A stretch of DNA of 64,000 bases, taken from positions 124,001 to 188,000 of the forward strand of contig JAIYCU010000029.1 in the NCBI GenBank assembly GCA_027487835.1, in the 5' to 3' direction. Each line of letters begins with the position of its first letter. Within the stretch, counting starts at the first letter, position 1. Below the pieces are notes generated by a model. The model saw only the letters and a list, made by a program, of their open reading frames with translations. It was not told the origin of the DNA and did not search any database. Of this stretch, positions 1 through 64,000 are shown in pieces. The stretch comes from Bacteroidota bacterium (GTDB lineage: Bacteria > Bacteroidota > Bacteroidia > UKL13-3). A program made the position numbers and the translations under genes.

Positions 1-1024
1 AACCCTAGAGAAAATGCTTCCAAATGGGGTAGAATTTATCTTTGTTGGAGCGGCTGATAGAATGGAAATGGAGAAAGTTCCTAAAGCTGGTTATGCCATC
101 GAAGGCCTTTGGATAAGCGGATTACAACGTAGTTTAAGTCCTAAAAACTTACTATTTCCCTTTAAAGTTATATCAAGTGTGTGGCAGTCTTTAAGCATCA
201 TTCATAATTTTAAACCCCACCTTGCTATTGGTTTTGGTGGTTATGCTAGTGGTGCTATGATGTATGCTGCCACTTTAAAAGGCATACCTTCTATGATTCA
301 CGAACAAAATTCTTATGCAGGCATTACCAATAAAATTCTTAGAAATAGGGTTCGAAAAATTGCAGTTGCCTATGAAGGCATGGAGCGGTTTTTTCCTGCC
401 TCAAAAATTATACTTACTGGAAATCCAGTTAGGCCAGATATTCTTACCGCAAAGGATAAATATGGGGCAGCTATTTCTTTTTTCGGTTTGAACCCAAATT
501 GCCCGACTCTCCTAATTATTGGAGGTAGCCTTGGCGCAAGAACCATTAACCAAAGTATGGAAAAAGACTTGCACCTACTACAGCAAAAAAACTATAATAT
601 AATTTGGCAAACAGGTAAGAGTTTTAAAAGTAACATCGCAGCCAATACAAGCACAGAATGCAAGTTTTTTATGGCCCCCTTTATTTATGAAATGGATCTT
701 GCCTATGCAGCGGCAGATGTAGTGATTAGTCGCGCTGGGGCGCTATCCATTGCTGAATTGCAACTTACCGCTAAGGCTACCATACTGGTGCCTTCTCCTA
801 ATGTAAGTGAAGACCATCAAACAAAAAATGCAATGGCCTTGGTAAATAAAAACGCTGCACTTTTAGTAAAGGATTCGGCAGCGCCTACAGATTTAATTCC
901 AACCGCTATTCAATTAATGGAAGATGCCAACTTGCGCCAACAATTATCTACTCAAATTCAAACAATGGCCCTACATAATGCAGCAGAAAAGATTGCGGCC
1001 GAACTATTATCATTAAAGAACTAA
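1..1024 (+). CDS. murG: MurG, UDP-GlcNAc:lipid I N-acetylglucosaminyltransferase (5' end cut by window edge)
   Basis: MurG adds GlcNAc to lipid I to make lipid II on the inner face of the cytoplasmic membrane. The open frame continues to the window edge (codons TLEK precede the first visible Met at 14), and the N-terminal GGTGGH loop is missing, so roughly the first 35 residues lie outside. Visible family motifs are EMEKVPKAGY, GFGGYASG, HEQNSYAGITNK, GGSLGARTIN in the second Rossmann domain, and ISRAGALSIAEL in the nucleotide-sugar site. murC begins 2 nt after the stop, which fits one division and cell-wall operon. A copy of the dispersed CGGTTTGAACC motif lies inside the gene at 484-494, read as GLNP. 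Confidence 0.95.
   Translation, partial: TLEKMLPNGVEFIFVGAADRMEMEKVPKAGYAIEGLWISGLQRSLSPKNLLFPFKVISSVWQSLSIIHNFKPHLAIGFGGYASGAMMYAATLKGIPSMIHEQNSYAGITNKILRNRVRKIAVAYEGMERFFPASKIILTGNPVRPDILTAKDKYGAAISFFGLNPNCPTLLIIGGSLGARTINQSMEKDLHLLQQKNYNIIWQTGKSFKSNIAANTSTECKFFMAPFIYEMDLAYAAADVVISRAGALSIAELQLTAKATILVPSPNVSEDHQTKNAMALVNKNAALLVKDSAAPTDLIPTAIQLMEDANLRQQLSTQIQTMALHNAAEKIAAELLSLKN
484..494 (+). repeat. Dispersed motif CGGTTTGAACC, copy 1 (in murG)
   Basis: Exact 11-mer, flanked as TTTCGGTTTGAACCCAAAT. It is read in frame as GLNP in MurG. Confidence 0.85.
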
Positions 1025-1026
1025 GT

Positions 1027-2412
1027 ATGGAGTTAAAAGACATAAGAATTGCATATTTTTTAGGAATAGGTGGCATTGGTATGAGCGCTATTGCCCGTTA
1101 TTTTGCCCATTTAGGCATAACTGTTTTAGGGTATGATAAAACAGAAACGCTTTTAACAAAAAAGTTAAGTGCAGAGGGCATGTACATTCATTATCAAGAC
1201 CAACCAGAATTGGTTCAAACCTTAAACTTAGAGAAAAAAGATACACTCATAGTATTAACGCCAGCTATTCCTGCAGACCATCAAGAATGGTCTTGGTTTA
1301 AAGAACAAAGGTTTGAAATTAAAAAGCGCTCAGAAGTTTTAGGAATGATTAGCCGCGCCTACAAAACTATTGGCATTGCAGGTACGCATGGTAAAACAAC
1401 TACTTCAACGATGGTTGCCCATTTGCTTGCACAAAGTAGCATTGGTTGTAATGCTTTCTTAGGGGGTATCTCTACCAACTACCAAAGCAATTTAATTTTA
1501 CATGAGAAGGCCGATACTTTGCCCACCTATGAGCAGTTTAATGTGGTAGAGGCAGATGAGTTTGATCGGTCTTTCTTAACTCTTTTTCCAACCTTAGCCG
1601 TTGTTACTTCTACAGACGCAGACCATCTAGATATTTATGGCGAACACAACGCTATGATGGAGTCTTTTTTAGCGTATACAAATAAAATTTTGCCAGGTGG
1701 ACTCCTTTTTCTCAAAGTGGGTTTAGAAATTGCCAGTAAGATTCAAGTGCCTTTTCAGACCTATGGCCTTTCAGAAGCGGCTCAAAATTTTGCCTTTAAC
1801 ATTAGGATTAATGAAGATATTCACCTGTTTGACCTAAACCTTAATCATGAAATTATAACGGATGTAAATCTTGGTATTTCTGGATTACACAATATAGAAA
1901 ATGCTGTTGCTGCCGCCGCAATTGCACTTAAAGTAGGGCTTTCTCATGATGAAATTAAGGAGGGCTTGGCCTCTTTTAAAGGGGTGAAAAGAAGGTTTGA
2001 ATATATTATAAAAGAAAAGTACCGCGTATTTATTGATGATTACGCACATCACCCAGAAGAAATTCGCGCCATTCTTACTTCGGTAAAACGCATGTATCCT
2101 ACGCTTAAATTGGTGGTGGCTTTTCAGCCGCATTTGTTTAGCAGAACGCGCGACTTTGCCGAAGATTTTGCCAATAGTTTATCCTTAGCCGATCAGTTAT
2201 TATTGCTAGATATTTACCCTGCCCGCGAGCTGCCTATTCCTGGTATAAACTCAGCCATGTTGTTAGATAATATCACATGCGTTGAAAAAGAATTATGCAC
2301 CAAAGAACAATTGGTAGAAAGAGTGGCAAGTCTACAACCTGCTTTATTCCTAACCCTAGGTGCAGGTGATATAGATACCTTAGTTGAACCAATTCGTTTA
2401 AAGTTAGTATGA
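1027..2412 (+). CDS. murC: MurC, UDP-N-acetylmuramate--L-alanine ligase
   Basis: MurC is the cytoplasmic ATP-dependent ligase that adds L-Ala to UDP-MurNAc, the first step of stem-peptide synthesis. The 461 residues match the family length. The N-terminal nucleotide-binding loop GIGGIGMS is at about residues 14-20, the ATP-binding P-loop GTHGKTTT at about 119-126, and EADEFDRSF follows in the central domain. The C-terminal ligase domain carries DDYAHHPEEI. The start is 2 nt after the murG stop. The stop overlaps the next start by 4 nt (ATGA), which suggests translational coupling to ftsQ. Confidence 0.97.
   Translation: MELKDIRIAYFLGIGGIGMSAIARYFAHLGITVLGYDKTETLLTKKLSAEGMYIHYQDQPELVQTLNLEKKDTLIVLTPAIPADHQEWSWFKEQRFEIKKRSEVLGMISRAYKTIGIAGTHGKTTTSTMVAHLLAQSSIGCNAFLGGISTNYQSNLILHEKADTLPTYEQFNVVEADEFDRSFLTLFPTLAVVTSTDADHLDIYGEHNAMMESFLAYTNKILPGGLLFLKVGLEIASKIQVPFQTYGLSEAAQNFAFNIRINEDIHLFDLNLNHEIITDVNLGISGLHNIENAVAAAAIALKVGLSHDEIKEGLASFKGVKRRFEYIIKEKYRVFIDDYAHHPEEIRAILTSVKRMYPTLKLVVAFQPHLFSRTRDFAEDFANSLSLADQLLLLDIYPARELPIPGINSAMLLDNITCVEKELCTKEQLVERVASLQPALFLTLGAGDIDTLVEPIRLKLV
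1212..1221 (-). repeat. Dispersed motif, core-only copy (in murC)
   Basis: GGTTCAAACC core with TTGG on the 5' side, but followed by T instead of the usual G, so it matches 10 of the 11 positions. It is read in frame as VQTL. Confidence 0.5.
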
Positions 2413-3209
2413 GCAATGACAAACCATATCCTAAGTGGCTGCGCATCTTGAAAAAGGTGCTGATTGTGGCTGCATGGTTATGTATGTTGGGTGGATTAAT
2501 ATTCACTTTAGCATTTGTCAATAAACAAGAGCAAGAACTTAAGTGTAAAAAGGTAAATATTAGCATCTATCCGCTCGAGGTAAGATTTTATAATAGGCAG
2601 AGAGTTTTTGATGTTATCCGGAATTCCATCCCTCAGCAAAAAAAGCTTATTGGATTGCCCATGAGGCAAATTGATATCCCCAAGTTTGAACTGGAATTAA
2701 CAAAACAAATTCATATCGAAAAGGCGGCTGTGCATATCGATTTACATGGAGAATTAAATATTCGTATTACCCAGCGAGAACCCATCTTAAGGGTAATTAG
2801 ATTTGATGGCACACAGTTTTATTTGGATAAATTTGGGTATAAAATTCCAGTGAGCGAACATTTTACGGCACATGTGCCAATTGCAAACGGAAATATTTTT
2901 GAAAGGTTCGAAAAAGGGGATACGGTGTACTCTTTTGTAGGAAATCAACTATACAATATGGCCTCTTATGTTGATAAAGACCCTTTCCTTAAAGCCTTTA
3001 TTGAACAGATATTTGTAAGAGCCGATAATGAACTTGTCCTTGTCCCAAAAGTGGGCAGGGCATATTTTATTTTTGGCACTACAGAAAACCTTGAAGAAAA
3101 GTTTGAAAAGCTACTTGTTTTTTGTCGGGATGGGTTGAACAGAGTCGGCTGGAATAAGTATAAAAGTATAGATTTAAGATTTAAAGGTCAGGTAATTGGA
3201 AAAAAATAA
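2409..3209 (+). CDS. ftsQ: FtsQ/DivIB-type cell division protein
   Basis: FtsQ is a bitopic membrane protein that links early and late divisome components. The 266-residue product has a short basic cytoplasmic N-terminus, one membrane segment at about residues 14-35, and a periplasmic part whose start looks POTRA-like (about 43-125, including KAAVHIDLHGELNIRITQREP). Sequence conservation of FtsQ is low across bacteria, so the call rests on length, topology, this region and the position between murC and ftsA. It overlaps murC by 4 nt and lies 9 nt before ftsA. Confidence 0.88.
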   Translation: MSNDKPYPKWLRILKKVLIVAAWLCMLGGLIFTLAFVNKQEQELKCKKVNISIYPLEVRFYNRQRVFDVIRNSIPQQKKLIGLPMRQIDIPKFELELTKQIHIEKAAVHIDLHGELNIRITQREPILRVIRFDGTQFYLDKFGYKIPVSEHFTAHVPIANGNIFERFEKGDTVYSFVGNQLYNMASYVDKDPFLKAFIEQIFVRADNELVLVPKVGRAYFIFGTTENLEEKFEKLLVFCRDGLNRVGWNKYKSIDLRFKGQVIGKK

Positions 3210-3218
3210 TTAGGTAGC

Positions 3219-4535
3219 ATGTCAAGTGTAATTATAGGATTAGATATTGGAACCACTAAGGTTTGCGCCATAGTTGGTAGAAGAAATGAGCACGGTAAAA
3301 TTGAGGTGCTTGGCATGGGAAAGGCCGAGAGTCTTGGTGTTATCCGTGGCGAGGTGCGTAACATTGAAAAAACAGTTAAGGCCATCAATGAAGCCATTGA
3401 AAAAGCACGCCAATCCTTACTAAAGAATGAAATTAAGTTAGTCTTACACAGTGTGCATGTTGGCATTGCGGGTCAACATATCAAAAGTTTGCAGCATAGA
3501 AATAGCATCAGCTTGGGTACGGAAGCAGTGGAAGTAAGCCGTGAAGATGTAAAACGACTCATTGCTGATACCAATAAATTAGCGCTTTCCCCTGGAGATA
3601 AGATAATCCATGTATTAGCCCAAGAATATGCCGTAGATGATTGGGGAGATGTGCTTGATCCTATTGGAATGTCGGGAGTTAGGTTAGCCTCCAACTTTCA
3701 TATCATCACGGGTAATGTAGATGCCATTACAAATATTTATAAGAGTGTTGACCGTGCTGGGTTAGAAGTTGCTGAACTTATTCTTGAACCACTTTCTTCT
3801 TCTGAAGCCGTGTTAACGCCTGAAGAAATGGAAGCAGGTGTATGTTTAGTAGATATTGGTGGTGGAACCACAGACCTTGCCATTTTTAAAAATGGCATCA
3901 TTCGTCATACTGCAGTGATTCCTTTTGGCGGTAATATCATCACCAAAGATGTAGAGGAAGGATGCAATGTATTAAAGAACCAAGCCGAAGCCCTGAAAGT
4001 GAAGTTTGGTTCAGCCCTAGCAGATGAAAATAAAGAAAATGAAATTGTTTCTATCCCAAGTTTCCATGGAAGACCTCCAAAAGAGGTTTCTGTGAAAAAT
4101 CTTGCAATGGTTATTCAAGCAAGGGTAGAAGAAATTTTTGAATCTGTATTATACGAAATTAAAAGCGCTAGGTTAGAACATAAACTAAATGCAGGTATCG
4201 TAATTACAGGTGGTGGGTCGCAGCTTAAACATATTGATAAACTTGCAGAATACGTTACTAGTTTGGATGCAAGAATTGGGTATGCCAATGAGCACATCGG
4301 TAAAACTTTTGTGGAGGAAATCAAAAGCCCAATTTATGCAACAGGTGTTGGATTGGTTATTAAAGGCCTAATGGCTGCCGAAGAAAGAGCTGCTATAAAC
4401 ACGCTTAAAGATAAAGGTGAACGCAAAAAAGCCGAATCGGATGGCGAAGGAAAGCTAACTACTGGGTTTATTAAAAGACTGGTTGAAAGAGGAAAAAATT
4501 GGCTTAATGATGATAAAGATCTAAGTGATTTCTAA
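3219..4535 (+). CDS. ftsA: FtsA, actin-like cell division protein
   Basis: FtsA is the actin-fold ATPase that tethers FtsZ to the membrane and recruits the divisome. Visible are phosphate-1 GLDIGTTKVCAIVG at about residues 7-20, phosphate-2 VDIGGGTTDLAIF near 212, and the adenosine motif ITGGGSQLKHI near 329. The C-terminus ends in a basic, amphipathic stretch (FIKRLVERGKNWL), as expected for the membrane-targeting helix. The 438 residues are a little longer than the E. coli protein, as is common in Bacteroidota. ftsZ starts 27 nt downstream. Confidence 0.97.
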   Translation: MSSVIIGLDIGTTKVCAIVGRRNEHGKIEVLGMGKAESLGVIRGEVRNIEKTVKAINEAIEKARQSLLKNEIKLVLHSVHVGIAGQHIKSLQHRNSISLGTEAVEVSREDVKRLIADTNKLALSPGDKIIHVLAQEYAVDDWGDVLDPIGMSGVRLASNFHIITGNVDAITNIYKSVDRAGLEVAELILEPLSSSEAVLTPEEMEAGVCLVDIGGGTTDLAIFKNGIIRHTAVIPFGGNIITKDVEEGCNVLKNQAEALKVKFGSALADENKENEIVSIPSFHGRPPKEVSVKNLAMVIQARVEEIFESVLYEIKSARLEHKLNAGIVITGGGSQLKHIDKLAEYVTSLDARIGYANEHIGKTFVEEIKSPIYATGVGLVIKGLMAAEERAAINTLKDKGERKKAESDGEGKLTTGFIKRLVERGKNWLNDDKDLSDF

Positions 4536-4562
4536 TTATTAACCCTACAGAAAATACAGAAT

Positions 4563-6164
4563 ATGGAAAGTTCATTAAAATTTAATTTGCCAAAAGACAG
4601 GGCATCCATTATCAAAGTGTTGGGTGTTGGCGGTGGCGGCTCAAATGCCGTTAATTATATGTATAGTCAAGGAATTAAAGGCGTTGACTTTATGGTTTGT
4701 AATACAGATTTACAAGCCTTAGAGGCAAGCCCCATTCCAACTAAAATTCAATTAGGTGCTAGCCTTACCGAAGGCCTTGGCGCAGGCTCTAACCCAGAAG
4801 TGGGTAAGAACTCTGCCATGGAAGCCATTGAAGATATTATTGAGATGTTGGGTGTAAATACCAAAATGGTATTTATAACAGCTGGCATGGGCGGAGGTAC
4901 TGGTACCGGTGCTGCGCCAATTATTGCTAAAACGGCCAGAGAAATGGGAATCTTAACAGTAGGCATTGTTACCACTCCCTTTACTTTTGAAGGTAAAAGA
5001 CGCATTGAATACGCCAAAGAAGGTATTGAGGCGCTCAAGAACAGTGTAGATTGCTTACTGATTATTTCTAATGATAAGATTAAGGAAATGTATGGTAATC
5101 TACCCATGCGCCAAGCCTTAGGTTATGCCAACGAAATTCTAAACACCGCCGCAAAAGGAATTGCAGAAGTAATTACATACCCTGGTGATATCAACGTAGA
5201 TTTTGAAGATGTAAGAACCGTTATGCGTTTTAGCGGCGTAGCGCTCATGGGTTCAGCCAAAGCAAACGGAGAACAACGTGCCTTAGAAGCTGTTAAAAAT
5301 GCACTCAATTCACCACTGCTTAACGATAGTAGAATCACCGGTGCCAAGAATATTCTATTAAACATTAGTACTGCCCAAGGTGCATTTGAATTACTCATGG
5401 ATGAGTTTAGCCTCATCTCTGATTATATTCAAGAGGAAAGTGGCTTTACAGCAGAAATGATCATTGGTACCAGTTATGATGATACGCTTGAAGATAATAT
5501 TTCTGTAACCATTATCGCAACAGGCTTTGAAGCCGGGCCAAGAGAAAATAAAATTATCATTGGAAACGTAGATTCTGCTATTACTTCCCTTAATTCCTTC
5601 TCAAGTAAATCAGTCGAAAATCACATCCCTACAAGCACAATTCAAAATAACCCAAGCCCACAAGCCAACACCATTTTACCAGTTCCACCTGTTGAAATTA
5701 GATTTAACTTGGACGAAATATTGAGTGAGTCGAAAATTGAAATCGAAAGCAATCCTTTAGAAATGAACCTTCGCATCGAAGAAGAAATTTTTGAGGAGGA
5801 TGCAATAGATCAATATTCTGACATCAACGAGGGGCTTCAAAATAACGAGATTATATCTAAGTCTAATACAACCGAGCCATTTAATGATCCCTATCCCGAC
5901 TTTTCTGCAGAGGACCAACAAAGGAAAATTGAAAGTAAAGTCAATAGAATCAAAACCCTTATGGACCTAAACGTGAGTATTAAGTCGCCACAAGGTCTAA
6001 GAGATATGGAAAAAGAACCCGCCTACAAACGTAAAATGAAAAGGCTAAACGAAGTGCCACTTTCTTCGGCTTCGCAAGTGTCTAGGTTAAGTTTGTTTGA
6101 AGATGAATCGGGTCGGCCAGAAATAAAAAGCAATAACTCTTTCCTACATGATAATGTAGACTAA
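4563..6164 (+). CDS. ftsZ: FtsZ, tubulin-like division GTPase, with long C-terminal linker
   Basis: FtsZ polymerises into the cytokinetic ring. The GTPase core has GVGGGGSNAV at about residues 21-30 and the tubulin signature GGGTGTGAAP at about 110-119. The 533 residues exceed the usual 380 or so because of a linker of roughly 200 residues rich in Asn, Glu and Ser from about residue 340. The extreme C-terminus, RLSLFEDESG then NNSFLHDNVD, is the tail I associate with Bacteroidota FtsZ and probably binds FtsA. It follows ftsA by 27 nt. A radical SAM gene begins 3 nt after its stop. Confidence 0.97.
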   Translation: MESSLKFNLPKDRASIIKVLGVGGGGSNAVNYMYSQGIKGVDFMVCNTDLQALEASPIPTKIQLGASLTEGLGAGSNPEVGKNSAMEAIEDIIEMLGVNTKMVFITAGMGGGTGTGAAPIIAKTAREMGILTVGIVTTPFTFEGKRRIEYAKEGIEALKNSVDCLLIISNDKIKEMYGNLPMRQALGYANEILNTAAKGIAEVITYPGDINVDFEDVRTVMRFSGVALMGSAKANGEQRALEAVKNALNSPLLNDSRITGAKNILLNISTAQGAFELLMDEFSLISDYIQEESGFTAEMIIGTSYDDTLEDNISVTIIATGFEAGPRENKIIIGNVDSAITSLNSFSSKSVENHIPTSTIQNNPSPQANTILPVPPVEIRFNLDEILSESKIEIESNPLEMNLRIEEEIFEEDAIDQYSDINEGLQNNEIISKSNTTEPFNDPYPDFSAEDQQRKIESKVNRIKTLMDLNVSIKSPQGLRDMEKEPAYKRKMKRLNEVPLSSASQVSRLSLFEDESGRPEIKSNNSFLHDNVD

Positions 6165-6167
6165 CCA

Positions 6168-7187
6168 ATGAATCTAAATATTGCGGATGGTTTAAATTTC
6201 TTTTCTAAACTCAATCATAAAAAAATTGCGAATGCAATTAAGCTATACCTAAGTTTTAAACTTTCTCTTTTCTTTAAAAGACCCATTCACTGGGGAATGC
6301 CGGTGGTTATGGAAATTGAACCTACCACGAGCTGCAACCTTAGATGCCCGCAGTGCCCAAGTGGTTTAAGAGAATTTTCTCGCAATACGGGAATGCTCGA
6401 CCTACCCCTGTACCGCAAAATTATTGATGAATTGCATGGAGAACTGATGTATCTCATTCTCTATTTTCAAGGGGAACCCTTTTTAAATAAGAACTTCTTG
6501 GAGTTTGTAAAATATGCAGCAGCTAAAAATGTATATACTGCAACTTCTAGCAATGGTCATTATTTTACGGATGAAATGGCAAGGGCCACAGTAGAAAGCG
6601 GCCTTGACCGACTCATCATTTCTATGGATGGGATTACCCAAGAAACTTATCAAAAATACAGGGTAGGAGGGAACCTCGAAAAGGTGTTAGCTGGCACAGA
6701 ACGCTTGGTATATTGGAAGAAAAAACTGGGTAAAAGTACCCCAAATATCATCTGGCAGTTTATTGCTTTTAAACACAACGAACACCAAATCCCTGAACTA
6801 AAAAGAAGGGCCAAAGAATTAGGGGTAGATGAATTAGGCATTAAAACAGCCCAAATTTATGACTATCAGCATACCGATGACCTCATCCCAGAAGATGAAG
6901 CCTTAAGTCGTTACAAAAAAACAGACCAAGGCTATGTAATTAAAAATGAATTATTGAACCAATGCTGGCGCATGTGGCGTGGTTCTGTTATTACCTGGGA
7001 CGGACTTGTAGTGCCTTGTTGCTTTGACAAAGATGCCACACATCGTTTTGGTGATGTTAGCACCGATTCGTTTGCCAAAGTTTGGAAAAGCGATTTATAC
7101 AATAACTTCCGATCTGCAATCTTACGTTCGCGCAAGGAAATAGACATTTGCACCAATTGCACCGAAGGCACCAAGGTTTGGGCTTAA
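6168..7187 (+). CDS. Radical SAM/SPASM domain protein of unknown substrate
   Basis: The radical SAM cluster motif CNLRCPQC (CxxxCxxC) lies at about residues 56-63 and should bind the [4Fe-4S]-SAM centre. The C-terminal part carries more cysteines (CWRMW near 264, VVPCCFDKD near 283, CTNC near 331) in SPASM style, expected to hold auxiliary Fe-S clusters as in peptide-modifying enzymes. No precursor peptide gene is visible next to it. The start is the ATG 3 nt after the ftsZ stop, so it is probably co-transcribed with the division genes. An internal Met near residue 44 is a possible alternative start. The substrate is unknown. Confidence 0.85.
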   Translation: MNLNIADGLNFFSKLNHKKIANAIKLYLSFKLSLFFKRPIHWGMPVVMEIEPTTSCNLRCPQCPSGLREFSRNTGMLDLPLYRKIIDELHGELMYLILYFQGEPFLNKNFLEFVKYAAAKNVYTATSSNGHYFTDEMARATVESGLDRLIISMDGITQETYQKYRVGGNLEKVLAGTERLVYWKKKLGKSTPNIIWQFIAFKHNEHQIPELKRRAKELGVDELGIKTAQIYDYQHTDDLIPEDEALSRYKKTDQGYVIKNELLNQCWRMWRGSVITWDGLVVPCCFDKDATHRFGDVSTDSFAKVWKSDLYNNFRSAILRSRKEIDICTNCTEGTKVWA

Positions 7188-7188
7188 G

Positions 7189-7947
7189 CTATTGGTTCAG
7201 CCATTGCTTAAAATCTGAAGCACGCTCCCTGCTCACCAAAACTTCTTCTGCTACAGATGGACTCAGTTGAATTTTTAACTTGCCGTTAAAATAACTTGTG
7301 ATACTTTCAATCGATTCAAGCTTCGATAAATACTGTCGGTTCAGCCTGAAAAATAATTTTGGATCAACCATACCCTCCAGTTCATCCAAGGTATGATCAA
7401 TAATATACTTTTTCTGTTCTTTTGTTATGAGGTAAACTACTTTCTCAGTAGCATTAAAATAAGCAAGTTCGTTCGTAGGAATGGAAATGTATTTTTGACC
7501 CATTTTTACCAAAAACCTTTGTTTAAAAATAGGTGCAGATTTTTGATTTAAAGAAACCAAGAGCGCTTCAATGTCTAAGGCTGGGGAGTGGGTATGAATC
7601 TTTTTAAACTTCTCTAAGGCTTGTTGCAAAGCATCTATATCAATGGGCTTTAGCAGGTAATCAATGCTATTTACTTTAAAGGCTTTTAAGGCAAATTCAT
7701 CATAAGCAGTAGTAAATATAATGGGAACTGTAACATTAATTCTATTGAAAATTTCAAAGCTTTGTCCATCGGCCAATTCAATGTCCATAAGCGCCAATTG
7801 TGCATCTTTATGCTTTTCAAAGAGCGCTACTGCGCCGGCAATGGTATCGGCTGTGCCTAAAATTTCAGTCTCGGGCATCAACTCCTTCACCATTTTACTG
7901 ATGCGTCTTAATGCCGGTAACTCATCTTCAATAATTAAAATTTTCAT
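7189..7947 (-). CDS. LytTR-family response regulator
   Basis: The 252 residues have an N-terminal CheY-like receiver (acidic pair IEDE at about 7-10, phosphoacceptor Asp55 in LMDIEL, Lys in YLLKPID near 104) and a C-terminal LytTR DNA-binding domain (RFLVKMGQKYISIPTNELAYF, then RLNRQYLS). It should bind DNA when phosphorylated by the kinase encoded just upstream; 4 nt separate the two genes. The pair runs opposite to the ftsZ cluster, and its stop lies 1 nt beyond the stop of the radical SAM gene, so the two units converge tightly. Targets are not evident. Confidence 0.95.
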   Translation of the reverse strand: MKILIIEDELPALRRISKMVKELMPETEILGTADTIAGAVALFEKHKDAQLALMDIELADGQSFEIFNRINVTVPIIFTTAYDEFALKAFKVNSIDYLLKPIDIDALQQALEKFKKIHTHSPALDIEALLVSLNQKSAPIFKQRFLVKMGQKYISIPTNELAYFNATEKVVYLITKEQKKYIIDHTLDELEGMVDPKLFFRLNRQYLSKLESIESITSYFNGKLKIQLSPSVAEEVLVSRERASDFKQWLNQ

Positions 7948-7951
7948 CGCT

Positions 7952-8986
7952 TTAAATTAAAGGTACACATACAGAAAAAGTGCCGTTTTCATTGCTTATT
8001 TCAACCGTTTCCTCGCTCACAATTGCATACCTGTTTTTAATATTTTGTAACCCAATGCCATTGCTTTCTGTGAGTATTGTTTTTGGCTGTAAGTTGTTAT
8101 TTACACAAAGTTTTTGGTTAATAATTCCTATGGAAACAAGGAGCGGTTTTTCTTTGCTTATTACATTATGTTTAATCGCATTCTCTAACAGCATTTGCAA
8201 GGTTAGGGTCACAATTTCTTTGTGCAGCCAATGGGATGGAATGTCAATGTCTACCTTAAAATTTTCTCCAAATCTAATTTGGTACAGAAAAACATAACTC
8301 TTTAAAAAGTCGAGCTCTTCTCCCAAACTCACGGTTTCCTTATCCTTTTGCGACAATAAATACCGATAAACAGAGGAAAGCTTTTGCACAAACCGTGAGG
8401 CAATGGCAGGCTCTTCATCAATGAGTCCAGCAAGGGTATTTAGCGCATTAAATAAGAAATGCGGATTCACTTGGTTCTTTAAACTTTCAAACTCTGCACT
8501 GATGGTTATTCGCTTTAAGGCTTCCTTTTCTAAGGTAGATTTGCGCCAATGATTAAAGAATTCGTTGGCAACCATGATGGCATTAATCAATAAGGTAATG
8601 TTTACCGTGATGATTAAAAAAATAACATTTTCTTTTGAACCTAACTCACATGGAAATCCCAAAATAGGTTCATAAAAATACAAGTTAAAAATATAATAAC
8701 TTAAAATAGGCCAAAGTAAGGCCACCACTAGGGCTGCCATAATTTTCTTTCTAGGCTCTTTTTCCCAACTTAGTCTTTCAAACGGACCCGCCTTTATCAA
8801 GGCCATGTTTCCATTCCAAATAAAGGCTATAAACAAAAAGTTCCAAGCAAAACCCCTAAACCAACCTTCAAGATTTTGGAGCGCTGGCTTGTCTGCAATA
8901 ATGCTTAGCCCGAATAGCATGGCTAGCACTAAGATAATAGCGTGTCTAATAAGAATATCTTTTTTGTCGAAAAAGTGTCCTTGCAT
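7952..8986 (-). CDS. LytS/YehU-type sensor histidine kinase
   Basis: The product has 344 residues with about four N-terminal membrane segments (about 13-30, 43-58, 83-103 and 120-140), then a coiled region and the His_kinase domain motif NQVNPHFLFNALN with the phosphorylated His at about 176. A degenerate HATPase region follows (LLENAIKHN, then NGIGLQNIKNRY). No extracellular sensor domain is visible, so sensing is probably within the membrane. It is the first gene of a two-gene operon with the LytTR regulator. The divergent interval to mrp contains a copy of the dispersed motif. Confidence 0.95.
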   Translation of the reverse strand: MQGHFFDKKDILIRHAIILVLAMLFGLSIIADKPALQNLEGWFRGFAWNFLFIAFIWNGNMALIKAGPFERLSWEKEPRKKIMAALVVALLWPILSYYIFNLYFYEPILGFPCELGSKENVIFLIITVNITLLINAIMVANEFFNHWRKSTLEKEALKRITISAEFESLKNQVNPHFLFNALNTLAGLIDEEPAIASRFVQKLSSVYRYLLSQKDKETVSLGEELDFLKSYVFLYQIRFGENFKVDIDIPSHWLHKEIVTLTLQMLLENAIKHNVISKEKPLLVSIGIINQKLCVNNNLQPKTILTESNGIGLQNIKNRYAIVSEETVEISNENGTFSVCVPLI

Positions 8987-9022
8987 GGTGTCACAAAGAT
9001 GCTGTTTTAGTTCTTTTTATTT

Positions 9023-9033
9023 CGGTTTGAACC
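9023..9033 (+). repeat. Dispersed motif, copy 2 (intergenic, symmetric arms)
   Basis: TTCGGTTTGAACCGATAA lies between the divergent kinase gene and mrp. The right flank GA makes perfect inverted arms TCGGTT/AACCGA around TG. Confidence 0.85.
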
Positions 9034-9124
9034 GATAAAGCAGAAAGTTTAATGGATGAAGTTGAGTTTTCTTGCACTGCAACAAAAAGCCACGATATTT
9101 GTTGACTTTTTAAATATAGTTAGC

Positions 9125-10201
9125 ATGAACGCAAATGACATCCTTAAGGCACTCAGCACGGTGCAAGAGCCCGATTTAAAGAAAGATTTAGTGAGCCTTA
9201 ACATGGTCAAAAATGTGGTTGTAACAGGCAATGAGGTTAGTTTTACCATTGTATTAACTACGCCTGCATGCCCCATGAAGGAAAAAATAGAAAAGGATTG
9301 TATAAGTGCCATTCATACTTTAGTAGCTGAAAACGCTGTGGTTAAAATTGAAATGACGGCCAATGTAACCAGCAATAGGCCTGATAAACTTACCCTGCCT
9401 GGGGTTAAAAACATCATTGCCGTAGCCAGCGGAAAGGGCGGTGTGGGTAAATCAACGGTGAGCAGTAATTTGGCCATTGCGCTCTCACTTTCTGGTGCAA
9501 AAGTTGGCTTGCTCGATGCAGATATCCATGGACCCTCTGTTCCTATGATGTTTGGCGAAATGGATAGCCAACCTTTGATGAAAGATGTGGATGGAAAATC
9601 ATTGATGGTGCCCATCGAAAAATTTGGCATCAAACTGCTTTCCATTGGATTTTTAATTAAGCCAGAGCAAGCGGTGGTTTGGCGCGGGCCAATGGTTTCA
9701 TCGGCATTGCGCCAATTTGTGAACGATACTGATTGGGGCGAGTTAGATTACTTAATTCTGGATTTACCGCCCGGCACCGGCGATATTCATTTAACCATGT
9801 TGCAAGTAGTGCCTTTAACAGGTATTGTAATGGTTACTACTCCGCAAGCAGTGGCCTTAGCAGATGCTTATAAAGCGGCAACCATGTTTGGAATGACACC
9901 TGTAAAAGTGCCCATCTTGGGCATTGTAGAAAACATGGCCTATTTTATACCTGCCGAACTCCCTGATAATAAATATTACCTATTTGGAAATGGCGGTGGC
10001 AAAACCATGAGCAATGTGTTGAATGTACCCTTTTTAGGAGAAGTACCCATATACATGAGTGTAAGAGAAGGTGGAGACAGTGGTGCACCTGCCGCAATGT
10101 TAGAAAACTCACCCGCTCAAAAATCGTTTAAACAAATTGCAGAACGCGTGGCACAACAAATTGCCATGTTAAATGCAAACCCAAAACCTGCTACTAGCTA
10201 A
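9125..10201 (+). CDS. Mrp/ApbC family Fe-S cluster carrier ATPase
   Basis: This cytosolic P-loop ATPase is thought to carry and transfer Fe-S clusters. The N-terminal MIP18-like domain (about residues 1-85) contains the conserved TTPACPMK. The deviant Walker A GKGGVGKST is at about 103-111, followed by DADIHGPSVPMMFG and DLPPGTGDIHLT. The region where many homologues have a CxxC cluster ligand reads ENMAYFIPAELPDNKYY and has no cysteines. I chose the ATG at 9125 because the domain begins right there (NANDILKAL); an in-frame ATG at 9056 would add 23 unrelated residues. A NifU-like gene follows after 20 nt. Confidence 0.92.
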   Translation: MNANDILKALSTVQEPDLKKDLVSLNMVKNVVVTGNEVSFTIVLTTPACPMKEKIEKDCISAIHTLVAENAVVKIEMTANVTSNRPDKLTLPGVKNIIAVASGKGGVGKSTVSSNLAIALSLSGAKVGLLDADIHGPSVPMMFGEMDSQPLMKDVDGKSLMVPIEKFGIKLLSIGFLIKPEQAVVWRGPMVSSALRQFVNDTDWGELDYLILDLPPGTGDIHLTMLQVVPLTGIVMVTTPQAVALADAYKAATMFGMTPVKVPILGIVENMAYFIPAELPDNKYYLFGNGGGKTMSNVLNVPFLGEVPIYMSVREGGDSGAPAAMLENSPAQKSFKQIAERVAQQIAMLNANPKPATS

Positions 10202-10221
10202 TTTTAAACTATTATTGTGGT

Positions 10222-10458
10222 ATGAACCAAGAATTGGAAGAAAAAGTAGAGATTGCACTTAACGGAATGAGACCCTTTCTACAGGCAGATGGTGGCGATG
10301 TTGAATTGGTAGAAATTACAGACGACTTGGAAGTGAAACTGCGCTTGGTTGGCAATTGCAGCAGTTGTTCTATGAGTTCCATGACCATGAAAGCAGGCAT
10401 AGAAAACGGAATCAGAAATGCCTTGCCACAAATTACAAGAGTAACAGCGGTGGAGTGA
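10222..10458 (+). CDS. NifU-like C-terminal domain protein (Nfu-type Fe-S scaffold)
   Basis: This 78-residue protein is a stand-alone NifU C-terminal domain. It has FLQADGGDVELVEI at about residues 19-32 and the cluster-binding CSSC at about 46-49, followed by the helix SSMTMKAGIENGIR. Such proteins hold a [4Fe-4S] cluster at a dimer interface and donate it to apo-enzymes. It sits 20 nt after mrp, so both probably belong to one Fe-S maturation operon. Confidence 0.93.
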   Translation: MNQELEEKVEIALNGMRPFLQADGGDVELVEITDDLEVKLRLVGNCSSCSMSSMTMKAGIENGIRNALPQITRVTAVE

Positions 10459-11252
10459 GGAAAATAAAGAAGCATTTTGGCTTTCCGGTCCTTCCCACAC
10501 TCCACACTCACACTTTATTTGTAGTAGCTAGGGGGTCTGTTTTGGGCCAAAGAAGGTGTTGATAGAGATTTAGAAGGGTGGTATTGGATAGGACTGCTAA
10601 ACGCGGTGTATGTGACCATAAAATATCGAATCAAATTGACCACCCTAAATTGCTGGCGAAAATTGATCATTTCTTCAAGAAAAACAGCAGTTTATTGCTA
10701 ATTGTTATTCAATAGAATTTAATAATTGATTAGTTTATATAGTCCGAAATTAACTAGTCAATTTCACCGTTTTCTCTACGCACAAAACCGCAGAAGCATT
10801 TTACTTCTAATGAAAAGCAAATTGGGAGGATATAAAAGCATTTTTGTTCTATACAGAGCCAAGTTGTCAGGCAATAAGATATGTTTTTGTTTAATATAAA
10901 AGCTATTCAGTTCAAGTGAGAAGCAAAAGCAGTTTACATAGATTTAATTTCAATCTATGGATGACTTAAATTAAAAGTAATTAGATTTAATTTTTTTCTA
11001 GCATGAAGCAAAAGAAGAAAGCGGCTAAGCATTTTGTTTTTATCTTGAAGCAAATTGTTTTTCCATTGAAGCATTTCAGTGCTAGCGATAAGCAAAAAAT
11101 GACAAATTTTCATCAATTTCAATGTCAATCTTAAAGCGCGCTAAGTCATCTGTGTTTATCTTCGACTATAAAATGATACCTCCCAACTAAAACAAACCAT
11201 CTATCTGTGAATCCGTGGCAGTCTCCATTGAATAAATTTTCTGGCTTTTTCC
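10459..11252. other. 794-bp interval without a convincing gene
   Basis: I see no conserved coding sequence here. An open stretch of about 45 codons (about 10577-10712, plus strand, GTG start, containing DHPKLLAKIDHFF) has no recognisable family. The segment 10780-11100 is rich in the word GAAGCA and contains one copy of the dispersed 180-bp repeat. The interval ends at the stop of the minus-strand PIG-L gene, so it is a convergent spacer. Confidence 0.7.
10893..11071 (+). repeat. Dispersed ~180-bp repeat, copy A
   Basis: This segment matches the reverse complement of 28502-28680 along its whole length, by eye about 80-85 percent identical. It runs from AATATAAAAGC through TTCAAGTGAGAAGCAAAAGC and GATTTAATTTCAATCTAT to TTTTTCCATTGA. 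It has no open frame spanning it and no flanking direct repeats that I can see. Confidence 0.85.
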
Positions 11253-13763
11253 TTACTTCTTCGCCACATGTTTTCCTTGCTCAATTAAGTTAACCATAAG
11301 TTTATAGGCCCCTGCATTTCCAGCTGGTAACTGCCTAAAAAACACCAAGCCTGTATAGGTAAAATACCCTTTGCCATACTTGGTGGTAATTAAACTTCCT
11401 GTGGTAGGTTTTTCACCCACATCTGCCATGATAAAAAGTTGCTTGTAATTAGTATCTACCTCGGTGGCTTCATAAATGCTTCGCTCCTGAATCCAATTTT
11501 CAAAATCCTTTTCTCTTATTTTATTCGGAACATTTAACACAGGGTGTTGCGGTTCCAAAAAGTTAACCATGGCTTGTTCATTGGTAATTCTATTGCGCGA
11601 AATTTTAAAAGGGTAGGGGCCAATTTCACCTTTAAAAGGTCCTGCAAAACTATTGGTATTGTATTGTACAATTAGGTTTCCGCCATTTCTAACATAATCC
11701 ATTAGCCTGCTTTTATAAAGGGTAAGTTGTTCATTGGTATTAAAGGCTCTAACCCCTGTTATGATGGTTTGAAATTCTGCTAGCTTGCCCTTCTTAATGC
11801 GCTCATCTGTTATAATGACCACCTCATATCCTAATTGCTCTAAGCTGCTGGCAACTTCATCTCCAGCACCAGGGATGTACCCAATTTTTTTAAGCTTTCT
11901 TTTTATATCGGTTTGAACCAATTTAATCGCAGCCGTGGGGAAAATACCTTGCACTGGAATATGGTCATACTTTATCTCTTCATAGCCTAAGTTAAAGGGC
12001 ATAGCATAGCCACTCACCTCCACCCTAAATTGAACTAATCCTGTGCTTTCTGCTGCATCTTTATTGCTCACCAGTACATTCAATTCTTGCATTTCACCTT
12101 TTTTTGCAATTTCAAAAGGATAGGATTTATCCCCAAATTTTAGGTTTCCCATTACCTTGTCTTTTTGTGCCTGCACCACTACTTTTAGTTTCTTAGAAGA
12201 TTGACCATTTAAGAGTAAAACATCGGCTGGTAATTTAATGGTTACAGGCGGTACCAATAAATGGGTTCTATACTGTTCACCCTTGTCTGGATCGGTCCAT
12301 TTGTATTTTAAATTTTCTGAGAATTGATAATTCTCACCCCCAATATTTAAATCAAAAAGTATGAGATAATTGGTGCTTAATCCCCATGGGTCAATAGAAG
12401 GAGAATGCACAAATTTGTTCTCTTTAATTGGATTGTTTAGCCAAAAGAGTGTGCTAGGCGCTGCCTTGCTGCACGTAACCAAGCTAATTGTTTTTTGAAA
12501 AGGTTTATTAGTGTTTAAAACTTGCGTAAGGTTATCATTAAATGCACCGGGTGAGCAATCAGGTAAGTTTGCCCCATTTAAGAATACCCCTATTCCTACT
12601 AATTGAATATTGGCATTGGATCTATTGAGTGCTGTAATTTTAATTTTTAAGGAATCACCGGCTGCAACTATTCCAGCGCCTTCGGCGCTAGCCTCAATGT
12701 AAATGCCATACATGTGCAATAAAAGTTTATATAGTCTTTCCCGATGATAGGTAGGAATATCACTGTCGTTTGTTTGACAAATAGCAATTGCTTTTTTGAT
12801 TAGTTTATTGCAAGCATCTAAGTCGTTTTGTTTCCAAACTTGCAAGAGTTCTATGAGTAGGTCTTCTAGTTTTTTTCCAGATTTAAATCGCTTTAATCCA
12901 AGGTCTATCCCTTGAAATAAATCCTTAAGGTTTGCCGTATCTCCTTTTATAGGTTTAAAATATTCAAAAATTTCTCCCCTTTGTTTGGCTGATCCAAAAC
13001 CTTGGGAGCGGTGCATGCTTCTGCTCTCAGCCGCAATTTCTCCATAACTTTTTCCCAACAAGACATTGTAAGTTCCCACATCAACCTTTAGGTGGCCACC
13101 CATGTCTGCATTGGGATTCCAAAATCTAGCCGCCGAATTATACATAAGCCGTTTGGCTTGCCACACACTCACACTTGTAAGTTGAGAAGGAAATCGTTTT
13201 GGATTTGCAGCTGCTTCAAAGGCTTCTTCTGCTAATAAAGCAGAAGCCGTATGATGTCCATGGCCGCCACTGCCATCTGTTGCAAATCTTGTGATGATGA
13301 TATCTGGTTTAAAGTAACGAATTACAAAAACCATATCTTCTAAAATGGCTTCTTTGTTCCACTTTTCAAACGTTTCTTGAGGTGTTTTGCTGTAGCCAAA
13401 ATCAAAAGCCCTGGTAAAAAATTGTTCGCCACCATCTGTTCTTCTAGCCGCTAGCAATTCTTGGGCTCTAATGATGCCTAATGAAGTGCCTTGTTCTGGG
13501 CCAATTAAATTTTGTCCACCATCTCCGCGAGTTAAACTTAAATAACCCGTTCTCACACATTTTTCATTGGCAAGCCAAGAAATCAAACGCGTATTTTCAT
13601 CATCTGGATGTGCTGCTATATAAAGCACGGAACCAGTTGTTCTCAGTTTCTTTATTTCTAATTCAATTTCCGAAGCGTTCAGGTTTCGCGGAGATTGCGC
13701 CTGTATAAAAGAAGCGGTAAAAAGAATAGAAAGGGCAGTAAGAAATGGTTTAAAATATTTCAT
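11253..13763 (-). CDS. Secreted PIG-L family (GlcNAc-PI de-N-acetylase-like) protein
   Basis: After a signal peptide ending near FTASFIQAQ, the PIG-L/LmbE-type domain has the metal-binding and catalytic AHPDDE at about residues 51-56 and the distal His motif GHGHHTA near 167-173. Family members are zinc deacetylases of N-acetylglucosaminyl compounds; the substrate here is unknown. The remaining 500 or so residues look like beta-rich domains followed by a GATase-like segment (EVVIITDERI, VRNGGNLIVQYNTNSF). At 836 residues it is far longer than the 230-residue single-domain enzymes, but long envelope versions occur in Bacteroidota. I prefer the ATG at 13763 over 13778 because MKYFKPF starts a normal signal peptide. 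Confidence 0.88.
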   Translation of the reverse strand: MKYFKPFLTALSILFTASFIQAQSPRNLNASEIELEIKKLRTTGSVLYIAAHPDDENTRLISWLANEKCVRTGYLSLTRGDGGQNLIGPEQGTSLGIIRAQELLAARRTDGGEQFFTRAFDFGYSKTPQETFEKWNKEAILEDMVFVIRYFKPDIIITRFATDGSGGHGHHTASALLAEEAFEAAANPKRFPSQLTSVSVWQAKRLMYNSAARFWNPNADMGGHLKVDVGTYNVLLGKSYGEIAAESRSMHRSQGFGSAKQRGEIFEYFKPIKGDTANLKDLFQGIDLGLKRFKSGKKLEDLLIELLQVWKQNDLDACNKLIKKAIAICQTNDSDIPTYHRERLYKLLLHMYGIYIEASAEGAGIVAAGDSLKIKITALNRSNANIQLVGIGVFLNGANLPDCSPGAFNDNLTQVLNTNKPFQKTISLVTCSKAAPSTLFWLNNPIKENKFVHSPSIDPWGLSTNYLILFDLNIGGENYQFSENLKYKWTDPDKGEQYRTHLLVPPVTIKLPADVLLLNGQSSKKLKVVVQAQKDKVMGNLKFGDKSYPFEIAKKGEMQELNVLVSNKDAAESTGLVQFRVEVSGYAMPFNLGYEEIKYDHIPVQGIFPTAAIKLVQTDIKRKLKKIGYIPGAGDEVASSLEQLGYEVVIITDERIKKGKLAEFQTIITGVRAFNTNEQLTLYKSRLMDYVRNGGNLIVQYNTNSFAGPFKGEIGPYPFKISRNRITNEQAMVNFLEPQHPVLNVPNKIREKDFENWIQERSIYEATEVDTNYKQLFIMADVGEKPTTGSLITTKYGKGYFTYTGLVFFRQLPAGNAGAYKLMVNLIEQGKHVAKK
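11909..11919 (+). repeat. Dispersed motif, copy 3 (in the PIG-L gene)
   Basis: TATCGGTTTGAACCAATTT. On the coding (minus) strand it is read as VQTD. Confidence 0.85.
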
Positions 13764-13823
13764 AAGGCAAATAAACAAAATAATGCCGATGTGTAACTAA
13801 AGTTCATTGCCTATTTTCGCAGC

Positions 13824-15083
13824 ATGGCAGATTTATTATTAATCAACATCAAATCTTTGGAAGGAATTGATGAAAGTGGGAGAATTTGTAAAAAGGGCTC
13901 GGCCATGCAAGACTGGCAAACGCTTGCTAACGCTTGGGTTTGGGTTCAAACCGATATAATTAAAGCGTATGGAACCATGGATAATTTACCAGAAATTACT
14001 GCGCCTTATGAAACACTTGATTGCAGTGGAAGTTTAGTTTTGCCATCCTTTATAGATTCACATACCCACATTGTTTTTGCAGCCTCAAGAGAGGAGGAGT
14101 TTGTGATGCGAATAGAAGGTAAAACTTATGAAGAAATAGCGGCCGCTGGTGGGGGCATATTAAACTCTGCTGCAAAACTTAGCAAGATGTCTGAAGACCA
14201 TTTGTTTGATGCCGCTTGGGAAAGGCTGCAAACCTTGATTCAATGGGGAACTGGGGCCATTGAAATTAAAAGTGGTTACGGCTTAAGTGTGGCAGATGAG
14301 TTAAAAATGTTGCGTGTCATTAAGCGCCTCAAAGCCATTGCTCCCATTCCGGTTAAAGCTACTTTTTTAGGGGCACATGCGGTGCCAATGGCCTATAAAA
14401 ATAATAGGGAAGGATACATTAAACTTATCATTGATGAGATGCTACCAGCCATACATGCAGAAGCCTTAGCCGATTATATGGATGTGTTTTGTGACCAAGG
14501 TTTTTTTACACCAACAGAAACGGCAAATTTGTTAGTAGCTGCAAGTAAGTATGGTTTGAAGCCAAAAATTCATGGCAATGAATTGGGTTTTACTGGTGGC
14601 GTGCAAGTAGCAGTTGCCCATCAAGCATTAAGTGTAGACCACCTAGAATATACAGGCGAGGAAGAAATTGCTTGTCTTTTACAAAGCGATACAATGCCTG
14701 TTGCCTTACCAGCTTGTTCCTTCTTTTTGGGCATACCCTATGCGCCGGTTAGAAAGATGATAGCGGCGGGTTTGCCTGTTTGCTTGGCGAGTGATTATAA
14801 TCCTGGCAGCACCCCAAATGGCAGAATGGGATTTGTATTAAGTTTGGCCTGCATAAAAATGAAATTAACCCCACAAGAAGCCATGAATGCCATGACCATC
14901 AATGGGGCATTTGCCTTAGAATTAAGTGATATACTTGGCTCAATAAGTATTAACAAAAAAGCCAACCTCATCATTACTAAAAAAGTAAATGGGTTGGCTT
15001 ATTTGCCTTATAGTTTTGGTGAAAATTTTATAGCAAAGGTGCTAGTAAATGGAAAGGTTATTTCTGGAGTGCAATCATTTTAA
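13824..15083 (+). CDS. hutI: Imidazolonepropionase
   Basis: HutI hydrolyses imidazolone-5-propionate to formiminoglutamate in histidine degradation. The 419 residues match the family length. The amidohydrolase metal motif HTH is at about residues 80-82 (SFIDSHTHIVFAASRE), followed by the specific GKTYEEIAAAGGGI, EIKSGYGL, FLGAHAVP and SDYNPGSTPNG. No other hut gene is in the window. It is transcribed away from the PIG-L gene with 60 nt between them; TATTTTCG at 13812-13819 resembles a -7 element with one mismatch. Its 3' end overlaps folE by 26 bp on the other strand. Confidence 0.96.
   Translation: MADLLLINIKSLEGIDESGRICKKGSAMQDWQTLANAWVWVQTDIIKAYGTMDNLPEITAPYETLDCSGSLVLPSFIDSHTHIVFAASREEEFVMRIEGKTYEEIAAAGGGILNSAAKLSKMSEDHLFDAAWERLQTLIQWGTGAIEIKSGYGLSVADELKMLRVIKRLKAIAPIPVKATFLGAHAVPMAYKNNREGYIKLIIDEMLPAIHAEALADYMDVFCDQGFFTPTETANLLVAASKYGLKPKIHGNELGFTGGVQVAVAHQALSVDHLEYTGEEEIACLLQSDTMPVALPACSFFLGIPYAPVRKMIAAGLPVCLASDYNPGSTPNGRMGFVLSLACIKMKLTPQEAMNAMTINGAFALELSDILGSISINKKANLIITKKVNGLAYLPYSFGENFIAKVLVNGKVISGVQSF
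13943..13953 (-). repeat. Dispersed motif, copy 4 (in hutI)
   Basis: TTTGGGTTCAAACCGATATA, the reverse orientation of the consensus. It is read as VQTD in HutI. Confidence 0.85.
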
Positions 15084-15759
15084 TGAACTCTTCGCGCGTT
15101 TTCATATCCAAGAATTTTCCTGAGTAATCTGAAGTTACTGTGCTGCTTGTTACATCTTGTACGCCACGCATGGCAACACACATGTGGTCTGCTTCTATAA
15201 TAACAGCCACATCATCAGTATTAAGTGCTTCCTTAAGCATATTAGCAATTTGAACAGTCATGCGTTCTTGCACTTGTGGTCGCTGCGCAAAATACCTAAC
15301 AATTCTATTTAACTTAGAAAGGCCTACCACTTTTCCGTTGGGGATATAAGCCACATGCGCCTTTCCAATGATGGGCACAAAGTGATGCTCACAAACACTA
15401 TGAAAAGAGATGTTTTTCTCAAGCAACATGTTTTTATATTGATAGCGATTCTCAAAAAGTTTAGCTGCTGGCATATTTTTAGGATCTAACCCTTTAAACA
15501 TTTCAGTAACATACATTTTGGCAACCCTGTGCGGCGTTCCACTTAAACTATCATCGTTTAAGTCAAGGCCTAAAATGAGCATTATCTCTTTAAAATGTTT
15601 TTCTATCAATTCAATCTTTAACTCATCATCTAGGGCAAAAGCATCATCTCGAAGTGGTGTTTCCATTGAAAAACTTGCATGGTTATCTCCCATATCTTCT
15701 TGTTTAAATTGCTGGTCTTTAATTTCCGTTGTATTCAACGAAGTTTCTTTCTGTTTCAT
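15058..15759 (-). CDS. folE: GTP cyclohydrolase I (FolE1)
   Basis: The enzyme converts GTP to 7,8-dihydroneopterin triphosphate, the entry step to folate and, with QueD, to queuosine. Zinc ligands are visible as CEHHF (about 123-127) and Cys194 in DHMCVAMRG, with the substrate motif TPHRVAKMY and the signature SKLNRIVRYFAQRPQVQERMT (split by residue 150). The first 40 or so residues are not conserved. The listed start overlaps the upstream queD stop by 41 nt; an alternative ATG at 15693 would avoid this. The gene converges on hutI and overlaps it by 26 bp. Confidence 0.95.
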   Translation of the reverse strand: MKQKETSLNTTEIKDQQFKQEDMGDNHASFSMETPLRDDAFALDDELKIELIEKHFKEIMLILGLDLNDDSLSGTPHRVAKMYVTEMFKGLDPKNMPAAKLFENRYQYKNMLLEKNISFHSVCEHHFVPIIGKAHVAYIPNGKVVGLSKLNRIVRYFAQRPQVQERMTVQIANMLKEALNTDDVAVIIEADHMCVAMRGVQDVTSSTVTSDYSGKFLDMKTREEFIKMIALQK

Positions 15760-16129
15760 AAAGTATTACTTTAAGTTTAAGGTGTGTTGGAATTTTAATT
15801 CGAAGCTTATTCCATATTACAACAGCGATATTTTCGGCAGTTGGGTTGAGTTGTTTAAATTCTTCACAATCTAAGTTTAAATTCTTGTGATCAAAAGCAT
15901 CTTCAACCTCTTGTTTAATCCATGTGCTTAATTGTTTCATGTCTATTAAATAACCGCTAACAGGGTCTATTTGGCCTGTAACGGTTACTATTAAATCATA
16001 ATTATGCCCATGAAAATTCTTGTTATTGCAGTTTCCAAAATAGTCACGGTTTTGTTCGTCAGTCCATTCTGGAACATGTAAGCGGTGTGCTGCGTTAAAA
16101 TGTGCTTTTCTTGATACTGCAATTTCCAT
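15719..16129 (-). CDS. queD: QueD/PTPS family, 6-carboxy-tetrahydropterin synthase
   Basis: This family acts on dihydroneopterin triphosphate, the FolE product. In bacteria it usually makes 6-carboxytetrahydropterin for the queuosine/7-deazaguanine pathway. Zinc-binding histidines are at about 15 (NAAHRLH) and 40/42 (FHGHNYD), with the catalytic Cys at about 34 in FGNCNNKN. The FGNCNN layout resembles animal PTPS more than E. coli QueD. Its close linkage to folE supports a pterin role; the exact product cannot be settled from sequence alone. Confidence 0.92.
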   Translation of the reverse strand: MEIAVSRKAHFNAAHRLHVPEWTDEQNRDYFGNCNNKNFHGHNYDLIVTVTGQIDPVSGYLIDMKQLSTWIKQEVEDAFDHKNLNLDCEEFKQLNPTAENIAVVIWNKLRIKIPTHLKLKVILYETERNFVEYNGN

Positions 16130-16244
16130 ATATATACAAAGGTAATAGGATAAACAAACTAACGTTAGTTTAATTTATAGTCGTTGGTTTGTTTAATGAT
16201 ATAAGTTTAATGTTATACAAAATGTTTTGAAACACTTTAAATTT

Positions 16245-16255
16245 GGTTCAAACCG
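16245..16255 (-). repeat. Dispersed motif, copy 5 (intergenic)
   Basis: ATTTGGTTCAAACCGAGTT, between queD and the sigma factor gene, more than 200 bp before the latter. Confidence 0.85.
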
Positions 16256-16399
16256 AGTTAAAATGATTCAAATTGTCTGATTTTTATCATAAAATCTGAA
16301 GCATAATATGACAATACTAAAAACTAAAATTTAAATAACCTGTAAAACAGGTATTTATATTTTGTTTAAGGATAATAAGGAAATATTAAACAAAAATAC

Positions 16400-16431
16400 T
16401 TGCAACTAACAATTCTACCCCCTTACCTTTG
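16400..16431 (+). promoter_or_regulatory. Putative Bacteroidota-type promoter of the sigma factor gene
   Basis: A TTG -33 element (16400-16402), a 21-nt spacer and a -7 element TACCTTTG (16424-16431) match the TTTG/TAnnTTTG pattern. The start codon is 30 nt downstream. Confidence 0.6.
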
Positions 16432-16461
16432 TTTAACGAAAGATAAGAAAACCTAAACAAC

Positions 16462-17004
16462 ATGACTGCGATAGAATTTAAAAGAATGGTTGAAAGAGAG
16501 GCAAAGCCACTTAGACAATACGCCTATCAATTAACGCGTAACGTTGAAGATACAAATGATTTGGTGCAAGAAACAATGCTAAAGGCATTCACTTATCAAG
16601 ATAAGTTTGAAAGCGGCACTAATCTTAAAGGATGGTTATATACGATAATGAAGAACACCTTCATTAATAATTATCGTAGAATGGTTAAACGCAATACTTT
16701 TATTGACCAGACAGACAATGATTTTTATTTGGATAGCGTAGCACCTTTAGTAAAGAATGAAGGCGAACAAAAGTTTTTACGCAACGACATTGAGGATGCC
16801 ATTGGTAAATTACCATTAAGTTTAAGTAAGCCTTTTACGATGAATGTGAAAGGTTTCAAGTATCATGAAATAGCAGAAATATTAAGAATTCCTATTGGTA
16901 CAGTTAAAACAAGAATTTTTGTGGCCAGACGTCAATTAAGAAGTAGTTTATTGATGTATGGTAAAATGTATGGGTATGCCAATGCTGAAACAGAGGCAGC
17001 ATAG
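16462..17004 (+). CDS. ECF-type RNA polymerase sigma factor
   Basis: The 180-residue protein has sigma region 2 (LRQYAYQLTRNVEDTNDLVQ, about residues 17-36, then LKGWLYTIMKNTFINNYRR) and region 4 (YHEIAEILRIPIGTVKTRI, about 133-151). It lacks regions 1 and 3, as in extracytoplasmic-function sigmas. No anti-sigma gene follows, so its activity may be controlled at the level of synthesis. The gene stands alone between its own promoter-like sequence and a strong terminator. Target promoters are unknown. Confidence 0.93.
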   Translation: MTAIEFKRMVEREAKPLRQYAYQLTRNVEDTNDLVQETMLKAFTYQDKFESGTNLKGWLYTIMKNTFINNYRRMVKRNTFIDQTDNDFYLDSVAPLVKNEGEQKFLRNDIEDAIGKLPLSLSKPFTMNVKGFKYHEIAEILRIPIGTVKTRIFVARRQLRSSLLMYGKMYGYANAETEAA

Positions 17005-17020
17005 TTTTAAAAATAGGTAG

Positions 17021-17053
17021 AAAAGCAGTTTAGTAATAAACTGCTTTTTTTTT
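17021..17053 (+). terminator. Rho-independent terminator after the sigma factor gene
   Basis: A 12-bp perfect stem (17021-17032 with 17037-17048), loop GTAA, continues into a T run. Confidence 0.9.
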
Positions 17054-17091
17054 GTGCAAATTTTTGTATGATTGTGTGTTGAACCAATAAG

Positions 17092-17946
17092 ATGAAAAAG
17101 TTATTAAACACTTCCTTATTTATACTATTAAGTTTAGGAGCATTTGCGCAGTTTGGAAATTTCAAGAAACGCGAGGATCTAGAGAAATTTAAGGATACTC
17201 GCCTTATCATTGTATTATTACAGGATAGCGCCTACAATGCTTCTGTTATAGCTGCCGTTGAAAGGTATTGGACTTACACAGGCTATGATTTTGCTGAAGA
17301 CACTGCTTTATATAGATTCAAAAAAGGAGACTATGCCTATTTATACTTTAGCAAAAGCAAAGGTTCAAAAATAAAAGCTAAAGTGGCTAGTTGCGAAGAA
17401 GACATGAATGCATTTGTAATTACAAGGAAATTTTCTCGCAGGGTAACGCCAGATATATTATTGGCTTACGCTTACAGCAACAATCGCATTGATACCGCAG
17501 ATTGGGAAGCAGAAGCGACAAGAGGAATTCAATTATTGAACAATTATTTTAACTATGCAGTTCAGGTCTCTTCTAATAGCGATTTATCAGCAAGTAAAAT
17601 GATGAATGATTATCCTTCTGATAAGAGTCAGTTAGTAGATAAAAAATTACTCATCGAGGATAAGCAATTAGAACTAAAAGGGAAAGAAGATGCCATGACC
17701 ATTTTTGATGGCGATGCAGAGGAAGTAGACATTGAAGAAATTCAAAAAGCAATCAAATGGCAAGACAATTCCTTGGTATATTTTTATTATTCCAAAGATG
17801 AAAAGTACTGCAACAAACTTTTTGTTAGCGCAGCCAATAGCGAGTTACTTTACTATACTTCTGATACACCAGAAAAATGTAAGTGCAACGCTAAAGATTT
17901 AAAGGCCCTAAAAGAAATGAAAACAAAGGCAGTTGGTGGCAAATAA
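17092..17946 (+). CDS. Secreted protein of unknown function
   Basis: The 284 residues begin with a clear signal peptide (MKKLLNTSLFILLSLGAFAQ, cleavage after AFA or at Q20). The mature part is mixed alpha/beta, rich in Lys and Asp, and has a C-terminal CKC motif near residue 270. I recognise no domain. It has its own unit after the sigma factor terminator. The next gene is on the opposite strand and converges with 7 nt between stops. Confidence 0.75.
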   Translation: MKKLLNTSLFILLSLGAFAQFGNFKKREDLEKFKDTRLIIVLLQDSAYNASVIAAVERYWTYTGYDFAEDTALYRFKKGDYAYLYFSKSKGSKIKAKVASCEEDMNAFVITRKFSRRVTPDILLAYAYSNNRIDTADWEAEATRGIQLLNNYFNYAVQVSSNSDLSASKMMNDYPSDKSQLVDKKLLIEDKQLELKGKEDAMTIFDGDAEEVDIEEIQKAIKWQDNSLVYFYYSKDEKYCNKLFVSAANSELLYYTSDTPEKCKCNAKDLKALKEMKTKAVGGK

Positions 17947-17953
17947 AAATAGA

Positions 17954-18319
17954 CTAATCAATAGCCCATGCGTCAAATAAAGTATGGATATATTGGTTTT
18001 CTTCCAATTCCATTTTTTTATCTGCCATTACCACTTTCATGGCAAAAGAGATTAGGCTATTTCTTTCTTCATCTGAGCTCATTACATAAAATTGATGAGC
18101 CACTTCAGTAAAGTGATTAAGCAATTCTTCATTTGGACATGCCCTTAAGAAGGCTTGCTCCTTGATAATCTCAATAGGCTCATGAAAACTTTTTTCTAAG
18201 AAATCTAAGATAATTGAGCTTTCCGATTTTTGTATAGACCCATCAGCCAAGCTGAGTGTCATTAAGAGGTGGAATCCAGCCTCTGTCTTGTTCATTTTTG
18301 AGATAAACTGCGTTCTCAT
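17954..18319 (-). CDS. Small all-helical protein, TerB-like
   Basis: This 121-residue cytosolic protein has the acidic, helical pattern of TerB/TerB-like domains: LLMTLSLADGSIQKSE near the N-terminus and AMKVVMADKKMELEENQYI near the C-terminus form two similar helix-loop-helix units with conserved-looking Asp residues. TerB-like domains are linked to stress and membrane-associated complexes, but the role here is unknown. An internal ATG at 18295 is an alternative start. It is a single-gene unit. Confidence 0.65.
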   Translation of the reverse strand: MRTQFISKMNKTEAGFHLLMTLSLADGSIQKSESSIILDFLEKSFHEPIEIIKEQAFLRACPNEELLNHFTEVAHQFYVMSSDEERNSLISFAMKVVMADKKMELEENQYIHTLFDAWAID

Positions 18320-18402
18320 ACGAGTATTTATTCTTGGTAGAAAGGTAATTGAAATTCTTTTAATGCCAAATTTTAATGTTTTTTTTATTCTACTTGTTGC
18401 GC

Positions 18403-18433
18403 TTTGTAATTGTTAGTCACTGCTGTAAGTTTG
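18403..18433 (+). promoter_or_regulatory. Promoter of the cystathionine gamma-synthase/lyase gene
   Basis: TTTG (18403-18406), a 19-nt spacer and TAAGTTTG (18426-18433) match the Bacteroidota consensus exactly. Because it lies downstream of the in-frame codon at 18410, it favours the ATG at 18452 as the real start. Confidence 0.8.
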
Positions 18434-18451
18434 CTAAAATTTATTATTACA

Positions 18452-19594
18452 ATGAAATTTGCAACCAAAGCTATTCATGCTGGGCAAGAGCCTGATCCAA
18501 CAACAGGAGCCGTTATGACCCCAATTTATCAAACAAGTACTTACTGGCAAGAAAGTCCGGGTAAGCACAAAGGATATGCTTATGCAAGAGGCAAAAACCC
18601 AACACGTACCGCCTTAGAAAATTGCCTAGCTGCCTTAGAAAATGCCGCACATGGATTATGTTTTTCGAGTGGAATGGGTGCTACGGATGCCGTTTTTAGA
18701 CTCTTATTGCCAGGTGATGAAGTTATTACTGGGAATGATTTATATGGTGGTACTTATAGAATGTTTACCAAGATTTTTGAACCTATAGGGATTAAATTTC
18801 ACTTTATAGATTTGTCTGACCCAAACAATATAAAAAACTATATTAATTCGAATACTAAATTGATTTGGATTGAAACGCCTACCAATCCAACCATGCAAAT
18901 TGTAGATATTGAAGCTTGCGCCGATATTGCAAAGGCAAATAGTTTATTGCTAGCTGTTGATAATACTTTTGCTTCACCTTACTTGCAAAATCCTATCGAC
19001 CTAGGTGCTAATATTGTAATGCATAGTGTAACTAAATATTTGGGTGGACATAGCGACGTGGTAATGGGTGCACTTATTACAAATGATTCAGAACTATATA
19101 CCAAGTTAGCCTTTATCAATAATTCTTGTGGTGCAACACCAGGACCACAAGATTGCTTTTTGGTATTAAGAGGGATTAAAACCTTGCACTTAAGAATGAA
19201 GGCGCATTGCGAAAATGGCGAAAAAATAGCCCATTATTTAAAGCAACACCCAGCCATTGAAAAAGTCTATTGGCCTGGTTTTACCGATCATCCTAACCAT
19301 GCAATCGCTAAGAAACAAATGCGTGGATTTGGTGGGATGATTTCGATTGTTTTAAAGGGGGCAGATTTAGAAAAAACCTTTCGCATAGCATCTGCGTTTC
19401 ACATTTTTACCTTGGCTGAAAGCTTGGGTGGGGTAGAAAGTTTAATAAATCATCCTGCTACCATGACACATGCCTCCATACCTAAACCAGAAAGAGAAAA
19501 GGCTGGAGTGGTTGATAATTTATTGAGAATTAGCATAGGAGTTGAGGATATAGAAGACCTATTAGCAGATTTAGAAAAAGCCTTATCTGCCTGA
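18452..19594 (+). CDS. Trans-sulfuration PLP enzyme (cystathionine gamma-synthase/lyase)
   Basis: The product is a 380-residue Cys/Met-metabolism PLP-dependent enzyme. Visible are YARGKNPTRTALE near residue 44, the ring-stacking region in NDLYGGTYRMF, the cofactor-binding VDNTFASP and the Schiff-base lysine at about 195 in SVTKYLGGHSD. It ends in RISIGVEDIEDLL. Gamma-synthase and gamma-lyase (metB, metC or mccB) cannot be told apart reliably by eye, so I leave the symbol empty. The start at 18452 is supported by the promoter just upstream. A terminator follows. Confidence 0.92.
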   Translation: MKFATKAIHAGQEPDPTTGAVMTPIYQTSTYWQESPGKHKGYAYARGKNPTRTALENCLAALENAAHGLCFSSGMGATDAVFRLLLPGDEVITGNDLYGGTYRMFTKIFEPIGIKFHFIDLSDPNNIKNYINSNTKLIWIETPTNPTMQIVDIEACADIAKANSLLLAVDNTFASPYLQNPIDLGANIVMHSVTKYLGGHSDVVMGALITNDSELYTKLAFINNSCGATPGPQDCFLVLRGIKTLHLRMKAHCENGEKIAHYLKQHPAIEKVYWPGFTDHPNHAIAKKQMRGFGGMISIVLKGADLEKTFRIASAFHIFTLAESLGGVESLINHPATMTHASIPKPEREKAGVVDNLLRISIGVEDIEDLLADLEKALSA

Positions 19595-19632
19595 TTTTTA
19601 ACCTAAAATTAACTCTTAATTTTTACTTAAGG

Positions 19633-19664
19633 AAGCGAACTTTTAACGAGTTCGCTTTTTTTTT
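19633..19664 (+). terminator. Rho-independent terminator
   Basis: An 8-bp stem AAGCGAAC/GTTCGCTT (19633-19640, 19650-19657) is followed by a run of nine T. Confidence 0.85.
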
Positions 19665-19727
19665 ATGAAAAAATTACATTATTTGAATGTGATTTCTTTT
19701 CCAAAAAACTAAACAAACTAAACACCC

Positions 19728-22700
19728 ATGACAAATTATTACTTATCAAAACTTCTATCTCCGCATTCTGCCATTCGGAGGAAATTTGGTTCAGCAATGA
19801 TTGGAATATTTTTATTGTTTGTAGCCGTATTTGCTACTTACGAAGCAAATGCCCAATGCTACACACCGCCTAATTATTGTACGAATATTACGGCAACAAA
19901 TAATGCAAATTATCAAATGGGGATACAAAATGTAACCCTAGGTACTACAGCATTACCAACACAGATAAACAATACCACAGTAGGGGGCACAGGCACTCAG
20001 ATTTATTTTAATTTTACGAATTTAATTGCAAGGGCTTTAGCGGGGGATACTGTTTTTTATTCGATTAGGGTTGGAAATAGTAATAGTACAACTTTTAGAA
20101 TCTTTATAGATTACAATAATGACGGTACATTTGCCACAACAGCTCCTGAGCTTGTTTTTACTTCAGCGCAGGTTACAGCCAATGGGGTGGTTACTGGTAA
20201 TTTTGTATTGCCTTCAACATTGCCAGCGGGCGCATACAGATTTAGGGTAGCCAGCGATGGGTTAAATCAATTGCCTTCGCCTTGCGGACCAACCTTTTAT
20301 TCTGCAGAATATGAAGACTACACAATATTAGTACCTGCTGCAACCGCGGATTTAATAAGTGGTACCATTACCCAGCCTGCCTCTCCAATTGTTGGAAATA
20401 ATACGGTAGCATTCAATTTTACCAACTTATCTACGGTAACTATTACAAGCGTTGATATTTATTATCAATTAGGGACTAACACACCTGTTTCCCAATCTTT
20501 GTCTAGTTTAACAATTGCACCTGGTGCTTCCTATACCGCAACCTTTTCTACCCAAGTAAGTATTCCTTCTGTAGGTACTTACCTTTTGCGTACTTGGACA
20601 GATAATCCTAATTTGGTTGGAAATAATACACCTGCTAATGATACCATTTGTAGAAGTTTAGCTACATATTGTTCTGGGCCTTTAGCAGGTACATATACCA
20701 TTAATCCTGCTGGTTCAGGCGCAACTAACTTTAGAACTTTTGGTGCTGCCGATTCAGCTATCACTTCATGTGGTGTTTCTGCTCCTGTAGTATTTAATGT
20801 AACACCTGGCACCTATAATGAACAAGTTACATTTTTAGCCATTCCTGGCGCAAGTGCCACAAACAATGTAATATTTAATTGTGCTGGAAGTACCCTAGAA
20901 TTCAATTGTTCGGCAACCAATCCGGCGCTTATCCGATTTCAAGGGGCTAAGCATATTACTTTTGATAGTTTAACCATTCGTTCTACAAGTAATACTTTTG
21001 GTTGGGGTCTACACTTCTTGTTAAACGCCGACTCTAATACCTTTAAAAATGGTAGAATAGAAATTACAAACGTTACTTCAAGTAGTTCTAATAATTCAGC
21101 AGGTATAGTGTTTTCAAATAGCTTAACATCAGTGTTAACCTCTGGAAATAATGGTGCTGGAAATTTATTCTTAAATAATGTTATAAAAGGAAGTGCATCA
21201 AGTTTTGGACTTTATTATGGAATTGTTGGATTTCCTCAAAGTTCATCTGTAACCTATTCTGGTAATCAATTTATCAATAATAGAATTGAAGATTTTTTCC
21301 AGTTTGGTGTGTATTGGCAAAACGGAAATAGAACAGTATTTAGAGGCAACTATTTTACAAGAGCCACCAAAGTGCAGCAAACAACTGTTTATGCTTTTTA
21401 TCTTTCTTCTCAATCTAGGTTCGAAACCTTTGATAGAAATGAAATTGTAAATATGTTTGGCGGTTCTCCAACCTATACAGGAACATTTTTTGGTTGGTAT
21501 ATGATCAACTATTCAGGTGCTAATAATTCAACAGAGAGTAATATATTCACAAATAACTTACTTCATAAAATTAATGGTAATGGACCGCAATATGGTTTTT
21601 ACCTATTGACAAGTTTTAACAACCGTTTTTATAACAATACTTTGTTGTTTGACAATGTTAGCAATACTTCTACTACAGCGCAAACTTGGGGTTTATACTT
21701 CACAGGAGGTACTTCAACTTTTTCAGCTTTAGATTTTAGAAACAACCTTATTGCCATTACAAGAGGTGGCACAGGTCAGAAATTAGCATTAAATATTACA
21801 GGGAGTTGGCTTACAGGCGCTACTGTAAATAGAAATGCTTATTTTGGAAGTGCAACAAATTATAATTTAGCAAACTATCTAGGTGTTAATTATGCAGGTT
21901 TGACCCAATGGAGAGCTGCACTTACAGTGGCTGATCAGCAAAGTATTGAAGTGTCTCCAAATTTTACCAATCCAGTTGCGAACGTTTATTCACCAAGGGA
22001 TGGAGCCTATAATGGAAGTGGCGATACTACTTTACTTTCAATAGTTCCAGTAGATTTTACAGGTGCTAGCAGGGTAAACCCAATGGATATTGGTGCTTGG
22101 GAAGCCTCACCAGTGGCTGTTGATGGTGCCATGGCAGAGATTGTAGTTCCTACTGCACCTTATGCGGCAGGTTTGCAAAATATCAATGTAAAAATTAGAA
22201 ATGCTGGTGTTAATGCCATTGACAGTGCAATGATTAATTGGACTTTGAATGGAGTACCTCAATTACCGGTAATGTACACAGGTCCATTAGCAGGTGGAGC
22301 AGTTTCAAGTAATATATTATTAGGCAGTGTAAATTTAACTGTAAACACCTTATTCAATATTACTGCAACCATAGGAAATGTGAATGGTAGCCCAGATCCA
22401 AATCCAGATAATAATTCATTGTCAAGAATTACTGCACCGGCATCATTTGGTACCTTAACCATCAATTCTACTGGTACAGGTGCAGGCGTTTTCCAAAACT
22501 TTACAAATGTTGCAACCTTGCTATCTATAGGCGGTGTTTCGGGTCCTGTTACCATTAACGTGGTTTCGGGTTCAGGCCCTTATACAGAGCAAGTTTTCTT
22601 TAATGCAATTCCTGGTGTAAGCGCAACAAATACTATCAATGTAAATGGTAATGCAAATACACTTCAATTCAATAATTTAGATCCATCAAATATTGGGATT

Positions 22701-25700
22701 TTGAATTTAATAGGTGCAGATTACATGACTTTTGATAATCTTTCTATTAGGTCATTAAACGCATCATATGGAATTGGGGTTATTTTTACAGCAGGTGCAG
22801 ATTTCAACAAAATTCTAAATAGCACCATAGATATTGGCTCAGTAACAGGTAGCTCACTATCTGCGGGTATTGCCTTCACAGGAAGTTTAGGTAACGCTAC
22901 CACTGCTGGTGTAAATGGTACTAATAACCTAATTGCCAATAACCAAATCATCGGAAATTCTACAGGCGGTCCTTATTATGGTATTGCCTATCAACCACAA
23001 GCGGTAAATAATGGCGTAAACACGTTTAATGTTTTTAGAAATAATGCATTGAGAGATTTTACGGTGTTTGGATTTTATGTAGCATATAGCGCGGGTACAA
23101 CCTATTCTGGAAATGTAATTTCTCGTCCTACCAAAGCCTCACCTACAACTTTCTATGGTTTTTATATGGTTAATAGTGTTAATCAAGATACAATCGAAAA
23201 CAACATTATCAAACAACCTTATCAGGCCTTACAAACTACAACTGGTACATTTTATGGCTATTACTTAATTGCAACAAACACGCAAACAGGACGTCCAAAT
23301 ATTTTCCGTAATAACCAAATGTATGATATTAAATTTAATGGTACCATTTATGGATTTTATCAATTGAGTGCTAGTAACCTAAGATTGTTAAACAATATTT
23401 TTGTGGTAGATCATCCTACTGCCACTTCAACTAGTGTTACATATTTATATTACAACTCGGGTACGCCAACTACCACAACCATTAGAAACAATATTTGGTT
23501 CTTAAATAGAGGTGGTTCAGGCGCAAAGTACATTTACTACCTAGCCACTACTGGGGCAGGTTATGTAATTAATAATAATGTAGTTCACTTAAAACAAACT
23601 GGTACCAATAATTTTGTAGGTTTCCATGCTGCAAATGTGAATACGTTTACTGCTTGGAAAGCTGTAAATTCAAGCGCCTATGATCAAAATAGTGTGGATG
23701 CAGATCCTCAATTTAGGTTGTCTGTAGGTCCAGAATATTACATGCCTGGCAGCGATTCTGTAAATAATGTTGGTTTTGTAACTGCTGATGTGCCAAGAGA
23801 TGTTACGGGTGCACTTAGAAGCACTACAACGCCAGATGCAGGTGTTTATGAATTTGGTGTATTTGGAGATGATGCAGGTTTAACCCGCGTTACTGCCCCA
23901 ATAAATCCAATTGGTTTAGGGGTGCAAAATGTAGATGTAGTGCTAAAGAATTTTGGTACTAATACACTTACTACCTCATTTATTAATTGGACAGTGAATG
24001 ATTCATTGCAATCGCCAAACCTTTGGAATGGGTCATTGGCAAAAAATGATACAGCCATTACATCGGCTGGTACCTACAATTTTGTTAACCCAGGATTATA
24101 CAGAATTAAAGCTTGGTCTTCTTTGCCAAACTCGGCCGCAGATAGCTTCCCAATTAATGATACAGTTAGGGTAACGGTTTGTACAGCCCTTGCTGGCAAT
24201 CTATTTGTAAATGCAACCGTTCCAACCAATGACTCTACGTTCAATAGCATTGCAGCGGTTAGCCAAGTTTTACAAACCTGTGGTGTAAATGCACCTGTTG
24301 TAGTAAATATTGCCCCAGGTACTTATAATGGTGCTTTAACTTTTATCGGCAAAATTCCAGGTTCTTCACCAATAAATACAATTACGTTTAGAGGCCTAGA
24401 TTCTGCTACTACTAAAATTGTTCACAGTGCATCTGGCCAAAGAGCAACCATTCTATTGGATGGCGCTAAATATTTAATATTTAGAAACCTAACAATAGAA
24501 TCAAGTGCATTATCTGGCGGTGGTTATGGAGTTTTATTTACCAATAGCGCAGATAGTAACAGCATTATTCGTTCTACGATTAGAGTAGCTCAATTAACCA
24601 CAGGCTTTACAACCTTTGCAGGCGTTGCTTCTAGTGGTAACGTTTTGAACCTAAACACTGCAGGTAATAATGGTAATGTTTTATTGGTAGACAGTTGCAC
24701 AATTATTGGAGGTTATTATGGTGTGAACTTCTTTAATAACACCACTACTAAGTCTGTTGGAAATGTGGTTAGAAATACAAACTTTATCAATTCATTTTAT
24801 TATGGAGTTTACGCCTATGCCCAAAACGGAATCATAGCAACCAGAAATAGAATTACAGGCTCAGGAAATGGTATCAATACTTTTGCTTGCCCATTGTATT
24901 TTGTTTTTTGTGATAATGGTATCAATGTAACTAAAAATCAATGTAGTAACCAATTAGGTGGATACGGAATTTTTTTAAGTCAAAACAATGGAACTTTAAG
25001 CAATAGAAATGTGATTGCGAATAACATGTTCCAATTGGGAGCCATAACCTATACTACCTACGGTATTTATGATGCTGGAAATAATTACACTGATATAGCG
25101 CATAATTCAGTGCATAACACTTCTGGAGATGCAAGTTATGTGAGTTGTGCAGTGTATTTAAATTATAACAACACTTTAACCTCTTCCAACTTAAGAATGG
25201 TTAATAATGTGTTTTCTGCTCCTAATGGTGCAATGGCATCGTGGATTCCATCTACTGGATCACTTTCTACCAGTTCGATTTTGGCAAATAATAATGTTTA
25301 CTTCTCAACATCAACCTATCCTTACAGAATCGTAAACACAATTTACCAAGCCCTTCCAAATTATGTTACAGCTATGGCCGTATTTGTTCCAGGCTTAGAT
25401 TCTTTAAGTATTTGGACAAATCCAAGCTTCCTTTCCACAACAAATTTGCGTTCTATTAATCCTCAGTTAGATTCTATTGGTATGCCAATCGCAACTGTGG
25501 TTGATGACATTGATGGTGTTTCAAGAAGTACAGTTGCCCCTGATGCAGGTGTAAATGAATTTGCTAAACCAAATGATGATGCTGGGGTTATTGCAATTTT
25601 ACAACCTTCTCAACCTACAATTGCTGGCTTAACTAATGTTCGAGTGGTAGTTAGAAACTTTGGTGTTAGTACCATAACCTCACTAAATGTTCATTACACA

Positions 25701-28349
25701 GGTGGAGGTGCGCCAGTTACTAGAGCCATTACAACATCAATTTTACCAGGCGCTACTGATACTGTTTTATTCGACAGCACAAGTGGGCCAAGTAGCTCAG
25801 ATCAAAGGTTTAATTTCACGGGTGCTAGTATTAACTTTAAAGCTTATACCTCACAACCAAATGCGGTAGTTGATCTTCAAAATCTGAATGATACTACCTT
25901 TATAAGTATTTGTGGGGCATTGGTAGGTACTTATACCATTAATCCGGCAGGCTCAGGAACAAGTAACTTCTTGTCAATCGGTGATGCAATTAATAGGTTA
26001 ACTTGTGGTGGCGTTGCTGGTAATGTAATATTCAATATTGCTTCTGGAACTTATACAGGGCAATTTGACCTAACACCAATTGCAGGAACAAATGATACTT
26101 CGAGAGTTATTTTCCGCTCACAAACAGGTAATCCTGCAAATGTGATAATTACCTCTTCAACTGCAACCGCAGGTGACAATTTCACGGTTCGTTTAAGAGG
26201 TGTTTCTTTTGCATCTTTCTTAAATGTTACCATTAGAAATACCAATCCAACAAATGGTAGGGTGTTTTCAATCAATAAATGGACTCCAACCAATACCAAT
26301 ACAAATAATCTAATCATAAGAAATTGTATTCTAGAAGGTATTACCACCACTAGTACAAGTGATTTATTGGCTATTATCTATGGTCCAAATGGAGATAATG
26401 CAACAAATATTCGCATTGTTAACAACCAAATACGCCAAGGTTCTTATGGAGTTTGGATGGGTGGTCAAAATGTCATTAACCAATTTACACCTGGTTTAGA
26501 AATTGACTCAAATAATTTTGTTCAACCATACTGGGCTTCTATCAATTTAACGAGCAGAAATGAAACCAAGATTAGAAATAATTTCTTTGATGGAAATACA
26601 ACTCAAGGTTATTATGGTATCTATATGGTAAGTATTTCAGGTAATACCGAGGTAAGTAGAAATAATTTTCAATTGCCATTTTCAACTTATGGTATCTACA
26701 TTTCACAAAATGGATACTATGGAGAAACAGGGGTAGCGCATATTAAGAATAACGTTATTAATATGTTGTCAACTAACACCCAGTATGGTATTGCTTTGTT
26801 TAATACTTCTTCTACTTACACCATGAATAATACAATTAGGTTGAATACTTCTTCGACTTCTTTTGCTTATTATTATGCAGGGCACTCAACTAATCCATCT
26901 ATACCGCAGGTTACAGCTTCAAATAACGTAAGGTTATTTAATAATATCCTTTGGTCGAATAATGGTTATGCAGCTTATTATGCAAACTTCCAAGCAATAA
27001 CTGGTACTTTACAATCAGATAATAACTTGTATTATACAGGTGGTACTAATCTTATTTTTTCTAATGGCTTAAATTATACACCTGCTAGTTTCTTAACCTT
27101 TAGAAATGCACTCTATGCTGGATCTGATAGAAGGTCATTAAGTTCAAATATCAATTTTGCTTCTAGTAGCAATTTATTGCCATCACTTACTGCCTCAAAT
27201 GCTTGGGCTGCTAATGGCCGTGGTGTTCAAACTACTTTTGTTACCAATGATTTTACAGGTGCAAATAGAAGCACAATGGTAGCAACAGGTGCAACAGATA
27301 TTGGAGCATTTGAGTTTACACCTACTTCTACACCGCCAGCAGTTGCATTTACAGGCTCTATAGGCGGCGGAAATACGCAGCACATGGTAGTGTTTGGTGA
27401 CACCATTGGTAAAATTGTATGGGGCTTTACAGGTACAGTGCCAAGCGCTATGTCTGCAACCTATCATACAGGTGCAATCATTAGTAATCCAACCAATACA
27501 GGCACTATAACTGGTGCTCATTATATGGATGTATTCTGGAGAATCAATGCCACTGGAGGTTCATTCTATAATTATGATTTGACCCTAAACTTTGATCCAA
27601 ATATGTTGGGTACTGTTCCTTTTATGTCTGATTTAAAATTAGCTAAAAAACCTACAGGTACTGGCTACTGGACACATTATGGCTCAACTGCTACTGCAGT
27701 TGATACTTTAGCCTTTACTTTTGGGGTTAATGGTTTATCTGATTTCTCAGATTTTACCGGAACTTCAGATATCTCTCCATTACCTGTTGTATTAGGAAAC
27801 TTTGAAGCAGTTAAGGAAGGTGAAGCTAGCGCTGGTTTATATTGGAATACAGTTTCAGAAAAGAACAGCAGCCATTTCATAATCGAAAGAGCAAGTGAGT
27901 ATGGTAAGTTTGAACCAATTGAAAAGCTAAAAGCTGCTGGCAATAGCCAGAAAATGCTTAACTATCAATTTAATGATAAGAATGTAGCAGAAGTACTTAA
28001 TACAAATACTGTATTCTATCGTCTAAAAATGGTAGATCAAGACGGTTCATTTGAATATAGTGCCGTTAAAACAGTTTATTTTGGTAAAGATGCAGAAACA
28101 GATGTTACTTTATATCCTGTGCCATTTAACAACGAGATTTCAATTTTCATTGCATCAAATGATGCGCTTAAAGGAAATATCGAAGTGTTAAATTTAATGG
28201 GTACTGTTTGTTATAAAACTAGCTATACAGTTAAAGCAGGTGGTGAAAACATCAGCTTAACAGAACTAGCTAAATTATCTGCTGGGGTTTACCTAGTAAG
28301 AGTTCAAATTAACAACGAATGGGTAGTTAGAAAAGTAATTAAAGACTAA
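19728..28349 (+). CDS. Giant modular beta-helix protein with T9SS type A sorting domain
   Basis: The 2873-residue secreted protein starts with a long signal peptide (hydrophobic core near residues 24-38, ending YEANAQ). A GEVED-like domain follows at about 100-200 (RIFIDYNNDGTF, EYEDYTI). Four similar modules of about 570-585 residues then begin near residues 320, 904, 1484 and 2062 with GTYTINPAGSG-type motifs. Each continues into Asn-rich parallel beta-helix repeats (FRNNxxY, GIYxxG). The linkers between modules look CARDB-like (VVVRNFGVSTI). After a fibronectin-like region (FYRLKMVDQDGSFEYSAVK), the last 80 residues form a T9SS type A sorting domain (LYPVPFNN, LSAGVYLVRV, RKVIKD). It is probably a surface adhesin or glycan-binding protein. 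Confidence 0.93.
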   Translation: MTNYYLSKLLSPHSAIRRKFGSAMIGIFLLFVAVFATYEANAQCYTPPNYCTNITATNNANYQMGIQNVTLGTTALPTQINNTTVGGTGTQIYFNFTNLIARALAGDTVFYSIRVGNSNSTTFRIFIDYNNDGTFATTAPELVFTSAQVTANGVVTGNFVLPSTLPAGAYRFRVASDGLNQLPSPCGPTFYSAEYEDYTILVPAATADLISGTITQPASPIVGNNTVAFNFTNLSTVTITSVDIYYQLGTNTPVSQSLSSLTIAPGASYTATFSTQVSIPSVGTYLLRTWTDNPNLVGNNTPANDTICRSLATYCSGPLAGTYTINPAGSGATNFRTFGAADSAITSCGVSAPVVFNVTPGTYNEQVTFLAIPGASATNNVIFNCAGSTLEFNCSATNPALIRFQGAKHITFDSLTIRSTSNTFGWGLHFLLNADSNTFKNGRIEITNVTSSSSNNSAGIVFSNSLTSVLTSGNNGAGNLFLNNVIKGSASSFGLYYGIVGFPQSSSVTYSGNQFINNRIEDFFQFGVYWQNGNRTVFRGNYFTRATKVQQTTVYAFYLSSQSRFETFDRNEIVNMFGGSPTYTGTFFGWYMINYSGANNSTESNIFTNNLLHKINGNGPQYGFYLLTSFNNRFYNNTLLFDNVSNTSTTAQTWGLYFTGGTSTFSALDFRNNLIAITRGGTGQKLALNITGSWLTGATVNRNAYFGSATNYNLANYLGVNYAGLTQWRAALTVADQQSIEVSPNFTNPVANVYSPRDGAYNGSGDTTLLSIVPVDFTGASRVNPMDIGAWEASPVAVDGAMAEIVVPTAPYAAGLQNINVKIRNAGVNAIDSAMINWTLNGVPQLPVMYTGPLAGGAVSSNILLGSVNLTVNTLFNITATIGNVNGSPDPNPDNNSLSRITAPASFGTLTINSTGTGAGVFQNFTNVATLLSIGGVSGPVTINVVSGSGPYTEQVFFNAIPGVSATNTINVNGNANTLQFNNLDPSNIGILNLIGADYMTFDNLSIRSLNASYGIGVIFTAGADFNKILNSTIDIGSVTGSSLSAGIAFTGSLGNATTAGVNGTNNLIANNQIIGNSTGGPYYGIAYQPQAVNNGVNTFNVFRNNALRDFTVFGFYVAYSAGTTYSGNVISRPTKASPTTFYGFYMVNSVNQDTIENNIIKQPYQALQTTTGTFYGYYLIATNTQTGRPNIFRNNQMYDIKFNGTIYGFYQLSASNLRLLNNIFVVDHPTATSTSVTYLYYNSGTPTTTTIRNNIWFLNRGGSGAKYIYYLATTGAGYVINNNVVHLKQTGTNNFVGFHAANVNTFTAWKAVNSSAYDQNSVDADPQFRLSVGPEYYMPGSDSVNNVGFVTADVPRDVTGALRSTTTPDAGVYEFGVFGDDAGLTRVTAPINPIGLGVQNVDVVLKNFGTNTLTTSFINWTVNDSLQSPNLWNGSLAKNDTAITSAGTYNFVNPGLYRIKAWSSLPNSAADSFPINDTVRVTVCTALAGNLFVNATVPTNDSTFNSIAAVSQVLQTCGVNAPVVVNIAPGTYNGALTFIGKIPGSSPINTITFRGLDSATTKIVHSASGQRATILLDGAKYLIFRNLTIESSALSGGGYGVLFTNSADSNSIIRSTIRVAQLTTGFTTFAGVASSGNVLNLNTAGNNGNVLLVDSCTIIGGYYGVNFFNNTTTKSVGNVVRNTNFINSFYYGVYAYAQNGIIATRNRITGSGNGINTFACPLYFVFCDNGINVTKNQCSNQLGGYGIFLSQNNGTLSNRNVIANNMFQLGAITYTTYGIYDAGNNYTDIAHNSVHNTSGDASYVSCAVYLNYNNTLTSSNLRMVNNVFSAPNGAMASWIPSTGSLSTSSILANNNVYFSTSTYPYRIVNTIYQALPNYVTAMAVFVPGLDSLSIWTNPSFLSTTNLRSINPQLDSIGMPIATVVDDIDGVSRSTVAPDAGVNEFAKPNDDAGVIAILQPSQPTIAGLTNVRVVVRNFGVSTITSLNVHYTGGGAPVTRAITTSILPGATDTVLFDSTSGPSSSDQRFNFTGASINFKAYTSQPNAVVDLQNLNDTTFISICGALVGTYTINPAGSGTSNFLSIGDAINRLTCGGVAGNVIFNIASGTYTGQFDLTPIAGTNDTSRVIFRSQTGNPANVIITSSTATAGDNFTVRLRGVSFASFLNVTIRNTNPTNGRVFSINKWTPTNTNTNNLIIRNCILEGITTTSTSDLLAIIYGPNGDNATNIRIVNNQIRQGSYGVWMGGQNVINQFTPGLEIDSNNFVQPYWASINLTSRNETKIRNNFFDGNTTQGYYGIYMVSISGNTEVSRNNFQLPFSTYGIYISQNGYYGETGVAHIKNNVINMLSTNTQYGIALFNTSSTYTMNNTIRLNTSSTSFAYYYAGHSTNPSIPQVTASNNVRLFNNILWSNNGYAAYYANFQAITGTLQSDNNLYYTGGTNLIFSNGLNYTPASFLTFRNALYAGSDRRSLSSNINFASSSNLLPSLTASNAWAANGRGVQTTFVTNDFTGANRSTMVATGATDIGAFEFTPTSTPPAVAFTGSIGGGNTQHMVVFGDTIGKIVWGFTGTVPSAMSATYHTGAIISNPTNTGTITGAHYMDVFWRINATGGSFYNYDLTLNFDPNMLGTVPFMSDLKLAKKPTGTGYWTHYGSTATAVDTLAFTFGVNGLSDFSDFTGTSDISPLPVVLGNFEAVKEGEASAGLYWNTVSEKNSSHFIIERASEYGKFEPIEKLKAAGNSQKMLNYQFNDKNVAEVLNTNTVFYRLKMVDQDGSFEYSAVKTVYFGKDAETDVTLYPVPFNNEISIFIASNDALKGNIEVLNLMGTVCYKTSYTVKAGGENISLTELAKLSAGVYLVRVQINNEWVVRKVIKD

Positions 28350-28373
28350 TTCGTATTTGCAATAGTTTGCTTC

Positions 28374-28410
28374 AACAGTGGGGCGGCCGAAGGCCGCCCC
28401 ACTGTTTTGT
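28374..28410 (+). terminator. GC-rich terminator of the giant gene
   Basis: A perfect 15-bp stem (28374-28388 with 28392-28406), loop GAA, is followed by TTTTGTTTT. The stem is very GC-rich compared with its AT-rich surroundings. Confidence 0.92.
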
Positions 28411-28501
28411 TTTACTGCCATGCCATTTACTTAATCGCTTTGATATTCTCATTGATTTCATGATAATATGTCATTGTTGGGTTGGAGTTTTAACAAAATC
28501 A

Positions 28502-28680
28502 CATCAATGGAAAAATAATGTGCTTCAGCATAGAAGCAAAATGCTTTGCCTTTTTCTTCTTTTGCTTCAAGCTAATAACAGATTAAATCTATTTACACTT
28601 AATTTAAGTCGTCTATAGATTGAAATTAAATCTTTGTAAACTGCTTTTGCTTCTCACTTGAACTGAATTGCTTTTATATT
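28502..28680 (-). repeat. Dispersed ~180-bp repeat, copy B (inverted relative to copy A)
   Basis: Its reverse complement aligns with 10893-11071 from end to end. Long identical words include TTCAAGTGAGAAGCAAAAGC and GATTTAATTTCAATCTAT. It fills most of the 28350-28771 spacer, which otherwise contains only two terminators and one dispersed-motif copy. Confidence 0.85.
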
Positions 28681-28701
28681 TTACCAAAATGCATAGTTAT
28701 T

Positions 28702-28712
28702 GGTTCAAACCG
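28702..28712 (-). repeat. Dispersed motif, copy 6 (beside a terminator)
   Basis: TTGGTTCAAACCGAAACT begins at 28700. It ends 7 nt before the terminator stem of the sugar transferase operon and lies at the end of repeat copy B. Confidence 0.85.
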
Positions 28713-28718
28713 AAACTA

Positions 28719-28755
28719 AAAAGCCCCTTAATGTCTTTTGCATTAAGGGGCTTTT
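28719..28755 (-). terminator. Terminator of the receiver/sugar-transferase operon
   Basis: A perfect 15-bp stem (28719-28733 with 28741-28755) with a 7-nt loop. On the minus strand it ends in a T run 16 nt after the sugar transferase stop. By symmetry it may work in both directions. Confidence 0.9.
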
Positions 28756-28771
28756 AGGTAATAAAACTTTC

Positions 28772-29962
28772 TTATACGTTTTCCTTTTGAAACAAGGCTG
28801 GAATGGTTCTTAAAATAATTTTTATATCATTCCATAAAGAATAATTTTTAGCGTACTCATTATCTAATTCCATGCGTTCTTCTTCACTCATAGGGCCACC
28901 TTTTCCTCTTTTAGTTACTTGCCACAAACCAGTGATACCTGCTGGTGCAAGAAACCTTAAAGCAAATTGATCTGTTGTAAGTTTTTCAGCTTCATAAATA
29001 GGTAAGGGCCTATTGCCTACAATGCTCATATCACCTTTTAACACATTGAATAATTGTGGAAGCTCGTCTATACTAGTATTACGCATAATTTTACCAAAAC
29101 GCGTAATTCTAGGGTCATTTTCAATTTTAATAAACTTTGAGCCTTCTTTGATGCGTTTGTAATCTGCAAAAACCTTTTCACAAATCTTATCGCCATCCAT
29201 ATATAAACTGTTCTTACACGCTATATTGGACGCTTTACATTCCTCACAAACATAGTTTTTATAATCCTCTAAAGATTTCGCTTCATTGGCGTTGCTATAT
29301 TGGTTAAGATGCTTCAAGTTTTTTAACATCGCATCTGCTCCTTGGCGCATCGAACGGAATTTATAAAAATCAAAAGGCGTATATCCTGTGCCTACGCGTT
29401 TAGCAGCATAAAAAACAGGCCCTCTCGATTCCAACATAATGATGATTGAAAAAATAATAAAGAAGGGGAGTAAAAATAATAAGGCTAAAGATGCAAATAC
29501 AATATCAAAAATTCTTTTAGCAACTGGAATACTATATTTAGAGAAATTATTCCGAGCCGTAACAATACTTTTATGATACCTAGGTGGATTTTCAATTAAG
29601 TAAATTGCCCTTGTTAGAAACTCTTCATGGATTACCGGCCTTTCAAAAATTTCTGCAAATTGCTCCATTAACGCAATATTTTTATTTGCATCTGTGATTC
29701 TATCTACAATTAATACAAAGGGAACATTTGCGATTTTAGGCACATTTTTACAATTTTTCCGCAAGGTTATACCATTTGCACCAAGCAAGTCAGAATAGGT
29801 AACTACCATCTTCACAGCCTCATTTGCATTGGTCCACTGTATAAATTGGAAGATATTATCGAAATGAAAAATTTCAAATTCTTCTCTGAAGGTATGGGAA
29901 AATTCTACAATTGCATCGGGACTTGCCGCTATGAAAGCAATTCTGTATTTAATTGTTTCCAT
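28772..29962 (-). CDS. Polyprenyl-phosphate sugar transferase with N-terminal receiver-like domain
   Basis: The C-terminal half is a bacterial sugar transferase (WcaJ/PglC type), which loads the first phospho-sugar onto the lipid carrier for exopolysaccharide or glycan assembly. It has the membrane helix KRIFDIVFASLALLFLLPFF (about 149-168), KFRSM near 201, RFGKIMRNTSIDELPQLFNV (about 288-307), SIVGNRPLP, and PGITGLWQV-like APAGITGLWQV. Residues 1-125 have the alternating beta/alpha look of a receiver but no clear phosphoacceptor Asp. An insertion at about 212-285 contains four cysteines (239, 242, 249, 261), which may bind metal. It lies 2 nt after a CheY-like gene, so signalling control is likely. 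Confidence 0.88.
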   Translation of the reverse strand: METIKYRIAFIAASPDAIVEFSHTFREEFEIFHFDNIFQFIQWTNANEAVKMVVTYSDLLGANGITLRKNCKNVPKIANVPFVLIVDRITDANKNIALMEQFAEIFERPVIHEEFLTRAIYLIENPPRYHKSIVTARNNFSKYSIPVAKRIFDIVFASLALLFLLPFFIIFSIIIMLESRGPVFYAAKRVGTGYTPFDFYKFRSMRQGADAMLKNLKHLNQYSNANEAKSLEDYKNYVCEECKASNIACKNSLYMDGDKICEKVFADYKRIKEGSKFIKIENDPRITRFGKIMRNTSIDELPQLFNVLKGDMSIVGNRPLPIYEAEKLTTDQFALRFLAPAGITGLWQVTKRGKGGPMSEEERMELDNEYAKNYSLWNDIKIILRTIPALFQKENV

Positions 29963-29964
29963 CG

Positions 29965-30345
29965 CTAAACTTTTTTTAATCTTCTGAATATATTATCAAT
30001 TCTTGCCTCCAGTTCCTCTGGATTAAATGGCTTAATCAAATAATCATCTGCACCTGCCTTTAGGCATTTGATTTTATCACTCGAACCTTCATTACCAGAG
30101 AGCATAATCAAGGGAACATCTTTAAAGAATCCACTTGCTCTAATTTGTCTAATGAATTCAAGACCATTAATCTCAGGCATGTTCACATCCGCAATAATTA
30201 CATCCGGAATTACGCCTTGCTGCATCCATTCTAGGGCTTCCTTTCCATTTTGTTTAGCAACAACTGTGTAAGTTTTGTTAAAGTAAAAATCTAAAATTTT
30301 TAAAATGCTTAATTCATCATCCAGGGCTAAAAGTGTTTTTTTCAT
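29965..30345 (-). CDS. CheY-like single-domain response regulator
   Basis: The 126 residues form one complete receiver: acidic LDDE at about 8-11, phosphoacceptor Asp53 in IIADVNMP, Ser in MLSGN and Lys in DYLIKPFNPEEL near 105. There is no output domain, so it must act through a partner, plausibly the receiver-like domain of the sugar transferase encoded 2 nt downstream. No histidine kinase gene is nearby. The sigma-54-type regulator is encoded 23 nt upstream in the same direction. Confidence 0.93.
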   Translation of the reverse strand: MKKTLLALDDELSILKILDFYFNKTYTVVAKQNGKEALEWMQQGVIPDVIIADVNMPEINGLEFIRQIRASGFFKDVPLIMLSGNEGSSDKIKCLKAGADDYLIKPFNPEELEARIDNIFRRLKKV

Positions 30346-30368
30346 AGTCGTTATTGCTTTGGCTAATT

Positions 30369-31742
30369 TTATTTTTTCATAAGTTTTTGAAAACTATCTG
30401 TCTTCATAATTCTGTAAATAGTAGATTTACCAATGTTTAGTTTTTTGGCAACCATTATTACATTATCATCATATTTTTCTAAATAAAATTTGATAATTAA
30501 ATTAGAATAATCATCGAAAGTCATTTCTTGGGTTAAAATATTATTGATAGATTTATCATTATTATAGGTAATGTCTTCGGCTTGTATGGTTTGGTTCTCA
30601 CATAAAACACAAGCTAATTCAATAATGGCTTTCAACTCCCTAATATTTCCAGGAAATGAATAGTCCATCAATTTCTTTTGTGCTTCTCCCGATAATGAAA
30701 TTTTAGCCGATTTGTTTTCTTTGATATAATCGTCAATAAAATATTTGGCCAAATGCACCACATCATTTCCTCTTTCTCTTAATGGAGGTAAGTGAATAGG
30801 TAAACCAAGTAATCGGTAGTATAAATCCTCTCTAAATCTACCTTCTTGCGCCTCGAGTGCTAAATTTTTATGCGTAGCAACAATGATTCTAACATCAATT
30901 GGAATGGGTGTATTACTCCCAATTCGTGTTACTTCCCTTTCTTGAAGCACCCTTAATAGCTTTGCTTGTAGGTTTAAATCTAGCTCCCCAATTTCATCTA
31001 AAAAAATGGTCCCTTTAATGGCTTGTTCAAATTTACCTATTCTACGTGCATCTGCTCCAGTGAAGGCGCCTTTTTCATGGCCAAAAAGCTCACTTTCAAT
31101 TAGGTCTTTTGGAATAGCGGCAACGTTTACTGCTACAAATGATGATTTCTTTCTCTCACTATTATAATGAATCGCTTTGGCCACCAATTCTTTTCCAGTG
31201 CCGGTTTCACCAGTAATAGAAACTGTAATCTTACTGTTTGCCGATTTTTCAATTAAGGAGAAAGTCTTTTTAATTGCGTCACTGTTGCCAATAATTGTTT
31301 TACTAAAATCATACTTCTTACCTAAATCTTCCTTTAGTTCAACAATTTGGGTCTTAAGATTTGTATTAATTAAGGCATTTCTGGCCGAGTTTAAAAGGCG
31401 GTGCTTTGTATCCTCATTCTTAATTAAATAGTCAAATACCCCCAGTTTTAATAATTCAACTGCGGTAGAAACATCCTCTTGTCCAGAAATTACAATGAGC
31501 TGAATTTGTTCATCTAATTCCTTAATCTTTTTGATTAATTCAGCACCATTCATGCCTGGCAATGAATAATCAATGGTAATTAAATCTGGTTTTAAATGTA
31601 AATTGGCTAAACAGTCTTTGGCGTTTTCAAATGCCTGAACCTCATAATCTGGGTTTAGTTGGATGGTGTAGCTTAAAAAATTTCGATACCATGTATCGTC
31701 TTCTACTACAAAAATCTTGAAATTACTTTTATTATTTGCCAT
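30369..31742 (-). CDS. NtrC-family sigma-54-dependent response regulator
   Basis: The order is receiver (acidic pair VVEDD near 13-15, phosphoacceptor Asp58 in TIDYSLPG), AAA+ domain (Walker A GETGTGKE at about 178-185, sigma-54 contact loop GAFTGA at about 225-230, Walker [10 protein letters not shown]), and a C-terminal Fis-type helix-turn-helix ([17 protein letters not shown]). It should activate sigma-54 promoters when phosphorylated. I chose the ATG at 31742; the frame opens 15 nt earlier only with TTG. It probably heads the operon with the CheY-like protein and sugar transferase. Confidence 0.94.
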
Positions 31743-31802
31743 GGGGTTTGCTGACAAAACAAAGATGCAAGGTTTTTTCCGGATTTGGGAATTATTTTTT
31801 CT

Positions 31803-32534
31803 TTAAAGTTTTCTCTTAAAAATATTTACCATTTCTACCTTGGTCTCTTCCGCAAATTTGGAGTTATAAATCATCTTGTATTGCTTCCCCATTTCAATCG
31901 AATCGTAGTGTTTCACAGTTATAGTTCTGGTATGGAAAATGGCAATAAGTTCCTTTTTATAAAATACCAACAAGATGCGTGGCGCCAATATTTGTCTAGT
32001 AAATTCGGGTTGAACCAATAGGTATGAAGTATAATCTGAGGTATCTGTTTGTTGCACCAAACCAAAAGTTTCAATAAAGGGAAGGAAGGGTTCTAACTTT
32101 TTATTTTCACTCGCTTTTAACAGCAGTTTGCTCAATTCCTCTTCGGGTAAATGTGTATTGTCTAAACAGCTTTTTTCTAAATACCCCCAAATAATAACGG
32201 GTGTTAAGCTATCCACTGCGTCAAAACTCTGCATCGGATTAAATGCTTCAATCACCCGCCCAATAAGTTTCCTATTTCTATCGTAAATCTTCGCGCCAAC
32301 ATTAAAACGAAGTTCATCGTATAGGTCGGATGTTTTTACGAAAGCTTCTAGCCAAATTCTTACTTTTATTTGGCCTGGCGCCTCAGTATAAAAGCTTACT
32401 CCTGGTAGTAAAGATAAAACACTTTTTCCTTTCTCATCTTCTGAAATACTACAATGGCCGCTGGTTCTTTCTCCAAATAATACGGTTTGAACCAAACATA
32501 GTAAAAGAAATAGAAAGTTATTTTTTGCCCGCAA
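31803..32534 (-). CDS. Secreted protein of unknown function
   Basis: The 243 residues begin with a signal peptide (NNFLFLLLCLVQTVLFG). The mature part looks beta-rich and moderately charged, with three cysteines at most, and I recognise no domain. The start overlaps the end of the upstream dedA gene by 17 nt, so the two are probably co-transcribed. A copy of the dispersed motif encodes the VQTV of the signal peptide. Confidence 0.7.
   Translation of the reverse strand: MRAKNNFLFLLLCLVQTVLFGERTSGHCSISEDEKGKSVLSLLPGVSFYTEAPGQIKVRIWLEAFVKTSDLYDELRFNVGAKIYDRNRKLIGRVIEAFNPMQSFDAVDSLTPVIIWGYLEKSCLDNTHLPEEELSKLLLKASENKKLEPFLPFIETFGLVQQTDTSDYTSYLLVQPEFTRQILAPRILLVFYKKELIAIFHTRTITVKHYDSIEMGKQYKMIYNSKFAEETKVEMVNIFKRKL
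32483..32493 (+). repeat. Dispersed motif, copy 7 (in a signal-peptide region)
   Basis: ATACGGTTTGAACCAAACA. On the coding (minus) strand it is read as VQTV. A one-mismatch relative, TTCGGGTTGAACCAATA, lies at 32004-32020 in the same gene. Confidence 0.8.
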
Positions 32535-33174
32535 ACTGATGTTTAATTACCTGAAATAGGATAGGTAAAACAGATAATCCTACGATACCTAAAACCACTT
32601 TTTCAAAGTTCTTTTGTACCCATTCGTTACTGCCTAAAAAATAGCCAGCAAGTGTAATACTGCAAACCCATAAAATAGCTCCAATAATACAAAAGGTGAT
32701 GTATCTGCTGTATTTCATGCTTCCAACTCCTGCCACAAAAGGGGCAAAAGTTCTAACTATAGGCACAAACCTAGCAATGATAATAGCAACACTGCCATGC
32801 TTTTCATAAAAATCTTCGGTTTTCTTGATGTACTCTTTCTTTATCGTAAAGATGCCAAATAACTTGGCGCCTTCACCCTTTTTGGCAAGAAATTTACCGA
32901 TAAAGTAGTTGGTATTATCTCCTAACAAGGCAGCCATTATTAATAATAAGATGATTAAAGCAACATCTAAGTTATTGTTAGGGTTGCCAGCCAAAACACC
33001 TGCTGTAAATAAAAGAGAATCGCCAGGTAACAGTGGAAGCACCACCAAACCTGTTTCGCAAAAAACGATTAAAAATAGCAATCCATAAATCCATAAACCA
33101 TGATTTGCTACAAACGCCTCTAAAAAAGGTTTTGTATTAGTGAGCAGTTGTTTTAAAATCTCTAATATTTCCAT
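32518..33174 (-). CDS. DedA/SNARE-associated family membrane protein
   Basis: This 218-residue inner-membrane protein has the family motifs FCETGLVVLPLLPGDSLLF (about residues 39-57) and the basic-proline segment ARFVPIVRTFAPFVAGVG (about 133-150). There are about five hydrophobic segments, some of them reentrant. DedA proteins are implicated in flipping polyprenyl phosphates or phospholipids and in proton-motive-force homeostasis, which would suit nearby envelope glycan genes. It is divergent from the small lipoprotein gene at 33234. Confidence 0.9.
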   Translation of the reverse strand: MEILEILKQLLTNTKPFLEAFVANHGLWIYGLLFLIVFCETGLVVLPLLPGDSLLFTAGVLAGNPNNNLDVALIILLLIMAALLGDNTNYFIGKFLAKKGEGAKLFGIFTIKKEYIKKTEDFYEKHGSVAIIIARFVPIVRTFAPFVAGVGSMKYSRYITFCIIGAILWVCSITLAGYFLGSNEWVQKNFEKVVLGIVGLSVLPILFQVIKHQFAGKK

Positions 33175-33233
33175 TTGCTAATAAATGATTTGCAAGTTTA
33201 CTAAAATCTCCTTGGTTTTTTTAATTTTGTAGT

Positions 33234-33353
33234 ATGCGTCCAAATCTAAAATTAATTTTGTTGCTCTTAGTGAGTGTAGTTCTTTTAACCACCGCTTGCA
33301 GCAGTCATAAAGGGATTGCGAGGGATAAAAAATGCAATTGTCCTAAATTTTAA
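33234..33353 (+). CDS. 39-residue lipoprotein, translationally coupled to a glycosyltransferase
   Basis: This short frame encodes a basic N-terminus (MRPNLK), a hydrophobic core, the lipobox LTTAC with Cys22, and a 17-residue mature tail ending KKCNCPKF. It is a plausible lipid-anchored envelope micropeptide. Its TAA overlaps the ATG of the next gene by one base (TAATG), an arrangement typical of real coupled genes. TAATTTTG at 33222-33229 matches the -7 consensus but ends only 4 nt before the ATG, so transcript and start need checking. The function is unknown. Confidence 0.72.
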   Translation: MRPNLKLILLLLVSVVLLTTACSSHKGIARDKKCNCPKF

Positions 33354-34174
33354 TGGATAAAAAAAAACCAAAATTTAGCATCATTACTGTTTGCTATAAT
33401 GCGGCACCCTTGATTCAGAAAACCCTCGAGTCGGCGTGCTTGCAAACTTTTCAAGACTTTGAATTGGTAATTGTAGATGGAGCTTCCACGGATGATACCC
33501 TCTCGAAGTTAGCACCTTTTAATTTGAAAATTGGAGGCTTGATTTCGGAAAAAGATGCTGGAATTTATGATGCCATGAACAAAGGAGTTGACATGGCCAA
33601 TGGGGAATGGCTTTATTTCTTAAATGCTGGAGATTCGTTTTTTGACCCAACAGTTTTAGCAAATATTAAGGAGGTGGCAGAGCAAACAAAAGCAGATTTT
33701 ATTTATGCCCAAGTGCAAACCATTAATGAACCAACAGGGGTAAATTATATTGCAGGGGCTTCCGTAAACTTAAAGGACTTTTGGTTTAAATATCCTATTT
33801 GCCACCAAGGTACTTTTGCTAAGAAGTCAGTATTTACTGAAATAGGTAAGTTTAATACCCAGTACAAATTAATATCTGATACCGAATGGTTTATTCGTCT
33901 TTTTAAGCACAGAGATTTTAAAACGCATTATCTAAATAGGGTGATTGCCTTTTATGATGTAACGGGTGCAACCTATCAAAAACGCATGTTAGGGATGCGC
34001 GAATATATACATGCTAGCTTTATTTATTTCCCTTTGCCAATTGCAATGCTTAATCTATTGAGTTATCCAATTATTTGGTGCAAGGTGAAGCTAATTAGAG
34101 AATTGCAACATACTTCATTTTTCAAGCTTTACCGCCAATGGAAGTTTAAACATAAAACCACAACTAATTCATGA
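33353..34174 (+). CDS. Family 2 glycosyltransferase
   Basis: The 273-residue GT-A fold enzyme begins FSIITVCYNAAPLIQKTLES, with DGASTDDT at about 42-49 and EKDAGIYDAMNKG at about 66-78. The NAGDSF segment provides the metal-binding acidic residue. It resembles WcaA/WcaE-like sugar transferases, probably in envelope polysaccharide synthesis. The acceptor is unknown. It overlaps the small lipoprotein gene by 1 nt and the NIF3 gene by 4 nt (ATGA), so the three form a coupled operon. Confidence 0.93.
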   Translation: MDKKKPKFSIITVCYNAAPLIQKTLESACLQTFQDFELVIVDGASTDDTLSKLAPFNLKIGGLISEKDAGIYDAMNKGVDMANGEWLYFLNAGDSFFDPTVLANIKEVAEQTKADFIYAQVQTINEPTGVNYIAGASVNLKDFWFKYPICHQGTFAKKSVFTEIGKFNTQYKLISDTEWFIRLFKHRDFKTHYLNRVIAFYDVTGATYQKRMLGMREYIHASFIYFPLPIAMLNLLSYPIIWCKVKLIRELQHTSFFKLYRQWKFKHKTTTNS

Positions 34175-35265
34175 AAATTAAAGAAATAACAAGCTATTTA
34201 GAATCATTAGCTCCTTTGGCTTTGCAGGAGTCATACGATAATAGTGGTTTATTGGTAGGTGATTTTGAGCAAAACATTGATAGCATATTGGTTAGTTTAG
34301 ATTGCACAGAGGCAGTGGTAGATGAAGCCATTCAAAAGGGTTGCGGATTAATAATAGCACATCATCCCATCATTTTTAGCGGGTTAAAAAAGCTTAATGG
34401 TAAAAATTATGTGGAAAGAACAGTTATTAAGGCAATTCAAAACAAGGTTGCTATTTATGCAATTCATACCAACTTAGACAATTGGGGCAAGGGAGTTAAC
34501 CATAAAATAGCACAGCAAATAGGTTTGGTTCAAACCGAAACCTTGGCGGCCTCTTCTGGCAATTTACTAAAGTTAGTAAGTTTTGTGCCTGTGGATTCAG
34601 CAGAAAAGGTGAAAAATGCACTTTTTGAAGCGGGTGCTGGCCAAATTGGAAATTATAGTGAATGTTCATTTGAAACATTAGGCAATGGCACCTTTAAAGC
34701 CAATGAGATGGCAAATCCGTATGTTGGAGAAATTCAAAAGCAACACACCGAATCAGAAATGCGGGTGGAGGTTATTTTGCCTGTTTGGTTGCAACACAAG
34801 GTAATAAACGCATTAAAAGCGGCTCATCCTTATGAAGAAGTTGCCTTTGATTTGTATGCGTTAAAGAATGATTTCTCTTCCAATGGTGCCGGAATAATTG
34901 GCGAGTTGCCAAATGCCTTGCAACCCAACGATTTTCTTGCCCACCTTAAGGAAAGCATGGAATTATCATGCATTCGATTTACGCATTTTAATCAACCCAT
35001 AAAAAGGGTTGCAGTTTGCGGAGGAGCGGGAAGCTTTTTATTGAAAACAGCCATCGCAAACCATGCGGATGCCTTTGTATCTTCAGATTTTAAATATCAT
35101 GAGTTTTTTGATGCCGAAGACAAAATCATGATTGCAGATATTGGGCATTATGAAAGTGAGAAATTTACCATACGCCTTTTAAGAGAGTTAATTCATAATG
35201 GATTTCCAACTCAACGGGTGGAAGAGTCAAAAATCAACACCAATCCTGTGAATTATTTCCAATAA
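34171..35265 (+). CDS. NIF3/YbgI-type dinuclear metal centre protein
   Basis: NIF3 proteins form hexameric toroids with a dinuclear metal site. Some have been assigned GTP cyclohydrolase-like activity, but the cellular role is unsettled. Ligand motifs are AHHPIIF (His64/His65), IHTNLDN (about 98-104) and the C-terminal DIGHYESE. The 364 residues include the inserted PII/CutA-like middle domain (about 130-230) of the long form. It overlaps the glycosyltransferase by 4 nt. Dispersed-motif copy 8 is read as VQTE. Confidence 0.93.
   Translation: MKIKEITSYLESLAPLALQESYDNSGLLVGDFEQNIDSILVSLDCTEAVVDEAIQKGCGLIIAHHPIIFSGLKKLNGKNYVERTVIKAIQNKVAIYAIHTNLDNWGKGVNHKIAQQIGLVQTETLAASSGNLLKLVSFVPVDSAEKVKNALFEAGAGQIGNYSECSFETLGNGTFKANEMANPYVGEIQKQHTESEMRVEVILPVWLQHKVINALKAAHPYEEVAFDLYALKNDFSSNGAGIIGELPNALQPNDFLAHLKESMELSCIRFTHFNQPIKRVAVCGGAGSFLLKTAIANHADAFVSSDFKYHEFFDAEDKIMIADIGHYESEKFTIRLLRELIHNGFPTQRVEESKINTNPVNYFQ
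34527..34537 (-). repeat. Dispersed motif, copy 8 (in the NIF3 gene)
   Basis: GTTTGGTTCAAACCGAAACC, one of the longest matches to the consensus. It is read as VQTET. Confidence 0.85.
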
Positions 35266-35280
35266 ATGATTTAATTGAAG

Positions 35281-35709
35281 TTATCTCACCGCTTTTTCTG
35301 TAACATTCACCGTTAACGAATCACTCATTGCCCAAGGATAAGTTATTATAAAACTTGTTGAGGTAATATTGTCTATGGTAGAAGTAAGTTGGTTGGCAGT
35401 GCCTTTTTCAAAAATAATTGTTTTATCACCAGATAATTCCCAGGTTCCATAATCTGAACTATCGCTATACAAATAGGTGCCATTTGAATTGTAAGTTACA
35501 AACAAAGGATTAGCTACTAGGTCATCATTCCAATCTTTAAGCACTGAAAGGGTAACTGGATCTGAAGCCAATGAACTGAAATTGGTTACTTTCCAAGCAG
35601 CTGAAGTTATTAGCTCTTTTGTGGTGGGATTATTAGTATTTTCGTCCTTATTACAAGATACAAGCAATACAAATAATGCGATAAAAGTCAGTTTGAAAAT
35701 GTGTTTCAT
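35281..35709 (-). CDS. Lipocalin-like lipoprotein
   Basis: The 142-residue protein has a signal peptide with lipobox LVSC (Cys19). The mature domain runs AAWKVTNFSS, then YNSNGTYLYSDSSDYGTWEL near the middle, the pattern of lipocalin-like/DUF4923-type beta-barrel lipoproteins common in Bacteroidota. The ligand is unknown. It converges with the NIF3 gene (15 nt between stops) and probably has its own promoter in the AT-rich 35710-35943 interval. Confidence 0.8.
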   Translation of the reverse strand: MKHIFKLTFIALFVLLVSCNKDENTNNPTTKELITSAAWKVTNFSSLASDPVTLSVLKDWNDDLVANPLFVTYNSNGTYLYSDSSDYGTWELSGDKTIIFEKGTANQLTSTIDNITSTSFIITYPWAMSDSLTVNVTEKAVR

Positions 35710-35943
35710 ATTTTAGAATTTTAATCTAATGTATAATTTTTTTTATTAATTTCTCATAATTTGGAATTTTTACCAAAAATTTGTGAAGGCACCAAAGCCA
35801 ATTTTCAAAGCATTTTTGATGCAAATTCAAATCTAAAGTTAACTAAATATATACAAATGAGTTAATTTTCAAAAAAAACACTTAGTTTTGCAATCCTTTT
35901 ATCGGAATTTTTAAATCCAAATAATTACTATAGCTAAAGCAAT

Positions 35944-36708
35944 ATGGCAGGAGCAACAGAGACTAGCATTGAACAAAAACTTAGGGCGCTTTATAAACTT
36001 CAGCTCATCGACAGTAAAATTGATAAATTAACTGCTGTCAGAGGTGAGTTACCAATGGAAGTGAGCGACTTGGAAGATGAAATCATTGGCTTTGACACCA
36101 GGTTAAATAATTTGTTAACGGAAGTAAAGCGCATGGAGGAATCGATTTCTGCTAACAAAACTAAAATAGTAGATTCAAAAGCTTTGTCTAAGAAATACGA
36201 AAAGCAGTTGGATAATGTTAAAAATAACAGAGAGTTCGACGCATTAAACAAAGAGATTGAAATTCAGGGTCTTGAGCAGCAAGCCTTAGATAAGCGTATC
36301 AAGAATACACAGTTTGACATCGAGCAAAAGAAGCAAGCTGTAGAAACTTCTAAGGCCGAACTAGAAGGTCGTAAATTAGATTTGCAAAATAAAAAAGCAG
36401 AATTAGATACCATCGTAGATGAAACCCAAAAGGAAGAAGATGAGTTATTGAAAGTTCGTGCAAATGCAGTTAAAGTTGCAGATGATAGATTGGTTTACTC
36501 TTATGATAGAATTAGAAAGAGTGTAAAAAATGGAATTGGTGTAGCCACAATTGAAAGAGACAGTTGCAGTGGTTGTTACGCAGGTATTCCACCACAACGC
36601 CAAAGTGATATTAAACAACGCAAGAAAATTATAGTATGCGAAAATTGCGGTAGGGTACTCACAGATGCCCAACTCGCAGAAGAAGTAGTTGAAGAATCAA
36701 AAATTTAA
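35944..36708 (+). CDS. Coiled-coil protein with C-terminal C4 zinc ribbon
   Basis: The 254 residues form a long coiled coil (about 10-185, heptads of Leu, Ile, Lys and Glu) followed by a zinc ribbon with CSGC (208-211) and CENC (232-235). This is the CT398/zf-RING_7 architecture, proposed to act as an adaptor protein; the bacterial role is not settled. It is a single-gene unit closed by a strong terminator. The 234-bp upstream interval is AT-rich and holds no evident gene. Confidence 0.88.
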   Translation: MAGATETSIEQKLRALYKLQLIDSKIDKLTAVRGELPMEVSDLEDEIIGFDTRLNNLLTEVKRMEESISANKTKIVDSKALSKKYEKQLDNVKNNREFDALNKEIEIQGLEQQALDKRIKNTQFDIEQKKQAVETSKAELEGRKLDLQNKKAELDTIVDETQKEEDELLKVRANAVKVADDRLVYSYDRIRKSVKNGIGVATIERDSCSGCYAGIPPQRQSDIKQRKKIIVCENCGRVLTDAQLAEEVVEESKI

Positions 36709-36712
36709 AATT

Positions 36713-36744
36713 AAAAAGCTGTCAAAATTGACAGCTTTTTTTTT
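36713..36744 (+). terminator. Rho-independent terminator
   Basis: A 13-bp stem (36713-36725 with 36728-36740), a 2-nt loop as drawn, and a T run to 36744. Confidence 0.9.
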
Positions 36745-36769
36745 GGCTTTTTCTGTCTAACTTTACCCT

Positions 36770-38272
36770 GTGAAATTTAGCCTTTTTGCAATTACCCTTT
36801 TCCTGTCTTTTTTTGCAAATGCAAGAAGCCATACAGCTGCTTATTTTGCTTATAAGCCAGAACATAACGAAATTCAAAAGGCAATTTGCGAGTTAAGGTT
36901 ACAAACAGCAGAAACATTAATTTTAAAACATACTGCTTTAGATCCTCATAATGCAAGTTTAGCCTATATGCGCTTGTATGCGTCCTTTTATAAAGTCTTG
37001 GTTCATCTAGAAGAGAAGCACATTGATGCCTTTACAAATGCATATAAAGTGTTTGAGGTTTTCAATGAAAATTTGCCATCCACCACCCCTCAAAAGGGAT
37101 ATAATAAAGGAAGTGCTTTGCTCATGAAAGCAATCGTTGCCGGTGCGTTTAATCGATATTTTGAGGCTGCAACAGGGTTTAGGTCGGCTTACCAAGAATT
37201 AAAAGTTAATCATAAAAAATACCCTCAATTTATTGCCAATCTTAAAGATTTAGGTGCGCTTGAGGCTATGATTGGCAGTTTGCCAGCTCAATATCATTGG
37301 GTAGTTAGCGCATTAGGTTTGGATGGTACCATTGCTGGTGGTATTCATAAAATTGAACAATATCTTGCTAAGTGTCGGTTTGAACCAATGGTGGAGCAGC
37401 AGCAGGCCGCCATTTACTTGGCCCTAATTGAGTTTAATTTTGGCAATAAGCAAACGGCTTGGCAGTATTATCACAACTATGCAAAAAACCTAGAATCAAA
37501 CCTTATGCAGGTTTATGTAATTGCTTATATTGGCGGTAAATCTGGTCATAACAAAGAAGCTTTGTTGGCTTTGGATAATAGGCCAACCAGCCTTGATTAT
37601 GAGCAATTACCTTATCTTCATTTTTTAAAAGCAGAATATTTGTTACATCAACTAAATTTTGAAGCAGCGACTTGGTATAAGAAATACCTAATATACAGTG
37701 TAAGTAAGAATTCTGCAAAGGATGCCTATAATAAGCTATCCTTAATTTCTTTACTCCAAAATGATAAGGATAAGTATTTGCTTTATAAAAGTATGGGAGA
37801 AAAGTTGCAATCCAAATTAGGTTCCGAACAACTGCTCATTAATCAGGATTTAGAAAAGCAAATTGGCTTGAATACCCACTTATTGAAAGCAAGGTTTTTA
37901 TATGATGGCGGGTATTATGATTTATCCTTAAAGGAGGTAAAGCAAGTAGATCAAAGCAAACTTTTAAGTGTATATCAGAAAACGGAGTATTTTTATCGAC
38001 TGGCAAGAGTTCATCAAGAGAAAAGTGAAATGTTGGAAGCCATTAAAATGTATCAAGCCTGTCTAGCAGCTGGTGCTAATGTCAATACGTACTATAAACC
38101 TAATGCTTGCTTGCAATTGGGTTTAATCTATAAACAGTTGGGTTATTTTCCCATGGCAAAGCGTTATTTTGACGAGGTTACTACCTTTAGTAATTATGAT
38201 TATGAAGATAGTATAAGGCAAAAAGCCAAGGCCGGTTTGAACCAATTAGGCTCAGTTCAAAATGGGAAATAG
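36770..38272 (+). CDS. Secreted TPR-like protein of unknown function
   Basis: The 500-residue product starts with GTG and a signal peptide (FSLFAITLFLSFFANARS). The rest is all-helical, with TPR-like pairs (for example RLARVHQEKSEMLEAIKMY and NACLQLGLIYKQLGYFPMAK near the C-terminus). It probably acts as a periplasmic scaffold. TAACTTTA at 36758-36765, close before the GTG, resembles a -7 element with one mismatch. It carries two copies of the dispersed motif about 860 bp apart, the only gene with two. Confidence 0.8.
   Translation: MKFSLFAITLFLSFFANARSHTAAYFAYKPEHNEIQKAICELRLQTAETLILKHTALDPHNASLAYMRLYASFYKVLVHLEEKHIDAFTNAYKVFEVFNENLPSTTPQKGYNKGSALLMKAIVAGAFNRYFEAATGFRSAYQELKVNHKKYPQFIANLKDLGALEAMIGSLPAQYHWVVSALGLDGTIAGGIHKIEQYLAKCRFEPMVEQQQAAIYLALIEFNFGNKQTAWQYYHNYAKNLESNLMQVYVIAYIGGKSGHNKEALLALDNRPTSLDYEQLPYLHFLKAEYLLHQLNFEAATWYKKYLIYSVSKNSAKDAYNKLSLISLLQNDKDKYLLYKSMGEKLQSKLGSEQLLINQDLEKQIGLNTHLLKARFLYDGGYYDLSLKEVKQVDQSKLLSVYQKTEYFYRLARVHQEKSEMLEAIKMYQACLAAGANVNTYYKPNACLQLGLIYKQLGYFPMAKRYFDEVTTFSNYDYEDSIRQKAKAGLNQLGSVQNGK
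37376..37386 (+). repeat. Dispersed motif, copy 9 (in the TPR-like gene)
   Basis: TGTCGGTTTGAACCAATG, read as RFEP. Confidence 0.85.
38233..38243 (+). repeat. Dispersed motif, copy 10 (3' end of the TPR-like gene)
   Basis: GCCGGTTTGAACCAATT, read as GLNQ. It is in the same gene as copy 9 but in a different register. Confidence 0.85.
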
Positions 38273-38361
38273 ATGCTTTTTTTGAGAAAAAATAAATGAG
38301 TACTAAGTTCTTAAATAATAGAAAAACAGTTAGTTATATAATGGTATTTACTTTGCCACCT

Positions 38362-40380
38362 ATGAAAAATAATATGAAAAAGTCAATTTTAATTTTCGCA
38401 ATTGCCCTCTCCTTAGTTGCTTGCAAAAAGAACAGCAATTCACCAACTGAGGGCCCAAACACCACAGTGATTACAGATATTAATCAAGTTGTGCCACCTC
38501 CAGGTTTTAACTATGAAACCTCTATTATTTCTGATATAACAGTTACCTTGTTAAGCAATGAGGACTTGGGATTAAAAGGAGTAAGAGTAGATATAATGGA
38601 TAAGGCGCCAGAAGATGGTGGCGTAGTATTGTTTTCTGGAAGCACAGATGCACTAGGAAAGTTGAATGTGAAACGTGAGTTTCCTTTAGATATGGTGGAG
38701 CTTGTGGTTAATACAGATTATATAGGTTTGCCTAACAATGTGATTATGCCAATTGCATTAGGCAAAGGCTTTATTGTAATTGGAGGTAAAAATCCACAAA
38801 GGATTACCACAACTGATGCAAATAAGATTTATCCTTCTGCGCCTTTAGGAAAAAATCCTGCTAAATATTCTTACCGATTAGGTCGTTTTTCTACAGGTTC
38901 TAATGCGGGAGTACCTCAGTATTTATTGCCAACCAATGATGCAATCAGTGCCACATTTTTAGCGGATGTAAATGCTTCTTTGCCTGAGTATAAACCTGTG
39001 CCAACTAATAATCCTGAGTATTTAAGCGCAAACGTAGAACGCAACCTAATTTTAAAAGAGCAGTGTGATGTTTGGGTTACTTTTGTGCATGAAGGGGCAG
39101 GCTACAAAAATTCATTGTTTTATTTTGTATATAATAAGAATAATAAGCCTACAACAGTTGCACAAGTTGATTCTTTCATCACCATTTTCCCAAATGCCTC
39201 TTATAGCGGCAGTGGAGGTGGATTGGTATCTGGCAATAAAGTTTACCTAGGTAGATTTGGTGCCGACACTGCCATTGGCTTTGCCTTAGCAGGAAATGGT
39301 TGGAATGGAACTACCCCTACAGCTGGTAATGGATTTTATACTTCTATTAAATCTATGAATCCAGAGACAAATCCTAACTTAAAAGAGCATGTGGTTTTGT
39401 TGTATGATAATCCGACTGAAAGGTTTTTAATTGGATTTGAAGATCAAAACAGAAACAGCTCAGACCAAGATTTTAATGATGCCATTATCTATGCATCTGC
39501 AAATCCTGTAAAGGCAGTTGATGTAACAAGCTTGCTCCCAACAACCCCTTCTAAAGATGCTGATAATGATGGTGTAAACGACGAATACGATGAGTATCCA
39601 AGCGATCCAGCGCGCGCATTTAATGTTTATTACCCCTCTCAAAGTGGAATGGCGTCAGTTGCATTTGAAGACTTGTGGCCAAGTAAAGGTGATTATGATT
39701 TAAATGATGTAGTAGTAGATTATAATTACCACGCAGTAACTAATGGCAGCAATCAAGTAGTAGATTTAAATGCTAAATATAAATTACGTGCGGCAGGTGG
39801 AACTTTCCAAAACGGATTTTCTGTGATACTTCCTTTTAATAGAAACAATGTTACTGTCAAAGAAGGTACTACAATAATTGGATTAGAAACCCAAACTAAC
39901 GAGGCTATTCTGAATGTTTTTAGCAACTCAAAAACATTAATCAACACTTACAATACTTTGCCAGGCAAATCATTTATTGAAACAGATACATTGTATGCAA
40001 AAATTTCGCTAACCAATCCGGTGGCCGCTGCATTGGGTGTATTTAATCCATTTATCTTTATCAGTGAAGCTGGAAAGGGTAGAGGATATGAGGTGCATTT
40101 ACCTGGTAAGGTGCCAAGTACTTTGGTTAATAATGCAATCTTAGGAACCAGTGCAGACGCCACCAATCCAGCAGCGGGTGTATATTATAAAACTTCAACT
40201 GGATTACCATTTGCAATCTCTATTCCAGAGAAGTTTGAGTATCCATATGAAAGAGAACAAATTATTCTTGCGCATTTAAAATTTGCAGCTTGGGTTCAAA
40301 GTGGTGGAAGTCAGTTTCCAGATTGGTATAAAAATCTTAGTACCTACCGAAATGCTGCTAAAATTTATGCAAAACCTTAG
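38362..40380 (+). CDS. LruC-domain lipoprotein, paralogue 1
   Basis: The signal peptide has the lipobox LVAC followed by KK. An N-terminal beta domain resembles a carboxypeptidase-regulatory fold (GVRVDIMDKAPEDGG). A DUF4114-like part contains QDFNDAIIYA. The Asp-rich calcium-type motif DADNDGVNDEYDEYPSDP precedes the LruC domain (FEDLWPSKGDYDLNDVVVDY, LRAAGGTFQNGF). It is probably surface- or periplasm-exposed; the function is unknown. The frame opens at 38296, but MKNNMKKSIL at 38362 gives a normal signal peptide. The next gene is a close paralogue in tandem. Confidence 0.88.
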   Translation: MKNNMKKSILIFAIALSLVACKKNSNSPTEGPNTTVITDINQVVPPPGFNYETSIISDITVTLLSNEDLGLKGVRVDIMDKAPEDGGVVLFSGSTDALGKLNVKREFPLDMVELVVNTDYIGLPNNVIMPIALGKGFIVIGGKNPQRITTTDANKIYPSAPLGKNPAKYSYRLGRFSTGSNAGVPQYLLPTNDAISATFLADVNASLPEYKPVPTNNPEYLSANVERNLILKEQCDVWVTFVHEGAGYKNSLFYFVYNKNNKPTTVAQVDSFITIFPNASYSGSGGGLVSGNKVYLGRFGADTAIGFALAGNGWNGTTPTAGNGFYTSIKSMNPETNPNLKEHVVLLYDNPTERFLIGFEDQNRNSSDQDFNDAIIYASANPVKAVDVTSLLPTTPSKDADNDGVNDEYDEYPSDPARAFNVYYPSQSGMASVAFEDLWPSKGDYDLNDVVVDYNYHAVTNGSNQVVDLNAKYKLRAAGGTFQNGFSVILPFNRNNVTVKEGTTIIGLETQTNEAILNVFSNSKTLINTYNTLPGKSFIETDTLYAKISLTNPVAAALGVFNPFIFISEAGKGRGYEVHLPGKVPSTLVNNAILGTSADATNPAAGVYYKTSTGLPFAISIPEKFEYPYEREQIILAHLKFAAWVQSGGSQFPDWYKNLSTYRNAAKIYAKP

Positions 40381-40404
40381 TTGTTAATCTCACATTTTCT
40401 TAAG

Positions 40405-40438
40405 AAAAGCCATGTTCCAAAGACATGGCTTTTTTTAT
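40405..40438 (+). terminator. Terminator between the LruC paralogues
   Basis: An 11-bp stem (40405-40415 with 40423-40433) and a T run. The second paralogue therefore needs its own promoter. Confidence 0.88.
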
Positions 40439-40565
40439 TTCTTTATATTTTTCATTAGGTTCAAAATGAGAATAAATACCAATAAGAGAATTTTTTAGAG
40501 TTCTCTATTTTTATAAATAACTGTTAATTAGTATTTTAATTATTGGCAGAAAAGTTGAAATGTAC

Positions 40566-42593
40566 ATGAAAACACAAACTATGAAAAAGTCAATTTTAAT
40601 TTTATTTGCAGCATTATCCCTAACTGCCTGCAAAAAGACCACAACTTCCACGGAAGAAACAAGTATGCCATCGAGCGAGATTTCAGATATCAATGAAATA
40701 ATTGCCCCTCCTGGATTTAATTACGAAACCTCTAAGGCGGTTGAGTTCTCAGTAAATCTATTTAACAATTCGGATCAACCCCTTTCTGGAATTCGCATTG
40801 ATATAATGGATAAAACCCCTGAAGAAGGTGGTAAAATTCTTTATACAGGTAGCACAAATGCCAATGGTAGAATGCTTGTTAAACGCGAGATGCCATTAGA
40901 TGTAAAACAAGTTATTGTAAACACTGATTATATTGGTTTACCGAATAATGTTATTATGAATTTAGAATCTGGCAGAGGTACAGTTACAATTGGTGGCAAA
41001 AATCCACAACGTATAATAACTGCCGATGTGAATATGAATAGGCCAACTGCTCCTTTAGGAAAAAATCAAACAAAATTTTCCTACAGATTAGGACAGTTTC
41101 ATGGAGGTTCTGGAGTTCCAAAATATTTGACCCCCACCAATGATGTAATTAGTTCCAACTTCTTAGGAGATGTAAATGCCTCTTTGCCTGAAAGACAACC
41201 AGTGCCAACGTTTAGGCCAGAATATCTAACCACAAATGTTGAGAAAAACTTAATTCTTAAAGAGCAATGTGATGTTTGGATAACTTTTGTGCACGAAGGC
41301 GCTGGCTATCAAAATAGTTTATTTTTCTTTGTTTATAATGTAAATAACAAGCCAACTTCAATATCACAAGTAGATTCATTTATCTCTATTTTTCCTAATG
41401 CTTCTTATAGTGGCAGCGGCGGCGGACTCAACTCTGGAAATAAGGTGCGCATTGGAAGATTTGGCGCAGATACAGCTATCGGTTTTGCAATTGCTGCCAA
41501 TGGTTGGAATGGAACCAATGTTGGAAATGGATATGGATTTTATACTTCAATCAGTTCAATGAATCCAGAAACTACTCCGGCTAACAGAGAACATGTTGTT
41601 TTGTTATTTGACAATCCAACCCAACGGTTTTTAATTGGTTTTGAAGATATAAATAGAAACCCTGGTAATGGATCAGATAACGACTTTAATGATGTGATTG
41701 TTTATGCAACTGCAAATCCAGTAAAGGCAATTCAAAATACTAATATTCCTCCAGTTACCCCGTCAAATGATGCAGATGATGATGGTGTAAGTGATACCTA
41801 TGATGAATATCCAAATGACCCTGCTAGAGCTTTTAATGTTTATTATCCTTCTCGAGCTGGAATGGCAACAGTTGCATTTGAAGATTTATGGCCAAGTAAA
41901 GGCGATTACGATTTAAATGATGTAGTGGTAGATTATCAATATCATGCAGTTACCAATGGAAATAATGAGATTAAAGATTTAAATGCTAAATTTAAATTAC
42001 GTGCTGCTGGTGGTGTATTTAAAAATGGGTTTTCTGTAGCCTTTCCTTTTAATAGAAGTAATGTTACGCTTAAAGAAGGCAGCACGGTAGTTGGATTAGA
42101 GGCAGAAGCAAACGAAGCCATTCTTAAAGTATTTAACAATTCAAAAGCACTTATTGGTACATACAATACCTTAGCTGGAAAGTCTTTTGCTGAAACTGAT
42201 ACAATTGTTGCAAGAATGACCCTAACTAACGCAATTGAGGCCACTGTAGGCACATTTAATCCTTTTATCTATGTGAATGAAGCTCAAAAGGGACGTGGAT
42301 TTGAAGTGCATTTGCCCGGTAAGGCACCTAGCTCTTTAGTCAATGCAGAAGTGCTTGGAACCAATGCAGATGCAACTAATCCAAGCGCTGGGGTGTTTTA
42401 CAAAACTATTAATGGTTTACCATTTGCGATTTCAATTCCTGAAACTTTTGATTATCCATTAGAAAAAGAACAAATTATTAATGCGCATTTGAAGTTTGCA
42501 GCTTGGGTACAAAGCGGTGGAAGCCAATTTCCAGATTGGTATAAAAACTTAAGCGGAAACAGAAACAACGCAAAGATTTATATTAAGCCGTAA
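40566..42593 (+). CDS. LruC-domain lipoprotein, paralogue 2
   Basis: It has the same architecture as the preceding gene: lipobox LTAC then KK, the GIRIDIMDKTPEEGG domain, the DUF4114-like NDFNDVIVYA, Asp-rich DADDDGVSDTYDEYPNDP, and the LruC core FEDLWPSKGDYDLNDVVVDY. Most aligned positions are identical along the whole length, so this is a tandem duplication. The N-terminal 30 mature residues and several loops differ most. An ATG at 40560 is an alternative start. A weak hairpin follows. Confidence 0.88.
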   Translation: MKTQTMKKSILILFAALSLTACKKTTTSTEETSMPSSEISDINEIIAPPGFNYETSKAVEFSVNLFNNSDQPLSGIRIDIMDKTPEEGGKILYTGSTNANGRMLVKREMPLDVKQVIVNTDYIGLPNNVIMNLESGRGTVTIGGKNPQRIITADVNMNRPTAPLGKNQTKFSYRLGQFHGGSGVPKYLTPTNDVISSNFLGDVNASLPERQPVPTFRPEYLTTNVEKNLILKEQCDVWITFVHEGAGYQNSLFFFVYNVNNKPTSISQVDSFISIFPNASYSGSGGGLNSGNKVRIGRFGADTAIGFAIAANGWNGTNVGNGYGFYTSISSMNPETTPANREHVVLLFDNPTQRFLIGFEDINRNPGNGSDNDFNDVIVYATANPVKAIQNTNIPPVTPSNDADDDGVSDTYDEYPNDPARAFNVYYPSRAGMATVAFEDLWPSKGDYDLNDVVVDYQYHAVTNGNNEIKDLNAKFKLRAAGGVFKNGFSVAFPFNRSNVTLKEGSTVVGLEAEANEAILKVFNNSKALIGTYNTLAGKSFAETDTIVARMTLTNAIEATVGTFNPFIYVNEAQKGRGFEVHLPGKAPSSLVNAEVLGTNADATNPSAGVFYKTINGLPFAISIPETFDYPLEKEQIINAHLKFAAWVQSGGSQFPDWYKNLSGNRNNAKIYIKP

Positions 42594-42614
42594 TTCAATA
42601 AACAAAAATTAAAG

Positions 42615-42645
42615 AGCCGATTTTCAAAAAGATTTCGGCTTTTTA
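42615..42645 (+). terminator. Probable terminator after LruC paralogue 2
   Basis: AGCCGA/TCGGCT stem (42615-42620, 42635-42640), extendable with mismatches, then TTTT. Confidence 0.65.
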
Positions 42646-42646
42646 G

Positions 42647-42676
42647 TTGATTTTTAATTCTGAAAATTTAAATTTG
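42647..42676 (+). promoter_or_regulatory. Promoter of the receiver gene
   Basis: TTG (42647-42649), a 19-nt spacer and TAAATTTG (42669-42676) match the Bacteroidota consensus. It supports the ATG at 42693 as the start. Confidence 0.75.
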
Positions 42677-42692
42677 ATTATTCAACTTGTTT

Positions 42693-43052
42693 ATGAAAAA
42701 AGTTCTACTACTTGATGATGATCCTATTAATAATTATGTTAACCAGAAGTTTATTGAAAAAACACTTCCTGGCACAGATGTTACAGAGTTTTTAGAAGCA
42801 AGCCATGCGTTAAAATACTTGAAGGAAAACACACCCGACTTAATTTTTCTTGATATCGATTTGCCACACATCAATGGCTGGCAGTTCCTACATCAATACA
42901 AAGAATTTCCCAATAAATCTAAGGTTATCATATTAACATCCTCCATCGATCCCACCGATAAAGAAAGAGCTTTAGGTTTTGATTGTGTAGATGGATTTAT
43001 CGTAAAACCTTTAAATACCCAACTCACACGACAAGAACTTGAAAAAGTTTAA
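42693..43052 (+). CDS. Single-domain response regulator
   Basis: The 119-residue receiver has DDDP at about residues 7-10, phosphoacceptor Asp in LIFLDIDLPHINGW near 53, Thr/Ser in ILTSS, and Lys in FIVKPLN. There is no output domain and no kinase nearby. The PINxY and IVKPL pattern resembles the two-component relay receivers common in Bacteroidota. I chose the ATG at 42693 rather than the TTG at 42687 because of the promoter spacing. lysS follows after 42 nt from its own promoter. Confidence 0.9.
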   Translation: MKKVLLLDDDPINNYVNQKFIEKTLPGTDVTEFLEASHALKYLKENTPDLIFLDIDLPHINGWQFLHQYKEFPNKSKVIILTSSIDPTDKERALGFDCVDGFIVKPLNTQLTRQELEKV

Positions 43053-43077
43053 GTTTTAACTTCTGCTTTACTTAGCT

Positions 43078-43085
43078 TATTTTTG
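43078..43085 (+). promoter_or_regulatory. -7 element of the lysS promoter
   Basis: TATTTTTG matches TAnnTTTG and covers the upstream TTG at 43083, so translation should start at the ATG at 43095. No clear -33 TTTG is visible. Confidence 0.6.
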
Positions 43086-43094
43086 CGGCTCTTT

Positions 43095-44657
43095 ATGGAA
43101 AATCAATTACATTTAAGTGAGCCAGAAAGGCTACGTCGTCAAAAATTATCAGACCTTTTGGACATGGGAATTAATCCCTATCCAGCAGAAGCATTTCCTG
43201 TAAATGTTACTGCTGTTGATATCAAAGCCAAATTTGAAACTGATAAAGAAAACAGCAAATGGCAAGAGATTGTGATTGCTGGCCGTATCATGAGTGTAAG
43301 AGACATGGGGAAGGCCGCATTTACAGTTATTCAGGATGATTCAGGGAAAGCACAGGTTTACATAAGAAGAGATGATATTTGTCCGCTTGAAGATAAATCA
43401 TTGTACGATGTCGTTTTCAAGAAATTGTTAGATATTGGTGATATAATTGGTTTAAAAGGTTTTGTTTTTATTACCAAAACAGGCGAAGTTTCAATCCATG
43501 CAAAGGAACTCGTGCTTCTTTCAAAAGCGTTAAGACCACTGCCAATTGTAAAAGAGAAGGAAGGTGAAACCTTTGATGCAGTTACAGACCCAGAGTTTAG
43601 ATACCGTCAACGATATGCAGATCTAATTGTTAACCCTCAGGTTAAAGATACGTTTAGGAAACGTACCCAAATGATTCGTACTATTAGGGATTTTTTGAAT
43701 GACCATGGGGCGATGGAGGTGGATACTCCCGTTTTGCAAAATATTCCTGGCGGGGCTGCGGCTCGCCCTTTTATAACCCATCACAATGCACTTGATATTC
43801 CATTTTACCTTAGAATTGCTAATGAACTTTACCTAAAAAGGCTGATTGTTGGAGGCTTTGATTGGGTGTATGAATTTTCCCGCAATTTTAGAAATGAGGG
43901 GATGGATAAAACCCATAACCCAGAGTTTACTATCCTTGAATTCTATGTGGCCTACAAGGATTATTTTTGGATGATGGATTTTACAGAAAGAATGCTAGAG
44001 AAAGTGGCCATTGATATGCATGGTACTACCTCGGTTCAATTAGGAGAAAATCAAATAGAATTCAAAGCACCTTTTAAACGCATCACAATTTTTGATGCCA
44101 TTAAAGAATTTACCGGACATGACGTTAGCACCCTCGACGAAGCAGGAATTAGGGAGGTTTGTACTAAACTAAATATCCATACAGAACCTAGCATGGGTAA
44201 AGGTAAACTCATTGATGAACTCTTCAGCGGAACTTGTGAAAGTAAATTTATTCAACCAACTTTTATTATAGATTACCCAGTAGAAATGAGCCCACTTACC
44301 AAAAAGCATAGAAGCAAGGAAGGCTTAGTAGAAAGATTTGAATTAATGATTAATGGCAAAGAAGTTGCCAATGCATACTCAGAATTAAATGATCCGCTCG
44401 ACCAACGCGAAAGATTTGAAGAACAAATTAAATTGATGGAAAGGGGTGATGATGAGGCCATGTTTATCGATCATGATTTTCTGCGTGCATTAGAATACGG
44501 AATGCCCCCAACTTCTGGTATTGGAATTGGTATTGATAGACTTTGTATGATGCTTACCAACCAACAGTCCATTCAAGATGTTTTGTTTTTTCCTCAAATG
44601 AGGCCTGAAGCAAAATTTAAAAATACCGACGAAGAAGCGTCGGAAATTAAAAATTAG
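43095..44657 (+). CDS. lysS: Lysyl-tRNA synthetase, class II
   Basis: LysS charges tRNA-Lys. The 520-residue protein has the N-terminal OB-fold anticodon-binding domain (VIAGRIMSVRDMGKAAF near 57-73) and the class II core: motif 1 around FLNDHGAMEVDTPVLQ, motif 2 FSRNFRNEGMDKTHNPEFT (about 258-276), and motif 3 GIGIGIDRLCMMLT near the C-terminus. The start is set at 43095 because the in-frame TTG at 43083 overlaps the -7 promoter element. It ends within the normal family length. Confidence 0.96.
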   Translation: MENQLHLSEPERLRRQKLSDLLDMGINPYPAEAFPVNVTAVDIKAKFETDKENSKWQEIVIAGRIMSVRDMGKAAFTVIQDDSGKAQVYIRRDDICPLEDKSLYDVVFKKLLDIGDIIGLKGFVFITKTGEVSIHAKELVLLSKALRPLPIVKEKEGETFDAVTDPEFRYRQRYADLIVNPQVKDTFRKRTQMIRTIRDFLNDHGAMEVDTPVLQNIPGGAAARPFITHHNALDIPFYLRIANELYLKRLIVGGFDWVYEFSRNFRNEGMDKTHNPEFTILEFYVAYKDYFWMMDFTERMLEKVAIDMHGTTSVQLGENQIEFKAPFKRITIFDAIKEFTGHDVSTLDEAGIREVCTKLNIHTEPSMGKGKLIDELFSGTCESKFIQPTFIIDYPVEMSPLTKKHRSKEGLVERFELMINGKEVANAYSELNDPLDQRERFEEQIKLMERGDDEAMFIDHDFLRALEYGMPPTSGIGIGIDRLCMMLTNQQSIQDVLFFPQMRPEAKFKNTDEEASEIKN

Positions 44658-44816
44658 TGTTTTTAGAGAATTATTAAGCACCTGTAAAACAATAAGTTGC
44701 ATTTTTTGCCAAATTTGTATTGGCATATTAGATTAACTTAATGTTTTTTGCAGTAATGTTAAAATAAAGCATTCATTTAGGTTCAAGCCTAACTATTTAA
44801 CATATCAAAAAGAATT

Positions 44817-45566
44817 ATGGCAAAGGATACTATAAAATCAGTAGTTGTAGACGATGTAGACATGATGCGTGTGACGCTTAAAAAAGTGTTAGACGGTTTT
44901 CCAAATATTGAAATTATTGGAGAAGCTTCAGACTATGAATCCGCAAAACAACTCATCAATGAAACAAAGCCAGAATTGGTTTTTTTAGATATTGATTTAA
45001 ATGGACTTACTAGCATTGATTTATTAAACGAAATTAATTGCTCACCTAAAATCATTTTCATTACTTCTCATCCAGACTTTGCCATAAAGGCGTTTGAACT
45101 AAACGCTGTTGATTACATCCTAAAACCTATTAGCGCAGATAGATTGCGTAGAGCCATAGATCGCGTAACTGAAATGGGCGCAGAACCAATGGAAGGTTCA
45201 ATTATGGATGAATCACAAGAACGCTTTAAAGCAGATCAAATTATCTTATTAAATTTTGATAGTAAGTTAACTTTTATCAAAGTGCAGGATATTAACTACA
45301 TCGAAGCTTTTGGAAACTATACCAAAATTTACATGAATGATGGTAAGTTAAGTATAACCTATAACTCAATTAAAAATTGGGATAACCGTTTGCCAAATGA
45401 TGTATTTATCCAAATCCATCGTTCTTCAATAGTTAACTTACTTAATGTGGTAAAAATTGAGAAGTGGACAAATGATACAGGAAGACTTTTTCTAAAAGGT
45501 GTTGAGAAGCCATTTGAAATTAGTAGAAGCTATTTCTTCCAAATAAAGAAGAAGTATAAAGTTTAA
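44817..45566 (+). CDS. LytTR-family response regulator (orphan)
   Basis: The receiver has VVDDVD near residues 10-15, phosphoacceptor Asp58 in LVFLDIDLNG, and Lys in DYILKPISADRL. It is followed by a LytTR DNA-binding domain (FIKVQDINYIEAFGNYTKIY, then FIQIHRSSIVNL). Unlike the regulator at 7189 it has no LytS-type kinase gene beside it, so its partner is encoded elsewhere. A relative of the dispersed motif, TAGGTTCAAGCCTAA, lies about 25 nt before the start. Confidence 0.93.
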   Translation: MAKDTIKSVVVDDVDMMRVTLKKVLDGFPNIEIIGEASDYESAKQLINETKPELVFLDIDLNGLTSIDLLNEINCSPKIIFITSHPDFAIKAFELNAVDYILKPISADRLRRAIDRVTEMGAEPMEGSIMDESQERFKADQIILLNFDSKLTFIKVQDINYIEAFGNYTKIYMNDGKLSITYNSIKNWDNRLPNDVFIQIHRSSIVNLLNVVKIEKWTNDTGRLFLKGVEKPFEISRSYFFQIKKKYKV

Positions 45567-45569
45567 TTA

Positions 45570-46451
45570 CTAAATGCCATGGGTATATCTGCTCAAAATG
45601 CCCAACGGTAGCTGTACTCCAGACTTTGCTTGTAAATACAATTCTCCATTTTCTAAGTTCTTTGCTGCTTCAAAATTTCTTTGTACTAAGTTTTGAACCA
45701 ATAAAGAACTTAATCCTAATGAATAAACATTAAGGATAAGGAAATGTTGTTTGGGGTCTAGTAACAGCGCAACATCTTGCAACATCTCATTAATATTGTC
45801 TTCTAATTGCCATCTTTCTCCGCTGGCGCCAATGCCATAAGCAGGTGGATCTAATATAATACCATGGTATGTTTTACCTCGCTTCACTTCTCGCTTTACA
45901 AATTTTAAGGCATCTTCAACCACCCACCTAATGTTATCAAGCTTAGAAGATTCCATGTTCTCTCTGCTCCAAGAAATAACTTGTTTCACAGAATCTACGT
46001 GGGTAACATCCGCTCCTGCTGCTTTTGCCGCTATACTGGCGCCGCCTGTATAGGCAAACAAGTTTAAAAATCTTGGGGTTTCCGAGGTTATTTTCTTCAA
46101 TTGTGAATATATATAATCCCAATTATTGGCTTGTTCTGGAAAAATTCCAACATGTTTAAAGGAGGTAAGCGATAGGTTAAAGGTAAGCTCAAAATCTTGA
46201 CTTTGGTAAGGTAATTGCCATTTAGTAGCCACCTTGTATGGGTTAATCCATTCTCCATTATGACTACCCTTTTGTTTAAATGTTATAGGATTTAGCTTTT
46301 TCCACTCTATTTCTGGCCAAACTTTATTCCATAAAGCTTGAGGCTCTGGTCGGCGTAAAATTAATTTCCCAAAGCGCTCTAATTTTTCAAAATTGCCGCA
46401 ATCTAGCAATTCGTAATCCTTCCAATTTTGTGGCGTAAAAGTTTGTATCAT
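45570..46451 (-). CDS. Class I SAM-dependent methyltransferase, RlmI/RlmK-like
   Basis: The 293-residue protein has the SAM-binding motif LNLFAYTGGAS at about residues 129-139, an acidic residue in DVTHVDSVKQ, and the catalytic-loop signature LDPPAYGIG at about 200-208. The last is typical of 23S rRNA methyltransferases of the RlmI/RlmK group. The N-terminal 90 residues form a small beta domain rather than a full PUA. The rRNA target cannot be assigned. It overlaps rnz by 4 nt and is probably co-transcribed with it. Confidence 0.85.
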   Translation of the reverse strand: MIQTFTPQNWKDYELLDCGNFEKLERFGKLILRRPEPQALWNKVWPEIEWKKLNPITFKQKGSHNGEWINPYKVATKWQLPYQSQDFELTFNLSLTSFKHVGIFPEQANNWDYIYSQLKKITSETPRFLNLFAYTGGASIAAKAAGADVTHVDSVKQVISWSRENMESSKLDNIRWVVEDALKFVKREVKRGKTYHGIILDPPAYGIGASGERWQLEDNINEMLQDVALLLDPKQHFLILNVYSLGLSSLLVQNLVQRNFEAAKNLENGELYLQAKSGVQLPLGILSRYTHGI

Positions 46452-47362
46452 TCTAGCACAAAGGTAGTACCTTCTTGGGCAATTCTAGTGTTCGGAAATT
46501 CTTCTTTTGCTTCATTTAATAATGGAGATAAATCTTCGTACCGCGAAGAAAAATGTCCAATTATTAATTGGTTTGCATTTGCAGCTTTAGCAACCATTCC
46601 GGCTTGTTTCGCTGTTGTGTGCATGGTAGTAATGGCTCTATCCAGTTTATCATGCATAAAGGTTGCCTCATGATACAAATAATCTGCATCTTGAATTGCT
46701 TTAATCACTCTGTCATCATACAAAGTATCCGAGCAATAGGCATATGAAATTGGCCTTGAGCTAGGTAATGTTAGTAATTCATTTTTTACCCTAGCACCTT
46801 CCGGAGATAAATAATCTTTACCCATTTTGATATCATTATAATGAGTAAATGGAATTTTATTTCTTTGACAAGCATCAACATTTAATTTTTTTAGGATGCT
46901 TCTTTCCTCAAACATATAACCAATGGTTGGAACTCTATGAAATAGCGGAAATGCTTTAACACTAAAATATAAATTCTCAAACACAATCGATTCTTTGTTT
47001 GGATCAAGCCTATGATAATGTAAAGGGAACGAAAAGGTAGTTTCTGAGTATTTAAAAAATACATCCAAAATTTCAAATAATTCAGTAGGTCCATACACAT
47101 GCACAGGCTGCAAATGTTTCATCAAATTCATTGAGAGTAATAGTCCTGGCAGGCCTAGAATATGGTCGCCATGCACGTGGCTTATAAAAATATGTGAAAG
47201 TTTTGAACGCTTTATTTTAAAACGTTGTAATTGCATTTGTGTGCCTTCTCCGCAATCAATTAATAAATGATGATCGCATATATTTACATATTGCCCGCTA
47301 GGGTGCCTATTAAGCGTTGGAGAGGCAGAGCTATTTCCTAATATGGTTACTTCAAATGACAT
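46448..47362 (-). CDS. rnz: Ribonuclease Z
   Basis: RNase Z cleaves tRNA precursors 3' of the discriminator base. The metallo-beta-lactamase motif HVHGDH is at about residues 62-67, with HRVPTIGYMFEE, the AYCSDTLYD segment, YHEATF and GHFSSRY supplying the other ligands. The 304 residues fit the short bacterial form. It is the middle gene of a three-gene minus-strand unit, 1 nt after the upstream STAS-like gene. Confidence 0.95.
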   Translation of the reverse strand: MSFEVTILGNSSASPTLNRHPSGQYVNICDHHLLIDCGEGTQMQLQRFKIKRSKLSHIFISHVHGDHILGLPGLLLSMNLMKHLQPVHVYGPTELFEILDVFFKYSETTFSFPLHYHRLDPNKESIVFENLYFSVKAFPLFHRVPTIGYMFEERSILKKLNVDACQRNKIPFTHYNDIKMGKDYLSPEGARVKNELLTLPSSRPISYAYCSDTLYDDRVIKAIQDADYLYHEATFMHDKLDRAITTMHTTAKQAGMVAKAANANQLIIGHFSSRYEDLSPLLNEAKEEFPNTRIAQEGTTFVLE

Positions 47363-47363
47363 A

Positions 47364-47732
47364 TTATTCTTCGTCGGCTAAAAATTGCTTCTCTAATTGG
47401 TCCATATAAACATACTCAATTGCTTCATGTTTTGTAGGCACCAATACAATTCCATTATCTGCAAATATATCCATCCATTCTTCTTTGCCATTGAAGCAAA
47501 CCAATAAGCTCAAGGTTTCAGCGCATAATATTTGTATCTTAAGCAAAGGCTCAAAACAATTCTCGTCAAAAAGTTCAACCCCTTGTAAGTCTAGCAATAC
47601 ATATTTTATTTCATTATCTTTCTTTTCGGTTTGAACCAAATGTAGCTGATGGTTAGCTTCGCTCACATCGAGCCTATGACTGCTCGCCTTAACTACGATA
47701 TATTGTTCGGTTTTTTCCATTGAATCTTTCAT
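47364..47732 (-). CDS. Small STAS-like protein
   Basis: The 122 residues show a beta/alpha pattern (KYVLLDLQGVELFDENCF, then LSLLVCFNGKEEWMDIFADN) like STAS or anti-sigma-antagonist domains, in which the Asp/Ser loop after the central strand is functional. The usual phospho-Ser is not obvious here. It lies 1 nt upstream of rnz, so a role tied to RNA metabolism or simple operon membership is possible. Dispersed-motif copy 11 is read as VQTE near its N-terminus. Confidence 0.6.
   Translation of the reverse strand: MKDSMEKTEQYIVVKASSHRLDVSEANHQLHLVQTEKKDNEIKYVLLDLQGVELFDENCFEPLLKIQILCAETLSLLVCFNGKEEWMDIFADNGIVLVPTKHEAIEYVYMDQLEKQFLADEE
47627..47637 (+). repeat. Dispersed motif, copy 11 (in the STAS-like gene)
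   Basis: TTTCGGTTTGAACCAAATG. On the coding (minus) strand it is read as VQTE. Confidence 0.85.
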
Positions 47733-47766
47733 CTTTGCCCCACCTTAATGCTCGAAAATAAAAAAA

Positions 47767-48531
47767 ATGATGAACAAATTAGCTTTTATTACTGGCGCTT
47801 CTGCCGGAATTGGTGAAGCCACTGCAAGATTATTGGCTTCCAATGGCTACAATCTTATTTTAGCTGCAAGGCGAAAAGATAGAGTTGACGCGCTTTGTCA
47901 GGAGCTTTCAGCTACATTTGGGGTCAAAACAGCACCCTGTATTTTTGATGTAAGATTTAAGGAACAAGTTTTTAATGCCATAGATTCTTTACCTGATTGG
48001 TGTAAAGAAATTGATGTTTTAGTAAACAATGCTGGTTTGGCAAGTGGGCTTTCAACTTTGGATAAAGGAAACTTGGATGATTGGGAAAACATGATAGATA
48101 CCAATGTGAAAGGGTTGCTATTTGTAACTAGGAAATTATCTCCAGGAATGTTGGAAAGGGGCAAGGGGCATATCATCAATATTGCAAGCATTGCAGGCAA
48201 AGAGGTATATGCAAATGGAAATGTATATTGCGCCACAAAATTTGCTGTAGACGCATTAAACAAGGGCATGAGGATAGAGTTTTCGGCTGCACCTGTAAAG
48301 GTTACAGGTATTTATCCTGGTGCCGTAGAGACAGAATTTTCAATTGTTAGATTTCATGGCGACGAAGAACGAGCCAAAAAGATTTACGAAGGATACGATA
48401 GCTTATTAGCAATTGATATTGCCGATGCTATTTTATATGCAATTACGCGTCCGGCACATGTGAATATTAATGAACTCATCATCATGCCAACGGCTCAACC
48501 TATGCCAGGCATTATTCATAAAAAGAGTTAA
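47767..48531 (+). CDS. Short-chain dehydrogenase/reductase, YdfG-like
   Basis: This 254-residue classical SDR has the cofactor loop GASAGIGE at about residues 9-16, an RRKDR segment after strand 2 that favours NADP(H), NNAG near 87, the Ser of the catalytic triad in NIASIAG and YCATK near 154-158. It resembles YdfG-type 3-hydroxy acid or serine dehydrogenases, but the substrate cannot be fixed. A second ATG at 47770 may be the start. Its stop overlaps the prfB stop by 4 bp on the other strand. Confidence 0.92.
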
Positions 48532-49614
48532 TGACTAGCGTTCTCCATTAGATAAGCTTTGATAAACTCATCTAAACCTCCATCCATTACATGTTGTACA
48601 TCTGAGGTTTCAACGTCGGTGCGCAAATCTTTGACAAGTTTATAGGGATGAAAAACGTAATTCCTAATTTGACTACCCCATTCAATTCTTTTCTTGCCTG
48701 CTTCAACCATGGCTTTTGCTTCATTGCGTTTGCGCAATTCAAGCTCATACAACTGAGATTTAATCATTTGTAAGGCCCTTTCTTTATTTCCAATTTGTGA
48801 GCGTTCAACCTGACAAACCACCACAATCCCGCTTGGTTTATGGGTAAGCTGAACTTTGGTTTCTACCTTATTCACATTTTGGCCTCCCGCACCGCCAGAT
48901 CTTGAGGTTTGCATTTCTATATCTGCATCTTTAATCTCAATTTCTATGGTATCATCAATCAAAGGATAAACATAAACGGAGGCAAACGAGGTATGCCTTC
49001 TGGCATTTGAATCAAAAGGCGAAATCCTCACTAAACGATGTACGCCATTTTCACTCTTTAAAAACCCATATGCAAATTCTCCACTCACCTCAATGGTGCA
49101 AGATTTTATGCCAGCACCATCGCCTGCTTGTTCTTCTACTACCTGCGCTTTTAAACCACGTTTATCGGCATACATAATATACATGCGCATGAGCATTTCT
49201 GCCCAATCTTGGCTTTCTGTACCGCCTGCTCCAGAATTTATTTGCAGCAAGCAATTCATCTGGTCTTCCTCCCCGCTGAGCATGTTTTTAAATTCTAACT
49301 CTTCAAGCAGTTTTTTGGTGCTGGTATAGTTTTTTTCTACCTCTTCTTCGGTGCCTTCACCTGCTTGGAAAAATTCATATAAAACAGCTAAATCATCTAT
49401 AGACGTTATAACACCTTCGTAGGCGTCGGTCCATATTTTTTTCTGTTTGGTCGCTTTAAGCAGCTTTTCAGCCTCCTTGGGGTTATCCCAAAAGTCTGGC
49501 ATTAAACTACGTGCTTCTTCGTCTTTTATATCTAGTAATTTGGTATCAACGTCAAAGATACCTCCTCAGGGCTTCTGCCCTTAAACCTAAGTCTTTTAGT
49601 TGCTCACTTGTCAT
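48528..49614 (-). CDS. prfB: Peptide chain release factor 2 (programmed +1 frameshift)
   Basis: RF2 releases peptides at UGA and UAA. The gene needs a +1 frameshift. Frame 0 starts at the ATG at 49614 ([20 protein letters not shown], 20 codons) and meets UGA at 49554-49552. Translation then resumes at GAC (49553) and runs through DVDTKLLD into the long frame, giving 361 residues. The stop-recognition tripeptide SPF is at about 198-200 and the catalytic GGQ at about 243-245 ([13 protein letters not shown]). The frame-1 segment alone starts at MPDFWDN (49502) and would lack the N-terminal 37 residues. Confidence 0.95.
49551..49566 (-). promoter_or_regulatory. prfB autoregulatory frameshift site
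   Basis: On the minus strand the sequence reads AGGAGG TAT CTT TGA C: an internal Shine-Dalgarno 3 nt before CUU, then in-frame UGA followed by C. This is the classic RF2 slippage signal. Low RF2 stalls the ribosome at UGA and favours the shift. Confidence 0.95.
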
Positions 49615-49641
49615 CGCGCTAAAATTTTATGCTTGCTTATA

Positions 49642-51453
49642 TTAAGACATTCCCATAGAAGACTTTGCGCGCTTACGTTCATTTTCATCTAAATGAATTT
49701 TACGCAAACGCAAAGAGTTAGGTGTAATTTCAACCAGTTCATCTCCTTGTATATATTCCATACATTCTTCTAATGAGAAGTTAATTTTAGGTGCCATTCT
49801 CATTTTATCATCTGTACCAGAGGCACGCATATTGGTTAACTTCTTTTCTTTGGTAATATTCACAACTAAATCGTCTTGACGATTGGTTTCACCAATGATT
49901 TGACCCATGTAAATATTTTCACCTGGTTCTACAAAAAAGCTTCCACGGTCTTGCAATTTATCAATAGAATAGGCAATGGCTTTTCCTTGTTCTCCTGAAA
50001 TCATTACGCCACTTCCTCTATTAGGAATTGTACCTTTCCAAGGTTCAAAAGCTTTAAAACGATGTGCCATGATAGCCTCACCAGCAGTTGCTGTAAGTAC
50101 ATTATTTCTTAAACCTATAATACCTCTTGATGGAATTTCAAACTCAAGGTGAATTAAATCTCCTTTAGGTTCCATCACTAGCATGTCACCTTTTCTTTGG
50201 CTTACTAGTTCAATTACTTTACCTGAGTATTCTTCAGGTACATTAACTGTAAGAATTTCAATAGGCTCACATTTTGCCCCATCAATTTCTTTAATGATAA
50301 CTTGTGGTTGACCCACTTGAAGTTCATATCCTTCTCTGCGCATGGTTTCAATCAAAACAGACAAGTGAAGAATACCTCTACCAAACACTAAATATGAATC
50401 TGCAGCACCTGTTTCTTCAACTCTTAGTGCAAGATTTTTTTCTAATTCTTTGAATAAACGATCACGTAAATGTCGTGAAGTTACAAACTTACCTTCCTTG
50501 CCAAAAAATGGAGAATTGTTGATGGTAAACAACATATTCATGGTTGGCTCATCAATTTTGATTGGAATTAAACCTTCTGGATTTTCAAAATCAGCAATGG
50601 TATCGCCAATTTCAAAACCTTCAATACCCATCACCGCGCAAATATCACCTGCTAAAGCTTCTTCAACCTTCATTTTGCCTAAGCCTTCAAAGGTGTATAA
50701 TTCTTTGATTCTAGATTTTTGAATGCTACCATCGCGCTTAACGATACTAACAGGTTGGTTAACCTTAATATTGCCTCTTAAAATTCTACCAATTGCTATC
50801 CTTCCCGTAAATGAAGAATAATCTAAAGAGGTAATTTGCATCTGTAAAGTACCTTCATGCACTATTGGCGCCGGGATTTCTGAAATAATATCATCTAATA
50901 ATGGGGTGAAATCGGTAGAAGGATTTTTCCAATCTCTTCCCATCCAACCCATTTTTGAGCTGCCATAAACTGTGTGAAAGTTCAATTGCTCCTCATTTGC
51001 TTCTAAGTTAAAGAATAACTCAAATACAGCGTCATGTACTTCGTCAGGGCGACAATTAGGTTTGTCTACCTTGTTAATAACTACGATAGGTTTTTTACCT
51101 AAAGCAAGTGCTTTTTGTAACACAAACCTTGTTTGAGGCATAGGTCCTTCAAATGCATCAACTAATAATAAAACACCATCAGCCATATTTAAAACGCGTT
51201 CAACCTCACCGCCAAAGTCACTGTGACCAGGTGTATCTATAATGTTAATCTTTACACCTTTGTAATTTACCGAAATGTTTTTCGCTAAAATGGTTATCCC
51301 ACGTTCACGCTCCAAGTCGTTGTTATCTAAAATTAACTCTCCTTTCTCTTGGTTTTCACGGAAAAGTTGTGTCTGATGAATGATTTTGTCTACCAAGGTT
51401 GTTTTTCCATGGTCAACGTGTGCAATAATTGCTATATTTCTGATATTCTGCAT
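49642..51453 (-). CDS. typA: TypA/BipA ribosome-associated GTPase
   Basis: This translational GTPase is linked to 50S assembly and stress adaptation. The order is G domain (G1 AHVDHGKTT at about 11-19, switch I RERGITILAKN, G3 DTPGHSDF, G4 NKVD), EF-Tu-like domain 2, and C-terminal domains ending in the BipA-specific region (SGTDDKMRMAPKINFSLEE). The 603 residues are normal. I chose the ATG at 51453; a GTG at 51459 is possible. prfB begins 27 nt downstream, so the two may be co-transcribed. Confidence 0.96.
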   Translation of the reverse strand: MQNIRNIAIIAHVDHGKTTLVDKIIHQTQLFRENQEKGELILDNNDLERERGITILAKNISVNYKGVKINIIDTPGHSDFGGEVERVLNMADGVLLLVDAFEGPMPQTRFVLQKALALGKKPIVVINKVDKPNCRPDEVHDAVFELFFNLEANEEQLNFHTVYGSSKMGWMGRDWKNPSTDFTPLLDDIISEIPAPIVHEGTLQMQITSLDYSSFTGRIAIGRILRGNIKVNQPVSIVKRDGSIQKSRIKELYTFEGLGKMKVEEALAGDICAVMGIEGFEIGDTIADFENPEGLIPIKIDEPTMNMLFTINNSPFFGKEGKFVTSRHLRDRLFKELEKNLALRVEETGAADSYLVFGRGILHLSVLIETMRREGYELQVGQPQVIIKEIDGAKCEPIEILTVNVPEEYSGKVIELVSQRKGDMLVMEPKGDLIHLEFEIPSRGIIGLRNNVLTATAGEAIMAHRFKAFEPWKGTIPNRGSGVMISGEQGKAIAYSIDKLQDRGSFFVEPGENIYMGQIIGETNRQDDLVVNITKEKKLTNMRASGTDDKMRMAPKINFSLEECMEYIQGDELVEITPNSLRLRKIHLDENERKRAKSSMGMS

Positions 51454-51635
51454 ATTCACTTTTAAAGGGCTGCAAATTTAGTGATTTTCAGGCGATTTGC
51501 CCACATTAACCTGTTGCCAATTTAAACTTTGTCCTAAAACAGGACCTAAATGAACTAGTTTTGACCCCTGTGAACTGCCTTAATAAAGGTTTTCACAAAC
51601 TTTTCTTAACAAGGTTATTTTTATGTAAATAATCC

Positions 51636-51643
51636 TAAATTTG
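51636..51643 (+). promoter_or_regulatory. -7 element upstream of the metal operon
   Basis: TAAATTTG matches TAnnTTTG. A transcript would start around 51650, inside the first coding frame. The -33 element is weak. Confidence 0.55.
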
Positions 51644-52051
51644 CATATTCTGAAACGAATTCTTGCCATATCACTTGCTTTTTTATTATTGCTTAGCCAT
51701 TTTGGTGTGCATGCAAAATCGCATTATTGTATGGGTAGACTTACCCATTTGCAATTCTTTGCACTTGAAGAAAATAGTTCAGCGAATTTGTGCGCCTGTG
51801 GGGAAACCTATGAAAAATCAGGTTGCTGTCATGACGTTGAAGTTCATGCATCAAACGATGAATTGGGGATTGGTCAATCTTCGCTCTCTTTGCCAAAAAT
51901 GCAACTTGATGGTAAAGTTACTTATGCTTCCAAGTTTTTTCGGTTTGAACCAAAATTAACCCAAGTTCCAATTGCAGATAATGTATGGTTTAGAACGCTA
52001 GCGCCTCCCCAATGGCTTATTAGCTGGGAGATTACCAAGTTGTTGATTTAA
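51641..52051 (+). CDS. Cys/His-rich envelope protein of a probable metal operon
   Basis: After a signal peptide (KRILAISLAFLLLLSHFGVHA) comes a Cys/His-rich region (SHYCMGR, CACGE, SGCCHDVE) that could bind a soft metal. This HYC-CC pattern occurs in small Bacteroidota proteins next to HMA and TonB receptor genes. No ATG precedes the signal peptide: the TTG at 51641 lies inside the -7 element, and CTG at 51650 directly precedes KRIL, so the true start is uncertain. An HMA-domain gene follows after 70 nt. Dispersed-motif copy 12 is read as RFEP. Confidence 0.8.
   Translation: MHILKRILAISLAFLLLLSHFGVHAKSHYCMGRLTHLQFFALEENSSANLCACGETYEKSGCCHDVEVHASNDELGIGQSSLSLPKMQLDGKVTYASKFFRFEPKLTQVPIADNVWFRTLAPPQWLISWEITKLLI
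51941..51951 (+). repeat. Dispersed motif, copy 12 (in the Cys/His-rich gene)
   Basis: TTTTCGGTTTGAACCAAAAT, a full match to the consensus, read as RFEP. Confidence 0.85.
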
Positions 52052-52121
52052 GATTTTTTAGTTTTTAGTATTACCTTTAACCCTTTGGGTAAATTATTTT
52101 AAATTATTAAATCAAAAAAAT

Positions 52122-52487
52122 ATGAAAATCAATATTCGTTTAGTTCTAGTACTAATCATTTTCGCCTTGGGCGTTTCGGTTCAAGCCAAAAAAAAAAAAA
52201 AAAAAGTTACCATCGATACCATTACTGTTTTTGGGAATTGCGGCATGTGTAAAACACGCATCGAAGCCGCTTTAGATGCCAAAGGCGTTAAAAGCGCAGA
52301 GTGGAATATTCAAACTAAGAAATTAGTGGTTGCTTATGTGCCTGCAAAAATTTCTTTGGAAGAAATAAAAGCATTGGTTACAGCTGCAGGACATGATACA
52401 GAAACAAAAAAGGCCGAAGATGCAGTTTATAAGACCTTGCCTGGCTGTTGCTTATTTAGAGAAAATCCGAATACGCATACAGACTAA
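52122..52487 (+). CDS. Secreted heavy-metal-associated (HMA) domain protein
   Basis: The 121 residues have a signal peptide (LVLVLIIFALGVSVQA), a run of six Lys, and an HMA fold with the metal-binding motif GNCGMCKTRIE (Cys40 and Cys43). The motif is CxxC, as in copper chaperones. A further CC lies near residue 113. It should bind Cu(I) or a similar ion in the periplasm and may pass it to or from the TonB receptor encoded next. The Lys run is encoded by 18 consecutive A. Its TAA overlaps the receptor ATG by 1 nt. Confidence 0.88.
   Translation: MKINIRLVLVLIIFALGVSVQAKKKKKKVTIDTITVFGNCGMCKTRIEAALDAKGVKSAEWNIQTKKLVVAYVPAKISLEEIKALVTAAGHDTETKKAEDAVYKTLPGCCLFRENPNTHTD
52188..52205 (+). repeat. 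18-A homopolymer inside the HMA gene
   Basis: Eighteen consecutive A encode six Lys right after the signal peptide. The tract is long enough for replication or transcription slippage to change the frame. Confidence 0.9.
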
Positions 52488-54778
52488 TGCAAAGGTTTTT
52501 ATTAGGGTTTCTGGGCTTTTTTTGCTGTCAAGTAATAAAAGCTCAGGAAACTACTTTACTGCAGGGTATAGTAGTAGAAACAAGCACTAAGGGCGCATTT
52601 TCTCCCATTAGTGGCGCCGTTATTTTTTGGAAAGGAGCAACAGTCTCCGTTAACTCTGATAGTAATGGGGTATTTAAAATACCCATGAAAACATTGCAAA
52701 AATACTTAATTGTTTTAGCCACAGGTTATAAATCTGATACAATTTTAGTGAATGATACCAATCGTTTGAAAGTTCTATTGGTAAGTAAATCCCAATTACA
52801 AGAGGCATTAGTTACCTATGAACGTAAAAGTTCTGAAATTTCATTTATTGATCCTTGGAAGACAACTATCATGAATGAAAAGGAGTTGTTTAAAGCAGCT
52901 TGTTGTAATTTAAGTGAGAGTTTTGAAACCAATCCAAGTGTTGATGTAGCATTTACAGACGCACTCACGGGGGCTAAGCAAATTCAAATGCTAGGACTTG
53001 CCGGACAATACACCCAAGTTAGTCTTGAACAAATACCCGGTGTTAGAAGTATTGCCAGTAATGCTGGGTTGGCTTATATACCCGGCGCTTGGATTAATTC
53101 TATTCAAATGTCTAAAGGTGTTGGTTCTGTAGTGAATGGTTTTGAAAGTATTGCGGGTTTAATTAATGTGGAACTGCATGAGCCTGATGTAAAAGATAAA
53201 GCATTGTTTAATGTTTATGCGGGCGAAGGGGGTAGGTATGAAGCCAATGCAGTATTTGCTCATAAGCCTAATCCGTTTTTTGCACAAAGCTTTTTGTTGC
53301 ATGCCAATACTACAACTTTACGGATGGATAGAAATGAAGATGGCTTTATGGATAATCCAATTGGAAGGCAATATAATTTGATGTATCGATTTAAGCTAGA
53401 TCCCAAAAATGGATGGATTTTCCAAGGTGCTTTGCAAGGTTTACAAGACAATAGAACAGGGGGCGAGTTGAACTTTGATAAGGATAAATTTAAAAACAAT
53501 GATACCAGTTTACCTTATGGCATACAAAGCCAAGTCACACGCTTATATGGTTTTGGTAAAGTAGGCTATGTATTTCCAGCCAAGAAGTATAAAAGTATTG
53601 GTTTACAATACAACTTTGTTCATCAGAATAATGAGCAGATGTTTGGCATCACTCAATATTTGGCAAACATGAATAGTAATTACCTTAATTTAATTTACCA
53701 AAGTATTATTGCAAATTCCAACCATAAATATAGAACTGGTTTAACTTTTCAGCAAGATAAAGTGCATGAGAAAATCTCGGCATTTAGAATTATGAATACT
53801 GGAAACTCATTCTTGGATGGCAGTTTACAGCATTTTCAGCGCAATGAAATGGTTAGTGGTGCATTCTTTGAATATACATACACGCATCTTACCAAGTTTA
53901 CATTTGTGAGTGGAATTAGAGCAGATTATCACAATTACTTTGGGTGGTTGCTTAGCCCAAGAATCCATATAAGGTTTGCCCCTAATGATAATTTTGTGCT
54001 AAGGGCTTCTGCAGGTCGTGGCTGGCGTACTGCTAATTTATTGGCCGAAAATTCTAATGTATGGGTAAGTAATAGAGTGATGCGTATATGGCCGCAAACT
54101 ACACAATTTAATAATTGGCCTACGTATGGCTTTAAACCAGAGTCGGCTTGGAACATGGGCTTAAACTTAACCTACGATTTTAAGTTAAATTATCGCAAGG
54201 GCACCTTGAGTGCCGATTACTATTATTCATTTTTCGATAACAGAGTATTAGTGGATAGGGATTATCAGGCAAGTAATGCCGAAGTGTATGCTACCCAATC
54301 TTATTCTAATAGTATTCAAGTTCAGTTAGATTATTCTCCATTTAGAAGATTTGATATACGAATGGCCTACCGATATTATCAAGTGGAAGCTAGGTATTGG
54401 AGTAATTGGCAGCAAGAGGTTTTAATTGCGCCCCACCGAGGATTTATAAATTTGGCATATCAAACCAAAAGCAAATGGGGTTTTGATCTTACAGGTAATT
54501 TAACTGGCCCAAAAAGATTGCCCTCTGCCGCAACCGCAAGTGAAATGCATGCTTGGAATGATTATTCTCCTGTGTTTTCTATAATAAATGTACAGCTTAC
54601 CAAATCCTTTAAAAAGAATTTAGATGTTTATATAGGTTGTGAGAATATCTTTAACTACAAACAAGCTAATGCCATCATTGATGGCATGCAACCTTACGGT
54701 CAGCATTTTGATGCAGGATTGATTTGGGGACCCGTATTTGGACGGATGATTTATGGCGGAATTCGCTGGCGCTTATAG
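52487..54778 (+). CDS. TonB-dependent outer-membrane receptor (probable metal uptake)
   Basis: The 763-residue receptor has a signal peptide (FLLGFLGFFCCQVIKAQ), a carboxypeptidase-regulatory-like domain (about 25-105), a plug domain (SESFETNPSVDVAFTD, GLAGQYTQVSLEQIPGVRS) and a beta-barrel ending in the aromatic-rich RMIYGGIRWRL. No SusD-like gene is adjacent, so it is not a typical glycan system. The coupled HMA gene and the Cys-rich gene upstream point to copper or another transition metal. AACCNLSE at the plug entrance adds two cysteines. It overlaps the HMA gene by 1 nt (TAATG). Confidence 0.92.
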   Translation: MQRFLLGFLGFFCCQVIKAQETTLLQGIVVETSTKGAFSPISGAVIFWKGATVSVNSDSNGVFKIPMKTLQKYLIVLATGYKSDTILVNDTNRLKVLLVSKSQLQEALVTYERKSSEISFIDPWKTTIMNEKELFKAACCNLSESFETNPSVDVAFTDALTGAKQIQMLGLAGQYTQVSLEQIPGVRSIASNAGLAYIPGAWINSIQMSKGVGSVVNGFESIAGLINVELHEPDVKDKALFNVYAGEGGRYEANAVFAHKPNPFFAQSFLLHANTTTLRMDRNEDGFMDNPIGRQYNLMYRFKLDPKNGWIFQGALQGLQDNRTGGELNFDKDKFKNNDTSLPYGIQSQVTRLYGFGKVGYVFPAKKYKSIGLQYNFVHQNNEQMFGITQYLANMNSNYLNLIYQSIIANSNHKYRTGLTFQQDKVHEKISAFRIMNTGNSFLDGSLQHFQRNEMVSGAFFEYTYTHLTKFTFVSGIRADYHNYFGWLLSPRIHIRFAPNDNFVLRASAGRGWRTANLLAENSNVWVSNRVMRIWPQTTQFNNWPTYGFKPESAWNMGLNLTYDFKLNYRKGTLSADYYYSFFDNRVLVDRDYQASNAEVYATQSYSNSIQVQLDYSPFRRFDIRMAYRYYQVEARYWSNWQQEVLIAPHRGFINLAYQTKSKWGFDLTGNLTGPKRLPSAATASEMHAWNDYSPVFSIINVQLTKSFKKNLDVYIGCENIFNYKQANAIIDGMQPYGQHFDAGLIWGPVFGRMIYGGIRWRL

Positions 54779-54789
54779 ACTTTAGGGGC

Positions 54790-54869
54790 GTGCCAAAAAA
54801 AACTTGTATTGATAAAAAATATGCTTATCCTTGCATATCAAATCAATTCAACTCATGCTTTTTTGGCAC
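54790..54869 (+). other. 80-nt nested inverted repeat (hairpin) upstream of rho
   Basis: Outer arms GTGCCAAAAAA (54790-54800) and TTTTTTGGCAC (54859-54869) enclose an inner hairpin ATATGC/GCATAT (54819-54824, 54833-54838) with an 8-nt loop. It lies between the receptor stop and the rho start. It could be a terminator, a rho leader element or a small mobile repeat. Confidence 0.6.
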
Positions 54870-54929
54870 CTTCTATGGTCCCTGCTGAGTAGAATCATTT
54901 AACTTTCAAATTAATATTCATATCCATAC

Positions 54930-56594
54930 ATGATGATTGAAGAAACGGGTGCAACACCTGAACTGAACCCAAGTGAAGAGGCATCGGCCCCAAAAAAAAG
55001 AGGTAGAAAACCAAAGGCAGTTAAAGAAGCGTCTGAAGAAGTTACGGAGACTGAGAAGCCAGTTAAAGAAAAGGCCGCTGAGAAGATAAAAACTGAGCCA
55101 GCGCCTTTACAAACCAAGTTAGAAATTGCACCAGTTGCAGAAATCGTAATTCAGAATAATTCAGAAAATCCATCGGTATCGGTTCAAACCGAAACCAATG
55201 AAAAGATTGAAAACAAACCACCTTTTGAAAGAAGAGATAATAAGTGGAGAGATAGAAATAATAGAAATCGTAATGATGGTCGTGGGCCAGACAATAGAGG
55301 CGGTGAAGGAAGAAATGAAAATCGCTATGCTGAAAATAGGGTTGAAAACAAGCCTGATGCAAATGTGCCTGAACGCCAAGACAGACCTGAAAGATTAGAT
55401 AGACCAGAACGTCAAGATAACAGACCAGAGCGCCAGGATAATAGACAGGAACGCATTGAAAGAGTTGCTTATCCTGAGTTAGAAGGAATAGTTGATGCCG
55501 AAGGCGTTTTAGAAATGATGCAAGACGGGTATGGCTTTTTAAGGTCATCTGACTATAATTACATGCCTTCACCGGATGATGTATATGTTTCACCTTCTCA
55601 AGTAAAAATCTTTGGTTTAAAAACAGGTGATACTGTTTTAGGAACTGTTAGGCCACCTAAAGAAGGAGAGAAATATTTTGCGTTAGTAAAAGTTAGTTCA
55701 ATCAATGGAAGAAACCCTTCCGAAGTTAGAGATAGGGTGGCCTTTGAGCATTTAACACCACTTTTTCCTGATGAAAAGTTAAGGTTGGCAGTCAAATCAG
55801 ATTCGTATTCAACGCGCATCATAGACTTATTAGCACCAATTGGTAAAGGGCAAAGGGGCTTAATAGTTGCTCAACCTAAAACAGGTAAAACAATTTTACT
55901 AAAAGATATTGCCAATGCAATTTCCAAAAACCACCCTGAGGTATATTTATTAATTTTATTGATTGATGAAAGGCCCGAGGAGGTTACAGATATGCAAAGA
56001 AGTGTACGCGCAGAAGTAGTAGCTTCTACCTTTGATGAACCCGCAGAGAAGCATGTTAAACTTGCCAATATTGTATTAGAAAAGGCAAAAAGATTGGTAG
56101 AATGTGGTCATGATGTGGTGATTTTAATGGATTCTATTACCCGTATGGCACGTGCCTTTAATACAGCCCAACCAGCGTCTGGTAAAATACTATCTGGTGG
56201 GGTTGATGCAAATGCCTTGCACAAACCAAAACGCTTTTTTGGTGCTGCTAGAAAAATTGAAGGAGGAGGTTCGTTAACGATTATCGCAACTGCTTTAACA
56301 GATACTGGTTCAAAAATGGATGATGTTATCTTTGAAGAATTTAAAGGAACAGGTAATATGGAGTTGCAATTGGATAGGAAGTTGGCAAATAAGCGCATCT
56401 TCCCAGCCATAGATATTATTTCCTCAAGTACACGACGTGATGATTTATTATTGGATAAAAGCACCCTTCAACGGATTTGGGTATTGAGAAATCACCTTGC
56501 CGATATGAATACGGAAGAAGCCATGAATCTTATGCTAAAGAACATGAAAGGAACGCGTTCTAATGAGGAGTTCTTAGCTTCTATGAATGGATAA
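54930..56594 (+). CDS. rho: Transcription termination factor Rho
   Basis: Rho is the hexameric RNA-dependent ATPase that ends transcription. The RNA-binding cold-shock-like domain starts near residue 185 ([20 protein letters not shown]), Walker A AQPKTGKT is at about 314-321, Walker [11 protein letters not shown] near 345, and the Q and R loop regions follow. The first 180 residues are low-complexity, acidic/basic and Arg/Asn-rich with RPERQDN repeats. The usual helical Rho_N domain is not visible, and an in-frame stop at 54912-54914 excludes a longer upstream start. Dispersed-motif copy 13 is read as VQTE in this extension. Confidence 0.95.
55181..55191 (-). repeat. Dispersed motif, copy 13 (in the rho N-terminal extension, symmetric arms)
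   Basis: TATCGGTTCAAACCGAAACC, with inverted arms TCGGTT/AACCGA. It is read as VQTET. Confidence 0.85.
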
Positions 56595-56599
56595 GGATA

Positions 56600-57427
56600 T
56601 TATTCCTTAACCAATACCAACAAAGGAATTTTTGAATGAAAAGCCATCTTTTTTGATAGACTTCTATGAAAGAGTCTGTCAAAAAAGCTACGGTTGTGTT
56701 TTGCCATTACTAACAAATCAGCGTTATGTAAATCTACATAGGCATTAATACTTTGCACAACATCTCCTTCTTCTAGTTCGATATAGTGAATATTTGGATA
56801 AGAAATTTTAGCTTTATTCTTTACAAAGAAGTTATTCTCTGCATTAAAAAATCTATCAGAATCAGATTTAACATGTATTACATCCAGCCTGCAATCAAAT
56901 AATTCTGCAAAGTAAATTAGGCGCATTAAAGCTGGAAACTCTGGTTCATTATAATCTGTAGCATATACAATTCTTGTATAATCAGAAAAAGTTAATGTAT
57001 TAGGGATAACCAATACAGGCACTATAGATTTGGAAACTATAGAGGCAGCATTGCTTCCAATTAAAATTTCTGCAGCACCACTTGCACCTGTAGTTCCCAT
57101 TATAATTAAATCTGCTTCTTGTGCTACTGCATAATCGCATACTTCTTCGGCCACAAAACCATAAGTAGTTTTAAAATGGTAAGGGATATTTGTATGTGCC
57201 AATAAGCTTGTCTCTAAATTTTTGAAGGCTTCCTCAGTAGAATCTTCAATTTCTTTTACAAAAACTTGGTAGGTTTCGGCTGGCATAGTTGCATCAACCA
57301 TTGCTACTTGGTTTACATGAATGATATGTAAAGTTGCACCTGTTTTTGAGCCTAAGGCAATGGCATAATTTAATGCCTGCTTTGCAGGTTCAGAAAAATC
57401 TGTTGGGACAATAATTTTGCTTATCAT
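56600..57427 (-). CDS. Tandem universal stress protein (UspA family)
   Basis: The 275 residues contain two Usp domains, about 1-147 and 155-275. The first has the nucleotide-binding pattern GTTGASGAAEILIGSNAASI (GxxG then Gx9GS) and starts KIIVPTDFSEPA. The second is degenerate at the matching site (KHNRSFFDRLFHRSLSKK). Such proteins bind ATP and respond to stress; the specific role is unknown. It converges with rho, with 5 nt between the stops. The 209-bp interval to the transporter is AT-rich and holds nothing I can name. Confidence 0.92.
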   Translation of the reverse strand: MISKIIVPTDFSEPAKQALNYAIALGSKTGATLHIIHVNQVAMVDATMPAETYQVFVKEIEDSTEEAFKNLETSLLAHTNIPYHFKTTYGFVAEEVCDYAVAQEADLIIMGTTGASGAAEILIGSNAASIVSKSIVPVLVIPNTLTFSDYTRIVYATDYNEPEFPALMRLIYFAELFDCRLDVIHVKSDSDRFFNAENNFFVKNKAKISYPNIHYIELEEGDVVQSINAYVDLHNADLLVMAKHNRSFFDRLFHRSLSKKMAFHSKIPLLVLVKE

Positions 57428-57636
57428 AATAGGTTAGATTTAATTGCTAAGGTATAGAATGGGTTTTAACTTATTGTTAAACTTTTCGTAATCAAATTTA
57501 CACTTCAATTGCGGATACTTTCCTAAGTATTTTCAGTATTTTGAATGATAATAATCAACTATTCTAAGAAGGTTAAAAAAAAGGGTTTGGAAATTCCCAT
57601 TGTAATAGCTTAATTATACCCAATTTAATAGCAATT

Positions 57637-59235
57637 ATGAGTAATTCAAAACAACAACAAACATCACTTTATACCCTTGCGGTGGTGTTTTTTTTCTGGG
57701 GCTTTGTAGCTGCCTCCAATGGAATTTTCATTCCATTTTGTAAAACCCATTTTAATTTATCACAATATGAATCACAGTTAATTGACGCCTCATTTTATGC
57801 TGCGTATTTCTTTGGTTCCTTCTTTTTGTACTTGTTATCGCAATATAACAAGCATGATGTTTTGAATAAAATTGGGTTTAAATCTGGAATTGTTTATGGT
57901 TTATTAGCCTCTGTAGTTGGTGCTGGATTACTAAGTGTGTTTTCTGGAATGGCTACCGTAACCTTTGGAATGATATTAGGTGCCTTTTTTATCATTGCCT
58001 TGGGATTTTCTCTTCAGCAAACCTCTGCACAGCCTTTTGTGGTAGCTTTAGGTCCAATTGAAACGGGTACACATCGTTTAAACTTTACAGGTGGTGTAAA
58101 TTCTTTAGGTACTTTGCTTGGGCCAATTGTGGTTAGTATTGTGCTTTTTGGTGCCATTGGAAGTGGCCAAGAGGCTTCTTTAGGAAGTATACAAACCTTA
58201 TATTTAATTTTGGCCGCCTTATTTGGTGTGGTAGCGGTATTCTTTTTCTTAAATAAAAGTTTACCAGTTGTAACCAGTGACGAGGAAATAGAAAATAGTG
58301 GAAAGGCTACAACCACCCTCGCAATCATTGCAATTCCAACAGCTATTTTGCTCTTCTTAAATAATTTTTTGCCAGCCATCATCAGCAATAACTTCATTTA
58401 TATCTGTTTGATTGTAATTGTAGGCGTATTAATTTACACCTTAGGCGCTTCCAAGAAAAATGCCAATGGTTGGGGTGCAATGCATTATCCGCAGCTTGTG
58501 CTAGGCATGATTGGAATTTTCACCTATGTTGGTGTTGAAGTTACAATTCAAAGTAATATGGGCGCTTTGCTTAAGTTGCCAGAATTTGGAGGATATGATG
58601 AATCCTCTATTTCTAATTTTATTAGTTTGTATTGGGGTAGCTTAATGATTGGAAGATGGACAGGTGCTATTTCAGCTTTTCAAATGAGTGCTAATACCCG
58701 TAAGATTTTAACCTTTATTGTGCCTTTTGTAGCTTTTGCCTTGATCCTTGGAATTAATCATTTGAGTGGAAATGCCATTGCTGATTTAATTCCTTATGCG
58801 GTTTGTATTCTTATTGCGGTTATTGCCTTTTTTATTGGTAATGAAAGACCGGCTCAAACCTTGTTGTTATTTGCAGGTATTGGGGTAGCGGGAATGTTAA
58901 TTGGACTTATGACTACCGGAAATATTGCCTTATTTGCTTTCATGAGTGGAGGTTTGGCTTGCAGCATTATGTGGCCTAGTATTTTTTCATTATCAATCTC
59001 CGGTTTAGGAAAATATACCTCACAAGGTGCCTCCTTTCTCATTATGATGATTTTGGGTGGTGCAATTATTCCACCAATTCAAGGAAAAGTAGCCGATACA
59101 ATGGGCATTCACATTTCTTATTTTATCCCTGTTTTATGCTTTGCTTATTTAGCATTTTTTGCGTTAAGAGCTAAAGCAATTCTCAAAACACAAGGTATAA
59201 ACGTAGATGAAGTGAAAGCTGCCGCAGGGCATTAA
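57637..59235 (+). CDS. FucP-like MFS sugar transporter
   Basis: The 532-residue inner-membrane protein has about 12 membrane segments. The N-terminal motif FFFWGFVAASNGIFIPFCK and the LQQTSAQPFVVALGP segment are typical of the FucP (fucose/glucose/galactose:H+ symporter) family. RLNFTGGVNSLGTLLGP continues the family signature. It is longer than FucP (about 438) because of extra hydrophobic segments in the middle. The sugar is unknown. It is a single-gene unit ended by a terminator, with dispersed-motif copy 14 beside it. Confidence 0.9.
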   Translation: MSNSKQQQTSLYTLAVVFFFWGFVAASNGIFIPFCKTHFNLSQYESQLIDASFYAAYFFGSFFLYLLSQYNKHDVLNKIGFKSGIVYGLLASVVGAGLLSVFSGMATVTFGMILGAFFIIALGFSLQQTSAQPFVVALGPIETGTHRLNFTGGVNSLGTLLGPIVVSIVLFGAIGSGQEASLGSIQTLYLILAALFGVVAVFFFLNKSLPVVTSDEEIENSGKATTTLAIIAIPTAILLFLNNFLPAIISNNFIYICLIVIVGVLIYTLGASKKNANGWGAMHYPQLVLGMIGIFTYVGVEVTIQSNMGALLKLPEFGGYDESSISNFISLYWGSLMIGRWTGAISAFQMSANTRKILTFIVPFVAFALILGINHLSGNAIADLIPYAVCILIAVIAFFIGNERPAQTLLLFAGIGVAGMLIGLMTTGNIALFAFMSGGLACSIMWPSIFSLSISGLGKYTSQGASFLIMMILGGAIIPPIQGKVADTMGIHISYFIPVLCFAYLAFFALRAKAILKTQGINVDEVKAAAGH

Positions 59236-59253
59236 GCTTAAAGTTATTTCAAC

Positions 59254-59290
59254 AAAAAAGCGCAGGTGTAATACACTTGCGCTTTTTTTT
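59254..59290 (+). terminator. Terminator after the FucP-like gene
   Basis: Stem AGCGCAGGTGTA/TACACTTGCGCT (59259-59270, 59272-59283, one G-T pair) with A and T runs on each side, so it may act in both directions for the convergent genes. Confidence 0.9.
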
Positions 59291-59294
59291 ATTT

Positions 59295-59305
59295 CGGTTT
59301 GAACC
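59295..59305 (+). repeat. Dispersed motif, copy 14 (beside a terminator)
   Basis: ATTTCGGTTTGAACCAAAAG starts directly after the terminator T run and ends just before the stop codon of the minus-strand gene at 59311. Confidence 0.85.
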
Positions 59306-59310
59306 AAAAG

Positions 59311-59556
59311 TTAACTAACTAATTTCTTCACTTTTTGATCTTTACTCCATAAAATTTTGTCATGGTTTATATACACATATCTATCTTTTTCATCTGGCTG
59401 CACTATTCTTTTCTTCATCGCAAAAAGTATAAATACAGAAATCACTGGAACAAAAAAACCAATAAGTGCCCAAGACCAAAATTTATAACCCTTTGTTGTC
59501 GCTAAATAGCCCAAAACAGGAGGAAAGAAAAGCTGCATGACAAGTAACTCAATCAT
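59311..59556 (-). CDS. Small two-helix membrane protein of unknown function
   Basis: The 81 residues have two hydrophobic segments (about 4-18 and 27-47) and a basic, polar C-terminal tail. I recognise no family. It lies 39 nt after the accC stop on the same strand, so it may be the last gene of the fatty-acid unit. The terminator at 59254-59290 closes it. Confidence 0.6.
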   Translation of the reverse strand: MIELLVMQLFFPPVLGYLATTKGYKFWSWALIGFFVPVISVFILFAMKKRIVQPDEKDRYVYINHDKILWSKDQKVKKLVS

Positions 59557-59595
59557 ATCAACTTAATAAAGGATTAGCAAAAACTTTTTGTTTTG

Positions 59596-60942
59596 TTATT
59601 TTTTAATTTCAAAAGTGTTCATAAAGGCCGTGGTAAAATTACCCTTCTTAAAATCTTCATTTTGCATAAGCTGCATGTGAAGTGGAATGGTAGTTTTTAG
59701 GCCAGGTCCTTCAATTATAAATTCACCTAATGCTCTTTCCATTTTAATGATAGCTTCTTCTCTGGTTTGAGCTGTTACAATCATTTTAGCAATCATACTA
59801 TCATAATTACTCGGAATGGTATAGCCAGCATAAATATGAGTATCCACGCGCACCCCATGTCCACCTGGTTTGTGCAAATATTCAATCTTACCGGGTGTTG
59901 GTCTAAAATTATTATAAGGGTCTTCTGCATTAATACGCACTTCAATGGAATGGCGGCTTGGGTAGTAATTACGACCACTAATAGGAACTCCTGCTGCGAT
60001 TAAAATTTGTTCTTTTACTAGGTCAAAATTAATTACTTCTTCTGTTACTGGATGTTCAACTTGAATACGTGTATTCATTTCCATAAAGAAGAAGTTTCTG
60101 TGTTTGTCAACCAAGAATTCAATCGTACCTAATCCTTCGTACCTTATTGCTGCAGCGCCTGCAACAGCTGCTGCGCCCATTTTTTCCCTTAATTCATCTG
60201 TCATAAAAGGAGAAGGGCTTTCTTCGATTAGTTTTTGATGACGGCGTTGTATAGAACAATCTCTTTCAGAGAGGTGGCAAACTTTTCCATATTGGTCGCC
60301 TGCTAATTGAATTTCTATATGGCGAGGTTCTTCTACATATTTTTCCATGTAAATGCCATCGTTTCCAAAAGCGGCTGCTGCCTCTTGGCGCGCGCTATCC
60401 CAATGTTTTTCAAATTCTTCCTCTGCCCAAATAATGCGCATCCCTCTACCGCCACCACCTGCGGTGGCTTTAATAATAACTGGATAGCCAATATCTTTTG
60501 CCAACATTTTGCCTTCCTCGGCGTCTTTTAATAAGCCTTCAGAACCAGGAATTACAGGAACTCCTGCTTTTTTCATGGTAGCCTTTGCACTTGCTTTGTC
60601 ACCCATAGAATTAATCATCTCTGGGCTCGCACCAATAAACTTAATGCCATGGTCTCTACAAACTTGAGAAAACTTTGCATTTTCTGATAAGAAACCATAA
60701 CCAGGATGGATTGCATCAGCATTGGTAATTTCTGCTGCAGCTATAATGTTAGGAATATTTAAGTAGGATTGTGCAGAAGGTGGAGGGCCTATGCACACGG
60801 CTTCATCTGCAAACCTAACATGTAAGCTATCTCTATCGGCAGTTGAATAAACTGCCACTGTTTTGATGCCCATTTCTTTTGCAGTTCTTATTACCCTTAA
60901 GGCAATTTCACCACGATTGGCTATCAAGATTTTTTTAAACAT
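59596..60942 (-). CDS. accC: Biotin carboxylase subunit of acetyl-CoA carboxylase
   Basis: AccC carboxylates the biotin on AccB using ATP and bicarbonate, the first half of malonyl-CoA formation. The 448-residue protein starts [20 protein letters not shown] and has the ATP-grasp glycine loop GGGGRGMRI near 165-173, [13 protein letters not shown], and the catalytic [14 protein letters not shown] near 288-301. It lies 53 nt after accB and is surely co-transcribed. The window does not contain the carboxyltransferase subunits. Confidence 0.96.
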
Positions 60943-60995
60943 AAATTTTGCTTGTTAAAATTTTAACAATCTAAAAAGCGGTAACCTGCTTTTTA

Positions 60996-61481
60996 TTAAA
61001 TTGGCTCAACCAAAAATAAAGGTTGATCGTACTCAACTGGAGATGAATTGTCAATTAATATTTTCACAATTCTTCCAGAAACTTCTGATTCAATTTCATT
61101 GAAAAGCTTCATGGCTTCTACAATACAAAGTACTTGACCTGGCTTAATTTCATCACCAATTTGCACAAACGCAGCCTTATCAGGCGAAGGCGATTTGTAG
61201 TAAGTTCCAATCATTGGTGATTTAATAGTGATAAAATTACCAGCAGGTGAGTCTGTTTTTGAAGCATGAGATTCTAAACGCTCAGTTGCAACTGGTGATG
61301 ATGAAGGCGTTGAAGCAACTTGTAAAGGCGCTTGCATGTATGTTGGAGTTTGTTGAACCAACATTGTTTTTTCTTCTGTTTTTCTGATAGAGATTTTGAA
61401 ATCTCCACGTTCAACATCAACTTCTGATACGCCAGATTCTGAAACAAGCTTAATAAGCTCTTTTATTTCTTTTAATTCCAT
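60996..61481 (-). CDS. accB: Biotin carboxyl carrier protein
   Basis: The 161-residue BCCP has an N-terminal assembly segment ([20 protein letters not shown]), a Pro/Ser/Ala-rich linker (about 45-78) and a C-terminal biotinyl domain. That domain has the thumb-like [18 protein letters not shown] and the biotinylation motif EAMKL with Lys125. It is followed by accC and lies 70 nt after fabH in the same direction. Confidence 0.96.
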
Positions 61482-61551
61482 AGTTCGAGGATTAGAGAAA
61501 TCAAATATATTTAAAAAAATGATTTGAAAAAGTTAAACTGAAACGAAATGC

Positions 61552-62550
61552 TTATTTAGCATCATAAGCCCACTTTAAATAGATAGCACCCCAAGTAAAA
61601 CCGCCTCCAAAGGCAGCTAAAACAATATTGTCACCTTTTTTAAGTCGACTTTCCCATTCCCATAAACAAAGCGGTAAGGTACCATTGGTTGTATTTCCAT
61701 AATGGTCTATGTTAATCATTACCTTTTCACGGGTTAAGCCCATGCGCTCTGCGGTGGCATCAATAATTCTTAAGTTTGCCTGATGTGGCACTAGCCAAGC
61801 GATATCTTCAGCTGTTAAGTTGTTTCTTTCCATAATTTGGGCAGAAACATCCGCCATGTTGGTTACGGCAAATTTAAACACAGTTTTACCATCTTGGTAA
61901 ACAAAATGTTCTTTGGCATCTACTGTTTCATGCGTAGGCGGTTTCAAAGAGCCTCCTGCTTTTTGGTGTAAAAAATGCCTGCCTGATCCATCAATTTTTA
62001 AAACGGAATCTATAATACCTAAATTTTCTTCGTTTGGTTCAAGCAAAACTGCTCCGCACCCATCTCCAAAAATAATGCAGGTATTTCGGTCGGTATAATC
62101 AATAATTGAAGACATTTTATCTGCCCCCACTACTAAAACCTTTTTGTATTTTCCGCTTTCAATAAATTTAGAAGCTGTTTCTAGCGAAAATAAAAATCCA
62201 GAGCAGGCAGCGGCCAAATCATATCCAAAAGCATTTTTGGCGCCAATTTTATCTGCTAAAATGCAAGCCGTTGAAGGAAATACCATGTCTGGCGTAACGG
62301 TTGCAAAAATAATTAAGTCAATTTCTTCTGCCCCAATGCCGCGTTTCTTTAACAAGCCGTTTACTGCTTCTACCGCCATGTCGGATGTTGCAAGACCTTG
62401 TCCTTTAAGAATATGCCTTTCTTTAATTCCAGTTCTTGTTGTAATCCATTCATCTGAAGTATCCACCAAAAGTTCCAAATCTTTGTTTGTTAACAAATCT
62501 GGCGGAACATACCCATGGATGGCCGTGATGGCTGCGGTAATTTTTGTCAT
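61552..62550 (-). CDS. fabH: Beta-ketoacyl-ACP synthase III
   Basis: FabH starts fatty-acid elongation by condensing an acyl-CoA primer with malonyl-ACP. The triad is complete: Cys116 in AAACSGFLF, His256 in VPHQANLRI and Asn286 in HYGNTTNGT. The C-terminal [11 protein letters not shown] matches the family. The start overlaps the plsX stop by one base (position 62550), so translation is probably coupled. The 332 residues are normal. Confidence 0.96.
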
Positions 62551-63509
62551 TATTGTGAGGGGGGAACAATATTTTGAAAAGCATCATGAATAATAGATAC
62601 TAACTTAGATTCTATCACATCATGTGCACTTATAATCATGTTTTTGAATGCTTTTTTGTTGGAAATGCCATGCCCAATAATCACTGGGGCATTAACACCT
62701 AATATTGGGGTTCCACCAAAATTTTCATAATTAAATCTCTCAAGATAATCATCCTGAATGCCACGTTTATGAAGCACAAAGTACATCGACTCAAGCGCCT
62801 TTAATACTACATTGCCTGTAAAGCCTTCGCAAACTATGACATCTACTTTATCAGATATGATATCTCTGCCTTCCACATTTCCAATGAAATGAAACTGTGT
62901 AGAATCAGCCATTAAGTTGTGCGCAGAAACGGTAACTAAATTACCTTTTTCTTTTTCTTCGCCTATACTTAACAAGCCAACTTTAGGGTCACTATTCTTA
63001 TAAACATGCTTTAACAATAAAGAACCTAGTACCCCAAATTGATATAAAACATCGGGTCTGCAATCTGCATTTGCTCCAACATCAACAATTAATCCAACGC
63101 CTCCATTAGCCTTTGGAACCATTGCTGTAATGCAAGGTCTTATAACACCCTCAATTGGTTTTACAGAAAACATAGACCCAACAAGCATAGCACCCGTATT
63201 TCCTGCACTTACAAAAGCATCAATTTTCTTGTGTGCGAGCAAACCAAATCCAACTGAAATGCTAGAATCTTTTTTCTGAGAAATAGCTTTTGTTGGGTGT
63301 TCGCTCATCCCAATTACTTCGCTTGAATGAACAAAATCAAAATCTGATTCATTTGCACCTGCATTTGCTAATTGGTGCAAAGCTTCTTCTTTATTGCCAA
63401 TTAAAACGATACGCACCTTAGAGCCAAGTTCTTTTTTAGCCAAAATTGCGCCCGCAATGGCTTCCTTAGGGGCGTAATCGCCTCCCATGATGTCAAATCC
63501 TATTTTCAT
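62550..63509 (-). CDS. plsX: Phosphate acyltransferase PlsX
   Basis: PlsX makes acyl-phosphate from acyl-ACP for phospholipid synthesis. The 319-residue protein starts [17 protein letters not shown] and has [12 protein letters not shown] near 111-122, [17 protein letters not shown] near 165-181, and [14 protein letters not shown]. It lies in the conserved order yceD-rpmF-plsX-fabH, 34 nt after rpmF. It links membrane lipid synthesis to a ribosomal protein gene, as in many bacteria. Confidence 0.96.
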
Positions 63510-63543
63510 TAGCAGGGTAAAGGGACTTTAGAAAGCGATACAA

Positions 63544-63729
63544 TTAAATATCTTTCTGCATGTCAGGAAAAGCTAATTTCCCTTTGTAATATCCATTTGG
63601 CGTTACGCGGTGGCGTAAATGTACCTCGCCAGATGTAGGATCTGTAGTGATAGTTGGATTTGCTCCCTTGTAGTGAGTTCTGCGCTTATCTCTTCTTGAA
63701 TTTGAGATTTTTCGTTTTGGATTAGGCAT
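63544..63729 (-). CDS. rpmF: 50S ribosomal protein L32
   Basis: The 61 residues start [20 protein letters not shown], as expected for bL32, followed by TGEV-like [18 protein letters not shown]. The zinc-binding cysteines found in some L32 proteins are absent, so this is the zinc-independent form. It lies between the YceD-like gene and plsX. Confidence 0.96.
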
Positions 63730-63747
63730 AGTAGTATTTCTCCTTTT

Positions 63748-64000
63748 TTAATTTAATAAATCTTTTAATTTGTTCCACCTTGGGTCTGTAGAATCACTCT
63801 CATCACCCTTAGTATCTTCATTTTCTATATTCTCGGCTTGCGCTAAAAGTTTCAACACCTCAGGGTTGCAACTTTTAGGATTGGCTAATTCACTGCAATT
63901 TTTTCTTTGCGGAACCGCCAATAGCAGACTCTCATACAAATATTGTCTGAGGTCAAACTCAATTTCCGTCCTAGCAATGTAAATAATTTCAAAATCTTCA
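63748..64000 (-). CDS. yceD: YceD/DUF177 family protein (5' part outside the window)
   Basis: The frame is open from the window edge through EDFEIIYIART and FDLRQYLYESLLLAVPQRKNC to the end DPRWNKLKDLLN, the C-terminal half of a DUF177 protein. This family is encoded just upstream of rpmF in most bacteria and has been linked to 23S rRNA metabolism. About half of the protein is missing here. It lies 18 nt before rpmF. Confidence 0.9.
   Translation of the reverse strand, partial: EDFEIIYIARTEIEFDLRQYLYESLLLAVPQRKNCSELANPKSCNPEVLKLLAQAENIENEDTKGDESDSTDPRWNKLKDLLN

Follow-up and report, generated by a model that had tools for sequence, protein, structure and literature searches.

A degenerate array of 21-bp units dispersed through intergenic spacers of a Bacteroidota genome, and arrays of similar period behind tRNA genes

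The window analysed here is a stretch of 64,000 nucleotides (positions 124001-188000 of contig C46) from a genome of 3.38 Mb in 46 contigs, designated G000, that represents an uncultured Bacteroidota lineage. Two of its gene spacers contain resembling sequences, which we call copies A and B. The spacer of copy A is bounded by a 78-aa frame ending at 10458 (+) on one side and by frame 11253-13778 (-) on the other, while that of copy B is flanked by 19728-28349 (+), a frame of 2873 aa, and by 28772-29962 (-). An earlier note had described an inverted pair of about 180 bp with roughly 80-85% identity at 10893-11071 (+) and 28502-28680 (-). The pair is real: both ranges are enclosed in a gap-free match of 186 bp on opposite strands (87% identity, 24 mismatches), and BLAST inside the window aligned 10872-11138 with 28702-28436 (216/269, 80%, 4 gap positions, E=1e-64). 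The resemblance of copies A and B lies far beyond chance. The two ranges fall inside the element and represent only part of its extent, as listed below together with two neighbouring features.

10784-11224, + strand: copy A, a degenerate 21-bp array with a right-hand tail of about 100 bp, delimited from the five-copy alignment and from lags 21 and 42
10893-11071, + strand: core of copy A, the range of the earlier note, gap-free against the other copies
28436-28702, - strand: copy B, shortened on both sides relative to the fuller copies (limits of A and B approximate)
28502-28680, - strand: core of copy B, the range of the earlier note
28716-28754, - strand: hairpin resembling a terminator, belonging to the neighbouring sugar-transferase gene; it lies outside the element, is kept in sister species and was placed by eye
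28374-28409, + strand: G+C-rich palindrome resembling a terminator, located by eye outside the element and behind the large frame 19728-28349

G000 contains five copies of the element, two in the window (A and B) and three elsewhere (C at C13:6976, D at C46:733 and E at C17:23746). These five copies bear out the earlier description of a dispersed non-coding element; all are intergenic, and copies A, C, D and E have about 400-440 bp in common. Convergent spacers, as described for the pair, are found at both window copies and hence at 2/5 copies genome-wide, because the other three adjoin tRNA genes in other arrangements. The lack of further copies in this or related genomes had been named as an outcome that would speak against such an element; more copies do exist in its own genome, while a search of 59 relatives (18 from the genus, 18 from the family and 23 from the class) found none of full length and pieces of at most 46 bp. 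Six of the eight short pieces in relatives match the last part of the query, a stretch with a tRNA terminator. An exact pattern scan of viral_contigs and genome_contigs with one conserved block of about 40 bp, which detects near-identical cores only, was empty. Searches for a phage or plasmid source say little because the query included tRNA genes: the matches in the best 20 of 999 and the best 20 of 94 records all fall in this tRNA-gene part. Named relatives, reached via the sugar-transferase gene next to copy B, are MAGs that carry the label Bacteroidota or that of a group inside this phylum. Two observations concern the surroundings of the copies. ATCTGTG-type words at the right end of the element (window 11205-11224) also occur in unrelated spacers of the clade (L061 in G007; C46:7110). 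Next to copy D (L056 1136-2744), a helix-turn-helix gene is followed by a HipA_C gene (Pfam); judged by these domains, the two genes, which separate copy D from the next gene, resemble a HipBA toxin-antitoxin module.

Self-matching produced peaks at lags 21 and 42 in all five copies. Copy B lies below the flag of the periodicity scan (z 4.5), yet lags 21, 43 and 42 lead there too. The element is a degenerate tandem array of 21-bp units with a core of about TAGAAGCAATTTGG, a structure that had been missed: the GAAGCA words reported earlier are real, and they recur at 21-bp steps. A better-kept array at C23:17749 has a consensus unit (ATTAGAAGCAATTTGGTTCTA) to which those of copies D (GTAGAAGCAAATTGATTCTAA) and E (ATAGAAGCAATTTGGTTAAAT) are similar, and those of copies A and C are less like it. 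Scoring with the C23 consensus gave z = 12.5, 11.2, 13.3 and 7.6 for copies A, C, D and E, compared to 1.7, 4.3, 3.3 and 4.0 for the reversed consensus used as a control. The reverse complement also scored high (8.4, 11.2, 10.5 and 6.6) because the unit is semi-palindromic. In G000 the C23 family comprises four better-kept 21/42-bp arrays and two weak pieces, and it has no match in the sister species G007 or G009. The element is related to these four arrays. Copy C abuts a different 21-bp array (TTAAACGTTTAA core, TTAAACGTTTAATG.. family) at L055 (C13) 6600-6915; this family occurs at two loci, the other being L044 (C2) 1490-1730. The abutting array contains two long perfect inverted repeats whose arms, measured by eye, are 14 and 17 bp, strong folding is predicted for it at C13 (z -8 to -12), and it shows weak 7- and 14-bp periodicity peaks.

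That no open frame spans the element, as noted earlier, was confirmed: within an aligned block of 295 columns, each of the five copies has at least two stops in every one of the six frames. Frames of 43-57 aa overlap copy A. A coding origin, such as a heptad-repeat protein, was rejected on account of these stops and of substitutions that follow no three-base pattern (30, 32, 27). A-specific mutagenesis, as in diversity-generating elements, was likewise discarded since substitutions hit all bases. The suggestion of a structured RNA is not supported. A family of RNA genes would account for the small palindromes, for the folding of the five copies on the + strand (z -1.3 to -3.8; 0.3 to -2.3 on the other strand) and for a tail hairpin with one compensatory pair. 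However, the compensatory changes in stems that had been proposed as a check were seen in 1/76 predicted pairs among five sequences only, with a covariation penalty, and a search of the five loci against Rfam returned only tRNAs above the gathering score, the one other match being far below it (26.1 vs 208 bits). Across the wider class of arrays described below, some fold with z of -7 to -12 and others show no excess folding (L094, L104 and L117, near 0), so that hairpins were rejected as a class-wide feature. We consider a structured RNA family highly improbable.

Noncoding windows were scanned for arrays with periods of 13-44. The sample of the own genome amounted to 400 kb, in 20 pieces chosen before scanning; the thresholds (z 4.5 and 5) were set by us and are uncalibrated for neighbouring windows, and upstream flanks and other periods served as controls. 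The 400 kb contained 6 noncoding arrays, 5 of them with 21/22-bp units. With the window and the loci fetched for matching the element added, 10/12 arrays had periods of 21, 22 or 42. In G007, 3/4 arrays were at 22 bp; in G056, which belongs to another family, 2 of 7 arrays were at 21 and 1 at 41. The scan came back without arrays for other relatives (258 kb), G009 (24 kb) and E. coli K-12 (50 kb, too small to count). Unit families differ in sequence between arrays, and some arrays have a family in common. Family X (about GGTGSGRAGCTACTMYMYAARW) is present in G000, G007 and G009 and absent at E<=1e-6 from the 16 other genomes of the genus; gathered via its AGCTACT-like core, it yielded 88 units, 42 of them distinct, with variants recurring across loci. 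The units are contiguous and degenerate and lack unique spacers, which sets the arrays apart from CRISPR. The element belongs to a wider class of intergenic arrays of 20-22-bp units, with many unit families in the clade. As a side observation, family X arrays lie at several contig ends (C6:1, C23:1 and C34:1 in G007; C35:6 in G000), and such arrays may therefore break (metagenome) assemblies.

Arrays of this class occur preferentially downstream of tRNA genes. Arrays of 20-23 bp (z>=5) were present within 520 bp downstream of 8/27 tRNAs in G000, 8/30 in G007 and 3/29 in G009, and upstream of 0/27, 0/30 and 0/28, respectively. The pooled counts are 19/86 downstream vs 0/85 upstream (p = 1.2e-6), with rows that are not fully independent, as tandem tRNAs have common flanks and the 19 rows represent 17 distinct arrays. 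Flanks below 150 bp were dropped (3 downstream and 3 upstream tRNAs in G000; 1 and 2 in G009), and each search covered 30 loci, outside which lie 5/35 tRNAs of G000, 2/32 of G007, 2/32 of G013 and 29/59 of G056. At other periods, tRNA flanks gave one match at 18 bp downstream in G000 and one at 15 bp upstream in G009. Protein genes in the G000 stretches had arrays at 2/249; for this baseline the array window also had to be less than 50% coding, a condition that was absent from the tRNA count. In G013, of the same genus, 0/30 tRNAs had a downstream 20-23 bp array (two matches were at 30 and 32 bp), and its two upstream matches had periods of 21, in this case inside an open frame, and 17. G056 had none at 30 tRNAs on either side. 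Because it is missing in G013 and G056, the habit seems to be young and confined to this clade, and its absence behind 30 tRNAs in each of these genomes indicates that such arrays are not needed generally. In the accessible parts of openly licensed papers on bacterial intergenic 21-22-bp or tRNA-flank arrays, the tRNA-flank habit was not found, which is weak evidence of absence. The same flanks hold other recurrent features. A terminator hairpin, AAACCTGTCAAGATNTTGGCAGGTTT, recurs behind tRNA genes in several species of the genus (L038 at C46:521-560, L041 and L031, with relatives at L032, L033, L036 and L039), and a shortened form stands behind another gene in G056. At L220 and L233, downstream of tRNA-Asp and tRNA-Leu, seven-base words (TTAGCTTTTGGC..) directly follow the terminators (by eye); a 7-bp array class may exist beside the 21/22-bp class.

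Comparison of the three species revealed different unit families at the same tRNA sites. Downstream of tRNA-Arg(cct), G000 has the element itself (family Y, 21 bp), G007 has family Z (22 bp) and G009 has family X (22 bp). At tRNA-Arg(acg), G000 has W (21 bp) and G007 has V (20 bp), with a similar array of 20 bp in G009. The tRNA-Glu site carries Y in G000, X in G007 and no array in G009. Family X is found at tRNA-Asp in both G000 and G007, in opposite orientations. Over 22 tRNA sites, G000 and G007 both have arrays at 5, one only at 2 and 2, and neither at 13 (p = 0.014, one-sided), in a table that was assembled by hand and omits tRNAs without a G000 locus, e.g. Ser(gct), where G009 has an array. 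Co-occupancy was not significant for G000-G009 (p 0.10) or G007-G009 (p 0.07). The spacers of G007 and G009 syntenic to copies A and B contain unrelated sequence, and that syntenic to copy A includes an open frame in both species (183 aa in G007, at least 366 aa in G009). Compared to the G000 array site C46:55330-55738, G007 (C23:50931-68212) carries about 17 kb of extra DNA including a different 22-bp array.

The nearest described system found is BrickBuilt, a minisatellite/MITE of Porphyromonas gingivalis with 23-nt contiguous units and 19 copies, always intergenic (PMC4596501). It has a leader, a tail and inverted-repeat ends, target duplications are reported, and loci are gained and lost between strains (PMC4596501). 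It comes from the same phylum and has in common with the arrays here the contiguous units of about two helical turns, the dispersed intergenic placement and the variable loci. Its unit of about 23 nt differs by 1-3 nt from the 20-22 bp seen here (21 in the element), and it has one unit family, as opposed to the many families of 20-22 bp, the preference for tRNA 3' flanks and the family swaps at one site found here. This precedent, the five dispersed intergenic copies and the end-unit variants that three C23-family arrays have in common at left and right (ACCTGACAAAATG.., ACCTGACAACTTG..; by eye) would suit a MITE-like element as the earlier note envisaged it, that is, a non-autonomous transposable element carrying the minisatellite and moved by a transposase encoded elsewhere, as proposed for BrickBuilt. 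Those end variants are, however, direct and not inverted, no terminal inverted repeat or target duplication was seen by eye, and the two syntenic sites compared in the sister species are not clean empty sites, so we regard transposition of this kind as improbable. Because no leader or tail with inverted-repeat ends was seen by eye in the five-copy alignment, we file the element as like BrickBuilt and not as a member: a BrickBuilt-like minisatellite, with the tRNA 3'-flank preference, the fixed two-turn spacing and the unit turnover as new features.

Other known repeats are more distant. REPs of enterobacteria, regularly spaced in alternating orientations (PMC2817692), and BIMEs, which are bound by DNA gyrase (PMC6379681), are also dispersed intergenic repeats with palindromic parts, but here the 20-22-bp units are contiguous and hairpins are not class-wide. 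TAACTGA heptamer repeats occur in Beggiatoaceae, Cyanobacteria and some Bacteroidetes, and in the orange Guaymas genome they lie mostly just upstream of start codons (PMC4679880). They too are intergenic short tandem repeats of patchy distribution, present in some Bacteroidota. Their period of 7 is a divisor of 21, and weak peaks at 7 and 14 bp were noted above for the array next to copy C. As described, they consist of one fixed 7-nt unit, unlike the many 20-22-bp families here, often downstream of tRNAs. The pairing of repeats spaced by 11, 21 or 22 bp in Neurospora (reviewed in PMC12235515) offers a parallel only.

The spacing of the units proved unusually constant. In four fuller copies aligned over 295 columns, at least 89 substitutions were accompanied by 0 indels vs 12.3 expected (P about 4e-6), the expectation coming from orthologous noncoding DNA of G000 and G007 (177 indel events per 1276 substitutions). 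The block was picked after the alignment had been seen, and the whole element gives the same answer (copies A, D and E, 451 columns: 1 indel event vs 17.9 expected, at least 129 substitutions). Conserved columns also track the 21-bp phase (0/2000 permutations reached the observed value; 1/5000 with base identity held), while for phases 20, 22 and 10.5 the p values were no better than 0.025-0.036, and phases 19, 23, 7 and 3 gave nothing. Positions 0-13 of the unit are kept in 64-100% of units and positions 14-20 in 36-71%; in worn copies, unit identity is about 60%. The missing indels and the phase-bound conservation could reflect selection on spacing or in-register exchange. Alternatively, the arrays could be a functionless minisatellite that arose by slippage or unequal exchange, is tolerated in spacers, is moved by homologous recombination and has its unit length fixed by in-register exchange. 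Arrays restricted to one clade, many unit families without a common sequence, and family X variants that recur across loci, as expected from exchange, fit such an origin. It would leave unexplained that conservation among dispersed copies follows the 21-bp phase with base identity held, that copies with such low unit identity still lack indels between them, and that the bias at tRNAs is so strongly 3'. We see a functionless minisatellite as possible, though rather unlikely.

With about even confidence, we favour reading the element as an intergenic minisatellite that was dispersed when a block of up to about 440 bp was copied to five spacers at the DNA level, and whose unit spacing would be kept for the sake of a putative bound protein. 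Arrays would spread as DNA via recombination or template-switched repair copying, without a transposase of their own. This route is suggested by arrays of different families that directly abut, by unit variants common to several arrays and by reversed orientations. Frequent landing places would be the spacers beyond tRNA terminators, with new blocks replacing old ones. The two-turn spacing, which the indel and phase tests indicate is kept, through selection or in-register exchange, would turn the same face of each unit toward something, most likely a DNA-bending or DNA-wrapping protein. Several points weigh against this reading: in-register exchange could also keep unit length constant, helical phase is lost along arrays with units of 22 or 20 bp, the habit is missing behind the tRNAs of G013 and G056, and the element has no 10-11-bp G+C phasing.

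Gyrase is, by analogy, a natural candidate for a reader of the arrays. The gyrase sites of E. coli are marked by phased G/C variation of 10 bp and occur in excess downstream of operons with high transcription (PMC6379681). Such variation was detected in 8/14 class arrays tested, a mixed result for the class because only 8/14 show it and 21/22-bp arrays have harmonics anyway. However, copies A and D lack 10-11-bp G+C phasing (p=0.145 and 0.7), and the absence of the tRNA-flank habit in G013 argues against a need. More speculatively, tRNA 3' flanks might be standing "array addresses" where units are swapped while the arrays act by spacing and not by sequence, e.g. as phased sites for gyrase or another wrapping protein that takes up torsion in front of an RNA polymerase on its way out of a highly transcribed tRNA gene; we hold this to be unlikely, and offer it as tentative. 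The proposed turnover resembles that of eukaryotic centromere satellite DNA, in which the presence of an array persists while unrelated unit families replace its units.

At a minimum, the arrays account for part of the spacer DNA of this group, and they could provide a tractable test of how torsion, replication conflicts and repair copying play out behind tRNA genes. The usual view is that the intergenic DNA of bacteria is too lean for satellite-like turnover. If address and two-turn spacing are indeed kept while units are swapped, the arrays would be a bacterial analogue of eukaryotic satellite replacement, and their natural variety would allow one to ask if selection can act on DNA shape or spacing alone.
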